Shown in pieces: positions 1-64,000 of a DNA stretch of 64,000 bases. The translations under genes and the position numbers were made by a program. Source of the DNA: Croceibacterium atlanticum (lineage in GTDB: Bacteria; Pseudomonadota; Alphaproteobacteria; Sphingomonadales; Sphingomonadaceae); contig NZ_CP011452.2 of NCBI RefSeq assembly GCF_001008165.2, positions 1,302,001 through 1,366,000 of the forward strand. The letters run 5' to 3'. Position 1 is the first letter of the stretch, and each line of letters opens with the position of its first letter. The notes beneath the pieces are model-generated. The model saw only the letters and a program-made list of their open reading frames with translations, made no database searches and was not told where the DNA came from.

Positions 1-51
1 CCGCCTCGACCATATCCACCGGAAACGGAAATGGCCGATGACCGCGATCAT
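1..51 (-). CDS. 5' end of a probable small ABM-like protein (partial)
   Basis: An ATG at 51 on the minus strand overlaps the gshA stop codon as TGATG, so a translationally coupled gene is expected to leave the window at the left edge. Only 17 codons are visible. The first ten read MIAVIGHFRF, which resembles the opening strand of short antibiotic-biosynthesis-monooxygenase or quinol-monooxygenase-like proteins. The frame then reads RWIWSRR. One additional base near 19-22 would instead give a continuation ending VDMVEA, so a 1-nt deletion is possible. The family call rests on ten residues and is inference. Confidence 0.3.
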   Translation of the reverse strand, partial: MIAVIGHFRFRWIWSRR

Positions 52-1421
52 CAGAAGCTCTCTTCGTAAACCCGCGAGATGTCCCCGCCCCATTCGCCGT
101 GATATTTGTCCAGCAGACGCTGTGCGGGCACTTTTCCGCTCTCGACGATTTCCTGCAGCGGGGCGATGAAGCCTGCCTCGCTCGCGCCGCTGCCGTCATA
201 TTCGGCGCGGGCATTCAGGCCGCCGCGGGCTATTTCCAGCACGTCACGCGCCAGATCGCGCAAAGTCCCGCCACCGGGTACGGAGGCGTCGAGCGCTTCC
301 TTGGGCACCGCATTGCGCAGTGCCTCCCGCTCTTCCATCGTCCAGTTCTTCACGAGGTTCCACGCCGCATCCAGCGCAGCATCGTCATACAGCAAGCCGA
401 CCCACAAAGCCGGCAGCGCGCAGATGCGGCCCCAGGGCCCGCCATCGGCGCCGCGCATTTCGAGGAAGCTCTTCAGCCGCACTTCGGGGAAGGCGGTGGA
501 CAGATGATCCCACCAGTCGCTGGCGGTGGGCAGTTCACCCGGAAGCGCCGGCAGTTTTCCTTCCAGGAAATCGCGGAAGCTCTGGCCCGCAGCATCGATA
601 TATTTGCCTTCCCGCACCACAAAATACATCGGCACATCAAGCATATATTCGACATAGCGTTCATAGCCGAAGCCTTCATCGAAGACGAAGGGCAACATGC
701 CGGTGCGATGCGGATCGGTGTCCGACCAGATATGGCTGCGATAGGAAAGGAAGCCGTTGGGCTTGCCCTCCGTGAAAGGCGAATTGGCGAACAGGGCGGT
801 GGCCAGCGGCTGTAATGCCAGGCCGGTGCGGAACTTCTTCGCCATGTCCGCTTCGGATGAATAATCGAGATTCACCTGGATCGTGCAGGTGCGCAGCATC
901 ATGTCGAGGCCGAGCGTGCCAACACGCGGCATGTGCCGCATCATGATCTCGTACCGGCCCTTGGGCATGACCGGCAGTTCTTCGCGCGTCTTGTCCGGCC
1001 ACATGCCCAGACCGAGGAAACCGACGCCGCATTTTTCGCCAATCGCCTTCACCTGTTGCAGGTGGCGCCCGGTTTCGTTGCAGGTCTGGTGGAGATTTTG
1101 CAGCGGCGCGCCGGACAGTTCCAACTGGCCTGCCGGTTCGAGGCTGACGGTGCCGTCATCCCCGCTCATGGCGATGACCTTGCCGTTTTCCTCTATCGGT
1201 TTCCAACCGAATTCCTGCAATTGCAGCAGGATATCGCGGATACCTCCGGCTTCGTCATAAGACGGGGCGCGCTTGTCATCCCGCTTATAAACCAGCTTTT
1301 CATGTTCGGTGCCGATGCGCCACGCACTGCGTGGCTTCTCGCCCGCCTGCATCGGCGCGACGAGCTGCTCGAACCGCTCGATAGGCGGTTCCTCTCCCGC
1401 TGACGCATTGCGCGTGCTCAT
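51..1421 (-). CDS. gshA: Glutamate--cysteine ligase, plant/alphaproteobacterial type
   Basis: Catalyses the first, ATP-dependent step of glutathione synthesis in the cytoplasm, joining the gamma-carboxyl of glutamate to cysteine. The 456-residue length fits the GCS2 plant/alphaproteobacterial family, not the longer E. coli type. Family-like stretches are TEHEK (about residue 38), SLEPAGQLELSG (about 93-104, acidic metal/ATP ligands in this family) and RTCTIQVNLDYSSE in the middle. The open frame extends to 1520 but the extra residues overlap rsmE and are not family-like, so ATG 1421 is preferred; its ribosome binding site is weak. It lies 59 bp after rsmE on the same strand, and its stop overlaps the start of the next gene. 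The LigE-like GST at 43.9 kb would depend on its product. Confidence 0.93.
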   Translation of the reverse strand: MSTRNASAGEEPPIERFEQLVAPMQAGEKPRSAWRIGTEHEKLVYKRDDKRAPSYDEAGGIRDILLQLQEFGWKPIEENGKVIAMSGDDGTVSLEPAGQLELSGAPLQNLHQTCNETGRHLQQVKAIGEKCGVGFLGLGMWPDKTREELPVMPKGRYEIMMRHMPRVGTLGLDMMLRTCTIQVNLDYSSEADMAKKFRTGLALQPLATALFANSPFTEGKPNGFLSYRSHIWSDTDPHRTGMLPFVFDEGFGYERYVEYMLDVPMYFVVREGKYIDAAGQSFRDFLEGKLPALPGELPTASDWWDHLSTAFPEVRLKSFLEMRGADGGPWGRICALPALWVGLLYDDAALDAAWNLVKNWTMEEREALRNAVPKEALDASVPGGGTLRDLARDVLEIARGGLNARAEYDGSGASEAGFIAPLQEIVESGKVPAQRLLDKYHGEWGGDISRVYEESF

Positions 1422-1480
1422 GCGCAGCCCGTTAGGGAAGTCCGCGCCGCTGCGCCAGAGCAATTTGCATTTATCCGCTT

Positions 1481-2236
1481 CTATGCGCGCTTGTGCCAGT
1501 CTCCGGCCACTGCCATCCAAATTGCACCGGCGGCAATTGCGGCCGTTTCGCCGCGCAGAATTCGCGGACCGAGCGAGATCGGCCGCGCCTGGCCCAGCGC
1601 CCGCACGGCTTCGCGTTCGGCATCGTCGAAACCGCCTTCCGGGCCGATCAGCAGCGCGGCAGGGCCGGAATGCGCGGCAAATGCCTCGGCCGCAGGCTCT
1701 CCCCCCAGTTCGTCAGCAAAGAACAGCGCCCGGTCTTCCGGCCAGTCGCGCAGGAGAGCCTCCAGCTTTGTCACCCCCGCCAGTTCGGGCAAGGCAGTGC
1801 GCGCGCATTGTTCGGCGGCTTCGGTCACGATCATGCCAGCCCGGTCCGGGTTGAGCTTGTCCGCGACGCAGCGCCTGGTCAGCACGGGAACGATGCGCCG
1901 CACGCCCAGTTCGGTTGCCTTTTCCAGCACCAGATCGAAGCGGTCCTTCTTCAGCAGTGCCGGGCACAGCCAGAAATCGGGCACTTGTTCGCGCGGGCGC
2001 AGGCGCTCCACCGCCTGCAATTCGACGCTTCGCTTGCTGGAGGAGAGAACTTTCGCCGCCCATTCGCCTGTGTCGTCATCGCAGAGAATCACGGCATCGC
2101 CTTCCCCCACGCGCATCACCTTGGTCAGGTAATGCGCCTGGTTGCCCGCCACATGGACGGGCATATCAGCGGCAAGCGGGCCAGTGACGAACAGGCGCGG
2201 TGCGCTTCGCGGCGGCCAGGCGGGGGCGGCAGGCAT
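1481..2236 (-). CDS. rsmE: 16S rRNA (uracil(1498)-N3)-methyltransferase
   Basis: SPOUT-class SAM-dependent enzyme that methylates U1498 of 16S rRNA in the 30S subunit. The 251-residue protein has the normal family length. An N-terminal PUA-like region precedes the C-terminal SPOUT domain, where GPEGGF (about residue 198) and LGPRILRGETA (about 222) form the knotted SAM-binding site. The ATG at 2236 is the only sensible start. It is the first gene of an apparent rsmE-gshA unit and is transcribed divergently from ubiA, with about 65 bp for both promoters. Confidence 0.95.
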   Translation of the reverse strand: MPAAPAWPPRSAPRLFVTGPLAADMPVHVAGNQAHYLTKVMRVGEGDAVILCDDDTGEWAAKVLSSSKRSVELQAVERLRPREQVPDFWLCPALLKKDRFDLVLEKATELGVRRIVPVLTRRCVADKLNPDRAGMIVTEAAEQCARTALPELAGVTKLEALLRDWPEDRALFFADELGGEPAAEAFAAHSGPAALLIGPEGGFDDAEREAVRALGQARPISLGPRILRGETAAIAAGAIWMAVAGDWHKRA

Positions 2237-2300
2237 GGCTGGCCACTATCCTTCCGGGAGGCTAGGAGGCAAGCCCAGGAGTCAGGCCCAGGAGCCAGAG

Positions 2301-3203
2301 ATGGCGGATACGATCACCCCCGACAGCGAACATCGCGGCCTTGTGGCGCGGCTGCCGCAGAAGATGCGGGATTATGCCATGCTGGCCCGTTTCGATCGCC
2401 CGATCGGCTGGTGGCTGCTGTTCTGGCCTTGCGCATGGGGCGTTTGGCTGACCGGCGCCGGATTGCAATTGCAATTGCTGGCCTGGCTGCTTCTGGGCAG
2501 CATCGCCATGCGCGGCGCGGGCTGTGTCTATAACGATATTGTCGATGCCGATCTGGACCGGCAGGTTGCCCGCACGGCCAGCCGCCCTGTCGCCAGTGGC
2601 CGGGTTTCCCGCAAGGCGGCCTGGGTCTGGCTGCTCGTGCTATGCGCCATCGGTCTGATCGTGCTGCTGCAATTACGGTGGGAGGCGCAGCTTGTGGCGC
2701 TGGGCAGCCTGCTGCTCGTCGCCGCTTATCCTTTCATGAAACGCATCACCGGCTTTCCGCAGGCATGGCTGGGGCTGGTATTCACCTGGGGCGCGCCGGT
2801 GGGCTGGGTCGCCCTCCGGTCGGACAGGCTGGACGTGCTGGCCGCGCTCTATGCCGGTTCGATCTTCTGGTGCATCGGATATGATACGATCTATGCCCTG
2901 CAGGACCGGGAAGATGATGCGCTGGTCGGCATCGGATCCAGCGCGCTGACACTGGGCAACCGGGTGCAGGAAGGCGTCATCGCCTTTTATTGCCTCGCCC
3001 TGACTTTCTGGGGCCTTGCCCTGTGGCTGTTCCGGCAGGACTGGATCGCCCTTCTGGCATTGCTCCCCGCGGCGGCCCACCTGATGTGGCAGGCCTTTAC
3101 GGTGAATGGCGAGGATGCGGACAACCCGCTGGCGCGTTTCCGTTCCAACCGTTTTGCCGGTTTGCTGGTGGCGCTGGCCTGCCTGGTGGTCGGCAACGCC
3201 TGA
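2301..3203 (+). CDS. ubiA: 4-hydroxybenzoate polyprenyltransferase
   Basis: Integral membrane prenyltransferase that attaches the polyprenyl tail to 4-hydroxybenzoate in ubiquinone synthesis. The first Asp-rich motif NDIVDADLD is at about residues 78-86 and the second, DREDD, follows near residue 200; both bind Mg-prenyl diphosphate. Several hydrophobic helices alternate through the 300 residues. The start was set at ATG 2301 because it follows a good AGGAG-like site and gives the usual N-terminus; an in-frame extension to 2142 lies inside rsmE. The gene is convergent with the following methyltransferase, with only 3 bp between stop codons. Ubiquinone made here would feed the respiratory chain ending in the ctaCDE oxidase. 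Confidence 0.95.
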   Translation: MADTITPDSEHRGLVARLPQKMRDYAMLARFDRPIGWWLLFWPCAWGVWLTGAGLQLQLLAWLLLGSIAMRGAGCVYNDIVDADLDRQVARTASRPVASGRVSRKAAWVWLLVLCAIGLIVLLQLRWEAQLVALGSLLLVAAYPFMKRITGFPQAWLGLVFTWGAPVGWVALRSDRLDVLAALYAGSIFWCIGYDTIYALQDREDDALVGIGSSALTLGNRVQEGVIAFYCLALTFWGLALWLFRQDWIALLALLPAAAHLMWQAFTVNGEDADNPLARFRSNRFAGLLVALACLVVGNA

Positions 3204-3206
3204 CGA

Positions 3207-4565
3207 TTATTCGGCCGGCTGCGCACGTCCTGGCTGGCCCGGCCGCACGGCCGCCAGCAGGCGTGCCAGCGGCGCGGTGATGAGCCCGTGCGCCTGCATC
3301 CATGCATGATATTGCCCATAGCGCGCATCCTCTGCCAGAAGATGCGCTTCTTCCGTCCTGGCACGCCAGAAATAGACCGCGCTGACACAGCCGAGAAACA
3401 CCGTGTTGCGAATCGCATCCACGGCAGAGGCGCTGGTGACGAGGAATGGCAGAACCGACAGCCACCAGAACAGGTTCTTGGACAGATAGGCCGGGTGCCG
3501 CGTGAAGCGATAGGGCCCGTTGGTGATGATGCCGCGATAGGTAAGATTGGAAAAGCGGATGCCGAAAGCCACTGTCGCCCAGGCGTAGATCGCGGTCAGG
3601 AATACCAGCATCGCGGCCCATCCCCACAGCAGGATTGGCTGCCCGGCAAACCAGTATCCCCAGCCCGCCGTATTATATTCGTACTGGATCATCCCGCCAT
3701 TACCCATGAAGGCATAGACAAAGGGCGGGTAACAGATCAGCGCCGCCAGCCAGCCGGCGATAAAGGGATTGCCGCTGCGTATATGAGCATCCAGCGGGCG
3801 CAGGGTCAGCAGATAGCCGACCGTCCCGATCTGCACGTCCACCACGAAAAGCAGTTCGAACAAATGGGTGCCCAGCGCCACCGGGTTGGACAGGATCGCG
3901 CCGTAATCGGCTTCGACCACATGGGCAAAACCCGGCGGAAGGATGGAGATCATGAAGGCGCCGAAGAAGCCCTTGATGATCCAGGCCCGCCAGTGCTTCT
4001 TCACCTGTTCCGGATCCCAGGCTTCCCGGCCCAGCAACAGGGCCCCGAAATGCCAGCTATGATCGCGCGGATCGACCATCCGCCGGTCCAGCCAGAATAT
4101 ATAGGGAATGGAGAGCAGGAAGATCGGTATCGCCGCCCAGCCGATTATGCGCATGGCGAAGAGATACTGCCCGTCCCAATACCAGCGGCCCAGGCAATAG
4201 AACGCCCCGATCAGCAGCCATGTGGCCCACAGGCCGGCCAGCTTCGTCAGGGAAATCCGCCGGATCTGAGAAAGGGGACGCACATTGTCCCAATCGATAC
4301 CCGTGGAGGGGCGGCGATGGACCTTTTCAACCAATACGGACCAGGCCGCCATGGCGATGCCCACCAGAACCATGGACAGCAACGCCGCATGGGGGCCGGA
4401 CATGACTTCACGCGGCGCGTTCAGGCCGAACAGATCGACGATTCCCGGCCAGAACCGGCAGAAGGCAATCCAGGCCAGCAGCACCAGCAGCCCGACAAAT
4501 CCGACATGCCAGGAGACATCGCTCTCCGGCCGGCGCAGGGGCATGGTTCTAGAATGCGCGTTCAT
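3207..4565 (-). CDS. Large integral membrane methyltransferase (ICMT/PEMT superfamily)
   Basis: A 452-residue polytopic membrane protein. The C-terminal ~130 residues look like the isoprenylcysteine carboxyl methyltransferase/phospholipid methyltransferase fold: GPYRFTRHPAYLSKN is the SAM-binding RHPxY region, and a later acidic stretch (RTEEAHLLAEDARYGQY) supplies the paired Glu residues. The N-terminal two thirds hold about seven additional hydrophobic segments and resemble neither simple ICMT nor sterol reductases closely enough to name a substrate. The stretch GIRFSNLTYRGI just before the methyltransferase core is also seen in sterol-reductase-like relatives. A GTG at 4568 directly precedes the ATG at 4565; either could initiate. 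Substrate unknown; a membrane lipid or prenylated compound is inferred. Confidence 0.75.
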   Translation of the reverse strand: MNAHSRTMPLRRPESDVSWHVGFVGLLVLLAWIAFCRFWPGIVDLFGLNAPREVMSGPHAALLSMVLVGIAMAAWSVLVEKVHRRPSTGIDWDNVRPLSQIRRISLTKLAGLWATWLLIGAFYCLGRWYWDGQYLFAMRIIGWAAIPIFLLSIPYIFWLDRRMVDPRDHSWHFGALLLGREAWDPEQVKKHWRAWIIKGFFGAFMISILPPGFAHVVEADYGAILSNPVALGTHLFELLFVVDVQIGTVGYLLTLRPLDAHIRSGNPFIAGWLAALICYPPFVYAFMGNGGMIQYEYNTAGWGYWFAGQPILLWGWAAMLVFLTAIYAWATVAFGIRFSNLTYRGIITNGPYRFTRHPAYLSKNLFWWLSVLPFLVTSASAVDAIRNTVFLGCVSAVYFWRARTEEAHLLAEDARYGQYHAWMQAHGLITAPLARLLAAVRPGQPGRAQPAE

Positions 4566-4626
4566 CACGCGCGGCTTACGTCCTAAGGGTTAAGGGGCCG
4601 GTAATGGCCCCGCCCCCGTTCCAGCC

Positions 4627-5976
4627 TCAGCGCCAGGCGGTTATCTTCCCGCCATCGTCCAGTATGTAGAGCGTGCCATTGGCGACGATCGGCGCGAGAG
4701 AGACATCGTCACCCAGTTTCGTGAAGGGCGTTTCCGTCCCCGTCTGCAGATCGACGGAACTCACCACGCCTTCGGAACTGGCGATCCACAATTTGTTGCC
4801 CGCCAGCACGGGGCCCACCCAGAAGATCGGCTTTTCGCGCTTGTCCGGATTGCCCCAGCGTTCAAGCTGGGTGACCCAGCGCACGCGGCCCGTTTCGCGG
4901 GCAATCGCCAGCAGGCGCGCATCGCTGGTCAGGGTGAAGATCCATTCACCGGCCACGGCAGGGGTGGAAATGCCCGCCAGGGTCAGTTCCCACAGGCGCT
5001 GCCCCGTCACCAGTTCATAGGCGGCCATGCGTCCGCCCTGGCCCAGCGCATAGACACGGCCCTGGTCGATGATCGGATCGGCATCCACATCGGTCAGCGT
5101 GCCAACCTGGGTGGAAATGGAAGTGCGGGCCAGCGCGTCGGACCACAATGTGCGGCCATTTTCATAGCGATAGGCAACCACTTCGCCCTGCGAATAGCCG
5201 GCGATGACCGTGCCCTGCCCGGCCGCGGGGGCGGCCACGCCGAACACGCCGGACTGGCCGGTGGCGGCGGCTTCCTGCCACAATTGCGAACCGTCATTCA
5301 TGTTCAGCGCATGGATCTGGTTATCCTGCGTCATCACGTAAACGGCATTGAAGGCCACGGTTGGCGCGCCGCGCAGCGGGCCTGCCGGGCGGGTCTTCCA
5401 GATCTGTTCGCCGGTTTCGGCATTGATGGCCACCACGTCGCCCGCGCCATTGGTGGCATAGACGCGGCCATCATTGAAGCTGACGCCGCCGCCAAATGCG
5501 ACGTCGCGCATATTGCCATCAACCTCGATCCGGTGCGTCCACAGGCGCGATCCATTCTCTGCATTGAAGGCGTGAACCTGGCCATCCGTATCGACCGCGA
5601 ACAGCTTGCCATTGCCGACCACTGGCGAGGCGGCGAGGCGGCGCTTCTTGTTCGAGCCGGGGATCGAAGCGGTCCATGCGCGCACCGGCTGTTCCGCCAG
5701 TTCGACATGGCCAATCGCATTGGAGGCAGTGCCGCCCGCCTGCGCCCAGTCTTCATTCCGCCGGGCGGTGGGAACCACGACCGACACGCCTTCAAGCGCC
5801 GGATCGGCCTTCACTTCGGTGGCGATGCGCGACAGGATCGGCGTGCGGTTGCCGACCGTCGGCGTAGAGGGCTTGTCCTTGCCGCCACCCAGCGCACCGC
5901 AGGCGGAAAGGCCGGCGAACAGGGCGCCGGCCATCAGGGCCCGGCCTATCGAACGGATGGAACTTGCCGTCTGCAT
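4627..5976 (-). CDS. bamB: Outer membrane assembly lipoprotein BamB
   Basis: Beta-propeller lipoprotein of the BAM complex, which folds outer-membrane beta-barrel proteins from the periplasmic side. The signal peptide ends in the lipobox LSAC (Cys at about residue 25). The rest contains repeated PQQ-like propeller blades, visible as recurring GSRLW, GEQIWKT, GSQLW, GRTLW and GQRLW motifs. The 449-residue length suits alphaproteobacterial BamB. Start ATG 5976 is chosen because it follows GAGGGA and gives the lipoprotein signal; the upstream extension overlaps the preceding gene. It sits just after a YfgM-like gene, the order also known in E. coli (yfgM-bamB). Confidence 0.93.
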   Translation of the reverse strand: MQTASSIRSIGRALMAGALFAGLSACGALGGGKDKPSTPTVGNRTPILSRIATEVKADPALEGVSVVVPTARRNEDWAQAGGTASNAIGHVELAEQPVRAWTASIPGSNKKRRLAASPVVGNGKLFAVDTDGQVHAFNAENGSRLWTHRIEVDGNMRDVAFGGGVSFNDGRVYATNGAGDVVAINAETGEQIWKTRPAGPLRGAPTVAFNAVYVMTQDNQIHALNMNDGSQLWQEAAATGQSGVFGVAAPAAGQGTVIAGYSQGEVVAYRYENGRTLWSDALARTSISTQVGTLTDVDADPIIDQGRVYALGQGGRMAAYELVTGQRLWELTLAGISTPAVAGEWIFTLTSDARLLAIARETGRVRWVTQLERWGNPDKREKPIFWVGPVLAGNKLWIASSEGVVSSVDLQTGTETPFTKLGDDVSLAPIVANGTLYILDDGGKITAWR

Positions 5977-6001
5977 CGTGTGATTTCCCTCAATCCCGAT
6001 C

Positions 6002-6784
6002 TTACTGGGCCGCGGCGCCGGGGCCGGCCTCTTGCTGGATTTCGGCCAAAGCCGCGTCCACATCCTCGATCGCGTCATAGCCGAGCAGGCCGGCCAGTTG
6101 GCGCGCACGCGATTTCAGCGTTTCGGGGACAGTGTCACTCTTGGCGATCTCCGCGAAAAGCGGGCCGGCGAGATCGGGCTTGTCCTGATCAAGATAGGCC
6201 ATGCCGACCAGTTCGCCCGCGCTGCCGAACCACGGATTGCCGGGCACGGCCAGCGGCTTCAGCCGGTCGATAATTTCCTGCGGTTTCAGATTGTCGTAAT
6301 TGGCAGCAACCGACCGGACAGCGGCAAGATCGCGATAGGGTTCAGGCGCATCGCCGTCCGCCGCCACTTCATCATACAGCCTGATCGCTTCCTGCGCCTT
6401 GCCATCCTGCAACGCGATACCGGCGCGCACCAGCTTGGCGGGAACCGCAACGCCGGATGCACCTTCGCCGATCAGCGCGGCCAATTCCTGATCGGCCTGT
6501 GAAGCGCGCCCGGCATCCAGTTCGTCCAGTGCGGTGACCAGCTCTTCCGATTTGCCTTCCAGCACGCCTTCCTGCCGGTCCGTCCAGAAAAGCCAGCCAC
6601 CGAAAGCAGCGAGCCCGAGAACCAGGGCGACGCCAACGGGAATGCCCCATTTCTTGACTGTCTGGCCGACTTTGTCCTGACGGACAGCCTCGTCGACCTC
6701 GCGCATCAGCATGTCCTTTTCGGCCTGCTGGCGTGCGGCAAGCTTTTCGGCGCGTTTTTTCTCTTCTTCGGGTGTCAGGGCCAC
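6002..6784 (-). CDS. YfgM-like single-pass membrane TPR protein
   Basis: A 260-residue protein with a charged cytoplasmic N-terminus, one membrane segment (about residues 47-67, WGIPVGVALVLGLAAFGG) and a C-terminal tetratricopeptide-type region exposed to the periplasm. This layout matches the YfgM/TPR_21 family, an ancillary SecYEG/periplasmic chaperone partner in E. coli. Position immediately upstream of bamB, 25 bp apart, supports this and suggests co-transcription. The start codon is GTG at 6784; no strong Shine-Dalgarno is visible, but the MALTPEEEKK N-terminus is family-like. The tail is Ala/Gly-rich. Confidence 0.85.
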   Translation of the reverse strand: MALTPEEEKKRAEKLAARQQAEKDMLMREVDEAVRQDKVGQTVKKWGIPVGVALVLGLAAFGGWLFWTDRQEGVLEGKSEELVTALDELDAGRASQADQELAALIGEGASGVAVPAKLVRAGIALQDGKAQEAIRLYDEVAADGDAPEPYRDLAAVRSVAANYDNLKPQEIIDRLKPLAVPGNPWFGSAGELVGMAYLDQDKPDLAGPLFAEIAKSDTVPETLKSRARQLAGLLGYDAIEDVDAALAEIQQEAGPGAAAQ

Positions 6785-6914
6785 GGTTGCGCTTTTCCGG
6801 AAAATGCTTCTGGGTCGGGTTAAAGTCTCGGCCCGCGCTGTTAGGCGGATGAGCGGTCCAATTCAATTGTGGATTGGTGCCTGTCCCCCGACGGGTGAAT
6901 GCCGGATGAAGGCG

Positions 6915-8050
6915 CTAATTGCGGCCCATCAAACCCCAATAGAGCGCACGATACCGTTCCACCATGCGCGCCTCGTCATATTCGGCGCTGGCGCGGGCAC
7001 GGTTCGCGGCGCCCACTTTCTTGCGCAGGGCAGCGTCACCGGCCAGCTCCTGCAACGCCCGGGCCAACCCCTCTTCATCCTCCGCAGCGGCCAGATAGGG
7101 GCCATTCTCGCTGGCCAGCATGGACCCGACATCGCCCACGCGCGGCGCGGCAACCGGCAGGCCGGCGGCCATCGCCTCCACCACGGAAATCGGGAATTGT
7201 TCGGAATGGGATGACAGGGCAAAAATATCGAACAGGCCGACCAGCTTCTCCGGCTGATCCACGTGACCGGGAAGATGCAGCCGGTCCTCGATCCCGCACC
7301 GTTCGGCCTCGGCCATGATCGCATCCCGCTCCGGCCCTTCCCCGGCGATGACAAGCTGCCATTCCTCCGGCAATTTGCTGACCGCGCGGACCAGTGCGGT
7401 GAGGTTCTTCACCTTGCGCAATCCGGCCAGGGTGCCGACCCATTTTTCCCCGCGATGCTTGACCAGCCGCGGCAGGGCATCCCGCTTCGGCCTGGCAAGA
7501 TAGGCGGCAGTGTCGATACCGTTGGGGATCAGGCGCACACGGCTGCGCGGCTGCTGCCACACTTCCAGCGCGATCCGTTCAAGATTGCGCGATGGCACGA
7601 CCAGCGCCGCCGTCCGGCCCAGCGCGATCCGGCGATAGAGATTGCGGCTCGTCTTCAGCCGGTTCTTCTCATCCTCGTTGAAGCCATCCTCGTGATGAAC
7701 CAGCGGCGCCAGCTTGTAGACATCGGCGAACAATGTCTGCGCCATCACCGCATCCAGCGCGCCCCAATTATAGGTGCAGATCAGGTCATAGCCGCTCATC
7801 GCTTCGGCAATCTTGCGCAGGCGCCCCGGCCATGGCTTGCCCTTCAGCGAAGGGAAGACCGGCCATTTGACCCGTGCCCCCTTTCCAAGACGGGAGGCCG
7901 CGCCGCGCCGCTGCGGATCGGCCGAAACGATTGCATGTTCCGCAGCATCGCCAAATGCGTTGATCAACTGCACGCAGCGCAATTCCTTCCCCCGGCATCG
8001 AAGGAGGAATGGAGATGCAGGATGCGCGGCCTTCCCTGCTTCCCGGTCAT
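6915..8050 (-). pseudogene. Glycosyltransferase family 4, interrupted by a 1-nt frameshift near its start
   Basis: A GT-B fold, GT4-type glycosyltransferase of about 378 residues if one frameshift is corrected. The ATG at 8050 overlaps the preceding hydrolase stop (ATGA) and reads MTGKQGRPRILHLHSSFDAG, the expected N-terminus with the acceptor-domain strand. In the run of five C (five G on the coding strand) at 7989-7993 the frame is lost: as written the peptide ends after 28 codons, whereas one more G gives DAGGKELRCVQLINAFG and continues without interruption to 6915. Downstream motifs are intact: RLIPNGIDT, LPGHV, and the donor-site SEQFPISVVEAMAAGLPV. The isolated position in a G homopolymer suggests either a sequencing/assembly indel or a recent inactivating mutation. 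Sugar donor and acceptor are unknown. Confidence 0.8.
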
Positions 8051-8910
8051 GCGCATTTTGCCAGCAATGCGGCGATTGCCTGTTGCGCCAGCGGTTCTTC
8101 CAGGGTCGGCGCATGGCCTTTACCCGGTATGACAACCGCTTCCATGTCCGGCACTTCCTTCTGCATCCGGGCCAGGGTGCCGGTGGAAAGTATGTCCGAC
8201 AATTCACCCCGCAGGGTCAGCAGCGGGCGCCCCGCCAGGGCGCGAAATGCCGGCCACATGTCATGGGGCTCGGCCCCTTGCGGCGCATGAAAAGGCTCTG
8301 CAATTTTCATATCGTAATCGAAGGCAATGCGCCCGCTGCCACCCACGCACATCATCCGCTTGGACAGGCGCAACCAGTCCGACAGTTCGAATTCGGGATA
8401 AGCATCCCCATTCTGTTCCTTCAGCGCCCGCGCGGCGTGAATCCAGGTGGGAAAGCTGCGCCCCTGCCCCACATAGTCGCGGATCCGGTCCAGCCCGTCT
8501 TCTTCCACTTCCGGGCCGATATCGTTCAGCACCACGCCCGCGAACCGATCGGCCGATTGCAGCGCCAGCAACATGATCACGATCCCGCCCAGCGATGTGC
8601 CGATCGCCACGACCCGGCCCAGCTCCGCCTGATCGAACAGGGCGGCAATGTCCGCGACATAGGATGCAGGCGTATAGCTGGCGGGATCCCTGGCATAATC
8701 GCTCTGCCCGCGTCCGCGCAGATCGGGGCAGACCACGCGCCATTCCCCGGCAAAGGCATCGGCCACCGGCTCGAAATCGCGGGCATTGCGGGTCAGGCCG
8801 GGGATGCACAGGATCGCCGGGCGATCATCGCGCCCGGGATAATCGCGATAACGCAGCGTCAGCCCATCCGCGCTCGTCCACTCGCCTTCTGTATAAGGGG
8901 CTTCGCCCAT
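8047..8910 (-). CDS. Alpha/beta hydrolase fold protein
   Basis: Cytoplasmic alpha/beta hydrolase of 287 residues. Visible features are the oxyanion region IPGLTRNARDFEP, the nucleophile elbow GTSLGG (Ser in the GxSxG-like turn), the acid in GELSDILS and the catalytic His in GKGHAPTLEEP. Esterase or lactonase-type chemistry is likely; the substrate cannot be named. Two starts are possible, GTG 8937 and ATG 8910; ATG 8910 follows a GGGAC stretch and is preferred. Its stop overlaps the start of the glycosyltransferase, so the two are probably translationally coupled. It diverges from selO. Confidence 0.85.
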   Translation of the reverse strand: MGEAPYTEGEWTSADGLTLRYRDYPGRDDRPAILCIPGLTRNARDFEPVADAFAGEWRVVCPDLRGRGQSDYARDPASYTPASYVADIAALFDQAELGRVVAIGTSLGGIVIMLLALQSADRFAGVVLNDIGPEVEEDGLDRIRDYVGQGRSFPTWIHAARALKEQNGDAYPEFELSDWLRLSKRMMCVGGSGRIAFDYDMKIAEPFHAPQGAEPHDMWPAFRALAGRPLLTLRGELSDILSTGTLARMQKEVPDMEAVVIPGKGHAPTLEEPLAQQAIAALLAKCA

Positions 8911-8975
8911 CGACCCGTCCCATTGATCCGGCCACACGGTTGCGCGGCCGCCATTCCGTGCCCACTAATGGAAGG

Positions 8976-10373
8976 ATGCGACCAGAACCGCAAGCCGCGC
9001 CATACCGCCCCGATCCGCAAATACTGAACCTGGCCGAATGGCTTGGCGATGCAGTGGAGCCAGCAGGATTCCCCCGCCACGAATTGCGTTTTCGCAACCG
9101 GCGATGGGATCGTGCCGTGGGGCTGGCGGAACTTTCCGACCAGGAATGGCTGAACCATTTCGCCGGGTTCGCCCCTCTGCCCGACAATCTGCCCCAGCCG
9201 CTGGCGCTGCGTTATCACGGGCATCAGTTCCGCGTGTATAATCCCGATATCGGCGATGGCCGGGGCTTCCTGTTTGCGCAAATGCGCGATGGCGACGGGC
9301 GCCTGCTCGATCTGGGCACCAAGGGCAGCGGGCAGACCCCCTATAGCCGCACGGCCGACGGGCGGCTGACGCTGAAAGGCGCGGTTCGCGAAATTCTGGC
9401 CACGGAAATGCTGGAAGCGCTGGGCGTCAACACGTCCAGAACCTTCTCCGTCGTCGAAACGGGGGAGGAACTGGTGCGCGGGGACGAACCTTCGCCCACA
9501 CGGTCCGCCGTGATGGTGCGGCTGTCCCATTCCCATATCCGCATCGGCGCGTTCCAGCGTCTCGCCGTCCTTGGCGAAGACGATCATCTTCGCGAACTGG
9601 TCGATTATTGCCTGTCCCAGTTCCCTGGCCCGCAACCGCCGGAGGATGCGCCCGGACGGGACGAACCAGCCGTGATCCTGATGCATCAGGCGGTGGAGCG
9701 CATGGCCGATCTAGCCGCATCATACATGGTGGCGGGTTTCGTTCACGGCGTGCTCAATACCGATAATATGAACATTACCGGGGAGAGCTTCGATTACGGC
9801 CCCTGGCGCTGGCTGCCGACATGGGATCCGGCCTTCACCGCCGCCTATTTCGATCATGCCGGCCTCTATGCCTTCGGGCGCCAGCCGGAAGCGATTCGCT
9901 GGAATCTCGCCCAATTGGCGATTGCCCTGCGGCGCCTGGTGGATGCGCCGCCGCTGATTGCCGCCCTCGAAAGATTTGGCGATCTTTATCACAATGCCAT
10001 GAGCCGTCGCTTCACCTGGCGCCTGGGCGTGCAAAGCCGCGGGCTGGAGCAGGATTTCAGCCTTATCGAAGCGGCAGAAGGAACGATGCGGGAATTGGGG
10101 ATCGGGCCGGACGCCTTTTTCTTTGCGCATCGCGGCGGACGCAACGCTGCGGGCCAGCTGGCAGAAAAGCTGCGCGGATACGAACCGCTGAACAGCGGCC
10201 ATCCCTATTGGGAAGGCGAAGAACCGCAGGCCATGTTGATCGACGAGGTCGAAGCAATCTGGGCCTCCATTGCCGAGCATGATGACTGGCAGCCATTGGC
10301 CGACAAGGTCGAGGCGCTGCGGGTTATGGGCGCTGCGCACGGCAAGCATCCGTCTCCGGCGGGAAATATTTGA
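8976..10373 (+). CDS. selO: Protein adenylyltransferase SelO family (short form)
   Basis: SelO/YdiU pseudokinase family, which transfers AMP from ATP to Ser/Thr/Tyr of target proteins and is linked to redox stress. Recognisable stretches are LDLGTKGSGQTPYSR (nucleotide loop), LTLKGAVREILATE and GVLNTDNMNITGESFDYGP, which holds the catalytic Asp-Asn and metal-binding DYGP. At 465 residues it is slightly shorter than E. coli SelO and ends in a Pro/Gly tail without the terminal Cys (FCGT-like) seen in many homologues. Start ATG 8976; an in-frame GTG at 8958 is an alternative. It diverges from the hydrolase. Confidence 0.9.
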   Translation: MRPEPQAAPYRPDPQILNLAEWLGDAVEPAGFPRHELRFRNRRWDRAVGLAELSDQEWLNHFAGFAPLPDNLPQPLALRYHGHQFRVYNPDIGDGRGFLFAQMRDGDGRLLDLGTKGSGQTPYSRTADGRLTLKGAVREILATEMLEALGVNTSRTFSVVETGEELVRGDEPSPTRSAVMVRLSHSHIRIGAFQRLAVLGEDDHLRELVDYCLSQFPGPQPPEDAPGRDEPAVILMHQAVERMADLAASYMVAGFVHGVLNTDNMNITGESFDYGPWRWLPTWDPAFTAAYFDHAGLYAFGRQPEAIRWNLAQLAIALRRLVDAPPLIAALERFGDLYHNAMSRRFTWRLGVQSRGLEQDFSLIEAAEGTMRELGIGPDAFFFAHRGGRNAAGQLAEKLRGYEPLNSGHPYWEGEEPQAMLIDEVEAIWASIAEHDDWQPLADKVEALRVMGAAHGKHPSPAGNI

Positions 10374-10404
10374 ACCGGTGGAGTAACGCACTACCTGCAC
10401 TGGC

Positions 10405-11886
10405 ATGGAAGTACCGAGCAAGCTATCAGCTGGGGATGACATCAATTCCGGTAGCCAGACCGGCGGCAAGCCTGTGAGCCAGAACGAAATCATCTCTTAC
10501 GAACCGGCCACCGGGGCCGAGCTTTGGCGCGGTCCGATCGGTAATGTCGATGATGCCGTCGCCCGCGCGCGCCGGGCATGGCCGAAATGGGCATCGCAAC
10601 CGCTGGCCAATCGCATAGAGCTGGTGCGCCGCTTCGCCAATGAAGTGCGCAAGGTCCAGGGTGAATTCGCCGAACTGATCGCGCGGGAAACCGGCAAGCC
10701 GCTATGGGAAGCGAGCACCGAAGTCGAAGCGGTAATCGCCAAGGTCGAAATTTCGGTACGCGCCTATGCGGAACGCACCGGCCAGCGCAAGCTGGACAGC
10801 GCGCTGCAGGGCACGGCCGCGCTGCGGCACAAGCCGCATGGCGTAATGGCCGTGCTGGGCCCGTATAATTTCCCCGCCCATCTGCCCAATGGCCACATCA
10901 TCCCGGCCCTGATCGCCGGCAATGCGGTGATCCTGAAACCCAGCGAGAAGACGCCCGCCGTCGGCGCGATGCTGATATCCTGCTTCCACAAGGCGGGGAT
11001 CGAACCGGATCTGGTGCAGATCCTCCTCGGCGGACCGGATGAAGGCAAGGCGCTGGTCGCCCATGATGACGTGGACGGTGTGCTGTTCACCGGATCGGCG
11101 CAGGTCGGCATCGCGATCAATCGCAAGCTGGCCGGCAATCCGGGCAAGATCGTCGCGCTTGAGATGGGCGGCAACAATCCGATCATGGTGTGGAACACGC
11201 CGCTGATCGCGGATGCCGCCACCCTGATCGTGCAATCGGCCTTCACCACGGCCGGGCAGCGCTGCACGGCGGCGCGGCGCCTCATCGTCAAATCGGACAT
11301 GTATGATGCGGTAGTCGGTGAAGTGAAGAAGCTGACCGACCGGATGATCATCGGCGCGCCGTTCGACGATCCGCAACCCTATATGGGGCCAGTGATCGAT
11401 TCCAACACTGCCGATCAATTGACCGAAAGCTTTCTCTACCTGATTTCCAATGGCGGCAAGGCAATCAGCCATATGCGCCGGCCGCAGGGCGATCTGCCTT
11501 TCCTGACGCCTGGCCTGATCGACACGACCAACATGGCGGAACGGCCCGATGTCGAATTGTTCGGCCCGTTGCTGCAAATCGTGAAAGTGGACGATTTCGA
11601 CGAAGGGATTGCCGAGGCGAATAATACGCGTTTCGGCCTTTCCGCCTCTCTGGTGGGTGGCAATCCGCAGGAATATAACCGTTTCTGGGCCAATATCCGG
11701 GCTGGCATCGTCAACTGGAACCGGCCGACCAATGGCGCATCTTCCGCAGCGCCCTTCGGCGGGATCGGCCTGTCCGGCAATCACCGCCCGGCGGCCTTCT
11801 ATGCTGCCGATTACTGCGCCTATCCAGTGGCCAGCACGGAGATGGAACAGCCGCGTGCCAGCGTGGGCGTGGGCTTCACGCAGTAA
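10405..11886 (+). CDS. astD: Succinylglutamate-semialdehyde dehydrogenase
   Basis: NAD-dependent aldehyde dehydrogenase that oxidises N-succinylglutamate semialdehyde to N-succinylglutamate in the arginine succinyltransferase pathway. The ALDH core is complete: GPYNFPAHLPNGH, KPSEKTP (cofactor Lys), ALEMGGNNP (general-base Glu) and TTAGQRCTAARR (nucleophilic Cys). Wording around these motifs is AstD-like rather than generic ALDH. The full frame gives 493 residues from ATG 10405; a GTG at 10474 (reading SQNEIISYEPATG next) would give the more usual N-terminus, and neither has a good ribosome binding site. Other ast genes are not in this window, so it may serve here as a stand-alone semialdehyde dehydrogenase. 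Confidence 0.88.
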   Translation: MEVPSKLSAGDDINSGSQTGGKPVSQNEIISYEPATGAELWRGPIGNVDDAVARARRAWPKWASQPLANRIELVRRFANEVRKVQGEFAELIARETGKPLWEASTEVEAVIAKVEISVRAYAERTGQRKLDSALQGTAALRHKPHGVMAVLGPYNFPAHLPNGHIIPALIAGNAVILKPSEKTPAVGAMLISCFHKAGIEPDLVQILLGGPDEGKALVAHDDVDGVLFTGSAQVGIAINRKLAGNPGKIVALEMGGNNPIMVWNTPLIADAATLIVQSAFTTAGQRCTAARRLIVKSDMYDAVVGEVKKLTDRMIIGAPFDDPQPYMGPVIDSNTADQLTESFLYLISNGGKAISHMRRPQGDLPFLTPGLIDTTNMAERPDVELFGPLLQIVKVDDFDEGIAEANNTRFGLSASLVGGNPQEYNRFWANIRAGIVNWNRPTNGASSAAPFGGIGLSGNHRPAAFYAADYCAYPVASTEMEQPRASVGVGFTQ

Positions 11887-11889
11887 ACA

Positions 11890-12621
11890 CTATCTGACGC
11901 TGGTAACCAGATCCACTTCGGTGGCGCCATTGGCCAGGCGGCGGGCATAGACGACGAAGGATGATGCGTCCTTCACGCCCCCCAGAACATTATCGCCATC
12001 CTGCAACACATGCTGGGCGGAAAAACCGGCCTTGCTGGCCATTGTGAAATAGAAATTCATCACCTCCCCGATCGGCGCGGGGGTCTGGTAATTCACCACT
12101 CGCAGCGAACAGCCATCCCGGTCGGTGCCGGCTGCTTCCTGCACGGCACCGCGCGGATATACGGGAAAGGAAACGGGCAGTTTCGCCGCCCATTGCATCG
12201 TATATTCAACCTTCTGCGCACAATCGCCGCTGCCGCCCGGCGCAGCCGCAGCGCGCGCGGCGGCCGTCAAGGCGGCATTTTCGGGCAAGGCGCCCGCCAC
12301 TTCGCGCGGCTCAGGCGCATCGCGCATCTGGCCCTGCCCGCCCACCAGCTTCAGCGCATCGGCACGAGCAGCCTCGATCGCCGCCGGCCCGAGATCGAGC
12401 GTCGGCACCGAGCCATCGCCCGAAGCGATACTGGCGGCATTATTGGCGCGGTTCTGCCCGATCAGGTCGGGATCGACCATGATCTGTTCGCCCAGCGCGC
12501 CGGTCAGGGCAGGATCGATTTCGGCCGCGGCCTGTGGTTCATCGGCACTATCTCCGCAAGCGGAAAGGCCGAGGGCGGCAAGAAGCGGCAGCGCCATGGT
12601 GAATCGGAGATCGCGTTTCAT
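11890..12621 (-). CDS. Lipoprotein of unknown function
   Basis: A 243-residue predicted lipoprotein: Lys/Arg start, hydrophobic core, and lipobox LSAC followed by GDSADE. An acidic, Ala-rich linker leads to a C-terminal folded part with two Cys (SGDCAQ and RDGCSL) that may form a disulfide, and with the stretch NFYFTMASKAGFSAQH. I do not recognise a named family. It is convergent with astD (3 bp between stops) and is followed upstream on the same strand by a terminator, so it probably has its own promoter. Confidence 0.75.
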   Translation of the reverse strand: MKRDLRFTMALPLLAALGLSACGDSADEPQAAAEIDPALTGALGEQIMVDPDLIGQNRANNAASIASGDGSVPTLDLGPAAIEAARADALKLVGGQGQMRDAPEPREVAGALPENAALTAAARAAAAPGGSGDCAQKVEYTMQWAAKLPVSFPVYPRGAVQEAAGTDRDGCSLRVVNYQTPAPIGEVMNFYFTMASKAGFSAQHVLQDGDNVLGGVKDASSFVVYARRLANGATEVDLVTSVR

Positions 12622-12706
12622 GGCGCCCGCCCTATCCCGGAGAGGCGGAGAAAAGGTTTACGTGCGGGCAGAATAACCGCCCCTGTCGCGAAACAGGCCT
12701 GCCCGT

Positions 12707-12751
12707 AAAAGGCAGTGGGCGCCCGGCCGTTGCGACGGTCCGGGCGCCCAC
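12707..12751 (-). terminator. Rho-independent terminator after the glycine-zipper gene
   Basis: On the minus strand a long G+C-rich hairpin (arms GTGGGCGCCCGG and CCGGGCGCCCAC, 12715-12751) is followed a few bases later by TTTT (12707-12710). It lies about 40 bp past the stop of the glycine-zipper gene at 12790 and would separate it from the lipoprotein gene at 12621. Confidence 0.7.
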
Positions 12752-12789
12752 AGGGCCTTTGCCGGTGCGACCCGAAGGCCCCTGGTCGA

Positions 12790-13242
12790 TCAACGGCAGC
12801 GTGTGCCGCCATCCACTTCCTTGCCCAGCAACGCACCACCGGCAGCGCCGAGAATGGTGCCAAGCGTGCGGTCGCGCCCGCCATCGATCTCCCGGCCAAG
12901 CAGCGCGCCCAGCGCACCACCGACAATCAGGCCGGTCGTGCCGTCGCTCTTGCGGCAATAGGTGCGGCCGTCATTGCCGCGCCAGACGCGGGTGTCGCGA
13001 TAGACGCGATCGTCATATCCGGCGCGGCGATAATCATAGTCCCGGCCATAGCGGTTCTGATTTCCGCGCCCGCGATACCAGCCTTCGTGACGGCCGCGAT
13101 CGCGGCTGTGCTGCCAGTCCTGCTGAACGGGCGCAGCGGCGCGATGGGCGGGCGTGGCGAAATCCGCCGCACTGGCGGGGACGCTGGCTGCCATGCCGGT
13201 AGCGGCGAGGCCCAGGGCGGCGGTCTTGAACAGCTTGTGCAT
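12790..13242 (-). CDS. Secreted glycine-zipper 2TM-domain protein
   Basis: A 150-residue exported protein. The signal peptide (HKLFKTAALGLAATGMAAS..ASA) precedes an Arg/Tyr/Gly-rich, strongly basic middle section. The C-terminus carries two copies of a glycine-zipper hairpin, GLIVGGALGALLGREIDGG and a matching second half containing ILGAAGGALLGKEVDGG, typical of Rick_17kDa/2TM outer-membrane surface-antigen-like proteins. Two Cys (YCRKSDG and the penultimate residue pair) are present. ATG 13242 is chosen because GGAG lies 9 nt upstream; ATGs at 13257 and 13269 are possible. Function is probably envelope-related; exact role unknown. Confidence 0.8.
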   Translation of the reverse strand: MHKLFKTAALGLAATGMAASVPASAADFATPAHRAAAPVQQDWQHSRDRGRHEGWYRGRGNQNRYGRDYDYRRAGYDDRVYRDTRVWRGNDGRTYCRKSDGTTGLIVGGALGALLGREIDGGRDRTLGTILGAAGGALLGKEVDGGTRCR

Positions 13243-13380
13243 GGCTTTGAGCTCCATCGTGTCATTCATTCGATGGTTCAGCTTTACGCCCTCTTTTATG
13301 AACGCCATGCAACCAGCCTGTCAGCCTTGCATCAATTTGTCGCACTTGCCGGGGCTTTGTCGCACGCCTACCCGCAAGAG

Positions 13381-14307
13381 GTGACCGGCACGCATCAGAA
13401 AATCGGCAGCGGCCTGCCTTTCGCCCTGGGGGCCCATGCGATCTGGGGCTCCATGCCGATCTATCTGATTCTGGTGAAGGCCGTGCCTTCGCTGGAATTT
13501 GTCGCCTGGCGGCTGATTTTCACGCTGCCCCTGTGCCTGGCAATAGTGGCGCTGCGCCGGCAGGGCGCGCAATTGGTGGAGGTGCTGCGCAACCGCAAGG
13601 CGTTGCTCACCCTGCTTGGCAGTTCGGCGATGATCGCGATCAACTGGTTCCTCTATGTCTGGGCGATCCAGAACGATCATGTCTATGCCGCCAGCCTCGG
13701 CTATTACATTTTGCCGCTGATCATGATGCTGCTCGGCCTGCTGGTGCTGGGTGAAAGGCTGACGCGGCGGCAATGGGCAGCCGTTACGCTGGCCGGTATC
13801 GGCGTTGCCGCCCTGGCCGGCGGGGCGTTGACGACATTGTGGATCAGCCTCTCCATGGCGATCACCTTCGCGGTTTACGGCCTGCTTCGCAAAACGGTTG
13901 CCGCCGGGGCGCTGGTCGGGCTGACAGTGGAATCCTTCATTCTCCTGCCGCTTTCCCTCGCGATACTAGCCTGGTTCTGGGCCACGCCGGAAGGCCCGGC
14001 CATGGGGCAAAGCCTTGCCCTCGCCATCGCCATCATGGGCAGCGGCCCGATGACAGCCACGCCGCTCCTGCTCTTCGCCACGGCCGCGCGGCGGATGCCC
14101 TATACGGTGATCGGGTTCCTGCAATTCCTCTCACCCACCATCGTGTTCCTGCTGGGCATGTTCGTTTTCGGGGAGGAACTGCACCCCGCCCAGCTCGCCT
14201 GTTTCGCGGCGATCTGGGCGGCGGCGGCGCTGTTCATCTGGGACCTGGTTCGCAGCAGCCACCGTGCCCGGCAGGACCAGAAAGCCGCAAGCAGCGCCTC
14301 GGCCTGA
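13381..14307 (+). CDS. rarD: RarD-type EamA family transporter
   Basis: Inner-membrane drug/metabolite transporter with ten hydrophobic helices arranged as two EamA repeats, about 308 residues. The opening (GAHAIWGSMPIYL) and the conserved AINWFLYVWAIQNDHVYAAS and YYILPLIMMLLG stretches are those of the RarD protein family. The start is GTG 13381, which overlaps an AAGAG-like site; the open frame continues 5' for 222 codons over the antisense of the glycine-zipper gene and is low-complexity, so that extension is rejected. Substrate unknown. Convergent with pyrC, about 10 bp apart. Confidence 0.88.
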   Translation: MTGTHQKIGSGLPFALGAHAIWGSMPIYLILVKAVPSLEFVAWRLIFTLPLCLAIVALRRQGAQLVEVLRNRKALLTLLGSSAMIAINWFLYVWAIQNDHVYAASLGYYILPLIMMLLGLLVLGERLTRRQWAAVTLAGIGVAALAGGALTTLWISLSMAITFAVYGLLRKTVAAGALVGLTVESFILLPLSLAILAWFWATPEGPAMGQSLALAIAIMGSGPMTATPLLLFATAARRMPYTVIGFLQFLSPTIVFLLGMFVFGEELHPAQLACFAAIWAAAALFIWDLVRSSHRARQDQKAASSASA

Positions 14308-14316
14308 CAGGGCAGG

Positions 14317-15351
14317 CTAGGCCCGGAGGCGCCAGCCAAGGGTCTGCCCGGCATGGAACGGGACAAGGCTGCTGCCCCCCGCCTCCACCAGTGCCGGCAC
14401 TTCCACTTCCGCCCTTTCCAGCGTCACCGTGCCTTCATTGACCGGCAGGCCATAGAAATGCGGTCCATTCAGGCTGGCAAAGGCTTCGAAATGGTCCAGC
14501 GCGCCTTCTTCATCGAACACGGTGGCATAGCTTTCCAGCGCATAGGGCGCATTGAAGATACCCGCGCAACCACAGGCCGATTCCTTGGCTTCCTTCGCAT
14601 GGGGGGCGCTGTCCGTGCCGAGGAAGAATTTGCGCGAACCCGATGTGGCCGCCTTGCGCAGGGCCAGCCGGTGTTTTTCCCGCTTGGCCACGGGCAGGCA
14701 ATAGGCATGGGGCCGCATCCCGCCGACCAGCATGGCATTGCGATTGATATGGAGATGCTGCGGCGTGATCGTGGCTGCCACATTGGGGCCCGTAATGCCC
14801 ACGAAGGCCACCGCCTCCGCCGTGGTCGCATGTTCGAACACCACCCGCAGGCCCGGCATATCCTGCAACAGCGGACCGAGAATGCGTTCGATGAACACCG
14901 CCTCACGGTCGAAAATATCGATGTCCGGATCGGTCACTTCGCCATGGACGCACAGGACCATGCCGATCTCCTGCATCTTTTCCAGCACCGGATAGATATT
15001 GGCGATATCGGTCACGCCATTGGCGGAATTGGTCGTCGCCCCGGCGGGATAGAGCTTGGCCGCGGTGAAGATGCCTTCCGCATGGCCCTGCGCCAGATCT
15101 TCCGGATCGGTCGCATCGGTCAGGTAACAGGTCATCAACGGCGTGAAATCCGCGCCCGCGCCCAGCGCGTCCATGATCCGCTGGCGATATTCTACCGCGT
15201 CCGCCGCCCGCGTGACCGGGGGCGTGAGATTGGGCATCACGATCGCCCGGGCGAATTGCCGCGCGGTAAAATCCGCCACGCCGCGCAGCATGGCGCCATC
15301 GCGCAAATGGACATGCCAGTCATCCGGTCGGCGAATGGTAATCTCGTTCAT
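14317..15351 (-). CDS. pyrC: Dihydroorotase
   Basis: Zinc metalloenzyme that cyclises N-carbamoyl-aspartate to dihydroorotate in de novo pyrimidine synthesis. The 344-residue length is typical of the class II, E. coli-type enzyme. Metal ligands are visible in WHVHLRDG (about residues 12-19), [15 protein letters not shown] (the carboxylated Lys), CVHGE, FEHATT and the later GTDSAPH. Start ATG 15351 follows an AAAGG-type site; the frame continues to 15483 without family residues. An inverted repeat, GAACAGT-N6-ACTGTTC, lies just upstream at about 15378-15397. pyrE is also in this window but 17 kb away. Confidence 0.95.
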
Positions 15352-15540
15352 CTCAGCGCCTTTCAGCCTTGACCCTGGAACAGTTGGAACACTGTTCAGG
15401 CGATTGATTTCCGGCCGCCACACTCCTGCCGAAATCGAGCGGCGGAAGGGGCTGGCTGTCACACATGCGGGCGCCCATGCCACAAGGCGCCGGGGTAGGA
15501 CAGACAGGACTGCCGGGCCGTGGCGGGTTTGGGGTCTGCC

Positions 15541-16428
15541 CTACAATCTCGGCCTGACCAGCAATGGCTTGAACAGTTTGCGGCTCGGCCTCACCAGGAT
15601 CACCAGCACGCCGCCAGCAGCAATGGCGGCGCCCAGCACGAGATAGAAACCCACGCTATCGCCCGTCAGCAATGCCCCGGCGGCAATGGTCATGATCGGG
15701 GTCATGAGCGTGAGCGGCGCGATGAGATTGGCATCATAGGTCTTGAGCAAGCTGAAATAGAGCGTGTGCGCGCCGAGCGAGACCACGACGCCCGAAAAGG
15801 CGAGCGCCGCGGCAAATTTCCAGCCCGAGGCGGACAATGCCGCCAATTGCCCCGATTCGCCGATAGCGCTGAGCGGCAGAAGGACCAGCACCGATCCAAA
15901 CGCCGCCCAGGCCTGCAACTGGAGAGAGGATAATTCCACCCGTTTCAGGAACACTGAACCGAGCGAACCGACGACGGAGGATGCAAAGACGAAGAGCAGG
16001 CCATAACTGCTGGACCAGCCGCTGGGGGATGCGATTGCCACGCCCACGCCGACAAAGGTGAAACCGATGCCGACCGCGCGGCGCCAGCCGATTCGTTCAC
16101 CCAGTATTACGATGGCGAACAACACGGTCAGCGGTGCGCTGGACAGGCTGACAATTGCGGATGCGGAGGGGGTCGCATCCTGCAAGCCGATGAAAAGCAG
16201 CGAAAAGGATCCACCGCTGACCGCAAAGGTGACGAGGAGAACCCGCCCCAGCCTTTCCGGGATCGGCAGCAACCAGGGCAGCAGGGCAATCAACACCACC
16301 AGCGAACGCGCCGCGGCATAGAAGAGCGGCGGCACCTGCATCTCGTCCACCACCAGCCGGCTGACGACGACATTCAGCGCCCAGATCAGGCAGATCAGAA
16401 CGAGCAACAGGAAGCTGCGCAGCGGCAT
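15541..16428 (-). CDS. EamA family DMT transporter
   Basis: A second ten-helix drug/metabolite transporter, 295 residues, with two EamA repeats. The first repeat contains CLIWALNVVVSRLVVDE and the second ends at VGFYLVLGAAIAAGGVLVILV. It differs from the RarD-type protein at 13.4 kb in sequence and in loop lengths. It lies upstream of pyrC on the same strand but about 190 bp away, so an independent promoter is likely. Substrate unknown (amino acids or related metabolites are usual in the family). Confidence 0.85.
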   Translation of the reverse strand: MPLRSFLLLVLICLIWALNVVVSRLVVDEMQVPPLFYAAARSLVVLIALLPWLLPIPERLGRVLLVTFAVSGGSFSLLFIGLQDATPSASAIVSLSSAPLTVLFAIVILGERIGWRRAVGIGFTFVGVGVAIASPSGWSSSYGLLFVFASSVVGSLGSVFLKRVELSSLQLQAWAAFGSVLVLLPLSAIGESGQLAALSASGWKFAAALAFSGVVVSLGAHTLYFSLLKTYDANLIAPLTLMTPIMTIAAGALLTGDSVGFYLVLGAAIAAGGVLVILVRPSRKLFKPLLVRPRL

Positions 16429-16578
16429 TGCCGGGGCCTACCAGCTTCCCGCCGACAAGGGCAGCCCTGCCCGGCCTACCCCGCTATCCGGTCCAGTCAT
16501 GGCGTCTTTCCCCGGACGCCAAAGGTGGCGACCTGCCACGGATGTTGACTTGTGATGTGAAAGCCCCACCTTGCCGCC

Positions 16579-17313
16579 ATGGCCGATGAAAGACTTTTTA
16601 GCCGCGCCGTGATCCGCGTCGCACCCGATGAACCAGGCGAAGATGTGGAAGCGTTCCTGCAGGGCCTGCTGACCAATGACGTGAGCGGCGAATTGCCCGT
16701 CTATGCCGGGCTGCTAACCCCGCAAGGCAAGGCGATGTTCGATATGCTGGTCTGGCCGGGCGCGGACGGATCGCTGCTGCTCGATTGCGAGGCTGACCAT
16801 GCGGAAGATCTGGTAAAGCGGCTGTCGCTTTATCGCCTGCGGCGCAAGATCCGGATAGAAATCGATTATGGCCTTGGCGTGTTCTGGCAGGCCGATCTCG
16901 GCGATGGCGGCGCGCCCGATCCGCGCCTTGCCGATCTGGGACAGCGCTGGATCGCGGCCGTAACGGAAAATGACGTTCCCGTGGACGATGCCTGGCTGCG
17001 CCACCGGCTGCATTGCGGCGTGGCGGAAGGCCGTGCCGAACTGGGCGACATATTGTGGCTGGAAACCAATGCCGTGGAACTGCACGGCGTCAGTTTTTCC
17101 AAGGGCTGCTATGTCGGGCAGGAAAACACGGCACGGATGAACTGGCGGCAGAAAATCAATCGCCGGCTGATCGTGGTGCCGCTGGACCGTTCGGAAGAAA
17201 AACGCCGCAAGACCACCTATCCGGAACTGGGACTGGCGGTGGATCACTTGCGCGTCGATTCGATCGATCCCGATCTCGTGCCCGGCTGGATCCAGCTGGA
17301 AGGAAGCGACTAG
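16579..17313 (+). CDS. YgfZ/GcvT-domain iron-sulfur cluster assembly factor
   Basis: Folate-binding protein of the YgfZ (IBA57/CAF17) family, which helps mature [4Fe-4S] enzymes. The signature KGCYVGQE, with its functional Cys, lies at about residues 174-181. The N-terminal half carries the GcvT-like fold, including FLQGLLTNDV (about 27) and GLLTPQGKAMFD. The 244-residue length is short for E. coli YgfZ but usual for alphaproteobacterial members. ATG 16579. It is convergent with the TetR gene, and the two stop codons share CTAG, leaving no space between them. Confidence 0.88.
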   Translation: MADERLFSRAVIRVAPDEPGEDVEAFLQGLLTNDVSGELPVYAGLLTPQGKAMFDMLVWPGADGSLLLDCEADHAEDLVKRLSLYRLRRKIRIEIDYGLGVFWQADLGDGGAPDPRLADLGQRWIAAVTENDVPVDDAWLRHRLHCGVAEGRAELGDILWLETNAVELHGVSFSKGCYVGQENTARMNWRQKINRRLIVVPLDRSEEKRRKTTYPELGLAVDHLRVDSIDPDLVPGWIQLEGSD

Positions 17314-17909
17314 CTTCCCATATCCCCGCTTTCCGCAAAGGAAGCGCACAGCATCTCTTCCGCCTTGTCGCGCGCGGTGCTGCGGTTCACGCCAAGAGAG
17401 CCTGCCAGCCGTTCGCCGATCAGCGCATCGCCCAGCGCCAGCAGGACCAGCGCCGTGGTCGCTTCATGCATGATGCGCTGCGCGCCGGCCTGTTTTTCCT
17501 GCGGGTGAAGTTCATCCACCAGCCGGTCGATCGTCCGGATGATCGGATCAAGCGCATCCTCATTGCCCGACAGCATCATCCAGCTGGCCAGCGCGGCCCC
17601 GCCCTCCCGATCGAAGGCATCGAAGGTAAGATCGACGACTTCACGCGGCGAACCGATACCGGCGCGCGTGGCCAGCACCGCTTCGCTGATCGATTCGCAC
17701 ACGGTTTCCGCCAGATGCTGCGCCAGCGCCTGCTGCAATCCGGCGGCAGAGCCGAAATGATGCAGCAGATTGGCATGGGTCCGCCCGATTCGCGCGCCCA
17801 CAGCCTTCAGGGTGACACTTTGCGGACCGGCTTCAACCAGCAGGACGCGGGCGGCTTCCAGCGCAAGGCGGCGGCTTTCCTCCGGCGGCAATCTCTTGCG
17901 TATGGCCAT
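17310..17909 (-). CDS. TetR family transcriptional regulator
   Basis: A 199-residue regulator. The N-terminal helix-turn-helix (about residues 10-55) includes AARVLLVEAGPQSVTLKAVG and RIGRTHANLLHHFGS, the TetR recognition-helix region. The C-terminal ligand domain is mostly helical with no recognisable specificity. ATG 17909 has a strong GGAGG upstream; the open frame extends to 18068 but without family-like residues. Convergent with the YgfZ-like gene, sharing CTAG at the stops. Target genes cannot be deduced. Confidence 0.85.
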   Translation of the reverse strand: MAIRKRLPPEESRRLALEAARVLLVEAGPQSVTLKAVGARIGRTHANLLHHFGSAAGLQQALAQHLAETVCESISEAVLATRAGIGSPREVVDLTFDAFDREGGAALASWMMLSGNEDALDPIIRTIDRLVDELHPQEKQAGAQRIMHEATTALVLLALGDALIGERLAGSLGVNRSTARDKAEEMLCASFAESGDMGS

Positions 17910-18064
17910 ATGTTCGATTGTCCTCCCTCCGCTGGCGTCCGCCCCTTGGGCATCGCCTAGGTGCAGAGGGCCGCGCCCGCAAGCGAATGAAAGCCTGCCC
18001 GGCACGCGCCACGGCGGGGCGGTTGACCGGCGCGGTGAATAAGCTGCGATCATCCGCCCATGGT

Positions 18065-18610
18065 TCACGCGGATGCAACCACTCCGGCATCGCTGCCGGT
18101 CGGCTCCGCCGCTTGCAATGCGTATCGCCGGGCGAGCACCATTTCACCGCCCCGTCCCTGGCAGAAAGTTGGCCGAATCTCGCCCGTCCGGATAAATCCC
18201 AGCTTTTCCAGAACCCTGCCCGATGCCGGATTATCGAGATAATGTCCGGCCAGGATCCGGTGCCGGCCCAGCGCCCGGGCCGTGTCGAGCACGCCCTGCC
18301 CGGCTTCCACGGCAAAGCCCTGCCCCCAATAGGGCCGGGCGATCCAGTATCCGAGTTCCAGACCTTCGCTTTCATCACGCAGGCCGATCATCCCGATCAG
18401 CGCCGCGCCCTTGCGGCCCGGCAGCGTGATCGCGAAACGACAGGCGCCATCTTCTTCCGCGCAGAATCGCTGCGCCTCCGCCTCGCCATAAGGCCAGGGC
18501 ACGCAGGCAAGCATACGAACGATTCGCTCGTCCGCGATGGCGGCATGGACGGCCCGCCAGTCTTCGGGAAATACCGGCCGCAGGAACAGCCGTTCGGTCC
18601 GGATGAACAT
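18065..18610 (-). CDS. GNAT family N-acetyltransferase (RimJ/RimL-like)
   Basis: A 181-residue acetyltransferase of the Acetyltransf_3 type. It opens with IRTERLFLRPV, typical of RimJ/RimL-like proteins that acetylate protein N-termini or small amines. The acetyl-CoA loop is seen as ARPYWGQGFAVEAGQGVLD, followed by NPASGRVLEKLGF, the conserved C-terminal GNAT motif. ATG 18610 has an excellent GGGAGG site 6-8 nt upstream. The acceptor substrate is unknown. Confidence 0.87.
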   Translation of the reverse strand: MFIRTERLFLRPVFPEDWRAVHAAIADERIVRMLACVPWPYGEAEAQRFCAEEDGACRFAITLPGRKGAALIGMIGLRDESEGLELGYWIARPYWGQGFAVEAGQGVLDTARALGRHRILAGHYLDNPASGRVLEKLGFIRTGEIRPTFCQGRGGEMVLARRYALQAAEPTGSDAGVVASA

Positions 18611-18689
18611 CTTGTCCTCCCTCGACGTCTTCCCCCCTGCATTTCCTTGTCTGGCAGGGAGATATGACGCTGTCTTTGCGAAGGAGACT

Positions 18690-18721
18690 AAAAAAGGGAG
18701 ACGGGTCTGGCCCCATCTCCC
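18690..18721 (-). terminator. Rho-independent terminator of rplU-rpmA
   Basis: On the minus strand the hairpin arms GGGAGA...TCTCCC (18696-18721), with an inner GGG/CCC extension, are followed at once by six T residues (18690-18695). It lies about 70 bp past the rpmA stop and is a textbook intrinsic terminator for the L21-L27 operon. Confidence 0.85.
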
Positions 18722-18789
18722 TCTTGGCCGGGCTATTCGCCGCCCGGCGGGGCCATCCCGTTGGATGACCCTTTTATCGAGTCATCCGC

Positions 18790-19059
18790 TTATTCGGCGG
18801 CTTCGGCCATCATGTCGACCGATACGTATTTGCGGCCGAGCTTGCCGTCGTGGAAACGCACGCGGCCGGCTTCCAGCGCAAACAGCGTGTGGTCCTTGCC
18901 GATGCCCACATTGGAGCCCGGATAGAACTTCGTGCCGCGCTGACGCACGATAATGTTGCCGCCGATCACTTCCTGACCGCCGAACTTCTTAACGCCAAGG
19001 CGACGGCCGGCAGAGTCGCGACCGTTGCGGGACGAACCGCCTGCTTTTTTATGTGCCAT
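18790..19059 (-). CDS. rpmA: 50S ribosomal protein L27
   Basis: Ribosomal protein bL27, 89 residues, whose N-terminal tail reaches the peptidyl-transferase centre. The sequence is canonical: [16 protein letters not shown] at the start, [10 protein letters not shown] and [15 protein letters not shown]. It begins with the mature-like AHKKAGG and lacks the cleavable leader found in Firmicutes. It follows rplU by 18 bp and is closed by the terminator at 18690-18721. No obg follows here on this strand. Confidence 0.98.
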
Positions 19060-19077
19060 TGCGCTCTACTCCTCGAC

Positions 19078-19542
19078 TTACTCGCTATCCGCCTTTTTGG
19101 CGGCCGGCTTCGAAGCGGCACCATCCTTGACGGGCGCGGCCTTCTTGGCCTTGGTTTCCTTCTTCACGTCGGCGCCCTTGGCAGGTTCCTGCTTTTCGGC
19201 GTCATGCGACTTGGCAGCAGCGGCCTTCTTCGGCGCAGCCTTGCCTTCGCCAACCGACACGATGCGCAGCAGGGTCATCTGCTGGCGGTGGCCGGCGCGA
19301 CGGCGGTAATTGTGCCGGCGGCGCTTCTTGAAGACGAACACCTTCTCGCTCTTGGCCTGGGCGATGATCTCGGCCGAAACCTTGACCTTGCCGGCATCAG
19401 CCAGCGAATCACCCTCGCCTGCGAGCAGGACGTCGCCCAGCTCGATCGTTTCACCGGCTTCGCCCGCCAGTTTCTCGACCGCGATCTTGTCTCCTTCGGC
19501 GACGCGATACTGTTTGCCGCCCGTGCGCACTACTGCGAACAT
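19078..19542 (-). CDS. rplU: 50S ribosomal protein L21 with Lys/Ala-rich C-terminal extension
   Basis: Ribosomal protein bL21, 154 residues. The first ~100 form the normal protein: [18 protein letters not shown], then [20 protein letters not shown] at the rRNA-binding end. The remaining ~50 residues are a disordered Lys/Ala/Glu extension (for example [16 protein letters not shown]) that also occurs in other alphaproteobacterial L21 proteins. ATG 19542 is used; a TTG at 19551 is unlikely. A consensus-like promoter and a small hairpin lie in the leader. Confidence 0.97.
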
Positions 19543-19602
19543 GGTTATCAAATCCGTTCTTCTTGGTTGTCGCCCCCATCAGCGTGAGCCGATGCTAACG
19601 AC

Positions 19603-19624
19603 AAAAAGGCGCCCAGCGGGCACC
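19603..19624 (-). promoter_or_regulatory. GC hairpin plus U-tract in the rplU leader
   Basis: On the minus strand, arms GGTGCCC and GGGCGCC (7 bp, loop GCT, one G-U pair) are directly followed by TTTTT (19603-19607). The element lies in the 5' leader of rplU about 60 bp before the start codon and only a few bases after the predicted transcription start. It could be an early attenuator or simply a 5' stabilising hairpin. Confidence 0.45.
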
Positions 19625-19637
19625 GGAAAGTGCGGAG

Positions 19638-19666
19638 CCGTTAGGCGAAGGCGTGACTTGTGTCAA
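19638..19666 (-). promoter_or_regulatory. Predicted sigma-70 promoter of rplU-rpmA
   Basis: On the minus strand TTGACA (19666-19661) is a perfect -35 box. A 17-bp spacer separates it from TAACGG (19643-19638), a moderate -10 box. Transcription would start about 90 bp upstream of the rplU ATG. The position before a strongly expressed ribosomal operon supports it. Confidence 0.6.
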
Positions 19667-19750
19667 CGGCTGCGCACCGGCCGGGCAATCTTTCAGCCCC
19701 GGAAATTCCACTGCTGGAATGCCCTGCCCGGTCGAGCTAAAGACCTGAGC

Positions 19751-20254
19751 ATGGATTTCAAGCGCATCCTGCTCATTTCCGCCATGATGGTGCCGGCCAC
19801 GGCATGCACCACGGCGCCCGATAGCTATCCCAGCCTCGCCATAAGGGAGGTTGAGCGGGTACAGGGCACTGCCCAGCCGGTCGAAAGCGTGCCGTGGTCC
19901 CCCGAACCTCTGGCCCAGGCGACGCTGGACGATGCAGCGCAATTGGCGGAGGATGCCGCGGAAGCGCACCGCCAGTTCCAGATCATGGCCGCACGCGTGG
20001 CCAGCGGCGGCAATGGCCGGTTGAGCGCCGAAGCAGGCAGTGACAGCTGGGCCCGCGCCCAGCTCGCCCTCGCCAGCCTGGAGGCCAGCCGCAGCCGCAC
20101 GCTTGTCGCCCTCGCCAGCCTCGATCGCCTGTATGTCACCGCCGCCGTCGAAGGCGCCGAGCTGGAACAGATCGCCGGCCTTCACCGGCAGGTGTCCGCC
20201 CTGGCGGAAGAGGAAGACGCGGCGATCGCCCGGCTGGAAGCGCAGCTTCGATAG
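19751..20254 (+). CDS. Small lipoprotein of unknown function, coiled-coil-like
   Basis: A 167-residue predicted lipoprotein with a short signal peptide ending in lipobox ATAC. The mature part is Ala/Glu/Gln-rich and predicted largely helical, with heptad-like stretches such as AQLAEDAAEAHRQFQIMAAR and a C-terminal LEQIAGLHRQVSALAEEEDA. The middle WARAQLALASLEASRSRT resembles helical-hairpin envelope lipoproteins. No named family recognised. It is divergent from rplU, with both promoters within about 200 bp, and convergent with moaE. Confidence 0.75.
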   Translation: MDFKRILLISAMMVPATACTTAPDSYPSLAIREVERVQGTAQPVESVPWSPEPLAQATLDDAAQLAEDAAEAHRQFQIMAARVASGGNGRLSAEAGSDSWARAQLALASLEASRSRTLVALASLDRLYVTAAVEGAELEQIAGLHRQVSALAEEEDAAIARLEAQLR

Positions 20255-20310
20255 AAGGCCGCGACATATCCACAGGCAAATGCGCGGAGACTGGCGGGCC
20301 TCCGGCGTAA

Positions 20311-20772
20311 TCAATTCCCGGCGGCGCCATCCTGCCAGCGGGCGAGATCGGCGTGATCCTGATCGCGCGGTTCGATCCAGTGCCAGCCATCCTTGCGCAA
20401 TTCCCGTTTCCAGAACCACGCGTCGGACTTGAGGTGATCCATGGTGAAATCCACCGCCTGTATCGCCTCGCGCCGGTGCCGGGCCGCTGCGGAAACGAGG
20501 ACGATCGGTTCGCCCACGCGCATCTGGCCGACGCGGTGGACGATCAGGATGCCCATCAGGCCGAAGCGCGCCAGCGCCTGATCCGCAAGATCGTTCATCC
20601 CGGCCAGGGTCAACGGCTCGTAATGCGAGAGCTCCAGCGCCTCCACCGCGTCATCGCCGCGAACTTCGCCAACAAAGCTGCAAACACCGCCCAGCCCGGG
20701 ATTGGCATCGGTGAACGAGCCGACCAGAACGCCGGGATTGAAGGTTTCGGACAGGAGGCGGACGTCCTTCAT
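20311..20772 (-). CDS. moaE: Molybdopterin synthase catalytic subunit
   Basis: MoaE, 153 residues, uses the thiocarboxylate on MoaD to insert the dithiolene sulfurs of molybdopterin. Family motifs are GGVCSFVGEVRG (about residue 27), ALELSHYEP, VHRVGQMRVGEPIVLVSA and the active-site Lys region with KSDAWFWKRE. It is the last gene of the folB-SDR-moaA-moaD-moaE run; its ATG at 20772 follows the moaD stop by 3 bp. Confidence 0.95.
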   Translation of the reverse strand: MKDVRLLSETFNPGVLVGSFTDANPGLGGVCSFVGEVRGDDAVEALELSHYEPLTLAGMNDLADQALARFGLMGILIVHRVGQMRVGEPIVLVSAAARHRREAIQAVDFTMDHLKSDAWFWKRELRKDGWHWIEPRDQDHADLARWQDGAAGN

Positions 20773-20775
20773 GCC

Positions 20776-21018
20776 TTACCCGCCACTGACGGGGGGCAGC
20801 AGGGCTATCTCGTCCCCATCCTGTGCGAACAGGGCGGTCTTGTCGGGCAGGATCTTGCCATTCCTGGCCAGCTTCACCTTTTCGCCCTGCGCCGCTTCGC
20901 CAAGCGGGCCGTGCAGCGCATCGAGCAGGCCGTTCCAGTTCAGCGGAGCATTCAGGTTCATTTCGGGCGCACCCGCCAGATCGGCCAGCTTGCCGAGCAG
21001 GACCAGCTTCACAGCCAC
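20776..21018 (-). CDS. moaD: Molybdopterin synthase sulfur carrier subunit
   Basis: MoaD, an 80-residue ubiquitin-like sulfur carrier. It ends in VSGG, the C-terminal Gly-Gly that becomes adenylated and thiocarboxylated; the hydrophobic DEIALLPPVSGG tail is typical. The start is GTG at 21018, 2 bp after the moaA stop. Partner of MoaE encoded just downstream. Confidence 0.93.
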   Translation of the reverse strand: MAVKLVLLGKLADLAGAPEMNLNAPLNWNGLLDALHGPLGEAAQGEKVKLARNGKILPDKTALFAQDGDEIALLPPVSGG

Positions 21019-21020
21019 GC

Positions 21021-22025
21021 TCAGCCTCCGGTCAGGGACATGTGGCGCGGCTGCGCCGGGGCGGCGCCGCGTTCGATGCGGAAATGGTGGCGTTCCGGCT
21101 TGATTCGCATCGCTTCGTCCAGCGCATCGGCAAGCAGTTCATCCGGCGTTTCGGACCGCAGGGCCGCGCGCAGATCCACCTTTTCCGCCCCGCCCAGACA
21201 GGCATAGAGCTGGCCCGTGGCAGTCACGCGAATGCGATTGCACGATGCGCAGAAATTATTGGTCAGCGGGGTGATGAACCCGATCCGCCCGCCCGTTTCG
21301 GCAATGTCGAAATAGCGCGAAGGGCCGCCCGTCGCATAATCGGATGCGGTCAGCGTCCAGCGTTTTTCCAGCGCATCCTGCACCGCCGGCAGCGGCAGAT
21401 AATGATCGACGCGGTCTTCCTCCACATCGCCCAGCGGCATCGTTTCGATCAGTGTGATGTCATGGCCATGCCGGTGAGCCCATTCGACCAGGAATGGGAT
21501 TTCTTCCTCGTTCAGCCCCTTCAGCGCCACCGTATTCAGCTTGACCTTCAGCCCCGCATCCCTGGCCGCGGCAATGCCGCGCAGCACCCGGTTGAGCCGG
21601 TCCCGGCGGGACAGTTTTTCAAACAGGCCCGAATCCATAGTGTCGAGCGAGACATTGATCCGCTTCACCCCGGCCGCAGCCAGATCTTTCGCGAACTGTT
21701 CCAGCTGCGTGCCATTGGTGGTGAGCGTCAATTCATCCAGCCCGTCCCCCAGCTTCCGGCCGATGGCACGGACCAGTTCGATCACGTCGCGGCGCACCAG
21801 CGGCTCGCCGCCCGTCAGGCGGATCTTGGTAATGCCGCGTTCGATGAAAGCGAGAGAGAGCTTGTGCAGTTCTTCCAGGCTCAGCACTTCCTTGCGCGGC
21901 AGGAACTGCATCCTTTCAGGCATGCAATAAGTGCAGCGCAGATCGCACCTGTCCGTCACCGACAGGCGCAGATAGGAAATCCGCCGGTTGAAAGCGTCGA
22001 CTAGGGGGCCGGTGGAACAGCTCAT
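21021..22025 (-). CDS. moaA: GTP 3',8-cyclase (molybdopterin step 1)
   Basis: Radical-SAM enzyme that with MoaC converts GTP to cyclic pyranopterin. The N-terminal cluster motif is CDLRCTYC (Cx3Cx2C, about residues 27-34), followed by LTGGEPLVRRD. The second C-terminal cluster lies in FCASCNRIRVTATGQLYACL. The protein ends with SLTGG, the C-terminal Gly-Gly needed for catalysis. Length 334, normal. moaC is not in this window. It lies 9 bp after the shortened SDR gene. Confidence 0.96.
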   Translation of the reverse strand: MSCSTGPLVDAFNRRISYLRLSVTDRCDLRCTYCMPERMQFLPRKEVLSLEELHKLSLAFIERGITKIRLTGGEPLVRRDVIELVRAIGRKLGDGLDELTLTTNGTQLEQFAKDLAAAGVKRINVSLDTMDSGLFEKLSRRDRLNRVLRGIAAARDAGLKVKLNTVALKGLNEEEIPFLVEWAHRHGHDITLIETMPLGDVEEDRVDHYLPLPAVQDALEKRWTLTASDYATGGPSRYFDIAETGGRIGFITPLTNNFCASCNRIRVTATGQLYACLGGAEKVDLRAALRSETPDELLADALDEAMRIKPERHHFRIERGAAPAQPRHMSLTGG

Positions 22026-22034
22026 ATTTCTTAT

Positions 22035-22367
22035 CTAGCCCTTCTGACCGTTTTTGCCATCCACCTGCAGGATTTGGCCAGTCACGCCCGGCGCATTGTC
22101 CAGCCAGCGCAAAGTCTCGGCAATCGCATCCTCATCCTCTCCCGCCACCGCATTGACCCGGTGCGGAGCCGCTTCGCGCGCCAGTTCCTGAACGGCGGAT
22201 AGCCGCCAGCCTGCATGGGGCTTGCCCGCCGGACCGAACAGGAGGGCGAGATCCCGCCCATCCCCCAGCGCCGCCCGTGCCAGTGGCAGATAATGCGCAT
22301 GGAACCGGGCCGCCGCATCCAGCGGAGAATCCGGAAGGTCCCCCACTTTCAGCACGGCCTGCACCAT
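22035..22367 (-). CDS. Shortened SDR-like protein in the pterin operon
   Basis: A 110-residue protein whose last ~45 residues read like the end of a short-chain dehydrogenase/reductase: HRVNAVAGEDEDAIAETLRW and VTGQILQVDGKN, matching the RVNaVaPG...TGqvl.vDGG pattern. There is no N-terminal GxxxGxG nucleotide loop and no YxxxK catalytic pair, so it cannot be an ordinary reductase. It is coupled to folB by a TGATG overlap (or GTGA if GTG 22370 is used) and sits just before moaA. Relationship to FolM-type pteridine reductases is inferred from context only. Confidence 0.7.
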   Translation of the reverse strand: MVQAVLKVGDLPDSPLDAAARFHAHYLPLARAALGDGRDLALLFGPAGKPHAGWRLSAVQELAREAAPHRVNAVAGEDEDAIAETLRWLDNAPGVTGQILQVDGKNGQKG

Positions 22368-22738
22368 CACCGACGTTCGCGCCGCAGCGTGATGCCGATC
22401 TGTTCCTGCTCCACGCTCAGCGCCAGCTTGACGATTTTCACCGTCACCGCCTCCACCCGGTCATCCTGCAGGAACAGGGTTTCGCAGACATGGTCGGCCA
22501 CTGCCTCGATCAGCTTGAAATGGACCCCTTCGGGCAACGCGTCGCTGGCCGCGAATTTCAGGTCCATGTAATTCTTGCTCGCTTCCAGCGGCGTATCGGC
22601 ATCGTAATGCTCGATCGGCTTCATCTGCACCTGAATGGTGAAGCGCAAGGGCTGCGGCTTGCCGGTCTCTTCCGAATAGATGCCGGTATGCACCATGTGC
22701 ACGAAATCCGCGATTTCCAGGATCAGGCTGTCGGCCAA
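22367..22738 (-). CDS. folB: Dihydroneopterin aldolase family protein
   Basis: Tetrahydrofolate-pathway aldolase/epimerase acting on 7,8-dihydroneopterin, about 123 residues. The sequence HTGIYSEETGKPQPLRF carries the catalytic Glu region, and DRVEAVTVKIVKLAL carries the conserved Lys of the family. The start is not an ATG: TTG 22738 lies 6 nt after a strong AAGGGGAG and gives the expected SLILEIADF N-terminus, while the much longer frame to 23056 is not family-like. An internal ATG at MVHTG would remove the first strand. First gene of the folB-SDR-moaA-moaD-moaE unit. Confidence 0.85.
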   Translation of the reverse strand: MADSLILEIADFVHMVHTGIYSEETGKPQPLRFTIQVQMKPIEHYDADTPLEASKNYMDLKFAASDALPEGVHFKLIEAVADHVCETLFLQDDRVEAVTVKIVKLALSVEQEQIGITLRRERR

Positions 22739-23573
22739 ATGCAAGCTCCCCTTCAGAATTGCGCGCGGATGGCAGCGATAAGCCCGCTTGTCCAGCGAGC
22801 GGCAACAAAGCCTCGCTTCGTCGCGCAGGGAGCACGGCTGGAACGGTTGGAACAGGGTTATGTGCGGGAAATTTCCGCCGGGTGCGTAGGCGGTTTTTGG
22901 AGCGTTCGGGAGGGGGATGGCCGGCACTTGTTGGCATGAGGTGGAGGAAGCATGGACGGCTGGATGTAGGAAAGGCACGTTCGAGGTTCGGAAGACGACT
23001 GGAAACGCCCTATTACGGATGTTTGCTACAACTTGATAAACCCGCGAGCCCCTCAAGAATCGAACGATATGATCGAAATAGCAAGAGCGGCCTAGCTCTT
23101 TTCAGTGCCCACTATTTCATGCAGTCTCTCCGCTTGAGCACCATTCACCGCTTCAACGTAGCCAAGAATGCTGCGGATGGCCCTTTCAGAGCCATCACGG
23201 ATTGCGACCTCGAACTCGGCCATTCGGTCCTCGATGACTTCCATTCGGCCTGACCCGAACTGGATATTGAAGCTTGTCACCTCTGGCCCCGGCCCTTGGG
23301 TCTTCGCATCATTAAACTCGAAGTTGCTCGTCGCGGCTGCTGCGTGGAGTGCACGGACCGCCTTGGAAAGTGACGCCTCATCACCACCTGAAATGGTGAT
23401 GAGATCATATCAAGCAAACGCCAGCTTCAGACACGGACAGCACCGTAACTATAAGCCATCTCGATTTCAGTGATGTTTGCATTCTTCAAACTGCTGAATC
23501 CCCACCTATAGGGCTGCAAACAGCCTGATACCTCCACAGATCGTCCGTTTCGCGTGGCCGCGCTAGCCCGCGC
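22739..23573. other. Low-G+C intergenic islet between folB and the methyltransferase
   Basis: An 835-bp stretch. The first ~220 bp are G+C-rich leader DNA and contain TGGAACGGTTGGAACAGGG, which resembles a motif upstream of pyrC. From about 22,980 to 23,560 base composition changes: for example 23401-23460 has 29 G+C of 60, clearly below its surroundings. One small minus-strand reading frame is listed separately. Nothing else convincing is seen; no integrase, IS end or tRNA fragment. Confidence 0.5.
23092..23280 (-). CDS. Small hypothetical protein, uncertain start or broken
   Basis: A 62-residue frame from GTG 23280 reads TSFNIQFGSGRMEVIEDRMA and continues with a charged, helix-rich composition unlike a random frame. 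The same frame stays open and protein-like upstream to 23409 (about 105 codons in all, including SGGDEASLSKAVRALHAAAA), yet has no ATG, GTG or TTG there. An ATG at 23408 lies one base out of register, so either the start is GTG 23280 or a 1-nt deletion near 23400 has broken a ~105-residue gene. No family recognised. It lies in the lower-G+C islet, suggesting acquired DNA. Confidence 0.4.
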   Translation of the reverse strand: MTSFNIQFGSGRMEVIEDRMAEFEVAIRDGSERAIRSILGYVEAVNGAQAERLHEIVGTEKS

Positions 23574-24530
23574 TCAATCCCCGCTCCACCGCGCGAAGAT
23601 TGCGGTGGGTAGCAGGCGGGCGCTCCGGTCATCCTGAGCCTGACGAAGGGCATCCTCGCGCACGGCCAGTTCGCCATGTTCGATCGTTCCGGGCAGGCCG
23701 GCGAAATGTTCCGCCAGCAATCCGCCCAGCGCCAGGCTGCTCATGCGCACGGCATAGACGGTCAGGAACAGGAAGCGGCTGTCTGCATCCAGCAATTGGC
23801 GGCAATCGCCGATCAGGCCGGGCAGGCTTTCTTCCAGTCGCCAGGTCTCGTTCTTCGGGCCGCGGCCGAATTTTGGCGGGTCGAGGATGATGCCGTCATA
23901 CAGCCGCTCGCGCCGCACTTCGCGGGCGGCGAATTTGGCGGCATCGTCCACCAGCCAGCGGATCGGGCGGTCTTCCATACCGCACAGGGCGGCGTTTTCC
24001 CGCGCCTGGGCGACCGATTTCTTGCTGGCATCGACATGGGTGACCGGGCCGCATTCGCTGAGCGCCAGCGTGCCCACGCCGGTATAGCCGAACAGGTTGA
24101 GCGTACCCCTTGCGCCGCCCGTCCCTTCGTCATCCCCGCCTGCGCGGGGATGACGATCAAGGGGTGAATAGCCGAGCCGCCCGCGCATCCAGTCCCACAC
24201 GGGGGCCATGTCGGGGAAGAAGCCGAGATGACGGAAGGGCGTGCATTGCGCGGTGAACTTCGCCTCGTTCCAGGCTAGCGGCCAGCCATCGGCAGGCACA
24301 TCGCGCATATAGTGCCAGCGCCCGCCGCCATCCTCGTCCGAACCGGGCACGAATTCGCCATGCGCGTCCCAATCGGGCAGGCGCGGGCTCCACATGGCCT
24401 GCGGTTCCGGCCGAATGAAGCGATAGGGACCGTAGCGTTCCAGCTTCCGCCCATGCCCGCTATCGACCAGACCGTAATCGGCCCAGCCCTCGCCCGTCAT
24501 CACCAGCGGTTGTAGCTTCAGCTCAGCCAT
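23574..24530 (-). CDS. Class I SAM-dependent (rRNA/DNA-type) methyltransferase with in-frame repeats
   Basis: A 318-residue Rossmann-fold methyltransferase of the RlmI/RlmKL-like group. SAM motif I is LNLFGYTGVGTLALSECG, followed by HVDASKKSVAQARENAALCG, and the DPPKFGRGP motif (about residue 222) is the catalytic N/DPPF-type loop. Two stretches do not look like the family: DRHPRAGGDDEGTGG (about 126-140), encoded by a palindromic repeat at 24128-24155, and ALRQAQDDRSA near the C-terminus, encoded by a second repeat type at 23625-23649. Both keep the frame. It follows thrC by about 80 bp, with another repeat between. Probably 23S rRNA cytosine modification; not certain. Confidence 0.85.
   Translation of the reverse strand: MAELKLQPLVMTGEGWADYGLVDSGHGRKLERYGPYRFIRPEPQAMWSPRLPDWDAHGEFVPGSDEDGGGRWHYMRDVPADGWPLAWNEAKFTAQCTPFRHLGFFPDMAPVWDWMRGRLGYSPLDRHPRAGGDDEGTGGARGTLNLFGYTGVGTLALSECGPVTHVDASKKSVAQARENAALCGMEDRPIRWLVDDAAKFAAREVRRERLYDGIILDPPKFGRGPKNETWRLEESLPGLIGDCRQLLDADSRFLFLTVYAVRMSSLALGGLLAEHFAGLPGTIEHGELAVREDALRQAQDDRSARLLPTAIFARWSGD
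23625..23649. repeat. Dispersed repeat (CTTCGTCAGGCTCAGGATGA type) inside a CDS
   Basis: On the minus strand the DNA reads CCTTCGTCAGGCTCAGGATG followed by ACCGG, one mismatch-class away from the intergenic copies at 24555 and 49216-49314 (CTTCGACAGGCTCAGGATGA). Here it is translated in-frame as the DALRQAQDDRS part of the methyltransferase. Confidence 0.75.
24128..24155. repeat. REP-like palindrome inside a CDS
   Basis: Arms CGTCATCCCCGC (24128-24139) and GCGGGGATGACG (24144-24155) form a perfect 12-bp stem with loop CTGC. The same core, CCCCGC-CTGC-GCGGGG, recurs at 53376-53397. Such palindromes are normally intergenic; this one is translated in-frame as RHPRAGGDD in the methyltransferase. 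Confidence 0.8.
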
Positions 24531-24554
24531 GCGGGCCGCCAGTGTTGTGACTGT

Positions 24555-24580
24555 CCTTCGACAGGCTCAGGACGAGCGGG
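24555..24580. repeat. Dispersed repeat between thrC and the methyltransferase
   Basis: CCTTCGACAGGCTCAGGACG followed by AGCGGG, one copy of the same family as the array at 49216-49314, placed in the 78-bp gap between thrC and the downstream methyltransferase. Confidence 0.75.
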
Positions 24581-24608
24581 TGTCGGGGAAGGTAGCCGGG
24601 CTGTGGCA

Positions 24609-26009
24609 TCAGGCGGAAGGCGTCGCGTGCTCCGCGACATAGGCGGCCACGGCGTCATATTCGCCGGGCAGTTCGACAAGCCGCTCTTCCCGTTCGAACA
24701 GATCCCCGACGCGCGTGGGCAGCGACGGGCGAACGCCCGTTGCCCGCTCCACCGCATCGCGGAACTTGCCCGGATGCGCCGTTGCCAGCGTGACCACGGG
24801 AATGTCGCGGTCAAGCCCCGCTTCCCGCGCGGCGTGGAGGCCGATGGCAGTGTGCGGATCGATCATTTCGGCGCATTTGTCCCACGCCCAGGCCATGGCG
24901 CGCACCATTTCATTCGCATCGGCGCGGGCGCTGGTGAACATCGCCGCCGCTCCTTCGCGCTGGGCATTGGTGAGCTGCATCGCCTTGCTCTTTTCAAAGC
25001 CCCGCATCTGTTCCGCCAGGGCCGCCCCATCGCGCCCGCCGACATCGAACAGCAGCCGTTCGAAATTGGAACTGACCTGGATATCCATAGAAGGCGCCGC
25101 CGTGGGCGTCACCGTCCCGGTGGAATAATCGCCACTGGACAGGGCACGGTGCAGGATATCGTTCACATTGGTCGCCACGATCAGCCGTTCGATCGGCAAG
25201 CCCATGCGGGCGGCGACATAGCCGGCAAAGACATCGCCGAAATTACCCGTCGGCACGGCAAAGGCAACCTTGCGGGCCGGCGCGCCCAATTGCAGCGCGG
25301 CCGCGAAATAATAGACCACCTGCGCCATCAACCGCGCCCAATTGATCGAATTGACGGCACCGATGCGGAAACGGCCGGTCAGCTGCGTATCGCCGAACAT
25401 GCGCTTCACCATCGCCTGCGCATCGTCGAAACTGCCTTCGATGGCGATATTGTGCACATTGGGCGCCAGAACCGTGGTCATCTGCCGGCGCTGGACATCA
25501 CTGACCCGCCCCTTGGGGTGGAGCATGAAGATATCGATGTTTTCACGGCCTGCCACCGCGTCAATCGCGGCGGAGCCGGTATCGCCGCTGGTCGCGCCGA
25601 CAATGGTCAGCCGCTGATCGCGACGCGCCAGGAAGGTTTCGAACAGGCGGCCGAGCAATTGCAGCGCCACGTCCTTGAACGCCAGCGTCGGGCCGTGGAA
25701 CAGTTCCAGCAGCCAGTGCTGCTGGTCGAACTGCTTGAGCGGGGTCACCGCCTCATGCGCGAAGCGGCCATAGGCGCGCTTGCACAGATCGAACAGTTCC
25801 TCTTCCGTGAGGCTGTCGCCGACGAAGGGCATCATGATCTTCGTCGCCAGTTCCACATAGGACAGCCCGGCCATGGCCGCGATCTCGTCCGCTGAAAATT
25901 GCGGCCAGTCGCGCGGCACGTAAAGCCCGCCATCGGCGGCGAGACCGGTCAGGGTCACGCCTTCGAAATCCAGCGCCGGAGCGCTCCCCCTGGTGGATAT
26001 GTAGTCCAT
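24609..26009 (-). CDS. thrC: Threonine synthase
   Basis: PLP enzyme converting O-phosphohomoserine to threonine, 466 residues, the length of the class II (E. coli/yeast-like) form. The N-terminus MDYISTRGSAPALDFEGVTL is typical; the PLP Lys lies in FHGPTLAFKDVALQLLG (about residue 110), the phosphate-binding region includes GATSGDTGSAAID, and VPTGNFGDVFAGY follows. ATG 26009 is chosen; the frame upstream is short and not family-like. It ends the cox-surf1-thrC run on the minus strand, an arrangement common in sphingomonads. Confidence 0.96.
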   Translation of the reverse strand: MDYISTRGSAPALDFEGVTLTGLAADGGLYVPRDWPQFSADEIAAMAGLSYVELATKIMMPFVGDSLTEEELFDLCKRAYGRFAHEAVTPLKQFDQQHWLLELFHGPTLAFKDVALQLLGRLFETFLARRDQRLTIVGATSGDTGSAAIDAVAGRENIDIFMLHPKGRVSDVQRRQMTTVLAPNVHNIAIEGSFDDAQAMVKRMFGDTQLTGRFRIGAVNSINWARLMAQVVYYFAAALQLGAPARKVAFAVPTGNFGDVFAGYVAARMGLPIERLIVATNVNDILHRALSSGDYSTGTVTPTAAPSMDIQVSSNFERLLFDVGGRDGAALAEQMRGFEKSKAMQLTNAQREGAAAMFTSARADANEMVRAMAWAWDKCAEMIDPHTAIGLHAAREAGLDRDIPVVTLATAHPGKFRDAVERATGVRPSLPTRVGDLFEREERLVELPGEYDAVAAYVAEHATPSA

Positions 26010-26135
26010 AATGGGCGAGCGGTTAGCGGGGCCTGCGCCGCAGGGCAAGCAAGCCGACGGATGAGGTGAAGGTTTTGCTGCGCCGCGCCCTTCACACGCC
26101 GCGGAAATTCCCCCTTCCAGGCAGGCTCGCGGCTG

Positions 26136-26714
26136 TCAGCCGTCCTTCCGCCGGCGGCGAAGAGCCAGCAGATAGATCACCACCGCCGTCGCCGCGAAGA
26201 AGAACCACTGCACCGCATAGGACAAATGGTTGTTCGGCAGATCGTTCGGGTCGGGCCGGGCAAGCTGTTCCAGCCCGGCCTGTGCGGGCGCGGCCACCAG
26301 GCGCACACCCTCCCCCGCCGGTGAGACATAGCCCTGAACCGTGCCGCCTTCCCAATCGCGCGTTTCAACATCGCGCGCCCAGCCAAGGGCGACGACAGCC
26401 CTTTCGCCATCCGGAAGAATGCAGGTCGCCGTCTGCGCCCAGCCCGTTTCCCCGCTTTCGGAACGCCCGGCAATGGCATCGCGCGCGGTGACTTGTGTGC
26501 AATTGACCGAGGATCGGCGGTAAAGTGCCGCCTCATAGCCAGCGGGATCGCGCGGCCAGGCCACCGGATCGGAATCTTCCAGCGCGGTTTCATAACGCGA
26601 GAGGAGATCCGCCTTCCACCCGGCGCGGTTCATCTGCCAGATGCCAAGGGCGATCATGGTGGCAACTGCGGCGCCAACCACCAATGTCGCGAAGATGGGA
26701 AGCTTGCGTGTCAC
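26136..26714 (-). CDS. SURF1 family cytochrome c oxidase assembly protein
   Basis: Membrane protein assisting heme a insertion into oxidase subunit I. The 192-residue protein has two terminal membrane helices (residues ~5-25 and near the C-terminus, WFFFAATAVVIYLLALRRRR) flanking a periplasmic domain, as in SURF1. The family pattern GIWQMNRAGWK follows helix 1 and PNNHLSYAVQWFFF precedes helix 2. The start is GTG 26714, overlapping the DUF983 stop (GTGA), after a GGACGGACAAGA leader. It is shorter than mitochondrial SURF1 but fits alphaproteobacterial forms. Confidence 0.9.
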   Translation of the reverse strand: MTRKLPIFATLVVGAAVATMIALGIWQMNRAGWKADLLSRYETALEDSDPVAWPRDPAGYEAALYRRSSVNCTQVTARDAIAGRSESGETGWAQTATCILPDGERAVVALGWARDVETRDWEGGTVQGYVSPAGEGVRLVAAPAQAGLEQLARPDPNDLPNNHLSYAVQWFFFAATAVVIYLLALRRRRKDG

Positions 26715-27109
26715 TCTTGTCCGTCCGGCGGGCGGCGCGCTTCCACTGCGCCGCGTCGATATTCGATGATCAGCAGAGCGCCCTTCACCACGCGCAGGCC
26801 CAGAATCACCCCGGCTATGGTCAGCGGAACCCACAGGACCAGATGAACCCACAAGGGCGGCTCCACCGCGAGCTGCAGCCAGATCGCCAGCACGACCACG
26901 ATCGCACCGATGATCAGGGTGAGAAAGGCGGCTGGGCCATCCCCGACATTGAAGCTGGAATAATCGAGCCCGCAGGAACGGCAGCGCGGCGCGAATCGGA
27001 CAAAGCCTTCGAACATCGTCTTGCCGCCGCATCTGGGACACAGCCCAAACACGGAAGCCGCCGCCAGCGATGCTGGCCGCGGCTTCTCATGCGGTTCACT
27101 ATTGTTCAC
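26711..27109 (-). CDS. DUF983 membrane protein with zinc-ribbon motif
   Basis: A 132-residue protein of the DUF983 family, often found in cytochrome oxidase clusters. Two CxxC pairs, LCPRCGGKT and RCRSCGLDY, form a likely zinc ribbon before two membrane helices (AFLTLIIGAIVVVLAIWLQL and the following WVHLVLWVPLTIAGVILGL). GTG 27109, 4 bp after the ctaE stop, gives the usual N-terminus; an ATG at 27148 inside ctaE is less likely. Probably co-expressed with ctaE and surf1; precise role unknown. Confidence 0.85.
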   Translation of the reverse strand: MNNSEPHEKPRPASLAAASVFGLCPRCGGKTMFEGFVRFAPRCRSCGLDYSSFNVGDGPAAFLTLIIGAIVVVLAIWLQLAVEPPLWVHLVLWVPLTIAGVILGLRVVKGALLIIEYRRGAVEARRPPDGQE

Positions 27110-27113
27110 TGGC

Positions 27114-27935
27114 TCAGTGGTACTCGGCGCCCCAGCCGCCCCAGACATAGACGACGATGAAGAGGAACAGCCAGACCACGTCCACGAAGTGCCAGTACCA
27201 GGCGGCGGCTTCGAAACCGAAATGCGCTTTCGGAGTGAAATCGCCCACATAGGTGCGGCGCAGGCAGACGATCAGGAAGATCGTGCCGACGATGACATGG
27301 AAGCCGTGGAAGCCGGTCGCCATGTAGAAGGCGGAACTGTAGGTGTTGCCGCCGAAACCGAACGGCGCATGCATATATTCATAGGCCTGGATCGCGCTGA
27401 ACAGGATACCCAGCAGGATCGTGGCCCACAGGCCCTTCTTCAAACCTTCGCGATCGCCATGGATCAGCGAATGATGCGCCCAGGTCAATGTCGTGCCCGA
27501 ACAGAGCAGGATCATCGTGTTGAGCAGCGGCAGGGCGAAGGGATCCATCACGGCGTGAATGTCTTCCGGCGGCCAGATGCCCCCGATGACTTCGACCATG
27601 TCCGTCGGGAACAGGGCAAAGTCGAACCAGGCCCAGAACCAGCCGGCGAAGAACATCACTTCCGAAGCGATGAACAGGATCATGCCGTAGCGCATGTGCA
27701 ATTGCACGACTGGCGTATGGTCGCCAGCGCGGCCTTCCTGGATGATCTTGGAGAACCACCCGAAGAAGGTGGCGATCAGGCCGGCAATGCCGAGACCCAG
27801 GACAATATGCGCCGCCGCCATTTCGTGCATGAACAGCACCATGCCGGTGGTAAAGGTGAGCGCCGACATCGAAGCCACGAAGGGCCAGATATCGGGCTGC
27901 AGGATATGGTAATCGTGGTTCTTGGCGCCGGCCAT
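27114..27935 (-). CDS. ctaE: Cytochrome c oxidase subunit III
   Basis: Seven-helix subunit III of the aa3-type oxidase, 273 residues. It begins AGAKNHDYHILQPDIWPF and has the family stretches WFSKIIQEGRAGDHT, SEVMFFAGWFWAWF (with the conserved acidic residue of helix III) and GFHGFHVIVGTIFL; it ends with the typical WYWHFVDVVWLFLFIVVY helix. It lies in the order ctaG-ctaE-DUF983-surf1. Confidence 0.97.
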   Translation of the reverse strand: MAGAKNHDYHILQPDIWPFVASMSALTFTTGMVLFMHEMAAAHIVLGLGIAGLIATFFGWFSKIIQEGRAGDHTPVVQLHMRYGMILFIASEVMFFAGWFWAWFDFALFPTDMVEVIGGIWPPEDIHAVMDPFALPLLNTMILLCSGTTLTWAHHSLIHGDREGLKKGLWATILLGILFSAIQAYEYMHAPFGFGGNTYSSAFYMATGFHGFHVIVGTIFLIVCLRRTYVGDFTPKAHFGFEAAAWYWHFVDVVWLFLFIVVYVWGGWGAEYH

Positions 27936-27999
27936 TTGCTCTCGTCCTGATCCTTGTTTGCAGCTGCCCTTAATTCGGGGAAACGCGTTGGTCCAGTGG

Positions 28000-28572
28000 C
28001 TAGGAAGCGGGTCCCTCAGCCTCGTGGAAGGTGTAGCTCAGCGTGATCTGCTCCACATCCTTCATGTTCGGGTCGTCGAGCGCCTTGGGGTCCACGAAAT
28101 AGAGGACCGGCATATCGACTTCCTGACCCGGCTGAAGCGTCTGTTCAGTAAAGCAGAAACACTGGATCTTGTTGAAATAGGCGCCGGCCTGTTCCGGCTC
28201 CACATTGAAGGTCGCGCTGCCCGTAATCGGGCGCGAGGAATTATTGCGTGCAACGTAAACGGCCATGTCCCGCTGCCCGATCTGGACCGTGTCAGTCACC
28301 TGTTTCGGCTGGAAGGTCCAGGGCATCCCGCGTTCCAGATTCGCATCGAAACGGATCGACATGGTCCGGGCACCCGCGCTTTGCGCCAGGCGGGCGGCAA
28401 TGTCCGCATCGCTGGCCGTCGCGCGCTGAGTCGTGCCGGCAAAGCCCGTCACCTGGCAGAACAGGCGATATAGCGGCACGGCTGCGTAGCCGAGCCCGAG
28501 CATTCCCAGGGCGAGTAACAGGGCGAAAACGCCCACGCGGAGATTCTTGCTAGCGAGTGCGACCTGCGTCAT
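28000..28572 (-). CDS. ctaG: Cytochrome c oxidase assembly protein CtaG (Cox11)
   Basis: Copper chaperone delivering CuB to oxidase subunit I. A single N-terminal membrane helix (about residues 13-32) precedes a periplasmic immunoglobulin-like domain. The copper-binding CFCF motif is present in NKIQCFCFTEQ, and VPLYRLFCQVTGFAG contains the further conserved Cys. ATG 28572 overlaps the stop of the 42-residue gene upstream (ATGA). Length 190, typical. Confidence 0.96.
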   Translation of the reverse strand: MTQVALASKNLRVGVFALLLALGMLGLGYAAVPLYRLFCQVTGFAGTTQRATASDADIAARLAQSAGARTMSIRFDANLERGMPWTFQPKQVTDTVQIGQRDMAVYVARNNSSRPITGSATFNVEPEQAGAYFNKIQCFCFTEQTLQPGQEVDMPVLYFVDPKALDDPNMKDVEQITLSYTFHEAEGPAS

Positions 28573-28697
28573 TGCCCACCAATCCTTGCTATGGTGATGG
28601 CGTAAAACAGCACGACAAACCCGGCCAACACAAGGCCGAGGACGATATTGCGCCCTTTCCTTGCCCGCTTCAGACGATCTTCTTCTTCAGGTGTCAT
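28569..28697 (-). CDS. 42-residue single-helix protein between ctaB and ctaG
   Basis: A tiny gene, [16 protein letters not shown] then [19 protein letters not shown] and RIGGQ: a charged N-terminus and one membrane helix. Both ends are ATGA overlaps, with ctaB upstream and ctaG downstream, so it is almost certainly translated with them. Small proteins at this position (sometimes called CoxF-like) recur in alphaproteobacterial oxidase operons and are suspected assembly helpers; that role is inference here. Confidence 0.8.
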
Positions 28698-29614
28698 GCG
28701 AAAAGGCCCTGCCCGAGGATAAGCCGGTCGGCAACCAGCGCCGCGAACAGCGCAAAGAGATAAATGACCGAATAGCCGAATAATTTCTTCTCCGGCTTCA
28801 TCGCGTCGCCATCTTCGCTGCTGCGGAACGCAACCGGGATCGAAAGCGCGACGAATCCGCCTGAAAGCAATGCGGCAGCCACGCCGTAGAGCGCGCCGGT
28901 TCCGCCGATCCACCACGGCACCAGGCTGGTGACGAAGAGGATGAGGGAATAGGCAAGGATCTGACGGCGCGTTGCCGCTTCACCGGCAACCACAGGCATC
29001 ATCGGAATGCCGACCTTGGCGTAGTCCGTCTTGACGAACAGCGCGAGCGCCCAGAAATGCGGCGGCGTCCATACAAAGATGATCGCGAACAGCAGCAGCG
29101 GCATTGCGGTGATCTCGCCCGTCACGGCGATCCATCCGATCAGCGGCGGAAACGCCCCTGCCCCGCCCCCGATGACGATGTTCTGCGGCGTGCGCGGCTT
29201 CAGCCAGATCGTGTAGAGAACGGCGTAATAGACTATCGACAGCGCAAGGATGATCGCGGCCAGCCAATGCACGGCCACGCCCATGATTCCCACCGACGCC
29301 GCTGACAGTGCGATGCCGAAATCACGCGCGTCAGTGCGGGTCAGCTTGCCTTGCGGAAGCGGACGCTTTGCCGTGCGTTTCATCCCCGCATCGATATCGG
29401 CTTCCCACCACTGGTTAAGCGCGGCGGCCCCGCCTGCGCCCATGGCGATGCACAATATCGCGGTAAAACCGATCACCGGGTGGATATGCCCCGGCGCGGC
29501 GAGCAGACCGCACAGCCCCGTGAATACCACAAGGCTCATGACCCGCGGCTTGGTCAGCGCGAAAAAATCGCGCCATTCGGCGGGAAGCGGTTGCGTGGTC
29601 GGGGCGGCGGTCAA
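28694..29614 (-). CDS. ctaB: Protoheme IX farnesyltransferase (heme O synthase)
   Basis: UbiA-superfamily membrane enzyme adding a farnesyl group to heme b. The first Asp-rich motif is in [20 protein letters not shown], the second region in [14 protein letters not shown]; nine or so hydrophobic helices follow the family pattern. No ATG is available near the N-terminus. TTG 29614 has AGGA 7 nt upstream and is preferred over TTG 29620; either gives the typical ..[18 protein letters not shown]. About 306 residues. A terminator-like hairpin separates it from ctaD. Confidence 0.93.
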
Positions 29615-29665
29615 ACTCAAATCCTGATATTCCCAATAATGTCCGGCCTGGCGGACACTTCCTGC

Positions 29666-29697
29666 TAAAAGGGGCGCACCGTATCCGATGCGCCCCC
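29666..29697 (-). terminator. Terminator or attenuator between ctaD and ctaB
   Basis: On the minus strand, arms GGGGCGCA and TGCGCCCC (29671-29696; 10-nt loop) are followed by TTTTA. It lies 35 bp after ctaD and before ctaB, so it could end or reduce transcription into the assembly genes. Confidence 0.7.
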
Positions 29698-29731
29698 TCT
29701 TGCCTTGTACTGCCCGGCGGGGGCGGCCGCT

Positions 29732-31447
29732 TTACGCCTTGGCGGGAGCGGGCCCGATGTGATTGTCGGACGTGTGATGGTCCTCGATCACGGGCAGCGT
29801 TTCGAACTGGTGGAACGGCGGCGGGCTCGACAGCGACCATTCCAGCGTCGTCGCACCTTCACCCCAGTAGTTCGGAGCGGCCTTCTTGCCGGCCGTGAAG
29901 GCGTAGATCATGTTGACGAAGAAGATCACGATCGAGACAGCCATGATCTCGTAGCCGATCGTCGCGATCTCGTTCCAGTACTGGTAGGCCGGGGTATAGT
30001 CCGGATAGCGGCGCGGCATACCGTTCATCCCGAGGAAGTGCATCGGGAAGAAGATCAGGTTCACGCCCACGAAGAACACCCAGAACTGAATGTGCGACAG
30101 CAGTTCGGAATGCATCCGGCCGCTCATCTTCGGGAACCAGTAGTAGAAGCCGGCGAACAGGGCGAACACCGCACCGAGCGACAGCACATAGTGGAAGTGC
30201 GCCACCACGTAATAGGTGTCGTGCAGGTTGTCGTCCACGCCGCCATTGGCGAGCACGACGCCCGTCACGCCGCCAACCGTGAAGAGGAAGATGAAGCCAA
30301 GCGCCCAGACCAGCGGCGACTTGAATTCCATCGAACCACCCCACATCGTGGCGATCCAGCTGAAGATCTTGATGCCGGTGGGCACCGCGATGACCATGGT
30401 TGCGGCCGTGAAATACATCTTTGTGTTCACGTCCAGGCCGACCGTATACATGTGGTGCGCCCACACGATGAAGCCGACCACGCCGATCGCGACCATGGCG
30501 TAGGCCATGCCGAGATAACCGAAGACCGGCTTGCGCGAGAAGGTCGAGACGATCTGGCTGATGATGCCGAAGCCCGGCAGGATCATGATGTACACTTCAG
30601 GGTGCCCGAAGAACCAGAACAGGTGCTGATACAGGATCGGGTCACCGCCGCCGGCCGGATCGAAGAAGGTCGTGCCGAAATTGCGGTCCGTCAGCAGCAT
30701 GGTGATTGCAGCCGCCAGAACCGGCAGAGCGAGCAGGAGCAGGAACGCCGTCACCAGGATCGACCAGACGAACAGCGGCATCTTGTGAAGGGTCATGCCC
30801 GGCGCGCGCATGTTGAAGATCGTGGTGATGAAGTTGATCGCGCCCATGATGGAGGATGCACCGGCAAGGTGCAGCGCGAAGATGGCGAAGTCCACGGCCG
30901 GACCGGCGGAGCCGGAAGTCGAAAGCGGCGCGTAGACCGTCCAGCCAGTACCGGCACCCATGCCTGTACCGCCCGGAGCGAAGGTCGAAGCCATCAGGCT
31001 GCAGAAACCTGCAACAGTCAGCCAGAACGACACATTGTTCATGCGCGGGAAGGCCATATCCGGCGCGCCGATCATGATCGGAACGAACCAGTTGCCGAAG
31101 CCGCCGATCATCGCCGGCATGACAAGGAAGAAGACCATGATCATGCCGTGAGCGGTGATCAGGACGTTCCAGAGATGGAGCTGCTGGTCGAAATCGACCT
31201 CGCCGCCATTCAGCCACATCGCCACCGTGCCCAGCAGCTGGATGCCCGGTTCGCGCAATTCTTCGCGCATGATGCCCGAAATCGCGCCACCGATCACACC
31301 CGCGAAGATCGCGAAGATCAGGTAGAGCGTACCGATATCCTTGTGGTTCGTTGACATGAACCAGCGAGCGAAGAAGCCCGGCTTGTGATCGGCATCGTGA
31401 TGATGCTCGTCAGTATGGGCCTGAAAGGTGTCGGCGGTGGTAGCCAT
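29732..31447 (-). CDS. ctaD: Cytochrome c oxidase subunit I
   Basis: Catalytic heme a/a3-CuB subunit, 571 residues, twelve-helix heme-copper oxidase. The N-terminal extension is His-rich ([12 protein letters not shown]). Helix VI carries [16 protein letters not shown] with the cross-linked His-Tyr pair; [20 protein letters not shown] supplies two CuB His and the K-channel Thr/Tyr region; the heme ligands lie in [13 protein letters not shown]-channel residues such as NNVSFWL are present, so this is an A-type oxidase. It follows ctaC by about 40 bp. Confidence 0.98.
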
Positions 31448-31485
31448 TTTATGCGTTACCCTACTTCTATCGTGTTCGCGGCGGT

Positions 31486-32523
31486 TCAGACTTCGGTTTC
31501 CGGCGTGGCCAGCTCGGGCTCTTCACCCGCAGCCGGAGCACCCTCGATCGCGGAATCCGGCGCAATCAGCGGGGCAGAGGTCGATTCGGCACCGCCCTCG
31601 CCCCCGACGGTTCCGCCCTGCGAGCGGATCCAGGCTTCGAATTGCGGACGCGGAACCGCTTCCACGGCAATCGGCATGAAGCCATGGCGCGCGCCGCACA
31701 GTTCCGAGCACTGGCCGTAATAGATGCCCGGCTCTTCAACGTAGAACTCACGTTCGTTCAGGCGGCCCGGCACAGCGTCCAGCTTGAACCAGAGGCTCGG
31801 CACGGCGAAGGAGTGAATCACATCGGCACCGATGGTCTGCAGGCGGATCGGTTCACCCACGGGGACAACCATGCGGTTATCCACGGCCAGCTGCGGCGGC
31901 AGACCCTTATCGATCGCCTCGTCTTCCGGCATCATGTTCGAAATCACTTCGAACCCGCCATTATCGGGATAGGTGTAACCCCAATACCACTGATACCCGG
32001 TCACCTTGATCGTCAGCGCATCCTTGGGCGCGCTCTGATACTGGCGGGAGATCAGCGTGATCGACGGGACAGCGATCACCACCAGGATAAGCACCGGCAG
32101 GCCCGTCCACAGCACTTCGATGAGAGTGTTGTGACTCGTCTTGGAAGGAACCGGATTCGCGCGGCGGTTGTAACGCGCGACAACGACCAGCAGCAAAATC
32201 AGCACCAGCAGGGAAATCGCCGCAATCAGCGGCAGCAGAACAGCGTCATGCATCCAAAGGGCATATTCGCCATTGGGCGAATATTGCTTCTGGAAGGTCA
32301 GGGCGCCCGGTTCCGGCTGACCCTTGATCATGTCTGGGCCGAGCGGCGTGTAGGCCGCATCAGCCGATTCCGCAGAGGCGGCAGATTCGGCCACTGCATC
32401 CGCACCAGCTTCCGCCGGCGCTTCCTGCGCGAAAGCCGCCTGCGGCATCGCCAGCATCGCGAATATCGCAAGGATGAACGAGAAGATATGCATCCGCTTG
32501 CGGGCGTGATCGCCGATTTTCAT
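31486..32523 (-). CDS. ctaC: Cytochrome c oxidase subunit II
   Basis: Two-helix subunit with the periplasmic CuA domain, 345 residues. A signal peptide (..[18 protein letters not shown]) is followed by an acidic Ala/Glu-rich segment, two membrane helices (about 95-120 and 135-160) and a cupredoxin domain. CuA ligands are visible: [11 protein letters not shown], and [12 protein letters not shown] with both Cys, Glu, His and Met. The extra C-terminal tail is Glu/Pro/Ala-rich. First gene of the oxidase operon, divergent from pyrE with about 200 bp between. Confidence 0.98.
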
Positions 32524-32722
32524 CGTTTCTAACGCTTTCCGTTCTTATGTTTGGGGCGCCCCCGCGGGCCCGGAAGGCCCGGGAAGGGCCCTGATTGGCC
32601 GCGCCTATACGCCCGCTTGCCGCATGCCTCAAGCGCTTCTAGGGAGAAATTTCGACAGGCAAGTGACGCAGGCGCTCCGCCGCGGCTCGCAGGCAGGGTG
32701 TTGTGAAAGGCTTTCCCCCGAG

Positions 32723-33304
32723 ATGACAGAAGAAGAGGTTCTCACCGAATTCCGCGCAAGCGGCGCCTTGCTGGAAGGGCATTTCAAACTTTCTTCCGGC
32801 CGCCACAGCGCACATTATCTGCAATGCGCATTGGTTCTGATGAATGCGGAACGCGCCGGCCGTCTGGCCCGCGCCCTGGTGCAGACCCTGCCGCGCGACT
32901 TGCGCAATTCCATCGACAAGGTGGTATCCCCGGCGATGGGCGGCCTTATAATAGGGCACGAAGTCGGCCGTGCGCTCGACAAGGATGCGATCTTCCTTGA
33001 ACGGCCCAACGGCACTTTCGAACTGCGCCGCGGGTTCACCCTGAAGGAAGGCGAAAAAGTGCTGATGGTGGAAGATGTGGTGACCACCGGCCTTTCCAGC
33101 CGTGAGGCAATCACCGCCGTGCACGATGCCGGCGCCAGGGTCGTAGCCGAAGCCGCGCTGGTCGATCGGTCCGCGGGCGAGGCGCAGCTGGGCGTGCCCT
33201 TCTATCCGCTCGTATCGCTCAATTTCCCGACCTATGCGGAAGACGAGCTTCCGCCTGAACTGGCCGAAAAACCGCTCGAAAAGCCGGGGAGCCGCAAGAA
33301 GTGA
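32723..33304 (+). CDS. pyrE: Orotate phosphoribosyltransferase
   Basis: Transfers phosphoribose from PRPP to orotate, giving OMP. The PRPP-binding motif is VLMVEDVVTTGLSSREA (about residues 113-129); the N-terminal GHFKLSSGRHSAHYLQCA and the SPAMGGLIIGHEVGRAL stretch are typical. 193 residues from ATG 32723; the frame extends upstream to 32624 without family-like sequence. The stop overlaps the pdxJ GTG (GTGA). First gene of pyrE-pdxJ-acpS-lepB. Confidence 0.96.
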   Translation: MTEEEVLTEFRASGALLEGHFKLSSGRHSAHYLQCALVLMNAERAGRLARALVQTLPRDLRNSIDKVVSPAMGGLIIGHEVGRALDKDAIFLERPNGTFELRRGFTLKEGEKVLMVEDVVTTGLSSREAITAVHDAGARVVAEAALVDRSAGEAQLGVPFYPLVSLNFPTYAEDELPPELAEKPLEKPGSRKK

Positions 33305-34041
33305 GCCTTGCGCCGCCCCGGAAATTGCGGCTCGGCGTGAATATCGATCACGTCGCGACCATCAGGAATGCGCGCGGCGGCGATCATCCCGATCCCGTGC
33401 GCGCGGCTGAAATCGTGGCATCGGTTGGTGGCGACGGAATCACGGCCCATCTGCGGGAGGACCGGCGCCATATTCGCGATGCCGACCTGAAGCGAATCCA
33501 GGACGCCACCGATCTGCCGCTCAACCTGGAAATGGCGGCGACAGACGAAATGCTCGAGATCGCCCTCGCCCATCGTCCGCACGCGGCCTGCATCGTGCCG
33601 GAAAAGCGCGAGGAAGTGACGACGGAAGGCGGGCTGGACGCGGCGGGTATGCACAACCGCCTGCAACCTTTCGTCTCGCGCCTGCTGGATGCCGGAATAC
33701 GGGTCAGCCTGTTCATCGCGCCGGAGGAACGCCAGCTGGAGGCCGCCATGCGGCTGGGCGCGCCGGTGGTCGAATTCCATACCGGCGAATATGCCCATGC
33801 AGATGGCGAGGAACTGGCCGTTCAGCTCAAGCGTGTAGCGGATATGTCCGCCCTCGCCGCCAAGAACGGGATCGAACCACATGCGGGCCACGGCCTGACA
33901 TATGAGAATGTGCAGCCGATTGCCGCGATTCCGCAATTGGCGGAACTCAATATCGGCCATTACCTCGTCGGGGAGGCCGTATTTGTCGGCCTGGAAGCGG
34001 CGGTAAGGCGAATGCGCGATCTGATGGATGCCGCCCGGTGA
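33301..34041 (+). CDS. pdxJ: Pyridoxine 5'-phosphate synthase
   Basis: TIM-barrel enzyme condensing 1-deoxyxylulose 5-phosphate with 3-amino-2-oxopropyl phosphate in the DXP-dependent PLP pathway. Motifs are [17 protein letters not shown] at the N-terminus, [12 protein letters not shown], a Glu at [12 protein letters not shown] and the late [11 protein letters not shown]. 246 residues. GTG start at 33301 overlaps pyrE (GTGA); its stop overlaps the acpS GTG. The arrangement pdxJ-acpS-lepB is widespread in Proteobacteria. Confidence 0.97.
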
Positions 34042-34439
34042 TCATCGGCCTGGGATCCGATCTCTGTAATATAGAGCGCATCCAGGCTTCGCTGGAACGC
34101 TGGGGCGAAAAGTTCGAGCGGCGCTGCTTCACGGAAATCGAGCAGGCGAAGGCGCAGAAGCGCGTGCTGACCCGCGCCGGCACTTATGCCAAGAGATTCG
34201 CCGCCAAGGAGGCTTTTTCGAAAGCGGTCGGCACGGGTTTCAAACGCGGCGTCTTTCACAAGGATATCGGCGTGGTAAACGCCCCCTCGGGCGCCCCGAC
34301 GCTGCATCTGACGGGGGGCGCCGCCTTGCGCCTTGCGGAACTCATGCCCGAAGGCCATGAGGCGCTCATACATCTTACCCTGACAGACGATCACCCTTGG
34401 GCGCAGGCCTTCGTCGTTATCGAGGCCCGGCCCTTATGA
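34038..34439 (+). CDS. acpS: Holo-[acyl-carrier-protein] synthase
   Basis: Transfers the 4'-phosphopantetheine arm from CoA to apo-ACP. Family motifs: [14 protein letters not shown] with the Mg-binding Asp, and [16 protein letters not shown]. 133 residues. Start GTG 34038 overlaps the pdxJ stop (GTGA) and its own stop overlaps lepB (ATGA), so translation is coupled through three genes. Confidence 0.96.
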
Positions 34440-35347
34440 GCTCGCAAGGCGGCAGTTCTTCCATGACCGACAAGGCGGACGCCAGGACCGACGCGAAGAA
34501 GAAGGTCAACTGGATCGCGGAAATCCGCGGTCTGGCGCTGATGCTCCTCGCCGTGCTGGCCTTTCACACCTTCATCGCCAAGCCGTTCTATATTCCCAGC
34601 GCCAGCATGGTCCCGAACCTGCTGGTCGGCGACCGGCTGATCGTGACCAAATACCCTTATGGCTGGAGCTGGGTTTCGGCATCCTTCCACGTGCTGCCGC
34701 GCGACGATTGGCGCCTGGCACCGTCCACGCCGGAATATGGCGATATCGTCATCGCCGTTCCGCCGGACAGGGCGGAGGATTACATCAAGCGCGTCGTCGC
34801 CCTGCCCGGAGACCGAATCGCCATGGTGAACGGCCAGCTGATCCTGAACGGTGAAGCCGTGCCGCAGGAAGTGATGCCGCCCGTGCAGATCCCCGTTTCC
34901 GACCAGCAGATGTGCGACGGCCGCCCCTGCCTTTCCGCCTTCGAGGAATATCGCCGAAGGCTGGCCGACGGCACGGAAATTTACGAACCGCCGACCTATC
35001 GGGAAACACTGCCCAACGGTGCGAGTTATGTGATCATCGACCACATGAACAATCCGAAGGACAATTTTGCCGAGATGACCGTGCCGGAGGACAGCGTCTT
35101 CCTGATGGGGGACAATCGCGATCATTCGGCTGACAGCCGATTCCCCGCCGCACCTTATGGAAACGGCCTGGGTGGCCCGGTGCCAATGGCCAATATCGGC
35201 GGCCGCGCCGAATTCATCACCTTCTCACTCGACGGAAGCACGAGCTGGAATCCGATGAGCTGGATCGGGGCGCTGCGCGGATCGCGCGCGTGGCAGAGCC
35301 TGCGCCCAACTCTGCGCGATAGCGGGAACCAAGATGGCGGCGAGTGA
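34436..35347 (+). CDS. lepB: Signal peptidase I
   Basis: Membrane-bound serine/lysine peptidase that removes Sec and Tat signal peptides. One N-terminal helix (about residues 33-50) precedes the periplasmic catalytic domain. The catalytic Ser is in [14 protein letters not shown] and the Lys in [26 protein letters not shown] is the late family motif. A Cys pair (QMCDGRPC) sits in the insert domain. Start ATG 34436 overlaps acpS; ATG 34463 is a less likely alternative. 303 residues. Its end overlaps the next gene by 14 bp. Confidence 0.95.
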
Positions 35348-36434
35348 CGAATCCTTCGCTGACGGGGACCGTGACGATCGCGCCAGCCCGACAAGCATAA
35401 GCAGCCCGCGCCTTCGCCACGAAGCGAAGAAAGCGGCAATCTGGGTTCTTGTTGTCGGCACCGCCGTGCTGACTGTCTATATCTCGCAATCGTTGCTGGT
35501 CATCTTCGGCGGGCTGGTCTTCGCCTCCATGGTCGATGGCGGGGCCCGGCTTCTGGGCCGGATCCTGCCCCTGCCGCGCGGCGTGCGAATCGGCATCGTG
35601 CTGCTGTTGGGAACCGCCTTTCTGGTCTGGCTGGGATTCTTCGCCGGTTCGCAGATCTCGCGCGAGGCGGCACAATTCCCCGAAATTATCGAGGCCCAGA
35701 CGATCCGCGTGACCAACTGGCTGGATAATCAGGGCTTCGCGATAAGTCCGGACAATATGCAGCAGGTCGCCAGCCAGCTGGCCAGCGGGGTCGGCACGGT
35801 GACGCGCGCGATCGGCGGCATTGTCGGCGGTGTCACCACCCTGTTCCTGATTGTGATCATCGGCATTTATGTCGCGCTGGAACCGCGCCTTTACGAACGC
35901 GGGCTTGCCTGGATGATGCCGCCCACCCGGCGCAGCCATTTCTACGGCACGGTTTCGAAAATGGCCTATACCATGCGGCGGCTGATGGCCGGGCGCATCG
36001 TCGGCATGGTTTTCGAAGGCATTTTCACCTGGCTGATGCTGTGGGCCTATGGCGTGCCCATGGCAGCCCTGCTCGGCATTCTGACCGGGCTGCTGGCCTT
36101 CATCCCGAATGTCGGGGCCGTGATTTCAGGTATCCTGATGGTCCTGGTCGGGTTTTCCGGCGGCGTGGACATGGGGCTCTACACGGTCTTCGTCTATTTC
36201 CTCGTCCAGACTTTCGATGGCTATATCGTTATCCCGCTGATCGCGAAGAAAACGGTCGATCTGGCCCCTGCCCTCGTGCTCGGCGCGCAGCTGATCATGG
36301 GTATATTATTCGGCATTATCGGCCTGTTCCTGGCCGACCCGCTGATGGCGATGATCAAGGTCGCGCTGGAACGGCGGTCCGAAAGCAACGATAAATATAA
36401 TCATCATGAGGATGCAGAATCCGATGGCGCGTAA
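35334..36434 (+). CDS. AI-2E family transporter (PerM/TqsA-like permease)
   Basis: A 366-residue polytopic membrane protein of the AI-2E transporter (UPF0118) family, characteristic for a hairpin-separated set of seven to eight helices. Recognisable stretches are GVPMAALLGILTGLLAFIPN followed by VGAVISG, and FDGYIVIPLIAKKTVDL, both near the functional C-terminal half. Substrate cannot be named; members export autoinducer-2 or sodium. It overlaps lepB at its start (ATG 35334, GGGAACC leader) and the following gene at its end. Confidence 0.88.
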   Translation: MAASDESFADGDRDDRASPTSISSPRLRHEAKKAAIWVLVVGTAVLTVYISQSLLVIFGGLVFASMVDGGARLLGRILPLPRGVRIGIVLLLGTAFLVWLGFFAGSQISREAAQFPEIIEAQTIRVTNWLDNQGFAISPDNMQQVASQLASGVGTVTRAIGGIVGGVTTLFLIVIIGIYVALEPRLYERGLAWMMPPTRRSHFYGTVSKMAYTMRRLMAGRIVGMVFEGIFTWLMLWAYGVPMAALLGILTGLLAFIPNVGAVISGILMVLVGFSGGVDMGLYTVFVYFLVQTFDGYIVIPLIAKKTVDLAPALVLGAQLIMGILFGIIGLFLADPLMAMIKVALERRSESNDKYNHHEDAESDGA

Positions 36435-37587
36435 ATTTCTCTACGCCTTCGCCTTCCTGATCCTGCTCGTCATCGCGGCCATGTTCGCCCTGCGCCTGTG
36501 GCCGAATCAGCTATCGCGCATCGCACTGGTGCCGACTGCCGATTTCGTGGAGCAGGATGCGCTGGCCGCCAATGCATACCAGGATCCGGACATGTGGTTC
36601 TCCCGCCCTGGCATCGCGCCGGGCAAGGATCCTGCCCGTTGGCAACCGGCCGTAGCAGCCCCGGCGAGCGAAGCATCCCCCGTTGCGGATGGCGCGGATG
36701 GCGAAATGCCGGCTGAAGCCCCGGATTTTGCGGTCTTTTTCGTCCATCCGACCAGCTATCTTGAGCGCAGCCGGTGGAACGCCCCGCTGGATGACGAGGA
36801 ATCGCAGAAGCGTGCCTGGACAATGCTGCGCGGCATGGCCAGCCCGTTCAACACGGCGAGCGAGATCTGGGCGCCGCGTTATCGCCAGGCAACCTTCGGC
36901 GCTTTCCTGACCGATTCGGAAGAGGCGAAGCAGGCAGTCGCCGCCGCTTATCGCGACGTGGATCAGGCCTTCACCTATTTCCTCGAATCCGTCGGGCCGG
37001 ACACGCCGATCGTTCTGGCGGGCCACAGCCAGGGCGCGCTGCATGTCCTGGAATTGCTGCGCAAACGCATCGCCGGAACCGATCTGCAGCAGCGCGTGGC
37101 GATGGTTTATCCGATTGGCTGGCCGATTTCGATCGCACATGATTTGCCGGCCCTGGGCATCCCTGCCTGCGCGACACCGGATCAGAGCGGCTGCATCGTC
37201 ACCTGGTCAAGCTTCGCCGAACCGGCCGATCCTTCGGGTACGCTGGAATTGTACCGTTCCACCGCAGGATATGACGGGGAAACGCGCGGCGATGGGCCGA
37301 TCGTTTGCGTCGATCCGATCGGCGGGACGATCAATGGCTCCTCCCCCGCTTCGCGCAATCTCGGCACTCTCGTACCCGATAACGGGATGACCACCGCCGA
37401 ACTCGTCCCCGCCGCCGTTCCGGCCCGTTGTGATGAAAACGGCATATTGCTGATCGGCGATCCGCCCGAGCTCGGGCCGGACGTGCTGCCGGGCAATAAT
37501 TACCACGTCTATGACATCCCGCTGTTCTGGAAGAATTTGCAGCAGGACGTCACACGCCGGGTCGGGGCATGGACGCAAAACCGCTGA
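36424..37587 (+). CDS. DUF3089 alpha/beta hydrolase, membrane-anchored
   Basis: A 387-residue DUF3089 protein. An N-terminal helix (FLYAFAFLILLVIAAMFALR) anchors it in the membrane or acts as signal peptide; the rest is a hydrolase fold with nucleophile elbow IVLAGHSQGALHVLELL (GHSQG) and an early VFFVHPTSYLERSRWN that is typical of the family. Substrate unknown, probably an ester. Three in-frame ATGs exist (36406, 36412, 36424); 36424 has GAGG at a long spacing and gives the normal N-terminus. Overlaps both neighbours. Confidence 0.82.
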   Translation: MARKFLYAFAFLILLVIAAMFALRLWPNQLSRIALVPTADFVEQDALAANAYQDPDMWFSRPGIAPGKDPARWQPAVAAPASEASPVADGADGEMPAEAPDFAVFFVHPTSYLERSRWNAPLDDEESQKRAWTMLRGMASPFNTASEIWAPRYRQATFGAFLTDSEEAKQAVAAAYRDVDQAFTYFLESVGPDTPIVLAGHSQGALHVLELLRKRIAGTDLQQRVAMVYPIGWPISIAHDLPALGIPACATPDQSGCIVTWSSFAEPADPSGTLELYRSTAGYDGETRGDGPIVCVDPIGGTINGSSPASRNLGTLVPDNGMTTAELVPAAVPARCDENGILLIGDPPELGPDVLPGNNYHVYDIPLFWKNLQQDVTRRVGAWTQNR

Positions 37588-38051
37588 TCACGGAAGAGGC
37601 CGCCGCCTTTCGCGATGCGCTGCCCGATGGCGGCGTATTGCTCGGCCTCGACCTCGGGACCAAGACCATCGGCACCGCCTTTTGCGACGCCGGGTGGCGA
37701 TTCGCCACGGCCGCCAAGACCTTGCCCAAGGGCAAGTTCTCGCGCGACAAGGCGGTGATCGAAGGGCTGAACGCACAGCGCGGGGTCAAGGGCATCGTCA
37801 TCGGCCTGCCGCTGAACATGGATGGCAGCGCCGGGCCGCGCGTGCAGGCATCACGCGCCTTCGCCCGCAATCTGGCGGTGCTGGGACTGCCGATCCTGCT
37901 GTGGGATGAACGCTGGTCCACCCAGAGCGCGGAACGCGACATGATCGCCATGGATATGAGCCGCGCCAAGCGCGAGGAACGAATCGATTCGCACGCCGCG
38001 GCCATCATCCTGCAGGGCGCGATCGACCGATTGGCCGGCGGTATTCTCTGA
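37569..38051 (+). CDS. ruvX: Putative pre-16S rRNA nuclease / Holliday junction resolvase-like RuvX (YqgF)
   Basis: RNase H-fold protein of the YqgF family, implicated in 16S rRNA 5' end maturation and once proposed as a Holliday junction resolvase. Conserved acidic sites: LGLDLGTKTIGTAFCD (first Asp), LLWDERWSTQSAERD (Glu/Arg) and RIDSHAAAIILQ (last Asp). KGIVIGLPLNMDG is also typical. 160 residues; ATG 37569 overlaps the DUF3089 gene by 19 bp. Convergent with cysG. Confidence 0.94.
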   Translation: MDAKPLITEEAAAFRDALPDGGVLLGLDLGTKTIGTAFCDAGWRFATAAKTLPKGKFSRDKAVIEGLNAQRGVKGIVIGLPLNMDGSAGPRVQASRAFARNLAVLGLPILLWDERWSTQSAERDMIAMDMSRAKREERIDSHAAAIILQGAIDRLAGGIL

Positions 38052-38066
38052 CCTGAAACCTGCGCG

Positions 38067-38849
38067 CTAATCCGCCGCGCGAATTGTAACCACCAGCCCG
38101 CCCGGCAGCACGCCATCATAGGGCAGGCAGTGGCGCTGCGCATCGGCCCGTGCGCGATTGAGTATCGCATCGGGCACACCGGCTTCATACAGAACGCAAT
38201 CCGCACTGCCCAGCAGGCGGGACTGGCGCAGCGTAAGATCTTCCGGATCGGCGCTGTGCAGGGCGAATTCGTACCGCCCCGTGCCTTCCCCCTGCCCCGG
38301 ATTTTCCAGCCAATCCGCCAGCCGGTCCGCGCTCGCCCCGTCCAGCGGATCGAGCGGGCCACCCTGCGTCAGCGCAGCGTCCAGCGCCTGCCGCCGCTCG
38401 CTCGCCCCGGGCCAGCGAGAGCGCAAAAGCGCCCGCGCATCCTGCAACCCGCTCGCCAGCGTGCCGAGCCTGGCAGGCAGAAGCCCTTCTAGTCGCAGGC
38501 GCAATTGTTTGGCAAGCCCGGCCGAAGCTCCCGAAGTGCCGATGGCGATCAGCACCGGATCGCGTTCCAGAATGCTGGGCGTGGTGAAATCGCATAATTC
38601 CGGCCGGTCCACGACATTGACCAGCACACCGGCCTGTTTCAACCGCTGCGCATCAGCCTCGCAGGCTGCGCCATCTTCATGCGCGACAAAGGCCAGCCGC
38701 GCACCGCACGTCAGCCCTTGTTCCAGATCGCTCACCACAACTGCGCCGGCACGTTCCACCAGGCGCCGCTTCGGTTCCGCCATCGCGCCCTCCCCCAGCA
38801 CGATCACCGGCTGGCCGGCAATGCGGTGGAAGAGCGGCAGCGATCGCAT
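38067..38849 (-). CDS. cysG: Precorrin-2 dehydrogenase/siroheme synthase-like, with truncated methylase tail
   Basis: The N-terminal ~150 residues are the CysG-N domain that oxidises precorrin-2 to sirohydrochlorin and inserts iron: LPLFHRIAGQPVIVLGEG (NAD loop), AHEDGAACEADAQR, NVVDRPELCDFTTPSILER and IAIGTSGASAGLAKQLR are diagnostic. The last ~65 residues (EFALHSADPEDLTLRQSRLL, then CVLYEAGVPDAILNRARADA) match only the beginning of the tetrapyrrole methylase (SUMT) domain of full-length CysG and then stop, so uroporphyrinogen methylation must come from another gene. 260 residues. ATG overlaps the lysA stop (TGATG); last gene of argH-lptM-lysA-cysG. Confidence 0.85.
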   Translation of the reverse strand: MRSLPLFHRIAGQPVIVLGEGAMAEPKRRLVERAGAVVVSDLEQGLTCGARLAFVAHEDGAACEADAQRLKQAGVLVNVVDRPELCDFTTPSILERDPVLIAIGTSGASAGLAKQLRLRLEGLLPARLGTLASGLQDARALLRSRWPGASERRQALDAALTQGGPLDPLDGASADRLADWLENPGQGEGTGRYEFALHSADPEDLTLRQSRLLGSADCVLYEAGVPDAILNRARADAQRHCLPYDGVLPGGLVVTIRAAD

Positions 38850-40111
38850 CAGCTCAGCCAGTCGGGCACGCGTTCCGCGGCATAGATGTCTTCCGGCAGG
38901 ATGCGGTCGGCCACGGTGGCATAGACATCGCCATCGACCATCACCTCTGCCACGAAACCGCGACTGTTATAGCTGGAAGCCATCGTCGCCCCATAGGCCC
39001 CGGCGGTGCGGAACACGGCGAGATCGCCGGCCTCCATCGTGTCGATCTCGCGCCCCATGGCGAATGTGTCGCCGGTTTCGCAGATCGGGCCGACGATATT
39101 GGCCGTCATCTTTCCGCCGCGCGGCTTCACCGCGTCAAAATCGTGCCACGATCCGTAAAGGGCCGGCCGCGCCAGATCGTTCATCGCCGCGTCCACGATC
39201 ACGAAAGGCGGCCCGTTTGAACTGCGCTTCACCCGGATCACCCGGGTCAGCAGGATACCCGCATTTCCGGCGATCACGCGGCCGGGTTCGAACATCAGCG
39301 TGACATCCCAATCCTTCGTCACGCGGGCGATCATCGCGCCATATTCCGCCGGGCTGGGCATGATTTCGCCCGCCTTGTAGGGCACGCCCAATCCGCCGCC
39401 CAGATCGACATGGGTGACGGTGAGCCCCTGCCCGCGCAGATCGGAAACCAGCGAACCGACCTTCTCGAAAGCGCGTTCCATCGGTTCCAGATCGGAAAGC
39501 TGGCTGCCGATATGAACCGCGACACCGCGCATATCGAGACCCGGCATGGCGGCAAGCCGGGCGTAAATGCCGGGCGCCCGGTCAATCGGCACGCCGAACT
39601 TGTTTTCCGCCTTGCCGGTGGAAATCTTTTCATGCGTCCCGGCATCGACATCCGGATTGACGCGCAGCGCGCAAGACGCGGTGAGTCCCTTGGCCGCGGC
39701 GATTGCCGCCAGTTCCACGCCTTCTTCTTCGGATTCGATATTGAACTGGCCGATGCCGGCTTCCAGCCCTTGCGCCAGTTCCCGCGCATTCTTGCCGACG
39801 CCGGAGAACACCACGTCCTGTGCCGGCATGCCCGCCGCCAGGGCCCGCGCCATTTCGCCGCCGGAAACGACATCGGCGCCAAAACCTTCCCGCTGCATCA
39901 CTTTCAGCACGGCCAGATTGGGGTTTGCCTTAACCGCGAAGGCGCAATGCACGCGCGGCAAAACCGATAATCCTTCGCGGAAAACGCGGGCATGGCGTTC
40001 CAGCGTGGCGCGGGAATAGACATAGACCGGCGTGCCGACTTCTTCTGCAATCCGCGCGAGCGGTACGTTTTCGGCGTAAAGTTCGCCGTTCTTCAGTTCA
40101 AAATGATCCAT
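38849..40111 (-). CDS. lysA: Diaminopimelate decarboxylase
   Basis: PLP enzyme (alanine racemase fold) making L-lysine from meso-diaminopimelate. 420 residues. PLP Lys in HCAFAVKANPNLAVLK; HIGSQ at about residue 200; LDLGGGLGVPY-like DLGGGLGVPYKAGE for phosphate; and the C-terminal CETGDTFAMGRE with the substrate-binding Cys-Glu. ATG 40111, 5 bp after the small lipoprotein gene. Confidence 0.97.
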   Translation of the reverse strand: MDHFELKNGELYAENVPLARIAEEVGTPVYVYSRATLERHARVFREGLSVLPRVHCAFAVKANPNLAVLKVMQREGFGADVVSGGEMARALAAGMPAQDVVFSGVGKNARELAQGLEAGIGQFNIESEEEGVELAAIAAAKGLTASCALRVNPDVDAGTHEKISTGKAENKFGVPIDRAPGIYARLAAMPGLDMRGVAVHIGSQLSDLEPMERAFEKVGSLVSDLRGQGLTVTHVDLGGGLGVPYKAGEIMPSPAEYGAMIARVTKDWDVTLMFEPGRVIAGNAGILLTRVIRVKRSSNGPPFVIVDAAMNDLARPALYGSWHDFDAVKPRGGKMTANIVGPICETGDTFAMGREIDTMEAGDLAVFRTAGAYGATMASSYNSRGFVAEVMVDGDVYATVADRILPEDIYAAERVPDWLS

Positions 40112-40116
40112 CTGTG

Positions 40117-40362
40117 TCAGCCTTCAGGCGGGAGATCGAAAGGATCGTCCTCGCGTTCCTCGGACCGGCTGCGCAATTCCACGCTGCGCACGGGCGCGGC
40201 CTGAGGGTCTGGTTCAAGTAATTGGCGGGGGGTCAGCGGATCCGCCTGGCCATAGGGGGCCGTGGGCAGGTCCTGCCCTTCGGCAGGCCGCAAATCGCGT
40301 TTCTGGCCGCAGGCGCCAAGCGCGAGGAAAACAGCCAGCGCAAGCGGAATACTGCGCGTCAT
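40117..40362 (-). CDS. LptM-like small lipoprotein
   Basis: An 81-residue lipoprotein: [20 protein letters not shown] with lipobox LGAC, then [18 protein letters not shown] and a charged Pro/Glu-rich tail. The position between argH and lysA and the CGQKRDL start match the LptM (YifL) type, which helps mature the LPS transport protein LptD in E. coli, and in many proteobacteria the gene adjoins lysA. ATG overlaps the argH stop (ATGA). The LptM assignment is by size, motif and neighbours. Confidence 0.75.
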
Positions 40363-41753
40363 CCATCCATCTCCAGCTCGCCACGCGCCGCGGCCACGCG
40401 TTTTCGCACCTGTTCCGGCGCGGTGCCGCCATGGCTGGCCCGCGCGGCAACCGAAGCTTCGACGGAGAGCGCCTTGTACACACCCTCGCCCACGCGGGGA
40501 TCAATCGCCTGCAATTCATCCAGGCTGAGAGCTTCCAGGGCAACACCCTTGTTTTCCGCCAGTTTTACGGCAGCGCCAGTGATATGATGCGCCTCACGGA
40601 AGGGGATATTCGCTTCCCGCACCAGCCAGTCCGCCAGATCGGTCGCCGTGGCATAGCCAAGCTGGGCGGCCTGCAACATGCGATCCGTGCGGAACGTGGC
40701 ATCGGCCACCATGCCCGTCATCGCGGCGATGGACAGGCTGAGCAGATTCGCCGCTTCGAAGACGGGCGGCTTGTCGTCCTGCATATCCTTGGAATAAGCG
40801 AGCGGCAGGCCCTTCATCGTTACCAGCAAAGCGGTGGCGCAGCCGACGATCCGCCCGGCATGGCCGCGCACCAGTTCCGCCGCATCGGGATTCTTCTTCT
40901 GCGGCATGATCGAACTGCCGGTGCTGAGCGTATCGGGCATCCGCACGAAGCCAAATGGCTGGCTGGCCCAGATCACGAACTCTTCCGCCAGGCGCGACAG
41001 ATGCACCGAACATTGCGCGGCGGCCTGCAGGTAATCCAGCGCGAAATCGCGGTCCGACACGGCATCCAGGCTGTTATCCGTCGGCCGGTCAAATCCCAGT
41101 GCCTGCGCAGTCATTTCGCGGTCGATCGGAAAACCCGTGCCGGCCAGCGCGGCGCTGCCCAGCGGGCTTTCATTCATGCGCGCCCGCGCATCGCGGAACC
41201 GCGAACGGTCACGGCGGATCATCTCGTAATAAGCCATCAGATGATGGCCCAGTGTCACCGGCTGCGCGGTTTGCAGGTGGGTGAAACCGGGCATGATCGC
41301 ATCCGCATGTTCGCCCGCGCGAGTCACCAGTGCCTTCTGCAGCGCCTCCAGCCCGGCATCGGCCTGGTCCATCGCATCGCGGACCCAGAGGCGGAAATCG
41401 GTGGCCACCTGATCGTTGCGGCTGCGCGCCGTGTGCAACCGGCCGGCAACCGGGCCGATCAGTTCGGCCAGCCGGCTCTCCGTGGTCATGTGGATGTCTT
41501 CAAGATCCCAGTCTTCGGGCACGCCGTCCACCTCATATTCGGCGGCTACCTTGTCCAGCCCGGCGTCGATCGTCTTCGCATCCTCGGCACTGACAATGCC
41601 GCAGGCACCCAGCATGGCGACATGCGCCTTGCTCGCGGCGATATCCTGCCGCCACAATGCCTTGTCGAACGGGATCGACGCGTTAATTTCGCGCATGATG
41701 GCGCTCGGCCCTTCGGCAAAGCGCCCACCCCACATCTGGTTGGAGCCTGTCAT
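40359..41753 (-). CDS. argH: Argininosuccinate lyase
   Basis: Cleaves argininosuccinate to arginine and fumarate; fumarase/aspartase superfamily, 464 residues. [14 protein letters not shown] is the usual N-terminus, [17 protein letters not shown] and the signature [16 protein letters not shown] are intact. ATG 41753 shares the tetranucleotide CATG with the start of the divergent lipoprotein gene; ATG 41735 is an alternative. First gene of argH-lptM-lysA-cysG; with no intergenic space, the promoter must lie inside the divergent gene. Confidence 0.96.
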
Positions 41754-42336
41754 GCCCCGTTCGCTTTCATTGCTGCTCACTTGCGCTTGTGCCCTTTCAT
41801 TGGCGGCTTGCGATAGGGAAAGCGCCCAACCCGCGCAACCACAGGAAAGCGCAGCATCACCCGCAGGCGATGTATTGACCGGAACGATCGATCGCAGCTT
41901 CGCCGGCGAGACGATCCCGGCCGTTACCGTAACCGATCCGGCCGGCACCACACTCGCCCTTGACCAGACGGGCGGCAAGGCGGTCCTCCTCAATCTCTGG
42001 GCTACATGGTGCGCGCCCTGCATAGAGGAAATGCCCCTGCTGGACGAACTGGCCGGAGATCTGGGCGAAGATGTGCGCGTCCTGACGGTGAGCGAGGATC
42101 TGAAAGGCGCAGAGGCGGTCGAACCGTTCTTCGAACAGCGCGGCTTTGCCAACCTTCCCAGATGGATGGACCCGGACAACGACCTCGCCATCGAATTCGG
42201 CGGCGGTGCCGTGCTGCCCCTGACCGTGCTCTATGACGCACAAGGCAAGGAAATCTGGCGCGTAGTCGGCGCCTATGACTGGTCCGGCGAAGAAGCCCGT
42301 GCGGAAATAGAGGCGGCGTTGGCGGGGGCTGGATAG
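41752..42336 (+). CDS. TlpA-like thiol:disulfide lipoprotein
   Basis: A 194-residue periplasmic thioredoxin-fold lipoprotein. Signal peptide [20 protein letters not shown] ends in lipobox LAAC. The redox site is [15 protein letters not shown] (WCAPC), as in TlpA/ResA proteins that keep cysteines of cytochrome c or oxidase CuA centres reduced. The cis-Pro loop is near [15 protein letters not shown] 41752 follows GGAG at 7 nt; its start codon overlaps that of argH on the opposite strand. Confidence 0.9.
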
Positions 42337-42392
42337 GAGCTGGCGGCTGCAGTTTCTCTTGTCGAGAATCGGAATGCCGACTTGATGCAGAA

Positions 42393-42468
42393 TGGTGGGC
42401 GGTGACGGGTTCGAACCGCCGACCCTCTCGGTGTAAACGAGATGCTCTACCAGCTGAGCTAACCGCCC
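42393..42468 (-). tRNA. tRNA-Val (anticodon UAC)
   Basis: Complete cloverleaf, 76 nt with encoded CCA. Acceptor arms GGGCGGT and ACCGCCC with discriminator A; D arm GCTCAGCTGGTAGAGC; anticodon stem TCTCG/CGAGA with loop TTTACAC, anticodon TAC; T arm GGCGG-TTCGAAC-CCGTC. Confidence 0.97.
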
Positions 42469-42515
42469 CAATCGTCGTGTAGCTGCGCGCCCTTAGCGAA
42501 AGGTTCGGGCGAGCG

Positions 42516-43502
42516 CTAGACCAGTTCTGCCGACCTGACCCCGGTTTCCGCAAAATAACCGGCCATGGCTTCCGCCGCCTGGTCCGTCAGCGCGATGAAG
42601 GCGCGGCGGCGGTCGGCCGGATCTTCCACCCGTTTCAGCAGGCCCGCCGAAGTCATCTGCCCGATCCAGCGCAGTGCGGTGGTGGGCGGAACACCGCTGG
42701 CAATGCAGAGCGAGGTCACCGAAACACGGGCATGTTCCGCCCGGGCGGCTGTCAGATCCAGCAATATGTCCCAGGCCGGATCGGCGAACAGATCACCATC
42801 GAAGAACTTGGCCCGCAACTGGCGATGGCGGATGATTTCCCGCACCAGTCTGGGCTCTGGCAGTTCCAGCCTTGCCGAACGGACGAGCCGGTCGCCATGC
42901 GCCGTTTCCCCATGATAGCCATTGCCCGGGCTTTCGAGACGGAAGGCGGAGCCGCCATGAGCCTTGCGGTCGGCATGGAGTTTCTCCAGCCGTTCCGCAA
43001 TGCGCCCCACCTGTTCCGTCAGGCGCAACAGGGTAAGCCGATCTTCCTCGTTCAGTTCGCGCAGGCGCAGATTGGGGCGCAATGCCAGCACCCGGCCCAG
43101 TGCAATCACCCGTTCCGAACGCGACGGATCGACCAAAATCTGCGGATTTGACTGGTCACAGCAACCGAACACATCATCCAGCGCATCAACCGAAGTCGAT
43201 ATCACCAGATGGGCCCCGGAATGCGCGGCCCGCATGTCCAGCCGGCTGAGCGCGGCAAGACTGGCCGCGTCGAGAGACGGGCAATCGAGGAAAATCACTT
43301 CCCCCAGCGAACGCGGCTTTCCCGCAAGCAATTCCGCAACGGGGCCACATTCACGCACATGCAGGCCCGCGGCGCCGATATCTTCGCGCAATTCCTCCCG
43401 CAGATGCGGCCGGTCCGCGAAGATCGATACCGTCATGGAGAGGCCGCCAGCATCATGAACCTGCCCATAGGCAAAATCGCTGCAATTTTCCGGCCCCGAC
43501 AT
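42516..43502 (-). CDS. MarR-like winged-helix regulator with receiver-like N-terminal domain
   Basis: A 328-residue regulator. The N-terminal ~130 residues read like a flavodoxin/receiver fold (TVSIFADRPHLREELRED..., VIFLDCPSL, AHLVISTSVDAL) with no obvious phospho-acceptor context. A central helical region (LRLTEQVGRIAERLEKLHAD) may dimerise. The C-terminal ~110 residues are a winged helix of the MarR type: SVTSLCIASGVPPTTALRWI, then GLLKRVEDPADRRRAFIALT, the recognition helix and wing. Related proteins occur in sphingomonads; the inducer is unknown. ATG 43502 has AGGAG 6 nt upstream. A GTTCTC-N11-GAGAAC inverted repeat just upstream may be an operator. Confidence 0.82.
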   Translation of the reverse strand: MSGPENCSDFAYGQVHDAGGLSMTVSIFADRPHLREELREDIGAAGLHVRECGPVAELLAGKPRSLGEVIFLDCPSLDAASLAALSRLDMRAAHSGAHLVISTSVDALDDVFGCCDQSNPQILVDPSRSERVIALGRVLALRPNLRLRELNEEDRLTLLRLTEQVGRIAERLEKLHADRKAHGGSAFRLESPGNGYHGETAHGDRLVRSARLELPEPRLVREIIRHRQLRAKFFDGDLFADPAWDILLDLTAARAEHARVSVTSLCIASGVPPTTALRWIGQMTSAGLLKRVEDPADRRRAFIALTDQAAEAMAGYFAETGVRSAELV

Positions 43503-43909
43503 GATCAACTCCTGATTCGTTCTCGCAAACAAAATGAGAACAAATAAGGATCAGGTCAAGATCGTAAGGTGGCAATCCATGCACGCAATCAGGCAGGGCC
43601 ACCGCGCGGGGCGCCGCTGGATCAGGATTGGAGGGAATGGTCTTCGGGGAGGCGGGGCCGGGAGACTTGGGGGGGCCGGGTTCGACCCCGCCTCGTTCGA
43701 AGACTCGGGTACCGACAACATTGCATGGACCGTGCCACAATGCGCGAATGCCGGATCGCCGCACGAGACAATGGTTTCCACCATTTTAACACTTCTTAAT
43801 TTTGTCAAGAATTCCGACACAGAAGCGGATTTGGCCGGTCTTCGCTGGCCCTGCCCTGCGCCCTCCCCTATTGCGATAATCAAGGTCGCAACAATGCCGG
43901 AGAGGATTC
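43503..43909. other. Intergenic region with a long stem-loop, between the regulator and GST
   Basis: 407 bp with no gene. Near the regulator start is an inverted repeat GTTCTC-N11-GAGAAC (43519-43541). A long imperfect hairpin spans 43640-43704: outer arms GTCTTCG/CGAAGAC, inner arms GAGGCGGGG/CCCCGCCTC. Around 43785-43800 the DNA is A+T-rich and includes TTAA-N6-TTAA, one base short of the CtrA spacing. The GST promoter probably lies there. Confidence 0.5.
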
Positions 43910-44755
43910 ATGGCCGCGAACAACACCGTCACGCTCTACGATCTCCAGCTCGCCAGCGGTGCGACGATCAGCCCCTTTGTCTGGGCGACGAAGCTGGCCA
44001 TCGCGCATAAGGGGCTGGATATGGAGATCGTCCCCGGCGGGTTCACCGGGATCGAGGAGCGGACAGGCGGGAAGACGCAACGCCTGCCGGCCATCGTGGA
44101 TGACGGGGAATGGATCCTGGATAGCTGGACCATCGCCGAATATCTGGATGAAAAATATCCCGACAGGCCCACGCTGATCGGCGATCCCGGGATCCGCCCC
44201 AGCGCGCAGATGAACGAAGCCTGGTTGTGGCAGACCGCAGTCGGCCCCTGGATGACCTGTTATCTGGTCGCCTATCGCGATCGCTCCGTGCCGGAAGATC
44301 ACGAATATGTGACCGCCACGCGTGAAACCATGTTCGGCGGCCGCAAGCTGGAAGATATCATCGTCGGGCGTGAGGATCGCCTGCCCAGGATTTCCGCCGA
44401 TCTGGAACTGATGCGCGGCGTATTGCGCGAGAACAAATGGTTCGGCGGAGACAGCCCGAACTATGCCGATCATCGGATGCTGGCCTGTTTCCTGTGGCTT
44501 GCTTCCGTTTGCGATACGCCCGCCCTGGCGGAGGATGATCCGCTGCGTGACTGGATCGACCGCGGGTTCGACCTTTACGGCGGGATCGGCCGGCACCCCG
44601 GCTTGTCGAATATTTTCGGCCTGAAGCAACGCGCAGGCGATCCGGACCTTTTCAACCGCAATCCAATGGCCAACGGCCTGACCAGCCGCAACACGGGCGT
44701 GAAAAGCACGGCCGGCGAAACCGCACGCATGAAGGGCCAGAAGGCCGGGGCCTGA
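43910..44755 (+). CDS. Glutathione S-transferase family protein, LigE/beta-etherase-like
   Basis: A 281-residue GST. The N-terminal thioredoxin-like domain contains YDLQLASGATISPFVWATKL, LPAIVDDGEWILDSWTIAEY and YPDRPTLIGDP. The wording, length and the WATKLAIAHKGL region are closest to sphingomonad LigE-type beta-etherases and their relatives, which use glutathione to cleave aryl ether bonds, but a detoxification role is equally possible. ATG 43910 follows AGAGG. A small monooxygenase-like gene follows 42 bp downstream. Confidence 0.83.
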   Translation: MAANNTVTLYDLQLASGATISPFVWATKLAIAHKGLDMEIVPGGFTGIEERTGGKTQRLPAIVDDGEWILDSWTIAEYLDEKYPDRPTLIGDPGIRPSAQMNEAWLWQTAVGPWMTCYLVAYRDRSVPEDHEYVTATRETMFGGRKLEDIIVGREDRLPRISADLELMRGVLRENKWFGGDSPNYADHRMLACFLWLASVCDTPALAEDDPLRDWIDRGFDLYGGIGRHPGLSNIFGLKQRAGDPDLFNRNPMANGLTSRNTGVKSTAGETARMKGQKAGA

Positions 44756-44797
44756 GCGCATCGGCAAATCCGCCAAAATGGAGATCGGGGACCGACA

Positions 44798-45109
44798 ATG
44801 TTCATCGCAATGAACCGCTTCCGCATTGCCAAAGGCAGCGAAGAGGAATTCGAGCGTATCTGGCGCGAACGCGATACGCATCTGTCAGGCGTCCCCGGCT
44901 TCCGCGATTTCCGGCTGCTGCGCGGGCCGGAGCGGGAAGATCACACGCTTTATGCCACGCACACGATGTGGGAGACGCAACAGGCTTTCCACGACTGGAC
45001 GAAGTCGGAGGCATTCCGCGCCGCGCACCGCAATGCCGGCGGCGGGAACAAGGCGCTCTATCTCGGCCCGCCGGAATTCGAGGGGTTTGAAACTGTAGTC
45101 GAGATCTAG
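44798..45109 (+). CDS. Antibiotic-biosynthesis-monooxygenase (ABM) domain protein, HmoA-like
   Basis: A 103-residue ferredoxin-like beta-barrel of the ABM family. It opens MFIAMNRFRIAKGSEEEFER, which resembles HmoA/IsdG-type heme-degrading proteins, and keeps the conserved Trp region HTMWETQQAFHDWTKSEAF. Such proteins degrade heme or act on small quinones; the substrate here is unknown. ATG 44798, 42 bp after the GST gene, probably co-transcribed. Confidence 0.82.
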   Translation: MFIAMNRFRIAKGSEEEFERIWRERDTHLSGVPGFRDFRLLRGPEREDHTLYATHTMWETQQAFHDWTKSEAFRAAHRNAGGGNKALYLGPPEFEGFETVVEI

Positions 45110-45186
45110 GTCGCCTCTTCAAGCTCGACCCGAAGCCATAGGGTTCGGCAAGGCCGCCCTGCGGCGCCTGAAAGCTGATCAAGAAA

Positions 45187-45263
45187 TGGCGCGCCTGGCA
45201 GGACTCGAACCTGCAACTCCAAGCTTAGAAGGCTCGTGCTCTATCCAGTTGAACTACAGGCGC
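45187..45263 (-). tRNA. tRNA-Arg (anticodon UCU)
   Basis: Complete cloverleaf, 77 nt with encoded CCA. Acceptor arms GCGCCTG/CAGGCGC with discriminator G; anticodon stem CGAGC/GCTTG, loop CTTCTAA, anticodon TCT; T arm GCAGG-TTCGAGT-CCTGC. Confidence 0.96.
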
Positions 45264-45340
45264 GTGCTGATCGCCATTAACGCCATGGGCGCGCGCGGCA
45301 AGTCCGGCGGGCCAAGAATACTCAGCCTACGCCGGAAAAC

Positions 45341-46405
45341 CTACTCCGCAGAAGTGAGCTTGCGGCGGCGGCGCATGAACGCCAGGCCCGCCAGGCCAAG
45401 GCCGAGAAGGCCAAGCATCCCCGGTTCCGGAATTGGCGTGCCGCCAGAGCTTCCGCCCGGAGTATCCGGATAGTCGGGCGGATAATACCCGCCGGAATAT
45501 GTGCCGACATGCATCTCGCCATATTGGCCGAGACTGCCGAAAACCGCCGAACCCTGGATGTAGTTATAGGTCGTGGCCGATGCCTTGGGGGCAAGGACAG
45601 AACCGCCCCATGCCGTGCTGGCCGTCAGCCTTTCCGCTTCCGGAAAATTCCAGATGACGTTTTCGCCGAGATTGTTGGTACCGCCCAGGAAATTATCATC
45701 CAGCTTGATATTCTTGCCGCTGACATTGATGATCGCGGTATCGGCACCGTTCAGATTGAATTCGATTTCGCCAATGGAATTCAGATCGCTGGCGGCGATG
45801 TTGAACACCGCCGTCCCGTCTGCATCGGGCTGCGCATTGAACATGCCGCGATTGCCGGATTTGACGAAATCGCTGTTCGCCGCCTGCATGCTGAGATCGT
45901 AGGACAGGTTCTGCGTGCTGGTGCGGATGAAGCTTCCCTGCTGCTGCAGATCCTGGATGAATTGCGGATCGCTGCCGGCAAGGCCGGAATTGACCGTATT
46001 GGCGTTCACATTGGTGTTGCTAATGGACCCGCCCACCAGCACGGTCTGCGGATTGCCGTTGAGATTGAACCCGCTATCGACATTGCCGCCGATCACCGCG
46101 CCCGCGCCATTATTGAGGTTCTTGACCCCGCCAGTGACGTTGCCGACCACGGTCAGGCCAGCCTGGCCATTGGCCGAAGCCGGGATGGCGGCGATATTGT
46201 AGTTGGAGGAATTGCCGGTCAGATTCCCGCCGACAAAGGTGCGGCCTTCCACTTCCGAACTGGAATCGAGATCGCCCAGAACCACGAGATTCCATTCGCG
46301 CAGAATATCGATTCCGGCCGGAGTTTCGCCCACGGCCGGGCTGGCGCCAAACAGCGCGGCGGAGGCAGAAATGGCTGCCAGTATATGCGTGCGGCGCAAA
46401 CCCAT
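45341..46405 (-). CDS. PEP-CTERM protein with choice-of-anchor A domain
   Basis: A 354-residue secreted protein. A signal peptide (HILAAISASAALFGASPAVG) is followed by an Asn/Gly-rich beta-helix-like body (WNLVVLGDLDSSSEVEGRTF, NGNPQTVLVGGSI) of the choice-of-anchor A type. The C-terminus is a PEP-CTERM sorting signal: PIPEPGMLGLLGLGLAGLAF then MRRRRK. Such proteins are processed by exosortase and placed in the envelope or biofilm matrix; exosortase is not in this window. ATG 46405. Confidence 0.9.
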   Translation of the reverse strand: MGLRRTHILAAISASAALFGASPAVGETPAGIDILREWNLVVLGDLDSSSEVEGRTFVGGNLTGNSSNYNIAAIPASANGQAGLTVVGNVTGGVKNLNNGAGAVIGGNVDSGFNLNGNPQTVLVGGSISNTNVNANTVNSGLAGSDPQFIQDLQQQGSFIRTSTQNLSYDLSMQAANSDFVKSGNRGMFNAQPDADGTAVFNIAASDLNSIGEIEFNLNGADTAIINVSGKNIKLDDNFLGGTNNLGENVIWNFPEAERLTASTAWGGSVLAPKASATTYNYIQGSAVFGSLGQYGEMHVGTYSGGYYPPDYPDTPGGSSGGTPIPEPGMLGLLGLGLAGLAFMRRRRKLTSAE

Positions 46406-46566
46406 CTGTCTGTCTTTATCGGCTTGAAGTTAACAAATCGCAGATCGCCGCATGGGCAAAAATTACAAGGATGTCAGTTACCGCCGTCTCCGGATGGAAC
46501 ACTTGCCTCTGTCCATGAGGCAATCGCCGCTTTTCCGGCCCGGACGGAAGAGATAGCTTCCCTTGC

Positions 46567-47331
46567 ATGGAAGCAGACACGGTCAGGATAGACGGCAAGG
46601 CGGGCGGCAAACGGGCCTTCCGCTATTTCGATTATGTCATGGCCGCCTTCGTCGCGATCCTTCTGCTGTCCAACGTGCTGGGCGCGGGCAAGGTCGCGGA
46701 AGTGGATTTGCCATTTGTGGGGCTCTGGCCTTTTGGCGCGGGGGTGCTGTTCTTCCCGATCTCCTACGTATTGGGGGACGTGCTGACGGAAGTGTATGGC
46801 TATGCCCATGCCCGCCGCTGCATCTGGGCAGGCTTTGTCGCCTTGTTGTTCATGGCCTTCATGTCATGGGTGGTGGTGGCGCTGCCCCCGGCGGCGAACT
46901 GGGGCAACCAGGCCGCTTACGAAGCGATTTTCGGCCAGGTGCCCCGCATCGTCTTCGCTTCCATCGCCGCCTTCTGGGCGGGGGAATTCGTGAATTCCTA
47001 TGTCCTTGCCAGGATGAAGATCTGGACGAAAGGCAAGGCGCTGTGGACCCGCACGATCGGTTCCACGATCGTGGGCCAGGGCGTGGACAGCGCGCTGTTC
47101 TACCCGCTGGCCTTTCTCTACGCCGATGGCTGGACAACGCAGCTGGTCATCACCGTGGCGCTGACCCAATGGGCGCTGAAGACCGGGTGGGAGGCGTTGC
47201 TGACGCCGGTCACTTATGCGGTTGTGGGATTTCTGAAGCGGCGCGAAGGGGTCGAAGTTTTCGACACGGGCACCGATTTTTCGCCCTTTGCGCGGGGCGG
47301 CAATGCGGCGGATGGCGCAATCGCGCCGTGA
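46567..47331 (+). CDS. Queuosine precursor transporter (YhhQ/VUT family)
   Basis: A 254-residue inner-membrane protein of the vitamin-uptake (ECF S-component-like) YhhQ family, which imports queuine precursors such as preQ0/preQ1. Conserved parts are LLSNVLGAGKVAEV, FPISYVLGDVLTEVYGY (diagnostic) and WTRTIGSTIVGQGVDSALFY. About six hydrophobic helices. ATG 46567. QueF, the preQ0 reductase, is encoded at 62.9 kb, so both salvage and synthesis steps are present. Confidence 0.92.
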   Translation: MEADTVRIDGKAGGKRAFRYFDYVMAAFVAILLLSNVLGAGKVAEVDLPFVGLWPFGAGVLFFPISYVLGDVLTEVYGYAHARRCIWAGFVALLFMAFMSWVVVALPPAANWGNQAAYEAIFGQVPRIVFASIAAFWAGEFVNSYVLARMKIWTKGKALWTRTIGSTIVGQGVDSALFYPLAFLYADGWTTQLVITVALTQWALKTGWEALLTPVTYAVVGFLKRREGVEVFDTGTDFSPFARGGNAADGAIAP

Positions 47332-47335
47332 CGGA

Positions 47336-47548
47336 TCAATCCGCCAGCAGCGCGATCACGAAATATATCAGGATGAAGCTTCCGAAGCCGATCAGCGTGC
47401 CTGCCACGAAGATCAGACGGACGATCATCGGATCGATATTGAAGTAATTGGCCAGGCCGGAGCAGACGCCGAGAAATTTGCCATTCGGTTTGTCGAGGCG
47501 GAATTTCCCCGGCGGTCCGCCGGCTGGCTTCCGGTCAAGCTGGCTCAT
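47336..47548 (-). CDS. PspC domain protein
   Basis: A 70-residue PspC-type membrane protein: cytoplasmic KFRLDKPNGKFLGVCSGLAN, then FNIDPMIVRLIFVAGTLIGF and a second hydrophobic stretch. The GVCSGLA...D..VR.iFv pattern is the PspC signature. In other bacteria PspC relays envelope stress. It overlaps the small gene upstream by ATGA, so it is the last member of a three-gene unit with the two micro-membrane proteins. No pspA/B in view. Confidence 0.88.
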   Translation of the reverse strand: MSQLDRKPAGGPPGKFRLDKPNGKFLGVCSGLANYFNIDPMIVRLIFVAGTLIGFGSFILIYFVIALLAD

Positions 47549-47667
47549 GCAAGAACTCCTGCAAAACTGTGGACCTGCGGCGCCGTGGCGAAGCTGCTGA
47601 CCAGCAGCGAAGCGGTGATGGCAATGGCACCGAAAGCGGCAAGTGCCCTGGAAGCGAATTCAGTCAT
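47545..47667 (-). CDS. 40-residue membrane peptide, paralogue A
   Basis: A 40-residue peptide starting MTEFASRALAAFG and continuing AIAITASLLVSSFATAPQ. It has one hydrophobic helix and a short polar end. It has AGGGA 8 nt before ATG 47667 and its stop overlaps the pspC-like start (ATGA), strong evidence for translation. It is clearly paralogous to the upstream 43-residue peptide (shared FAS[RK]A..A..GA.AITA.LLVSSFATAPQ). Unknown function. It could be a signal-peptide-like cleavable product or a single-pass membrane peptide. Confidence 0.75.
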   Translation of the reverse strand: MTEFASRALAAFGAIAITASLLVSSFATAPQVHSFAGVLA

Positions 47668-47715
47668 TTCAATTTTCCCTGTATATCTGTTTTGCGGCGG
47701 TTTGTCCGCCCCGGA

Positions 47716-47847
47716 TCAGGCGACTACGCCGACGACGGCCTGGAACTGCGGAGCGGTTGCGAAGCTGCTGACCAGGAGCGTGGCGGTGATGGCGAAGGCG
47801 CCGACAATTGCGAAAGCCTTCGAAGCGAACTGCGAATAAACGGTCAT
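47716..47847 (-). CDS. 43-residue membrane peptide, paralogue B
   Basis: A 43-residue peptide starting MTVYSQFASKAFAIVG, then AFAITATLLVSSFATAPQ and a hydrophobic end. ATG 47847 is preceded by AAGGGGA at about 7 nt. It is the first gene of the unit peptide B-peptide A-PspC. The tandem arrangement and near-identical core with paralogue A indicate a local duplication retained under selection. Family unknown. Confidence 0.75.
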   Translation of the reverse strand: MTVYSQFASKAFAIVGAFAITATLLVSSFATAPQFQAVVGVVA

Positions 47848-48071
47848 TTTAAGTCCCCTTGTGGTTTGTCTTGGCGGCTAATCCGCCGATGCCGGATACT
47901 TTGCACAAGCCGTGCCAGTTTGAAGAAACCGCAGATTTCCGCCATTCCTGAACGCGGCATGAAAAAGCGGATCAGCCCGCTCCGCTCAGTATTGGGATTT
48001 TTCACCAACTATCGGCAGGCGGGATTTCGGATGGTCTGATCGGGACGTTTGCCCTAGTCCTGCGCGCGCTC

Positions 48072-49160
48072 ATGGCGTTCGACCGGATCACTCTTTCCCA
48101 TTTTCGCAATCATGCCGCGAGCGCGCTCGACGGCACGGCCCATTTCAACCTGCTGGTGGGCGAAAACGGGGCGGGAAAGACCAATGTTCTGGAAGCCTTG
48201 TCGCTCTTTGCACCGGGCCGCGGATTGCGCCGCGCCTCGCTCGCGGAAATTGCCGGGGCCAGCGGGCCGGGCAATTTCGCGGTCAGCGCCCTGCTCTCCC
48301 CCGGCGATGGCGGCGATCCGGTGAAACTGGGCACGGGCACCCAGCCCCACCGCCCCGGACGCCGGATCGTGCAGGTGAACGGCGCCGATGCCAGCGCCGT
48401 CAGCCTGGGCGAATGGCTGGCCATGGGCTGGCTGACCCCCGCGATGGACCGGCTGTTTGCCGACAGCGCCGGGGCAAGGCGGCGATATATGGACCGGCTG
48501 GCCGTGGCGATCGAGCCTGGCCATGCCCGCCACGCCACACGCTATGAACAGGCCCTGCGCGAAAGGAACCGCCTGTTATCGGGCGAGGATGAGCCGGATC
48601 GCCGCTGGCTGGATTCGATAGAGGCGCAACTGGCTGAAACCGGATCGGCGCTGGCGCAAGGCCGCGCCCGTCTTGTCGCCCGTCTGACCGATGAACTGGC
48701 TCGTCTGCCCGATCAGCCCTTCGCCCGCCCGGCCCTGACCTATGCGGCCGGCGGCCCGGTGGATGAGGCGGAACTGGCCGGGGAATTGCAGCGCCAGCGC
48801 CGCCGCGAACGCGCCGCCCAGCGCACCCTGGTCGGCCCGCATCGGGACGAGCTGGACGTGACCATGGCCGGGAAGAACGCCCCCGCCGCCAGCTGCTCCA
48901 CGGGCGAGCAGAAGGCCATGCTGATCGCCATCACGCTGGCCCATTCGTCCCTGTCCGCCGCCGGCCGCCCCGGCCTGCTGCTGCTGGACGAAGTGGCCGC
49001 CCATCTCGACCCGATCCGCCGCGCTGCCCTGTTCGAGCGCCTGCGCGGCGGCGCCTCGCAAATCTGGCTGACCGGCACCGAACGCGCACCCTTCGCGGAG
49101 ATTGAGGGCGAGGCGGCCATCTGGCACGTGGCTGGGGGGATGGTGGAGCGGGTTGGGTAA
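48072..49160 (+). CDS. recF: DNA replication and repair protein RecF
   Basis: SMC-like ATPase of the RecFOR pathway that loads RecA at single-strand gaps. Walker A LLVGENGAGKTNVLEAL (about residues 28-44), signature CSTGEQKAMLIAITLAHS, Walker B LLLLDEVAAHLD and the FRNH start are all present. 362 residues. ATG 48072. It is not next to dnaN or gyrB here. Convergent with the tesA-like gene across a repeat array. Confidence 0.95.
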   Translation: MAFDRITLSHFRNHAASALDGTAHFNLLVGENGAGKTNVLEALSLFAPGRGLRRASLAEIAGASGPGNFAVSALLSPGDGGDPVKLGTGTQPHRPGRRIVQVNGADASAVSLGEWLAMGWLTPAMDRLFADSAGARRRYMDRLAVAIEPGHARHATRYEQALRERNRLLSGEDEPDRRWLDSIEAQLAETGSALAQGRARLVARLTDELARLPDQPFARPALTYAAGGPVDEAELAGELQRQRRRERAAQRTLVGPHRDELDVTMAGKNAPAASCSTGEQKAMLIAITLAHSSLSAAGRPGLLLLDEVAAHLDPIRRAALFERLRGGASQIWLTGTERAPFAEIEGEAAIWHVAGGMVERVG

Positions 49161-49171
49161 CGGTCCGGACT

Positions 49172-49314
49172 CGCTCGCCCGGAGCCGGTCGAAGGGCGCG
49201 TGCCCTGCGCGCATCCTTCGACAGGCTCAGGATGAGCGATCTTCGACAGGCTCAGGATGAGCGGGCTTCGACAGGCTCGGGATGAGCGAACTTCGAGAGG
49301 TTCGGGATGAGCAG
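49172..49314. repeat. Four tandem 25-bp repeats with an upstream inverted copy
   Basis: Units begin at 49216, 49241, 49266 and 49291, exactly 25 bp apart; the first three read CTTCGACAGGCTCAGGATGA or CTTCGACAGGCTCGGGATGA plus GCG.., the fourth CTTCGAGAGGTTCGGGATGA. A degenerate inverted copy lies at 49172-49195 (CGCTCGCCCGGAGCCGGTCG then AAGGG), so the region can also form a large hairpin between convergent recF and the tesA-like gene. Same family as copies at 23625 and 24555. Confidence 0.85.
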
Positions 49315-49361
49315 CTTCCTGAGGCCAGCAGGGGCGCTGAAACAGCCTGCGTCCTGAACGC

Positions 49362-50060
49362 TTACTCCTCGTCCTCCTCCGGCAACGCCTCCGCCACGTC
49401 GTCCGCGGTTGCGGCCACCAGCGCTTCGATCCCCTCGGCCGTCGGGTGGATGCGGTCCTGCTGGATCAGCTCGGGCTTGTCGTAAACTGCTTCGAGGAAG
49501 AAGGGCACCAGCTCCACATCGTATTGCTCGGCAAGCTCCGGATAGATCGCATCGAAATCACCGACAAAACCATCGCCCAGATTGGGCGGCGCGCGCATCC
49601 CCATCAGCAGGACGGGAATGTTCCGCTGCTTCAATATCTCCAGAATGCCCGCCAGATTCTCCCGCGTTTCCGCGGGGGAGATGCCGCGCAGCAAATCATT
49701 GCCGCCCAGTTCGACAATGGCGAGATCGGGCGTCTCGCTCTCATTATCCAGCACGAATTCGATCCGGCCCAGCCCGGCGGCAGTGGTATCGCCCGATACG
49801 CCCGCATTGCTGATTTCGGCATTGATGCCGCGTGCCCGCAGTGCATTCTGCAACATGGCGGGATAGCTCCGTTCCAGCCCCACCCCGTAACCGGCGAAAA
49901 GGCTGTCCCCGAAGGCGAGGATATGAAGCTGCGGTCCCATCACCGGCAGCGCTTCTGCTTCCTGCTGCTGATCGGCTGCGGGCTCAGGATCGGGCGCATC
50001 GCCCCCACATGCGGCACATGCCAGCGCCATGAGGATGATCGACCAATTCCCTGCGCGCAT
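49362..50060 (-). CDS. TesA-like SGNH/GDSL lipase lipoprotein (arylesterase/lysophospholipase)
   Basis: A 232-residue GDSL hydrolase. The signal peptide ends in lipobox CAAC. SGNH blocks: FGDSLFAGYGV (nucleophile Ser), NAGVSGDTTAAG, ELGGNDLLRG (Gly-Asn) and DRIHPTAEG (Asp, His). The C-terminus is very acidic. It hydrolyses thioesters or arylesters in the periplasm in related proteins. It diverges from the ybbA-ybbP pair, the same gene order as tesA-ybbAP in E. coli. Confidence 0.9.
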   Translation of the reverse strand: MRAGNWSIILMALACAACGGDAPDPEPAADQQQEAEALPVMGPQLHILAFGDSLFAGYGVGLERSYPAMLQNALRARGINAEISNAGVSGDTTAAGLGRIEFVLDNESETPDLAIVELGGNDLLRGISPAETRENLAGILEILKQRNIPVLLMGMRAPPNLGDGFVGDFDAIYPELAEQYDVELVPFFLEAVYDKPELIQQDRIHPTAEGIEALVAATADDVAEALPEEDEE

Positions 50061-50101
50061 CTGCTATCCTCCTTGCCCGTTCCCCTCCCCTATGCCATCG
50101 A

Positions 50102-50806
50102 TTGGCTGTGGCAAGTGTCGTGAAAGATCCCCCCGCAATCGAAGCTCGCGATCTCAGGCTGACGCTCGGCGATGGCGGCGGCGCGGTCGAGATCCTGCGC
50201 GGTATCGACCTGACCGTTCCCGCAGGGCAAACGCTGGCCCTGCTGGGTCCGTCCGGATCGGGCAAGAGCTCGCTCATGTCAGTGCTGACCGGGCTTGAAC
50301 GGGCGACCAGCGGTTCGCTTTCCGTCGCCGGTGCCGATTTCGAAAGGCTGGACGAAGATGCCCTTGCCCGCGCCCGGCGCGGCCGCATCGGCATCGTGCT
50401 GCAAGCCTTCCATTTGCTGCCCACCATGACGGCGCAGGAAAATGTCGCCACCCCGCTGGAACTGGCCGGGGAAAGCGATGCCTGGGCCCGCGCCGCGGCG
50501 GAGCTGGAAGCGGTCGGCCTGGGCCACCGGCTGACCCATTATCCGGCGCAGCTTTCCGGCGGGGAGCAGCAGCGCGTGGCCATTGCCCGCGCCATCGCCC
50601 CGCGCCCGCCGCTGGTCTTTGCGGACGAACCGACCGGCAATCTGGACGCCGCGACCGGCGAAGCCATTATCGAACTGCTCTTTTCCCGCCGCGCCGAAAC
50701 CGGGGCGACGCTGGTTATCATCACCCATGACGAAAGCCTGGCCGAACGCTGCGACCGCGTGGTGACGATCGGCGACGGAAAGATCGCGAGCGACACGGCA
50801 GCATGA
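50102..50806 (+). CDS. ABC transporter ATP-binding protein (YbbA-like)
   Basis: A 234-residue ABC ATPase of the LolD/MacB/YbbA group. Walker A ALLGPSGSGKSSLMSVLTG, Q-loop VLQAFHLLPTMT, signature LSGGEQQRVAIARAIA, Walker B FADEPTGNLD and switch His ITHDESLAERC. The start is uncertain: TTG 50102, GTG 50108 or GTG 50120 are in frame and none has a strong ribosome site. Its stop overlaps the permease ATG (ATGA). Partner of the FtsX-like protein that follows; probably a lipoprotein/lipid or toxic-compound exporter near TesA. Confidence 0.9.
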   Translation: MAVASVVKDPPAIEARDLRLTLGDGGGAVEILRGIDLTVPAGQTLALLGPSGSGKSSLMSVLTGLERATSGSLSVAGADFERLDEDALARARRGRIGIVLQAFHLLPTMTAQENVATPLELAGESDAWARAAAELEAVGLGHRLTHYPAQLSGGEQQRVAIARAIAPRPPLVFADEPTGNLDAATGEAIIELLFSRRAETGATLVIITHDESLAERCDRVVTIGDGKIASDTAA

Positions 50807-53322
50807 ACGCCCTGCCCTGGTCCACGGCCTGGCGCATCGCCCGGCGCGACCTGCATCGGCGGTTCCGGGGGCTGCGCCTGCTGCTGATCTGCCTGTTCCT
50901 GGGCGTCGGCGCATTGGCCGCCATCGGCACGCTGACAGAAGCGATCCGCAGCGAACTGAGCGCGCAGGGCCGCATCTTCCTGGGCGGCGATCTGGAAGTG
51001 GAAGTGTGGCAACGCCCGCTGACGCAGGAGGAAAACACGTTTCTCTCCAGCTTCGGCACGCTGTCCCAGGGGCTGCGGATGCAGGCCATGGCCAGCACGG
51101 CGGATGCGGCAACGCCCGTCGAACTGAAGGCGGTTGACCGGAACTGGCCGCTTTATGGCCGGCTGGAACTGGAAGGCGGGCACAGAATGGGCGCGCCGCC
51201 GCCGGGGCAGGCATGGATCGCACCCGGCGCGGCGGAGCGGCTGGGCATCGGCCCGGGCGACATGATCACCATCGGCACCGAGGAATTGCGCGTAGGCGGC
51301 ATTATCGCGGACGAGCCGGACCGGCTGAGCGAAGGCTTTGCCCTCGGACAGAGCGTGATCGTGCCCTATGATCTGCCCGGCCGCGCTGGCCTCACCACGC
51401 CGGGCGCGATGTATGAAACCAAGACCAGGCTGCGCTTTTCCGGCAATGACGATCCGGAAGCCGTGGAAGCGGCGCTGGAACAGCGCTTCCCCGAAGCCGG
51501 GCTGGATATCCGCACGCGCAACCGCGCCTCGCCCGGGGCGGACCGTTTCGTATCGCGCATGGGTGAATTCCTGACCCTGGTCGGGCTGGCCGCGCTGGTG
51601 ATTGCCGGGATCGGCATTGGCGGCGGTGTTTCCTCCTATCTCGAAGCGCGGCGGGCCAGCATCGCGACCTTCAAGATCCTGGGGGCTACCAGCCGGGACA
51701 TCATGCGCATCTATGCCCTGCAGATCGGCGCGGCGGCGCTGGCCGGGGCCGTGGCCGGGCTGGCTGTCGGCGTGCTGGTGACGCCCCTGCTGGCACAGGC
51801 CCTGGGGGCGCTGCTGCCGGTCAATACCGGCTTGCTGATCGATCCGCCCGCCTTGCTGCGCGCGGCCGCTTTCGGCCTGCTGGTGGCGCTGATCTTCGCG
51901 TCCCCGCCGCTGGTGCGGGCGCGCAGCTATCCGGCGATGGCGCTGATGCGGGCACGCGTGGCGCCGCTGGCGGGTGAATGGCGCGGCGCGGCCCTGCCCG
52001 TCGGGCTGGGGCTCGCCGCGATTATCCTGCTGGCCATTGGCGGCGCGCAGGAAAAATTGCTGACCCTGACCTTCCTTGGCGGCGCGGCCGGAATGCTGGG
52101 CCTGCTGACACTGATCGGGTTAGCTATCCGCGCCGCTGCCCGCCGCGCGCCGCGCCCTGCCAGCCCGATCGCGCGGCTGGCGCTGGGCAATCTGCACCGG
52201 CCCGGATCGTCCACCGCTGCGCTCGTCACCGCGCTGGGTTTCGGCCTGTCCGCCTTCGTGCTGCTGGCGGCGGTGCAGACCAGCCTCGACGGCAATATCC
52301 AGCGCAGCGTGCCGGCCATTGCCCCGGATTATTTCGTGCTCGACATCCCGAAGGACCGGCTTGCGGAGTTCGAACAGCTGGTGGAGCAGGACACGCCCGG
52401 CTCCGCCGTGGATGCCGTCCCCACACTGCGCGGGGCGATCCTTGCTTATGGCCCGCAAGGGAACCAGCAACGTGTTTCCGAACTGGAAGAACTGCCCGAA
52501 GGCGCCTGGGCCCTGCGCGGCGAACGCGGACTGACCTATGCCGGCACCCTGCCCGAAGGCAATGCGCTGACCGAAGGGGAATGGTGGCCGGCAGATTATA
52601 CCGGAGAGCCGCTGGTTTCGGTCGATTCCGAACTGGCGGAAGCCGCCGGAATGCAAGTGGGCGATTACATCACCATCGGCGTTCTGGGCGTGGAACGGAC
52701 CGCGCGCATCGCCAGCCTGCGCCGGATCGACTGGGAAAGCATGGGCTTCAATTATGTGCTGATCTTCTCCCCCAATACATTGCGGGATGCACCGCATAAT
52801 GTCGCCGCCACTATTTCCCTGCCCGACGGGATGCAGGCCGGATCGCTGCTGCGCGATCTGGTGCGCGCCTTTCCATCCAGTTCAGTGATCGAAGTCGGTC
52901 CCTTGCTGACGCAGGCGCGGGAAATCCTCGACCAGGTGGCGCTGGCCATTCTTGCCGCGGCTTCGGTTGCCGTGCTGGCGGGCATTGCCGTGCTGCTGGG
53001 CGCCATAGCCGCCGCCCGCGCCGCCCGGCTTTACGACACGGTGATCCTGCGTGTGCTCGGCGCCAGCAGGCGGCAATTGCTGTTCCTGCAGCTCGCCGAA
53101 TTCGGCCTGCTCACGGTCATCCTGGCCGGTGTGGCGCTGGCGCTGGGCACCGGGCTTGGCTGGCTGGTGATCGTTCAGATCTTCGATTTCGACTGGCTGC
53201 CGGACTGGCCGCGCATCCTCGCCGTGCTCGGCGGCGGGCTGGTGCTCGTGCTCGCCTTCGCGATTGGTGCATCCCTGCCGCTGCTGCGCGCACGGCCTGC
53301 AAGGGCTTTAAGGGACCTGTGA
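50803..53322 (+). CDS. FtsX-like ABC permease (YbbP-like)
   Basis: An 839-residue permease with an N-terminal helix, a large periplasmic domain, and FtsX-type helix groups in the middle (about 260-430) and at the C-terminus; the family architecture of YbbP is two FtsX domains. Characteristic stretches are TLVGLAALVIAGIGIGGGVSSY, split by shorter quotes as GIGIGGGVSSYLEARRASIA, and VLGASRRQLLFLQLAEFG. ATG 50803 overlaps ybbA (ATGA). Together they form a two-component ABC unit as in E. coli ybbAP. Substrate unknown. Confidence 0.9.
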   Translation: MNALPWSTAWRIARRDLHRRFRGLRLLLICLFLGVGALAAIGTLTEAIRSELSAQGRIFLGGDLEVEVWQRPLTQEENTFLSSFGTLSQGLRMQAMASTADAATPVELKAVDRNWPLYGRLELEGGHRMGAPPPGQAWIAPGAAERLGIGPGDMITIGTEELRVGGIIADEPDRLSEGFALGQSVIVPYDLPGRAGLTTPGAMYETKTRLRFSGNDDPEAVEAALEQRFPEAGLDIRTRNRASPGADRFVSRMGEFLTLVGLAALVIAGIGIGGGVSSYLEARRASIATFKILGATSRDIMRIYALQIGAAALAGAVAGLAVGVLVTPLLAQALGALLPVNTGLLIDPPALLRAAAFGLLVALIFASPPLVRARSYPAMALMRARVAPLAGEWRGAALPVGLGLAAIILLAIGGAQEKLLTLTFLGGAAGMLGLLTLIGLAIRAAARRAPRPASPIARLALGNLHRPGSSTAALVTALGFGLSAFVLLAAVQTSLDGNIQRSVPAIAPDYFVLDIPKDRLAEFEQLVEQDTPGSAVDAVPTLRGAILAYGPQGNQQRVSELEELPEGAWALRGERGLTYAGTLPEGNALTEGEWWPADYTGEPLVSVDSELAEAAGMQVGDYITIGVLGVERTARIASLRRIDWESMGFNYVLIFSPNTLRDAPHNVAATISLPDGMQAGSLLRDLVRAFPSSSVIEVGPLLTQAREILDQVALAILAAASVAVLAGIAVLLGAIAAARAARLYDTVILRVLGASRRQLLFLQLAEFGLLTVILAGVALALGTGLGWLVIVQIFDFDWLPDWPRILAVLGGGLVLVLAFAIGASLPLLRARPARALRDL

Positions 53323-53323
53323 G

Positions 53324-53397
53324 TCCCCGCGCAGGCGGGAACCTCCATCATTCGGGCACCGCGCTTGCGGCACGAAGTCCCCGCCTGCGCGGGGACT
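53324..53397. repeat. Pair of REP-like palindromes after the permease
   Basis: Between convergent genes. A perfect hairpin AGTCCCCGC-CTGC-GCGGGGACT is at 53376-53397, and a less perfect copy with AGTCCCCGCGCAGGCGGGA lies at about 53322-53340. The core CCCCGC-CTGC-GCGGGG is shared with the in-gene copy at 24128-24155. It may act as a bidirectional transcription stop. Confidence 0.75.
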
Positions 53398-53410
53398 CGC
53401 GCTTGCGAAC

Positions 53411-56095
53411 CTACCAGCGGTATCGGGCGGTCACGCCGTAAGTGCGGGGATCGTTGGGATAGCCCGAAATGCCGCCCGGTTGCGCAACGGAATCGAAGAT
53501 CACGCCAATGTCGCGATCATCCAGCAGGTTCCGGCCCCACACCGACAGGGTCAGGCCCATATCGAATTCATAGGCGATCGACGCCGTCAGATCGTTGACT
53601 TCGCGGCGGAAAGGTTCCGCCGCCGTCAGCGCCGGGCCATTATCGACAATGGAACCATCCGGACCACGGACGAGAAAGCCGGGCAGGCCTTCGATCAGCT
53701 GCACATCGGACTGCCAGAGATAGGACACGCGCGGTACGAACTGCCCGTCACCCGCCGGCATTTCATATTGTGCGCCCAGCAGCACCGTCCATTCCGGAAT
53801 ACCGGCCGGACGCGTACCAGTCAGATCACCCACGGCCGATGCCTGGAAATCATCATATTTCGGATCGAGATAGGTCGCGCCGACATTCAGCGTCAGACCG
53901 GGAAGCGGCTGCGCCGTGCCTTCGAATTCAACGCCGAACGTGCTCTGCTTGCCCGCATTCAGCAGGGCGAAGCCGGTGCCGGTAAACAAATTGGACTGGA
54001 ACCCTTCGATCTCCTGATCGAACACATCGAAATTGGCGGAGAAATCGCCGAAATTGGCCTTCACCCCCAGTTCGATGACCCGCGATTCCTCCGGCCCGGC
54101 AAAGCGGCTGCCATAGGTCAGATTGTTCAGCGCCAGCCCATTGGCAATGATGGCATCCCGATCCGCCAGGAAAGGGCGGCTGTCGCGCGAAAGATTGACC
54201 GAGCTTGCCTTGAAGCCGGTGGCGTAGCTGGCATAGACATTGAGATCCGGCGTCAAATCATAAGCCAGCCGGACGGTATAGCTGAAATCATCGTCGCTGG
54301 TTGATCCGTCCTCCACCTCGTTCGGAACGTCGAGGAAGGGTGGCAGCAATTGCAGCGACCGCAGGGAAGCGAGCGGATTGGCGGCGGGATTGTCCGCATT
54401 GGCCCCGGCATAGGCCTGGGCTCCCGTCTGGATCTGGCCGAACGCCGCCATATTGGCCGCCGCGAAGGACTGGATTTCCGCCGCAGTGGCGGCCCGGCCC
54501 AGCGCCAGCGCATCGCCCACGCCCTGGGCCAGCGCGCCCTGATAGAGCAATTGCCCGCGGAAACTCGCATATTGCGGGGCATCCAGATCTATCCGCGAAA
54601 ATTCCTCGCTGGAATCGAGATGCAGCAGGAAATCCTTGCTGTCATGGGTGTAATTTCCGCCCAGAGTCAGCACCAGCCCTTCGGCCAGTTCGATATCCAG
54701 CTGACCGAAAATTGAGATGGCATCGGAATTGAGCTCGTAATGCTCGTCCGATCCGGTTCCGGGCACGAAGAACCGGCCTGTATAATCCACCCCGTCCGCC
54801 TGTCCGAAGGCGGCTTCCAGCGTGGCAATGTCCAGCGCCCCGCCGGAACCGGACTGGACGAGCAGATCGGCGTAATCGCGGAAATCCTCGCCAAAAGTGA
54901 CGCCGCCATCCTGGTCGATATTCTCATTGATATAAAATGCGCCGAGCAGGAGATCGACCCGGTCGCCCAGCGTAGCGGAAAGGCGGAATTCCTGCGTGAA
55001 CGTGCCGACACGCAGATCCTGCGCCAGCGGATAGACAAGATCGGCGCTGGTGAAATCGGCATCCTGTGCGGTGACGGCGTCCGTCTTGCGATAGGCCGTT
55101 ATCGAAGTGAGCGTGACATCGCCCAGATCCCAGTCGAACTGACCGGAAATGCCGTAATTCTCGATATCGTTGGTGGAATTGTAATTGTTGTAAACCGTCC
55201 CGGCGAAGGGCCTTTCCGGATCGGTCAGACGGCCACCCAGCGCCTGGACGGCGCCTGCCGCCGGGCCGCTCCGCAGATTGACCACGCCGCAGCAATTCTC
55301 GTCTATCGCATCGTAATCGGCGATGATCCGTGCACTGATATCGGTGCCGGGATCAAACAATAGCTGCCCGCGAACGAACCAGCGATCCCGCTCATTGGTG
55401 CGGTCGCCCGTGCCCCCGTCGCGGAAGAAGCCGTCGCGCTGGTTCAGCCCGCCCGCCAGGCTGACGGCGATGGAATCGTTCACCGGCCCGGTGACATAGC
55501 CCTTGGCCACCAGCTGATCATAATTGCCATAGGTGAGTTCGCCCCCTCCACCGAAGCTGAATTGCGGTTCCCGCGTGCTGATGGAAATGACACCGGCAGA
55601 AGCATTCTTCCCGAACAGGGTCGATTGCGGACCGCGCAGCACCTCGATCCGCTGCACGTCCGGCAAATCGGTGATCTGCGACGCCGTGCGGGACCGATAG
55701 ACATTATCGACAAAGACGCCGACCGACGGTTCGATCCCGGCATTATTGGCGCCATTGCCGAAGCCGCGAATGAAGAAATTGGTATTGGCCACGCTCTGCC
55801 GCTGGCCGACACTGAGGGAAGGAACGACCGTCTGCAGATCGCGCAGGTCGCGGATCTGGCCTCGTTCCAGCGTTTCGGCAGAGGCGACGGTCACGGCCAC
55901 CGGCGCTTCCTGCAAGGTGGTTTCCCGCTTGGTGGCGGTGACGATGATCGAATTGCCGCTGGCAATTTCCGGCATATCATCTGCCGCAGGATCCTGTGCC
56001 TGGACTGCGAAAGGAACGATCAGCGCCGTCAGGGCGACCCCGCGAAGAAATACTCCGCGGACGATGCCGGGATAACCGGCCTCGAAACTCGGCAT
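53411..56095 (-). CDS. TonB-dependent outer membrane receptor
   Basis: An 894-residue TonB-dependent receptor. The signal peptide (..GVALTALIVPFAVQAQ) is followed by a TonB-box-like SIIVTATKRETTLQEAPVAV, a plug domain with FFIRGFGNGANNAGIEPS and RIEVLRGPQSTLFGKNASAG, and a long beta-barrel ending in RYRW (aromatic last residue). This pattern is typical of sphingomonad receptors for vitamins, carbohydrates or aromatic compounds; the ligand is not identifiable. Start ATG 56095 has GGAG at about 9 nt; ATG 56110 is an alternative. No adjacent TonB or hydrolase. Confidence 0.92.
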   Translation of the reverse strand: MPSFEAGYPGIVRGVFLRGVALTALIVPFAVQAQDPAADDMPEIASGNSIIVTATKRETTLQEAPVAVTVASAETLERGQIRDLRDLQTVVPSLSVGQRQSVANTNFFIRGFGNGANNAGIEPSVGVFVDNVYRSRTASQITDLPDVQRIEVLRGPQSTLFGKNASAGVISISTREPQFSFGGGGELTYGNYDQLVAKGYVTGPVNDSIAVSLAGGLNQRDGFFRDGGTGDRTNERDRWFVRGQLLFDPGTDISARIIADYDAIDENCCGVVNLRSGPAAGAVQALGGRLTDPERPFAGTVYNNYNSTNDIENYGISGQFDWDLGDVTLTSITAYRKTDAVTAQDADFTSADLVYPLAQDLRVGTFTQEFRLSATLGDRVDLLLGAFYINENIDQDGGVTFGEDFRDYADLLVQSGSGGALDIATLEAAFGQADGVDYTGRFFVPGTGSDEHYELNSDAISIFGQLDIELAEGLVLTLGGNYTHDSKDFLLHLDSSEEFSRIDLDAPQYASFRGQLLYQGALAQGVGDALALGRAATAAEIQSFAAANMAAFGQIQTGAQAYAGANADNPAANPLASLRSLQLLPPFLDVPNEVEDGSTSDDDFSYTVRLAYDLTPDLNVYASYATGFKASSVNLSRDSRPFLADRDAIIANGLALNNLTYGSRFAGPEESRVIELGVKANFGDFSANFDVFDQEIEGFQSNLFTGTGFALLNAGKQSTFGVEFEGTAQPLPGLTLNVGATYLDPKYDDFQASAVGDLTGTRPAGIPEWTVLLGAQYEMPAGDGQFVPRVSYLWQSDVQLIEGLPGFLVRGPDGSIVDNGPALTAAEPFRREVNDLTASIAYEFDMGLTLSVWGRNLLDDRDIGVIFDSVAQPGGISGYPNDPRTYGVTARYRW

Positions 56096-56440
56096 GGTTG
56101 CGTTCTCCATCTCTCCCGCCGGCACCCGGCCCCGCTTTTGCAGGTGCAATCAGGCGCCAGCTATGTGGGACAGTTAATAGAACGCTTTGAGCGAGACACA
56201 ATTGGCGCGGCTTTATGGTTGCCACTGCAACCAGATTCTTGTTGCATTGACGCCACAGCGTCACGTTCCTGCGGGCGCACCCCCACCTTTATCCGCTTTC
56301 GCGCTTTGGTACGATCAATCTGCGGGCAGTGCAGTACGTTGTCCGTGCCCTTCGCCTTCACCCATACCGTTGCACAATCGCCACGCCTGTTGATGCTGCA
56401 AGCTCTCGCCATGGCCGTAAGCTTCGCCTAAGGACCGCCG
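56096..56440. other. Divergent intergenic region with two tight inverted repeats
   Basis: 345 bp between the receptor and the glycosyltransferase. Two perfect short hairpins with 4-nt loops lie side by side: GGTTGC-CACT-GCAACC (56217-56232) and GACGC-CACA-GCGTC (56249-56262). They could be operator half-sites for divergent promoters or part of a leader. No gene or known riboswitch. Confidence 0.5.
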
Positions 56441-57592
56441 ATGGACATCGCCGATCTCCGCGTGGCCCTGTTCAGCGGCAACTATAATTATGTACGCGAC
56501 GGTGCGAACCAGGCGCTCAATCGTCTGGTGGATTACCTGTTGCGGCAGGGCGCTTCCGTGCGCGTATATTCCCCGAAGGTTGAAAGCCCCGCTTTCGAAC
56601 CTGCCGGGGAACTGGTGGGGCTGCCCAATCTGCCCATTCCCGGTCGCGGCGAATATCGCATGCCGCTGGCCCTCTCCGCCGAGGTGAAGCGCGATCTTGA
56701 ACGGTTCCGGCCCAATGTCATGCATGTCGCCTCCCCCGATATTGCGGGCCATCGCGCGGTAACCTGGGCGCGCGAAAGGGGGCTGCCGGTGCTGGCATCG
56801 GTCCACACCCGGTTCGAAACCTATCCCCGTTATTACAACATGGCTTTCCTGGAGCCGGTGGCGGAAGCCATCCTGCGGCGATTCTACAATCGGTGCGATG
56901 CGCTGGTGGCGCCTTCGCAAAGCATGGTGGAAGTGCTGCGCGAACAGGGGATGAGCGATGACATCTCGCTTTGGGAACGCGGCGTGGACCGGGAAATCTT
57001 CAATCCCGGCCGGCGCGATACGCAATGGCGCCGCAGCCACGGCATCGCGGATGATGAACTGGCGATCGGTTTTCTCGGCCGGTTGGTAATGGAAAAAGGG
57101 CTGGACGTTTTTTCGGCCACCATCGCCGAACTTCGCGATCGCGATGTGAAGCACAAGGTGCTGGTGATCGGTGAAGGCCCCGCGCATGACTGGTTCGCGG
57201 AACGGCTGCCCGGCGCCGCCTTTGTCGGGTTCCAGCGGGGTGCGGATCTGGGCCGCGCCGTGGCCAGCATGGATGTGCTGCTGAATCCCTCCGTCACGGA
57301 AACATTCGGCAATGTCACGCTTGAAGCCATGGCCTGCGGTGTGCCCGTAGTGGCCGCCCGCGCCACTGGCAGCACCAGCCTGGTCAGCCACGGCAAGACC
57401 GGCGTGCTGGTCGAACCGGGGCAGATATCCGGCTTTGCAGATGCCATTGCCGCCTATGTGGCGGACCCTGCCTTGCGCGCGGTGCATGGCGCGGCCGGGG
57501 AAAAACGCAGCCTCGATTTCAGCTGGGACGCGATCAACAGCGAAGTAGCGAAGGCCTATATGCGCCTGATCGAGGCGCGGCAGTCAGCCTGA
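56441..57592 (+). CDS. Glycosyltransferase family 4 (alpha-mannosyl/lipid-type)
   Basis: A 383-residue GT-B glycosyltransferase. It begins RVALFSGNYNYVRDGANQAL, then VHTRFETYPRYYNMAFL, GEGPAHDWFAERLPG and the donor motif NPSVTETFGNVTLEAMACGV with the catalytic Glu residues. These are features of GDP-mannose or UDP-sugar dependent transferases that act on phospholipids (MgtA/SqdX-like). ATG 56441 follows AAGGA. Stands alone, divergent from the TonB receptor. Confidence 0.87.
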   Translation: MDIADLRVALFSGNYNYVRDGANQALNRLVDYLLRQGASVRVYSPKVESPAFEPAGELVGLPNLPIPGRGEYRMPLALSAEVKRDLERFRPNVMHVASPDIAGHRAVTWARERGLPVLASVHTRFETYPRYYNMAFLEPVAEAILRRFYNRCDALVAPSQSMVEVLREQGMSDDISLWERGVDREIFNPGRRDTQWRRSHGIADDELAIGFLGRLVMEKGLDVFSATIAELRDRDVKHKVLVIGEGPAHDWFAERLPGAAFVGFQRGADLGRAVASMDVLLNPSVTETFGNVTLEAMACGVPVVAARATGSTSLVSHGKTGVLVEPGQISGFADAIAAYVADPALRAVHGAAGEKRSLDFSWDAINSEVAKAYMRLIEARQSA

Positions 57593-57605
57593 CCGCCAAA
57601 TCCCC

Positions 57606-58049
57606 TCAGCGCAGGATGCCCTTGCGGGTCATCAACCGGGCATAAAGGGCGAAACTGCAAGTCAGCACCCACAGGACTATCGAAAACAGCAGCGCCCCCG
57701 AATTCGAGAAGATTTCCGGCGCGGGCGAAGCCGCCCGGAAGAGGGTGAGCGCCGCGATCCCCAGCAAAGAGACGACAAAGGCCGGAAAGGCATATTTGCT
57801 GCGCAACAGCAGGAGCACGGAACCGGCCACGCAGGCCCACACACCCACAGCCCAGGCCGCATCCGCCCATGCCGGGAAGGAATCGAGATAGGCCATTTCT
57901 TCCGGCCCCATCCCCGTGCTTTCCAGATAAGGCATGTTGCGCAGCCGGGTCAGCGTATAATCCACCGCGCCAACCGCATTCCACAGCAGCGATCCGATCC
58001 CGACAACCCAGAGATGCCAGGGCGCCGCGGCCCTGTTGCCCGATCGCAT
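57606..58049 (-). CDS. Four-helix membrane protein of unknown function
   Basis: A 147-residue protein with four hydrophobic segments (HLWVVGIGSLLWNAVGAVDY near residue 11, AAWAVGVWACVAGSVLLLL, FPAFVVSLLGIAALTLF and SGALLFSIVLWVLTCSFALY). The stretch WHLWVVGIGSLLWNAVGAVD is common to a family of small sphingomonad proteins of unknown role. ATG 58049 has GGAGG 8 nt upstream. It is convergent with the glycosyltransferase gene. Confidence 0.8.
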   Translation of the reverse strand: MRSGNRAAAPWHLWVVGIGSLLWNAVGAVDYTLTRLRNMPYLESTGMGPEEMAYLDSFPAWADAAWAVGVWACVAGSVLLLLRSKYAFPAFVVSLLGIAALTLFRAASPAPEIFSNSGALLFSIVLWVLTCSFALYARLMTRKGILR

Positions 58050-58156
58050 AGCCAAGCCTCCGTCCGCCAGGCCAATTTCCGGTCCTGGCGGAGGGGAGGA
58101 TACATCAAATACCCCCAACCGCCAGCGTGTTTCCCCGGCGGCCGGGCGCGTATTTT

Positions 58157-58792
58157 TTAAAGCCGTTCCACCTTGCGCGCGGCCTCGTCGATCACATCCA
58201 CGATCCGTTCGACCGTTTCCGCGTCCAGCCCGTCATCGCGCCGGTTGCGCAAGGCATTGTGCAGGTTTTCCATCGCGCGCTGGATCTGGCGGTGCGGAGA
58301 GGAACGGCGTTCCTCGCCCAGCTTCGCCAGCCGGTCGATCAGCTTTGCGGCCAGTTCCTGCTGCTCGGCCAGTTCCGCCTGCCCGGCTTCGGTGACGGAA
58401 AAGACCTTGCGCGAGCTTTCATTGGGGATTTCCGCGATCATCCCTTCATCCAGCATCATCTGCATCGTGGGATAGATCACCCCGGGGCTTGGCGCATATT
58501 CTCCCCCGGTCAGATCCTCTATTGCCTTGATCAGATCATAGCCGTGGCGCGGTTCGTCAGCCAGCAGCTTGAGCAGGACCAGCCGCAATTCGCCCCGGTC
58601 GAACATGCGCCGCCTGCCGCGGCCGCCGCCGAAGCGCCCGCCCCCGCGGCCACCGCGCCCGCCGAAGGGGCCACCCCGGCCGAAAGGGCCTTCTTCTCCA
58701 AACGGACCTTCCGGTCCGAACAGGGCGGCGAAATCCGGCCCATCCTTCTTCCATCCGCGCCGGTGATGGCGGGTGTTGCATCCATTTCTCAT
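58157..58792 (-). CDS. PadR family regulator, YqjI-like
   Basis: A 211-residue PadR-type regulator. Residues 1-62 are Gly/Phe/Arg-rich, with GPFGEEGPFGRGGPFGGRGG. The winged helix starts FDRGELRLVLLKLLADEPRH and GYDLIKAIEDLTGGEYAPSP, matching E. coli YqjI (nickel/iron-responsive) almost word for word; VIYPTMQMMLDEGMI follows. E. coli YqjI has a His/Cys-rich N-terminus that binds metal; here those ligands are missing, only one His pair and one Cys near the start. A coiled C-terminal helix dimerises. ATG 58792 has AAGGA 8 nt upstream. A perfect palindrome upstream may be its operator. Confidence 0.87.
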   Translation of the reverse strand: MRNGCNTRHHRRGWKKDGPDFAALFGPEGPFGEEGPFGRGGPFGGRGGRGGGRFGGGRGRRRMFDRGELRLVLLKLLADEPRHGYDLIKAIEDLTGGEYAPSPGVIYPTMQMMLDEGMIAEIPNESSRKVFSVTEAGQAELAEQQELAAKLIDRLAKLGEERRSSPHRQIQRAMENLHNALRNRRDDGLDAETVERIVDVIDEAARKVERL

Positions 58793-58817
58793 ATCTCAAA
58801 TCCTTTATAAGACGCAT

Positions 58818-58831
58818 TACGATATATCGTA
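58818..58831. promoter_or_regulatory. Perfect palindrome TACGATATATCGTA, likely PadR operator
   Basis: A 14-bp perfect inverted repeat 26 bp upstream of the PadR ATG and 61 bp upstream of the rarA ATG. It is A+T-rich in an otherwise G+C-rich region, and the TATCG/CGATA halves resemble the operator of E. coli YqjI. It probably autoregulates the PadR gene and may influence rarA. Confidence 0.65.
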
Positions 58832-58892
58832 GAATGGTCTGTTTACAAGAGGGGTCGCAGCAATTCGCGCAAGCCCCTATCTCTCGCAGGAC

Positions 58893-60212
58893 ATGGCCGA
58901 CTTATTCGCAGACGAAATCCCCGACACGCCCACCGAGCAGGAGCCCGCCGCCGATGCGCCGCTGGCCGACCGGCTGCGCCCGCAATCGCTGGAAGACGTG
59001 ATCGGGCAGGAACATCTGACCGGGCCGGAAGGCGCGATCGGCCGCATGGTCGGCGCCGGGCGCCTTTCCAGCATGGTGCTCTGGGGCCCGCCGGGAACCG
59101 GCAAGACCAGCATTGCCCGCCTGCTCGCGGCTGCGGTGGGTATGCGCTATGTCGCGGTAAGCGCGGTCTTTTCCGGCGTCGCAGACCTGAAGAAAGCCTT
59201 TGCCGAAGCGGAAAAGGCAAAATCCGCCGGACAGCGCACCCTCCTTTTCGTGGACGAGATCCACCGCTTCAACCGGGCGCAACAGGATGGTTTCCTGCCC
59301 TATGTGGAACGCGGAACCGTGACCCTGGTTGGCGCCACGACCGAAAATCCCAGCTTCGAACTCAACGCGGCACTGCTCAGCCGGGCGCAGGTTCTGATCC
59401 TGCACCGGCTCGACGCTGCGGCCCTGGGAAAATTGCTCGACCGGGCAGAAGAACTGGAAGGCCCCCTGCCCCTCACCCCCGCCGCGCGCGAGGCGCTGAT
59501 CGCCAGTGCCGATGGCGACGGGCGGTTCCTGCTCAACCAGGCGGAAACGCTCTATTCCGCCGGGCTGACCGAAAAGCTGGACCCCGCGCGGCTGGGCCAG
59601 TTCCTGCAGCGCCGCGTCGCCGTTTATGACAAGGACCGCGAAGGGCATTACAATCTCATTTCCGCGCTGCACAAGGCGATGCGCGGATCCGATCCGCAAG
59701 CCTCGCTCTATTATCTCGCGCGGATGATCACGGCCGGGGAGGAACCGCTCTATGTCCTGCGGCGCATCACCCGTTTCGCCTGCGAAGATATCGGCCTTGC
59801 CGATCCGCAGGCGCTGACCCAGTGCATCGCGGCCAAGGAAGCCTATCAGTTCCTCGGCTCGCCAGAGGGTGAACTGGCCATCGTGCAGGCCTGCCTCTAT
59901 TGCGCGACCGCCCCGAAATCCAACGCAGCCTACAAGGCGCAGAAGGCCGCCTGGCGCAGTGCGAAGGAAACGGGCAGCCTGATGCCCCCGCAGAATATCC
60001 TCAACGCCCCGACCAAGCTGATGAAGGATATCGGATACGGCAAGAACTACGCTTATGACCATGACGCGGAAGAAGGCTTTTCCGGCGCCGATTACTGGCC
60101 CGCGGAAATGGGCCCGCAAACCTATTATGCGCCGGTGGAACGCGGTTTCGAACGACAGGTGAAAGAACGAATCGCCTATTGGAACCGCCTGCGTGCGGAG
60201 CGGAATGGCTGA
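58893..60212 (+). CDS. rarA: Replication-associated recombination protein A (MgsA)
   Basis: AAA+ ATPase of the RarA/MgsA/WRNIP1 family that acts at stalled replication forks. Walker A WGPPGTGKTSIARLLA (about residues 64-79), Walker B LLFVDEIHRFNRAQQDGF, sensor 1 VGATTENPSFELN. The C-terminal part carries the tetramerisation region. N-terminal DRLRPQSLEDVIGQEHL is family-typical. 439 residues; ATG 58893. It overlaps the following gene by 8 bp. Confidence 0.95.
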   Translation: MADLFADEIPDTPTEQEPAADAPLADRLRPQSLEDVIGQEHLTGPEGAIGRMVGAGRLSSMVLWGPPGTGKTSIARLLAAAVGMRYVAVSAVFSGVADLKKAFAEAEKAKSAGQRTLLFVDEIHRFNRAQQDGFLPYVERGTVTLVGATTENPSFELNAALLSRAQVLILHRLDAAALGKLLDRAEELEGPLPLTPAAREALIASADGDGRFLLNQAETLYSAGLTEKLDPARLGQFLQRRVAVYDKDREGHYNLISALHKAMRGSDPQASLYYLARMITAGEEPLYVLRRITRFACEDIGLADPQALTQCIAAKEAYQFLGSPEGELAIVQACLYCATAPKSNAAYKAQKAAWRSAKETGSLMPPQNILNAPTKLMKDIGYGKNYAYDHDAEEGFSGADYWPAEMGPQTYYAPVERGFERQVKERIAYWNRLRAERNG

Positions 60213-61089
60213 CCGTTTCCGGCATTTCCTGGCCATTGACTGGTCGGGCGCACGCGGCGAACGGCAGAAAGGCATCGCACTGGCAATGGCCGCGCTGGAT
60301 GGCGCGCCGCCGCGCCTGATCGGAAATCCCGGCGGCTGGTCCCGCGCAGCAGTGCTGGGCCTGCTGCGCGACAATTTGCCGGAAGATACGCTGGTCGGTC
60401 TGGATCTGGGTATTTCCCTGCCCTTCGCCGATTGCGGGGCGTTCTTCCCCGGCTGGCAGGCAAGCCCCGAAGATGCGCCTTCCCTCTGGGCACTGGTGGA
60501 ACGGATTTGTGCCGGGGATCCGCATCTTTCGGCGCAGAGTTTTGTCGATCACGATGAAGCGAGCCGTTATTTCCGCCGCGACAAGGGCCGCGAAGGTGCG
60601 GCTTTCCGCTGCGACCGGGCCAGCCATGGCCGTGGCCGTTTCCGCGTGGCTGAATTGATGCAGGCGCAGCAGGGCTGCACGCCCTACAGCAATTTCAACC
60701 TTGTCGGTGCGGCGCAGGTCGGCAAGTCCAGCCTTACCGGGATGCGCGTGCTTCACGCCTTGCGCGGATATTTGCCCGTATGGCCGGTGGATGATTTGCC
60801 GGAAACCGGATCCGTGCTGGTCGAAATCTATACGACAATCGCCGCCATCGCCGCGAACCGCACCGCGCGCAAAAGCAAGATCCGCGACCATGCAGAACTG
60901 GCGGCCGCCTTGCAGGCCTTGGGCAGCCCCGCCGTGGATAATTACGGGCCGATCGACGATCACAGCGCCGATGCCCTGATCACCGCCGCATGGCTGCGCG
61001 CCAATGCCGGGCGCAAGGAATTATGGTCACCAAAAGCGCTGACTGATAAAATTGCCCAAACCGAGGGCTGGACCTTCGGCGTCGCATGA
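60205..61089 (+). CDS. DUF429-like RNase H-fold protein
   Basis: A 294-residue protein with an actin/RNase H-like opening, FLAIDWSGARGERQKGIALA, and a second acidic motif VGLDLGISLPFADCG; DDHSADALITAAWLRANAG near the C-terminus carries a late Asp. This pattern fits the DUF429 group of predicted nuclease-like proteins, with unknown activity. ATG 60205 overlaps the rarA end and has GGAG at 4 nt; GTG 60193 is in frame. The pairing with rarA hints at a DNA/RNA maintenance role, inferred only from position. Confidence 0.78.
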   Translation: MADRFRHFLAIDWSGARGERQKGIALAMAALDGAPPRLIGNPGGWSRAAVLGLLRDNLPEDTLVGLDLGISLPFADCGAFFPGWQASPEDAPSLWALVERICAGDPHLSAQSFVDHDEASRYFRRDKGREGAAFRCDRASHGRGRFRVAELMQAQQGCTPYSNFNLVGAAQVGKSSLTGMRVLHALRGYLPVWPVDDLPETGSVLVEIYTTIAAIAANRTARKSKIRDHAELAAALQALGSPAVDNYGPIDDHSADALITAAWLRANAGRKELWSPKALTDKIAQTEGWTFGVA

Positions 61090-61109
61090 AGCAAAGGCGC
61101 AAATGACGT

Positions 61110-61185
<76 letters not shown>

Positions 61186-61193
61186 TTTAGTTT

Positions 61194-61407
61194 GCCCCTC
61201 AAACGCCGGGCGGGCCCATCCGGGCCCTTGGCTTTCCTCGCATACGCTCGGGCGGCCGGTCGGCCTTGCGAACCCTCTCGGGTTCGGGGAATCGGTTATT
61301 GCCCCTCAAACGCCGGGCGGCCGCATCCGCGCCCTTGGCTTTCCTCGCTTGCGCTCGGGCGGCCGATCGGCCTTGCGCACCCTCTCGGGTTCGGGGGATT
61401 GGTTATT
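61194..61407. repeat. Tandem 107-bp imperfect duplication after tRNA-Thr
   Basis: Copy 1 is 61194-61300 and copy 2 is 61301-61407. Both begin GCCCCTCAAACGCCGGGCGG and end GGTTATT, with about ten substitutions between and the same length. Each contains CTTGGCTTTCCTCGC and CCCTCTCGGGTTCGGGG. No coding frame makes sense through it, and the 61186-61548 gap holds no gene besides this repeat. Confidence 0.85.
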
Positions 61408-61548
61408 ATGCGCAGATTCGCACCGGGCGCCCTCGCCTCTCGCAAGTCATCGTCCGCAAAACACGGCTGGCGGCCTCTCGCCCGGTTCCGGGGAACCCGC
61501 CGCCAGCCTGCTTCTTGTCAAGGCATAGCCCTACAGGAGGTTCATCAT

Positions 61549-61677
61549 ATGGCCCGCAAGATCATTTTCGCATTCGCCACCGGCGCGCTCGCTCTCGCAG
61601 CTTCGGCCTGCAACACCGTGTCCGGCGCAGGTGAAGATCTGCAATCGGCTTCCGAAGAAGTGAACGAAGAGATCTGA
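61549..61677 (+). CDS. Entericidin EcnA/B family lipoprotein
   Basis: A 42-residue lipoprotein: MARKIIFAFATGALALAASA, then CNTVSGAGEDLQSASEEV. The lipobox (ASAC) Cys followed by NTVxGAGxD is diagnostic for entericidins, small membrane lipoproteins of a toxin/antidote pair in enterics. Only one copy is seen. It has an excellent AGGAGG 7 nt before ATG 61549. Convergent with pobA. Confidence 0.9.
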   Translation: MARKIIFAFATGALALAASACNTVSGAGEDLQSASEEVNEEI

Positions 61678-61686
61678 CCCCAGGGC

Positions 61687-62859
61687 TCAGACAGGCAGGC
61701 CGACATAGTTTTCGGCAATGCTCGTCTGGGCCGCCCTGCTTGAGGCGATATAGTCCAGCTCCGCCACCTGCATGGCGCGTTCAAACGGCCCGTCTTCCGG
61801 GAAACGATGCATGAGCTTGGTCAGCGACCAGCTGAAGCGTTCCGATTTCCAGACGCGCGACAATGCCTTGTCCGAATAGAGCGCAACCGCATCATTATCG
61901 TTCTGTTTGAAGAAGCCGATCAACGCCTCTGCCGCGTAATGCACATCGCTGGCGGCAAGGTTCAGGCCCTTTGCCCCGGTCGGCGGCACGATATGGGCAG
62001 AATCACCGCATAGCAGCAGGCTGCCATGCCGCATCGGCGCGAAGACGAAGGACCGTAACGGCGCAATCGACTTTTCGATGGAAGGGCCACGGGTGATGTT
62101 GGCCGCCGCTTCCGGGCCGAGGCGAATCGCCAATTCGTCCCAGATGCGATCGTCCGGCCAATCCTCCAGCTTTTCCGTCAGCGGCACGTCGATATAATAT
62201 CGGCTGCGCGTGTGGCTGCGCATGGATGCCAATGCGAATCCGCGCTGGTGGTTGGCATAGATCAGTTCGTGGTTGCAGGGCGGCACATCGGCCAGGATGC
62301 CGAGCCAGCCGAAGGGATATTCCCGTTCATATTCCTGCCCCACCGATGCCGGCACGGCCTTGCGGCTGGGCCCGTGAAACCCGTCGCAACCGGCGATGAA
62401 GCGGCAATCGACGCGCTGCTGCGCCCCATCCTTCACATAGGTGACATAGGGCGCATCGCCTTCCACATCGTGCAGGGTCACATCGTCCACCCCATACACG
62501 ACTTCCAGCCCGCGTTCCTCGCTCGCATCCATCAGATCGCGGGTCAGTTCGGTCTGGCCATAGACCACCACCTGCTTGCCGCCGGTCAATTCGGCGATGT
62601 CGATCCGGATCAGCCGTTCGCCATCGGCGAGATTGAAGCCGTCATGCGGCAGGCCTTCGGCCTGCAACCGGCCATCCAGCCCCAGCCGTTCCATCAGCGA
62701 AACGGTCACCTTTTCGAGCACGCCGGCCCGAATGCGGCCAAGCACATATTCGGGTGATCGCCTTTCGAGGACTATGCAATCCACGCCTTCCGCGCGGAGC
62801 AAATGGCCCAGCAACAGCCCGGCCGGGCCAGCGCCGATGATGCACACCTGTGTTTTCAT
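61687..62859 (-). CDS. pobA: 4-hydroxybenzoate 3-monooxygenase
   Basis: Flavin monooxygenase converting 4-hydroxybenzoate to protocatechuate with NADPH and O2. FAD loop CIIGAGPAGLLLGHLLRAEG at the N-terminus, the DG motif IAGCDGFHGPSRKAVP and GDSAHIVPPTGAKGLNLA near residue 285 are canonical. 390 residues, as for Pseudomonas PobA. It competes with ubiA for the same substrate. No adjacent pobR is seen; about 90 bp separate it from queF. ATG 62859. Confidence 0.96.
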   Translation of the reverse strand: MKTQVCIIGAGPAGLLLGHLLRAEGVDCIVLERRSPEYVLGRIRAGVLEKVTVSLMERLGLDGRLQAEGLPHDGFNLADGERLIRIDIAELTGGKQVVVYGQTELTRDLMDASEERGLEVVYGVDDVTLHDVEGDAPYVTYVKDGAQQRVDCRFIAGCDGFHGPSRKAVPASVGQEYEREYPFGWLGILADVPPCNHELIYANHQRGFALASMRSHTRSRYYIDVPLTEKLEDWPDDRIWDELAIRLGPEAAANITRGPSIEKSIAPLRSFVFAPMRHGSLLLCGDSAHIVPPTGAKGLNLAASDVHYAAEALIGFFKQNDNDAVALYSDKALSRVWKSERFSWSLTKLMHRFPEDGPFERAMQVAELDYIASSRAAQTSIAENYVGLPV

Positions 62860-62948
62860 GATCCTCTACCTCTGGAATTAGGTTCGTTTATGCAACTTAT
62901 CTCCTGCCAGCGGACCTGAAAAGCATTTTTACGGATAGAAGCTGCTAT

Positions 62949-63416
62949 TCAGCCCCGCCCGCGATAGGGAGCCACGCCCTGATCCGGCAGCCACAGCCCT
63001 TCGGGCGGCGTGCCGCTCTGCCAGAAAACGTCAATCGGTATGCCGCCGCGCGGATACCAATAGCCGCCGATCCGCAGCCAGCGCGGTTCCATTTCATTGA
63101 ACAGACGCTGCCCGATGCCCACGGTCACATCCTCGTGAAAACCGCAATGATTGCGGAAAGAGCCGAGGAACAGTTTCAGGCTCTTGGATTCGACGATTGT
63201 CCGTTCCGGCGCATAATCGATCACCAGATGGGCGAAATCGGGCTGGCCGGTGACCGGGCATAATGATGTGAATTCCGGCGCGGCGAAACGGATGCAATAG
63301 AGCGATCCGGCGCGCGGATTGGGCACGTAATCAAGTTCTGCGGATTCGGGGGATTCGGGCAGCGCGCTCTGCTGGCCAAGATGGCGCGGGCTGCCGGTTT
63401 CGGAATGGTTGCTCAT
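62949..63416 (-). CDS. queF: NADPH-dependent 7-cyano-7-deazaguanine reductase
   Basis: Reduces preQ0 to preQ1 in queuosine synthesis. The unimodular (short) form, 155 residues: nucleophilic Cys in [20 protein letters not shown], and the NADPH motif [20 protein letters not shown]. Start ATG 63416; a longer frame to 63452 begins with non-family residues. With the YhhQ-type transporter this completes the preQ handling genes in the window. Confidence 0.95.
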
Positions 63417-63517
63417 GCAACGGTCAATGCCGCGATCGCGCGCGCTGCACAAGGGAGCGCATTACGGCGGGCGATTCAGACAGGGTTCAGCGCAGCGGGC
63501 AAAATCCGCCATCACCT

Positions 63518-64000
63518 ATGCGCGCCATCGCCCTGATATATCTTGCCGCCCTGATCGTCGCCCAGCCAGCCGCTGCGGCGGGCACTCCGCTCAGCGAGTT
63601 CCGCCTGCCGGGCGATTCAACCGCGACTCCCACCCCGCAAGGACCGGTGGACCAGGATATACCCGCACCCTCGCCTGTGACGGAGCCGGGCTCCCGCCAG
63701 GAAGCGGAAGCGGAACCGGCGCCCGCGCTGGCCCCGGTCTTGCCGCAGCCGATCATCCTTCCCGAAACCGCGATATCGGTGGAACCGGCGCCGCGGCCTG
63801 CCCCGCACCGGATGGCCGAACCGCAAGCCGTGCAGGGGCAAGATGCAGCAGCGCCCTCCCCCGCAGCAACGGCAGAGCCGGAAGGAGCAGCGGAAACCAC
63901 GCCGCAACCAGGCGCCACCTCCCAGCCGATAACAACGCCAATTCCCGAACCTGCCGATCCTGCAAGCGCGCCATCCCCGCTCCCTGCCGCGAATAATTGG
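63518..64000 (+). CDS. Start of a secreted Pro/Ala-rich protein (partial, runs off the window)
   Basis: A frame open from ATG 63518 to the last base, 161 codons with no stop. It begins with a signal peptide, MRAIALIYLAALIVAQPAAA, then AGTPLSEFRLPGDSTATPTP and a long low-complexity stretch rich in Pro, Ala, Glu and Thr. This resembles the N-terminal linker of secreted or outer-membrane proteins whose folded domain follows. Family cannot be named from the visible part. It diverges from queF. Confidence 0.65.
   Translation, partial: MRAIALIYLAALIVAQPAAAAGTPLSEFRLPGDSTATPTPQGPVDQDIPAPSPVTEPGSRQEAEAEPAPALAPVLPQPIILPETAISVEPAPRPAPHRMAEPQAVQGQDAAAPSPAATAEPEGAAETTPQPGATSQPITTPIPEPADPASAPSPLPAANNW

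Follow-up and report, generated by a model that had tools for sequence, protein, structure and literature searches.

A three-gene unit of Croceibacterium atlanticum, composed of two tandem micropeptide genes and a gene for a short PspC-domain protein, appears to form a PspF/sigma-54 envelope-stress operon that lies apart from pspF-pspABC. It is located in a window of 64,000 nucleotides (NZ_CP011452.2, positions 1,302,001 to 1,366,000 of the forward strand), which is the whole stretch of DNA analysed here. The peptides are proposed, with modest confidence, to act as effectors that seal or stabilise the membrane, together with the short PspC where it is present. The best reading of the loci compared is that they would often, not always, be paired with such a PspC. 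At the sequence level, the predicted regulation and translation of the operon are well supported. The proposal draws its sequence support from conservation and purifying selection, from the promoter with its enhancer, and from the topology bias, the copy number and the occurrence without PspC. Moreover, the peptides probably belong to the membrane-damage (phage-shock) emergency response, because the same type of switch controls the psp operon. Psp responses are widespread, and the peptide family was recorded here in 47 genera, its two members in the window matching no Pfam or NCBIfam model. Conserved and often amplified micropeptides behind what appears to be the same switch would offer a genetically simple test of the small members of the Psp system. 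Apart from PspA, B and C, such members have roles that one comparative study still calls unclear (PMC9239133).

The features of the unit are collected in Table 1. As claimed in the initial annotation, the two peptides of 43 and 40 residues are tandem paralogues with a nearly identical core, AITA(T/S)LLVSSFATAPQ; they are 65% identical and share 26 invariant columns. The coordinates likewise confirm the ATGA overlap between the second peptide gene and the start of pspC. A strong ribosome binding site had been assigned to each peptide. Read from the sequence, this holds for peptide 1 (AAGGGG), but the site of peptide 2 (AGGGA) is weaker; pspC is preceded by AGGAG. On the upstream side, recF (48072-49160) is divergent from the three genes, and on the downstream side a queuosine-precursor transporter gene (46567-47331) runs in the opposite direction. 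Since both neighbours are oriented otherwise, the two peptides and pspC stand as a separate unit. No Pfam or NCBIfam family, the PspG model included, matched either peptide at E<=1. The 70-residue protein scores 63.7 bits against PF04024 (cut-off 25) and fails the PspC equivalog TIGR02978 (56.2 bits, cut-off 104); it is classed only as a PspC-domain protein (PF04024). Elsewhere in the window, a protein with an ice-binding-like adhesive domain and a PEP-CTERM sorting signal is encoded at 45341-46405 on the minus strand, and several copies of a TTCGACAGGCTCAGGATGAGC-type element lie 3' of recF (49190-49320).

Table 1 Features of the peptide-PspC unit, with positions in the window
Feature	Position	Strand	Basis
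Micropeptide 1, 43 residues, one predicted membrane helix	47716..47847	minus	ORF list, profile, AlphaFold2
Micropeptide 2, 40 residues, paralogue of peptide 1, ATGA overlap with pspC	47545..47667	minus	ORF list, alignment
Short PspC-domain protein, 70 residues	47336..47548	minus	PF04024, E 1.4e-17
Predicted sigma-54 -24/-12 promoter TGGCACGGCTTGTGCA	47902..47917	minus	same site type in 74/74 peptide-PspC loci
Distal palindromic element with TTGGTGAAAAATCCCAA core, putative PspF enhancer (UAS)	47990..48015	minus	matrix score 29.9
Proximal conserved element tGGCGGAAATCTGCGGtttcttcaaac, adjoining the -24 region	47918..47945	minus	matrix score 29.8
Predicted 5' mRNA hairpin GGCGGATTAGCCGCC, just past the predicted transcript start (about 47891)	47873..47887	minus	leader folding

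The three-gene order is conserved well beyond this genome. Peptides precede a short PspC in at least 74 loci from 47 genera (by locus labels), and the lack of conservation named in the initial annotation as a refutation did not occur. The family sample consisted of 149 Sphingomonadaceae genomes. PspC was detected in 139 of them and PspA in 139, the same 10 genomes being devoid of either. As 90 PspC loci were read, the count of peptide-PspC loci (74/90) is a minimum. PspC in these 74 loci is 57-79 residues long. One peptide is present in 44 loci, two in 24, three in five and four in one, so that tandem copies occur in 30/74, and the last peptide gene overlaps pspC by the four bases ATGA in 57/74. 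Peptides are absent from 16 loci. PspC is long in 13 of these (119-143 residues from the match start), and the remaining three (L081, L086, L089) have a short PspC and no sigma-54 site. When a sigma-54 site lies within 700 nt 5' of PspC, peptides are found in all cases (74/74), compared with 0/16 in the loci without a site. The filter also matched once among these site-less loci (L095); the "peptide" there is itself a second PspC, and the row was dropped from the initial 75.

The peptide filter matched 74 times in the 74 regions between the sigma-54 site and PspC. In 30 rounds of dinucleotide shuffling the mean was 0.13 and the maximum 2, and the antisense strand gave 2; these regions were chosen for having peptides, a selection that affects the association of site and peptide less. 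With peptide 1 as query, plain BLAST reached only 9/149 family genomes, and the other relatives were recovered through the position of PspC and a profile. The alignment of pspC-linked peptides contains 47 of the 111 peptides, picked by hand. Profile matches at E<=0.01 were obtained in 88/149 family genomes; some are weak and lie just 5' of pspA (e.g., G010, G053, G072, G084, G140), so this number is not confined to pspC-linked peptides. A second set comprised the best 80 of 535 relatives, from named genomes, and overlaps with the 149-genome sample. Among these best 80, a sigma-54 site with peptides was present in 20 loci, from Tsuneonella, Croceibacterium, Altericroceibacterium, Actirhodobacter, Altererythrobacter, Erythrobacter, Qipengyuania, Pelagerythrobacter, Blastomonas, Citromicrobium, two Novosphingobium and some unclassified genomes. 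Within the same 80, the combination was not found at the PspC loci of Gammaproteobacteria (7), Bacteroidota (7) and one Clostridiales, nor with the short PspC of Polymorphobacter and Sandarakinorhabdus.

Codon-level purifying selection indicates that the peptides are probably translated. For the last peptide of 26 same-genus pairs, pN/pS was 0.47, with pN lower than pS in 26/26 and with 286, 177 and 476 differences at codon positions 1, 2 and 3. A lower value of 0.35 in 22 pairs is biased downwards, because these pairs were picked for 60% or more identity. Such selection bears on the idea that the peptides are translational leader ORFs, the translation of which only opens the downstream ribosome binding site and couples PspC or PspA output, the peptide itself being inert. 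The four-base overlap with pspC in 57 of the 74 last peptides fits a leader, but the residues themselves are under purifying selection and the genes occur in tandem. Furthermore, the C-terminal residue is A, V, I or L in 111/111 peptides (A in 86), and this type of residue is kept in copies that are not coupled: it is found in 37/37 peptides that are not last, which escape the ATGA constraint because they do not overlap pspC. Inert leaders are thus regarded as quite improbable.

The peptides would be oriented with the N-terminus inside. K or R is located before the hydrophobic stretch in 91/111 peptides and after it in 3/111. This placement leans towards an N-inside topology, though only 46 of the 111 have a net positive N-side (55 are neutral and 10 negative). 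For peptide 1, AlphaFold2 predicted helices at residues 3-30 and 35-42, with a mean pLDDT of 77.8.

The regulation of the operon can be read from its upstream region. A sigma-54 -24/-12 site is located 64-82 nt before the first ATG in 74/74 peptide-PspC loci, and an ungapped alignment anchored on this site yielded an upstream palindrome with the consensus CCAAAAGTTGGGGAAAATTCCCAA, together with a second conserved element next to the -24 box. The matrices for the distal and proximal elements were trained without both sites of the own genome. Scored on the distal matrix, the 13 sigma-54-like sites of this genome fall apart into the operon (29.9), pspA (18.2) and all others (2.4 at most), the 99% point of random positions being 5.7. 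One random position in this control reached 30.2, likely caused by a homologous promoter inside one of the two sampled stretches. For the proximal element, the operon scored 29.8 and the own pspA 23.6, and three other sites (L111, L113, L119) also exceeded the random 99% point. The bare sigma-54 pattern gave 13 sites in the genome versus nine for the reversed pattern. Because the bare pattern is near chance and the proximal element less specific, the case for a regulon rests on the distal element and on conservation. A further sigma-54-like site in the window (43722-43737, minus strand) was considered as a regulon member; it is without the enhancer and was not counted.

The distal element also extends to the psp operon of the family. 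Of 30 pspA promoters, 29 scored above 8 (the weakest 8.4; L134 is the one without a score), compared with 2.7% of random positions in those loci, and 21 lie within 1 nt of the same spacing. In the pspF-pspA intergenic region of E. coli, the best match contains TTAGTGTAATTCGCTAACT, which we take to be the known PspF site; its score of 13.1 is moderate (shuffles: 95% point 8.9, 99% point 14.7). As for the leader, its predicted fold has a stem of at least 5 bp near the start in 47/74 sequences, whereas shuffled leaders averaged 18.8 and never exceeded 34 over 200 rounds. A looser stem rule with simple shuffles gave 64/74 leaders versus 31. For 50 leaders aligned with MAFFT, RNAalifold returned no consensus pairs. 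The 5' hairpin is likely a real feature of the leader.

The genome encodes the proteins that such a switch would need. Family models identified pspF, pspA, pspB and pspC, with PspF at 468.5 bits (cut-off 443.55) and RpoN at 421.1 bits (cut-off 277.35). The separate PspC of the psp operon is 124 residues long and passes the TIGR02978 cut-off with 111.2 bits. The promoter of the own pspA carries the same two elements, distal and proximal. The earlier suggestion of an envelope-stress module finds good support here, as a sigma-54 promoter and a PspF-type enhancer appear to be common to the peptide operon and the psp operon; the promoter had gone unnoticed in the initial annotation. In 20 chosen genomes, the PspF equivalog exceeded its cut-off in 10/10 with psp and in 1/10 without (G082, 66% complete), and RpoN was present in 20/20. 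Moreover, the 10 genomes without PspA and PspC had no peptide profile match, compared with 88/149 overall (P = 8e-5, ignoring relatedness). We infer that the peptide operon answers to PspF specifically and not just to sigma-54. In addition, five further small ORFs lie 3' of the psp-operon pspC of this genome (L107:7599-9193, contig C1), two of which have weak, sub-cut-off PspB matches, giving an apparent array of PspB-like proteins.

Small ORFs are also a regular component of the psp operon. In the own genome, a 51-residue ORF with AGGAGG is situated between promoter and pspA, which it overlaps by ATGA. An ORF of 50-57 residues precedes pspA in 30/30 loci, the own included, and 29/30 end in alanine; 28 of the 30 peptides were aligned, L141 and L147 being left out. 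Comparing the profiles gave no support for common descent of the pspC-linked and pspA-linked peptides. At the corresponding position in G011 and G094 lies an ORF of 168-173 residues, with a signal-like N-terminus and a TonB-type C-terminal domain that exceeds the Pfam cut-off in G094 only (L204:798-1301, L205:739-1257).

Outside the family, the pattern changes. In a class-wide search, the pspC-linked profile matched 3/289 genomes, all Sphingomonadaceae. The pspA-linked profile matched 4/289, i.e., three Sphingomonadaceae and one weak match with an internal stop. The class-wide sample contained four Sphingomonadaceae genomes only, and the sensitivity of both searches is limited, because neither profile detected G091, which is one of these four. 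In other families of the order, pspA was found behind a sigma-54 site in 11 of 19 fetched loci, and in 10 of these 11 an ORF of 48-58 residues lies between the site and pspA (L164, L173, L175, L178, L179, L181, L183, L184, L186, L187). None of these 10 ORFs passes the hydrophobic filter, and this presence of a different, non-hydrophobic ORF before pspA in 10 of the 11 readable loci speaks for the leader explanation considered above. Eight of the 10 have an arginine-rich end, and the four that were scanned gave no meaningful Pfam match. YjiS, an arginine-rich small protein, co-purified with PspA in Salmonella, according to a passage of PMC11707872.

Related peptides occur without PspC as well. 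From profile matches away from PspC and pspA, 13 stretches were fetched, and a search for PspC in these 13 found none. In 10 of them (L190, L191, L192, L193, L194, L197, L198, L200, L206, L207), one or two peptides lie behind a sigma-54 site; eight of these ten exceed a score of 8 for the distal element, and L197 and L200 score poorly. The other three (L195, L196, L199) have no sigma-54 site by the search pattern; in L199, the peptide follows an imperfect sigma-54-like sequence. Two of the ten, as well as L195 and L196, are contig-end stretches. Where sequence remains, the next long ORF 3' of the peptides is in most cases encoded on the other strand (by inspection of ORFs, not gene calls), which makes these stretches look like peptide-only operons. 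Stretches in which the peptides have no evident downstream partner on their own strand are a further argument against leader ORFs. They also qualify the claim that the peptides work with PspC. The order of the genes is confirmed, but relatives of the peptides are found in stretches that lack PspC, and a similarly built micropeptide lies before pspA.

The peptides might instead be signal modulators that bind PspB/PspC or PspA within the membrane and tune the release of PspF as a feedback, much as sensors are tuned by several small membrane proteins, with no membrane protection of their own. Their position directly before pspA (30/30) and before the short pspC (74/90) agrees with this, as does a short PspC that keeps the PspC domain and falls below the equivalog cut-off for the full protein. 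Nevertheless, the two to four copies in 30/74 loci and the PspC-less stretches are no less compatible with a bulk effector, and modulation appears unlikely. Another explanation is that the peptides are membrane-active in the manner of YohP or type-I toxins, that they reduce the membrane potential or growth under stress, and that PspC buffers this effect. It draws on their size, single helix and tandem copies, and on YohP itself, which dissipates the potential while PspA and PspC rise (parts of PMC12719787). A toxin is very improbable, as peptides occur without a local PspC and their promoter ties them to a protective regulon.

The preferred reading, in which the peptides are sealing or stabilising effectors, can be arranged as a sequence of events. 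In E. coli, PspF is released from PspA when the inner membrane is damaged. The same damage would release PspF here, and PspF would bind the putative enhancer, about 73-98 nt 5' of the -24 element, and fire the sigma-54 polymerase. The resulting mRNA would start with the small hairpin, and the two peptides would be translated from their own ribosome binding sites, followed by PspC through coupling at ATGA. Each peptide is expected to insert as one inner-membrane helix, with the N-terminus inside and a short, mostly uncharged tail outside. The peptides would be abundant and dose-dependent, packing with each other and, if present, with the short PspC. The packed peptides may then stabilise or seal the stressed membrane, which is the most uncertain step; the lowering of membrane potential by YohP, a comparable E. 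coli peptide (PMC12719787), counts against it.

A broader proposal is possible, though more doubtful. In this view, a membrane micropeptide would be the first gene behind the psp-operon, short-pspC and stand-alone promoters, with up to four tandem copies and a conserved hydrophobic C-terminal end, most often alanine. Tentatively, the PspF regulon of Sphingomonadaceae could be built around micropeptides as main effectors beside PspA, with the hydrophobic C-terminal end serving as a periplasmic recognition or turnover signal. If true, the peptides, and not PspA alone, would be main effectors of the membrane-stress response in this family.

Comparative-genomics catalogues of Psp partners concern the same stress system and report variants with extra partners (passages of PMC11237479 and PMC9239133). 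The string "Sphingo" does not occur in the main texts of these two papers. The main text of PMC11237479 has 11 passages on peptides, none on such genes, and that of PMC9239133 has no peptide passage. No account of these peptides was found among the open-licence papers listed; an earlier regulon prediction elsewhere, e.g., in RegPrecise, subscription papers or supplements, is possible. With regard to the known components, the 70-residue protein has the PF04024 domain in common with PspC and misses the TIGR02978 equivalog cut-off, unlike the own PspC of 124 residues.

The PspG of enterobacteria is a small membrane protein, and the window peptides are about half its size. In E. coli, pspG lies outside the psp operon behind its own PspF/sigma-54 promoter and is the other known target of PspF (parts of PMC9239133 and PMC3709507). 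The window peptides resemble it as predicted small membrane proteins encoded outside the psp operon behind a promoter of the PspF/sigma-54 type. They differ in that they do not match the PspG model, have a single predicted membrane helix, are often tandem and are coupled to a gene for a PspC-domain protein. A second likeness is to YohP and similar small membrane proteins that E. coli induces under stress. These are single-helix peptides of fewer than 50 residues made on stress, as the window peptides would be. According to parts of PMC12719787, YohP lowers the membrane potential, and its production raises PspA and PspC. YohP acts upstream of Psp, whereas the window peptides sit behind a PspF-type promoter, and the likeness of the two concerns their design.
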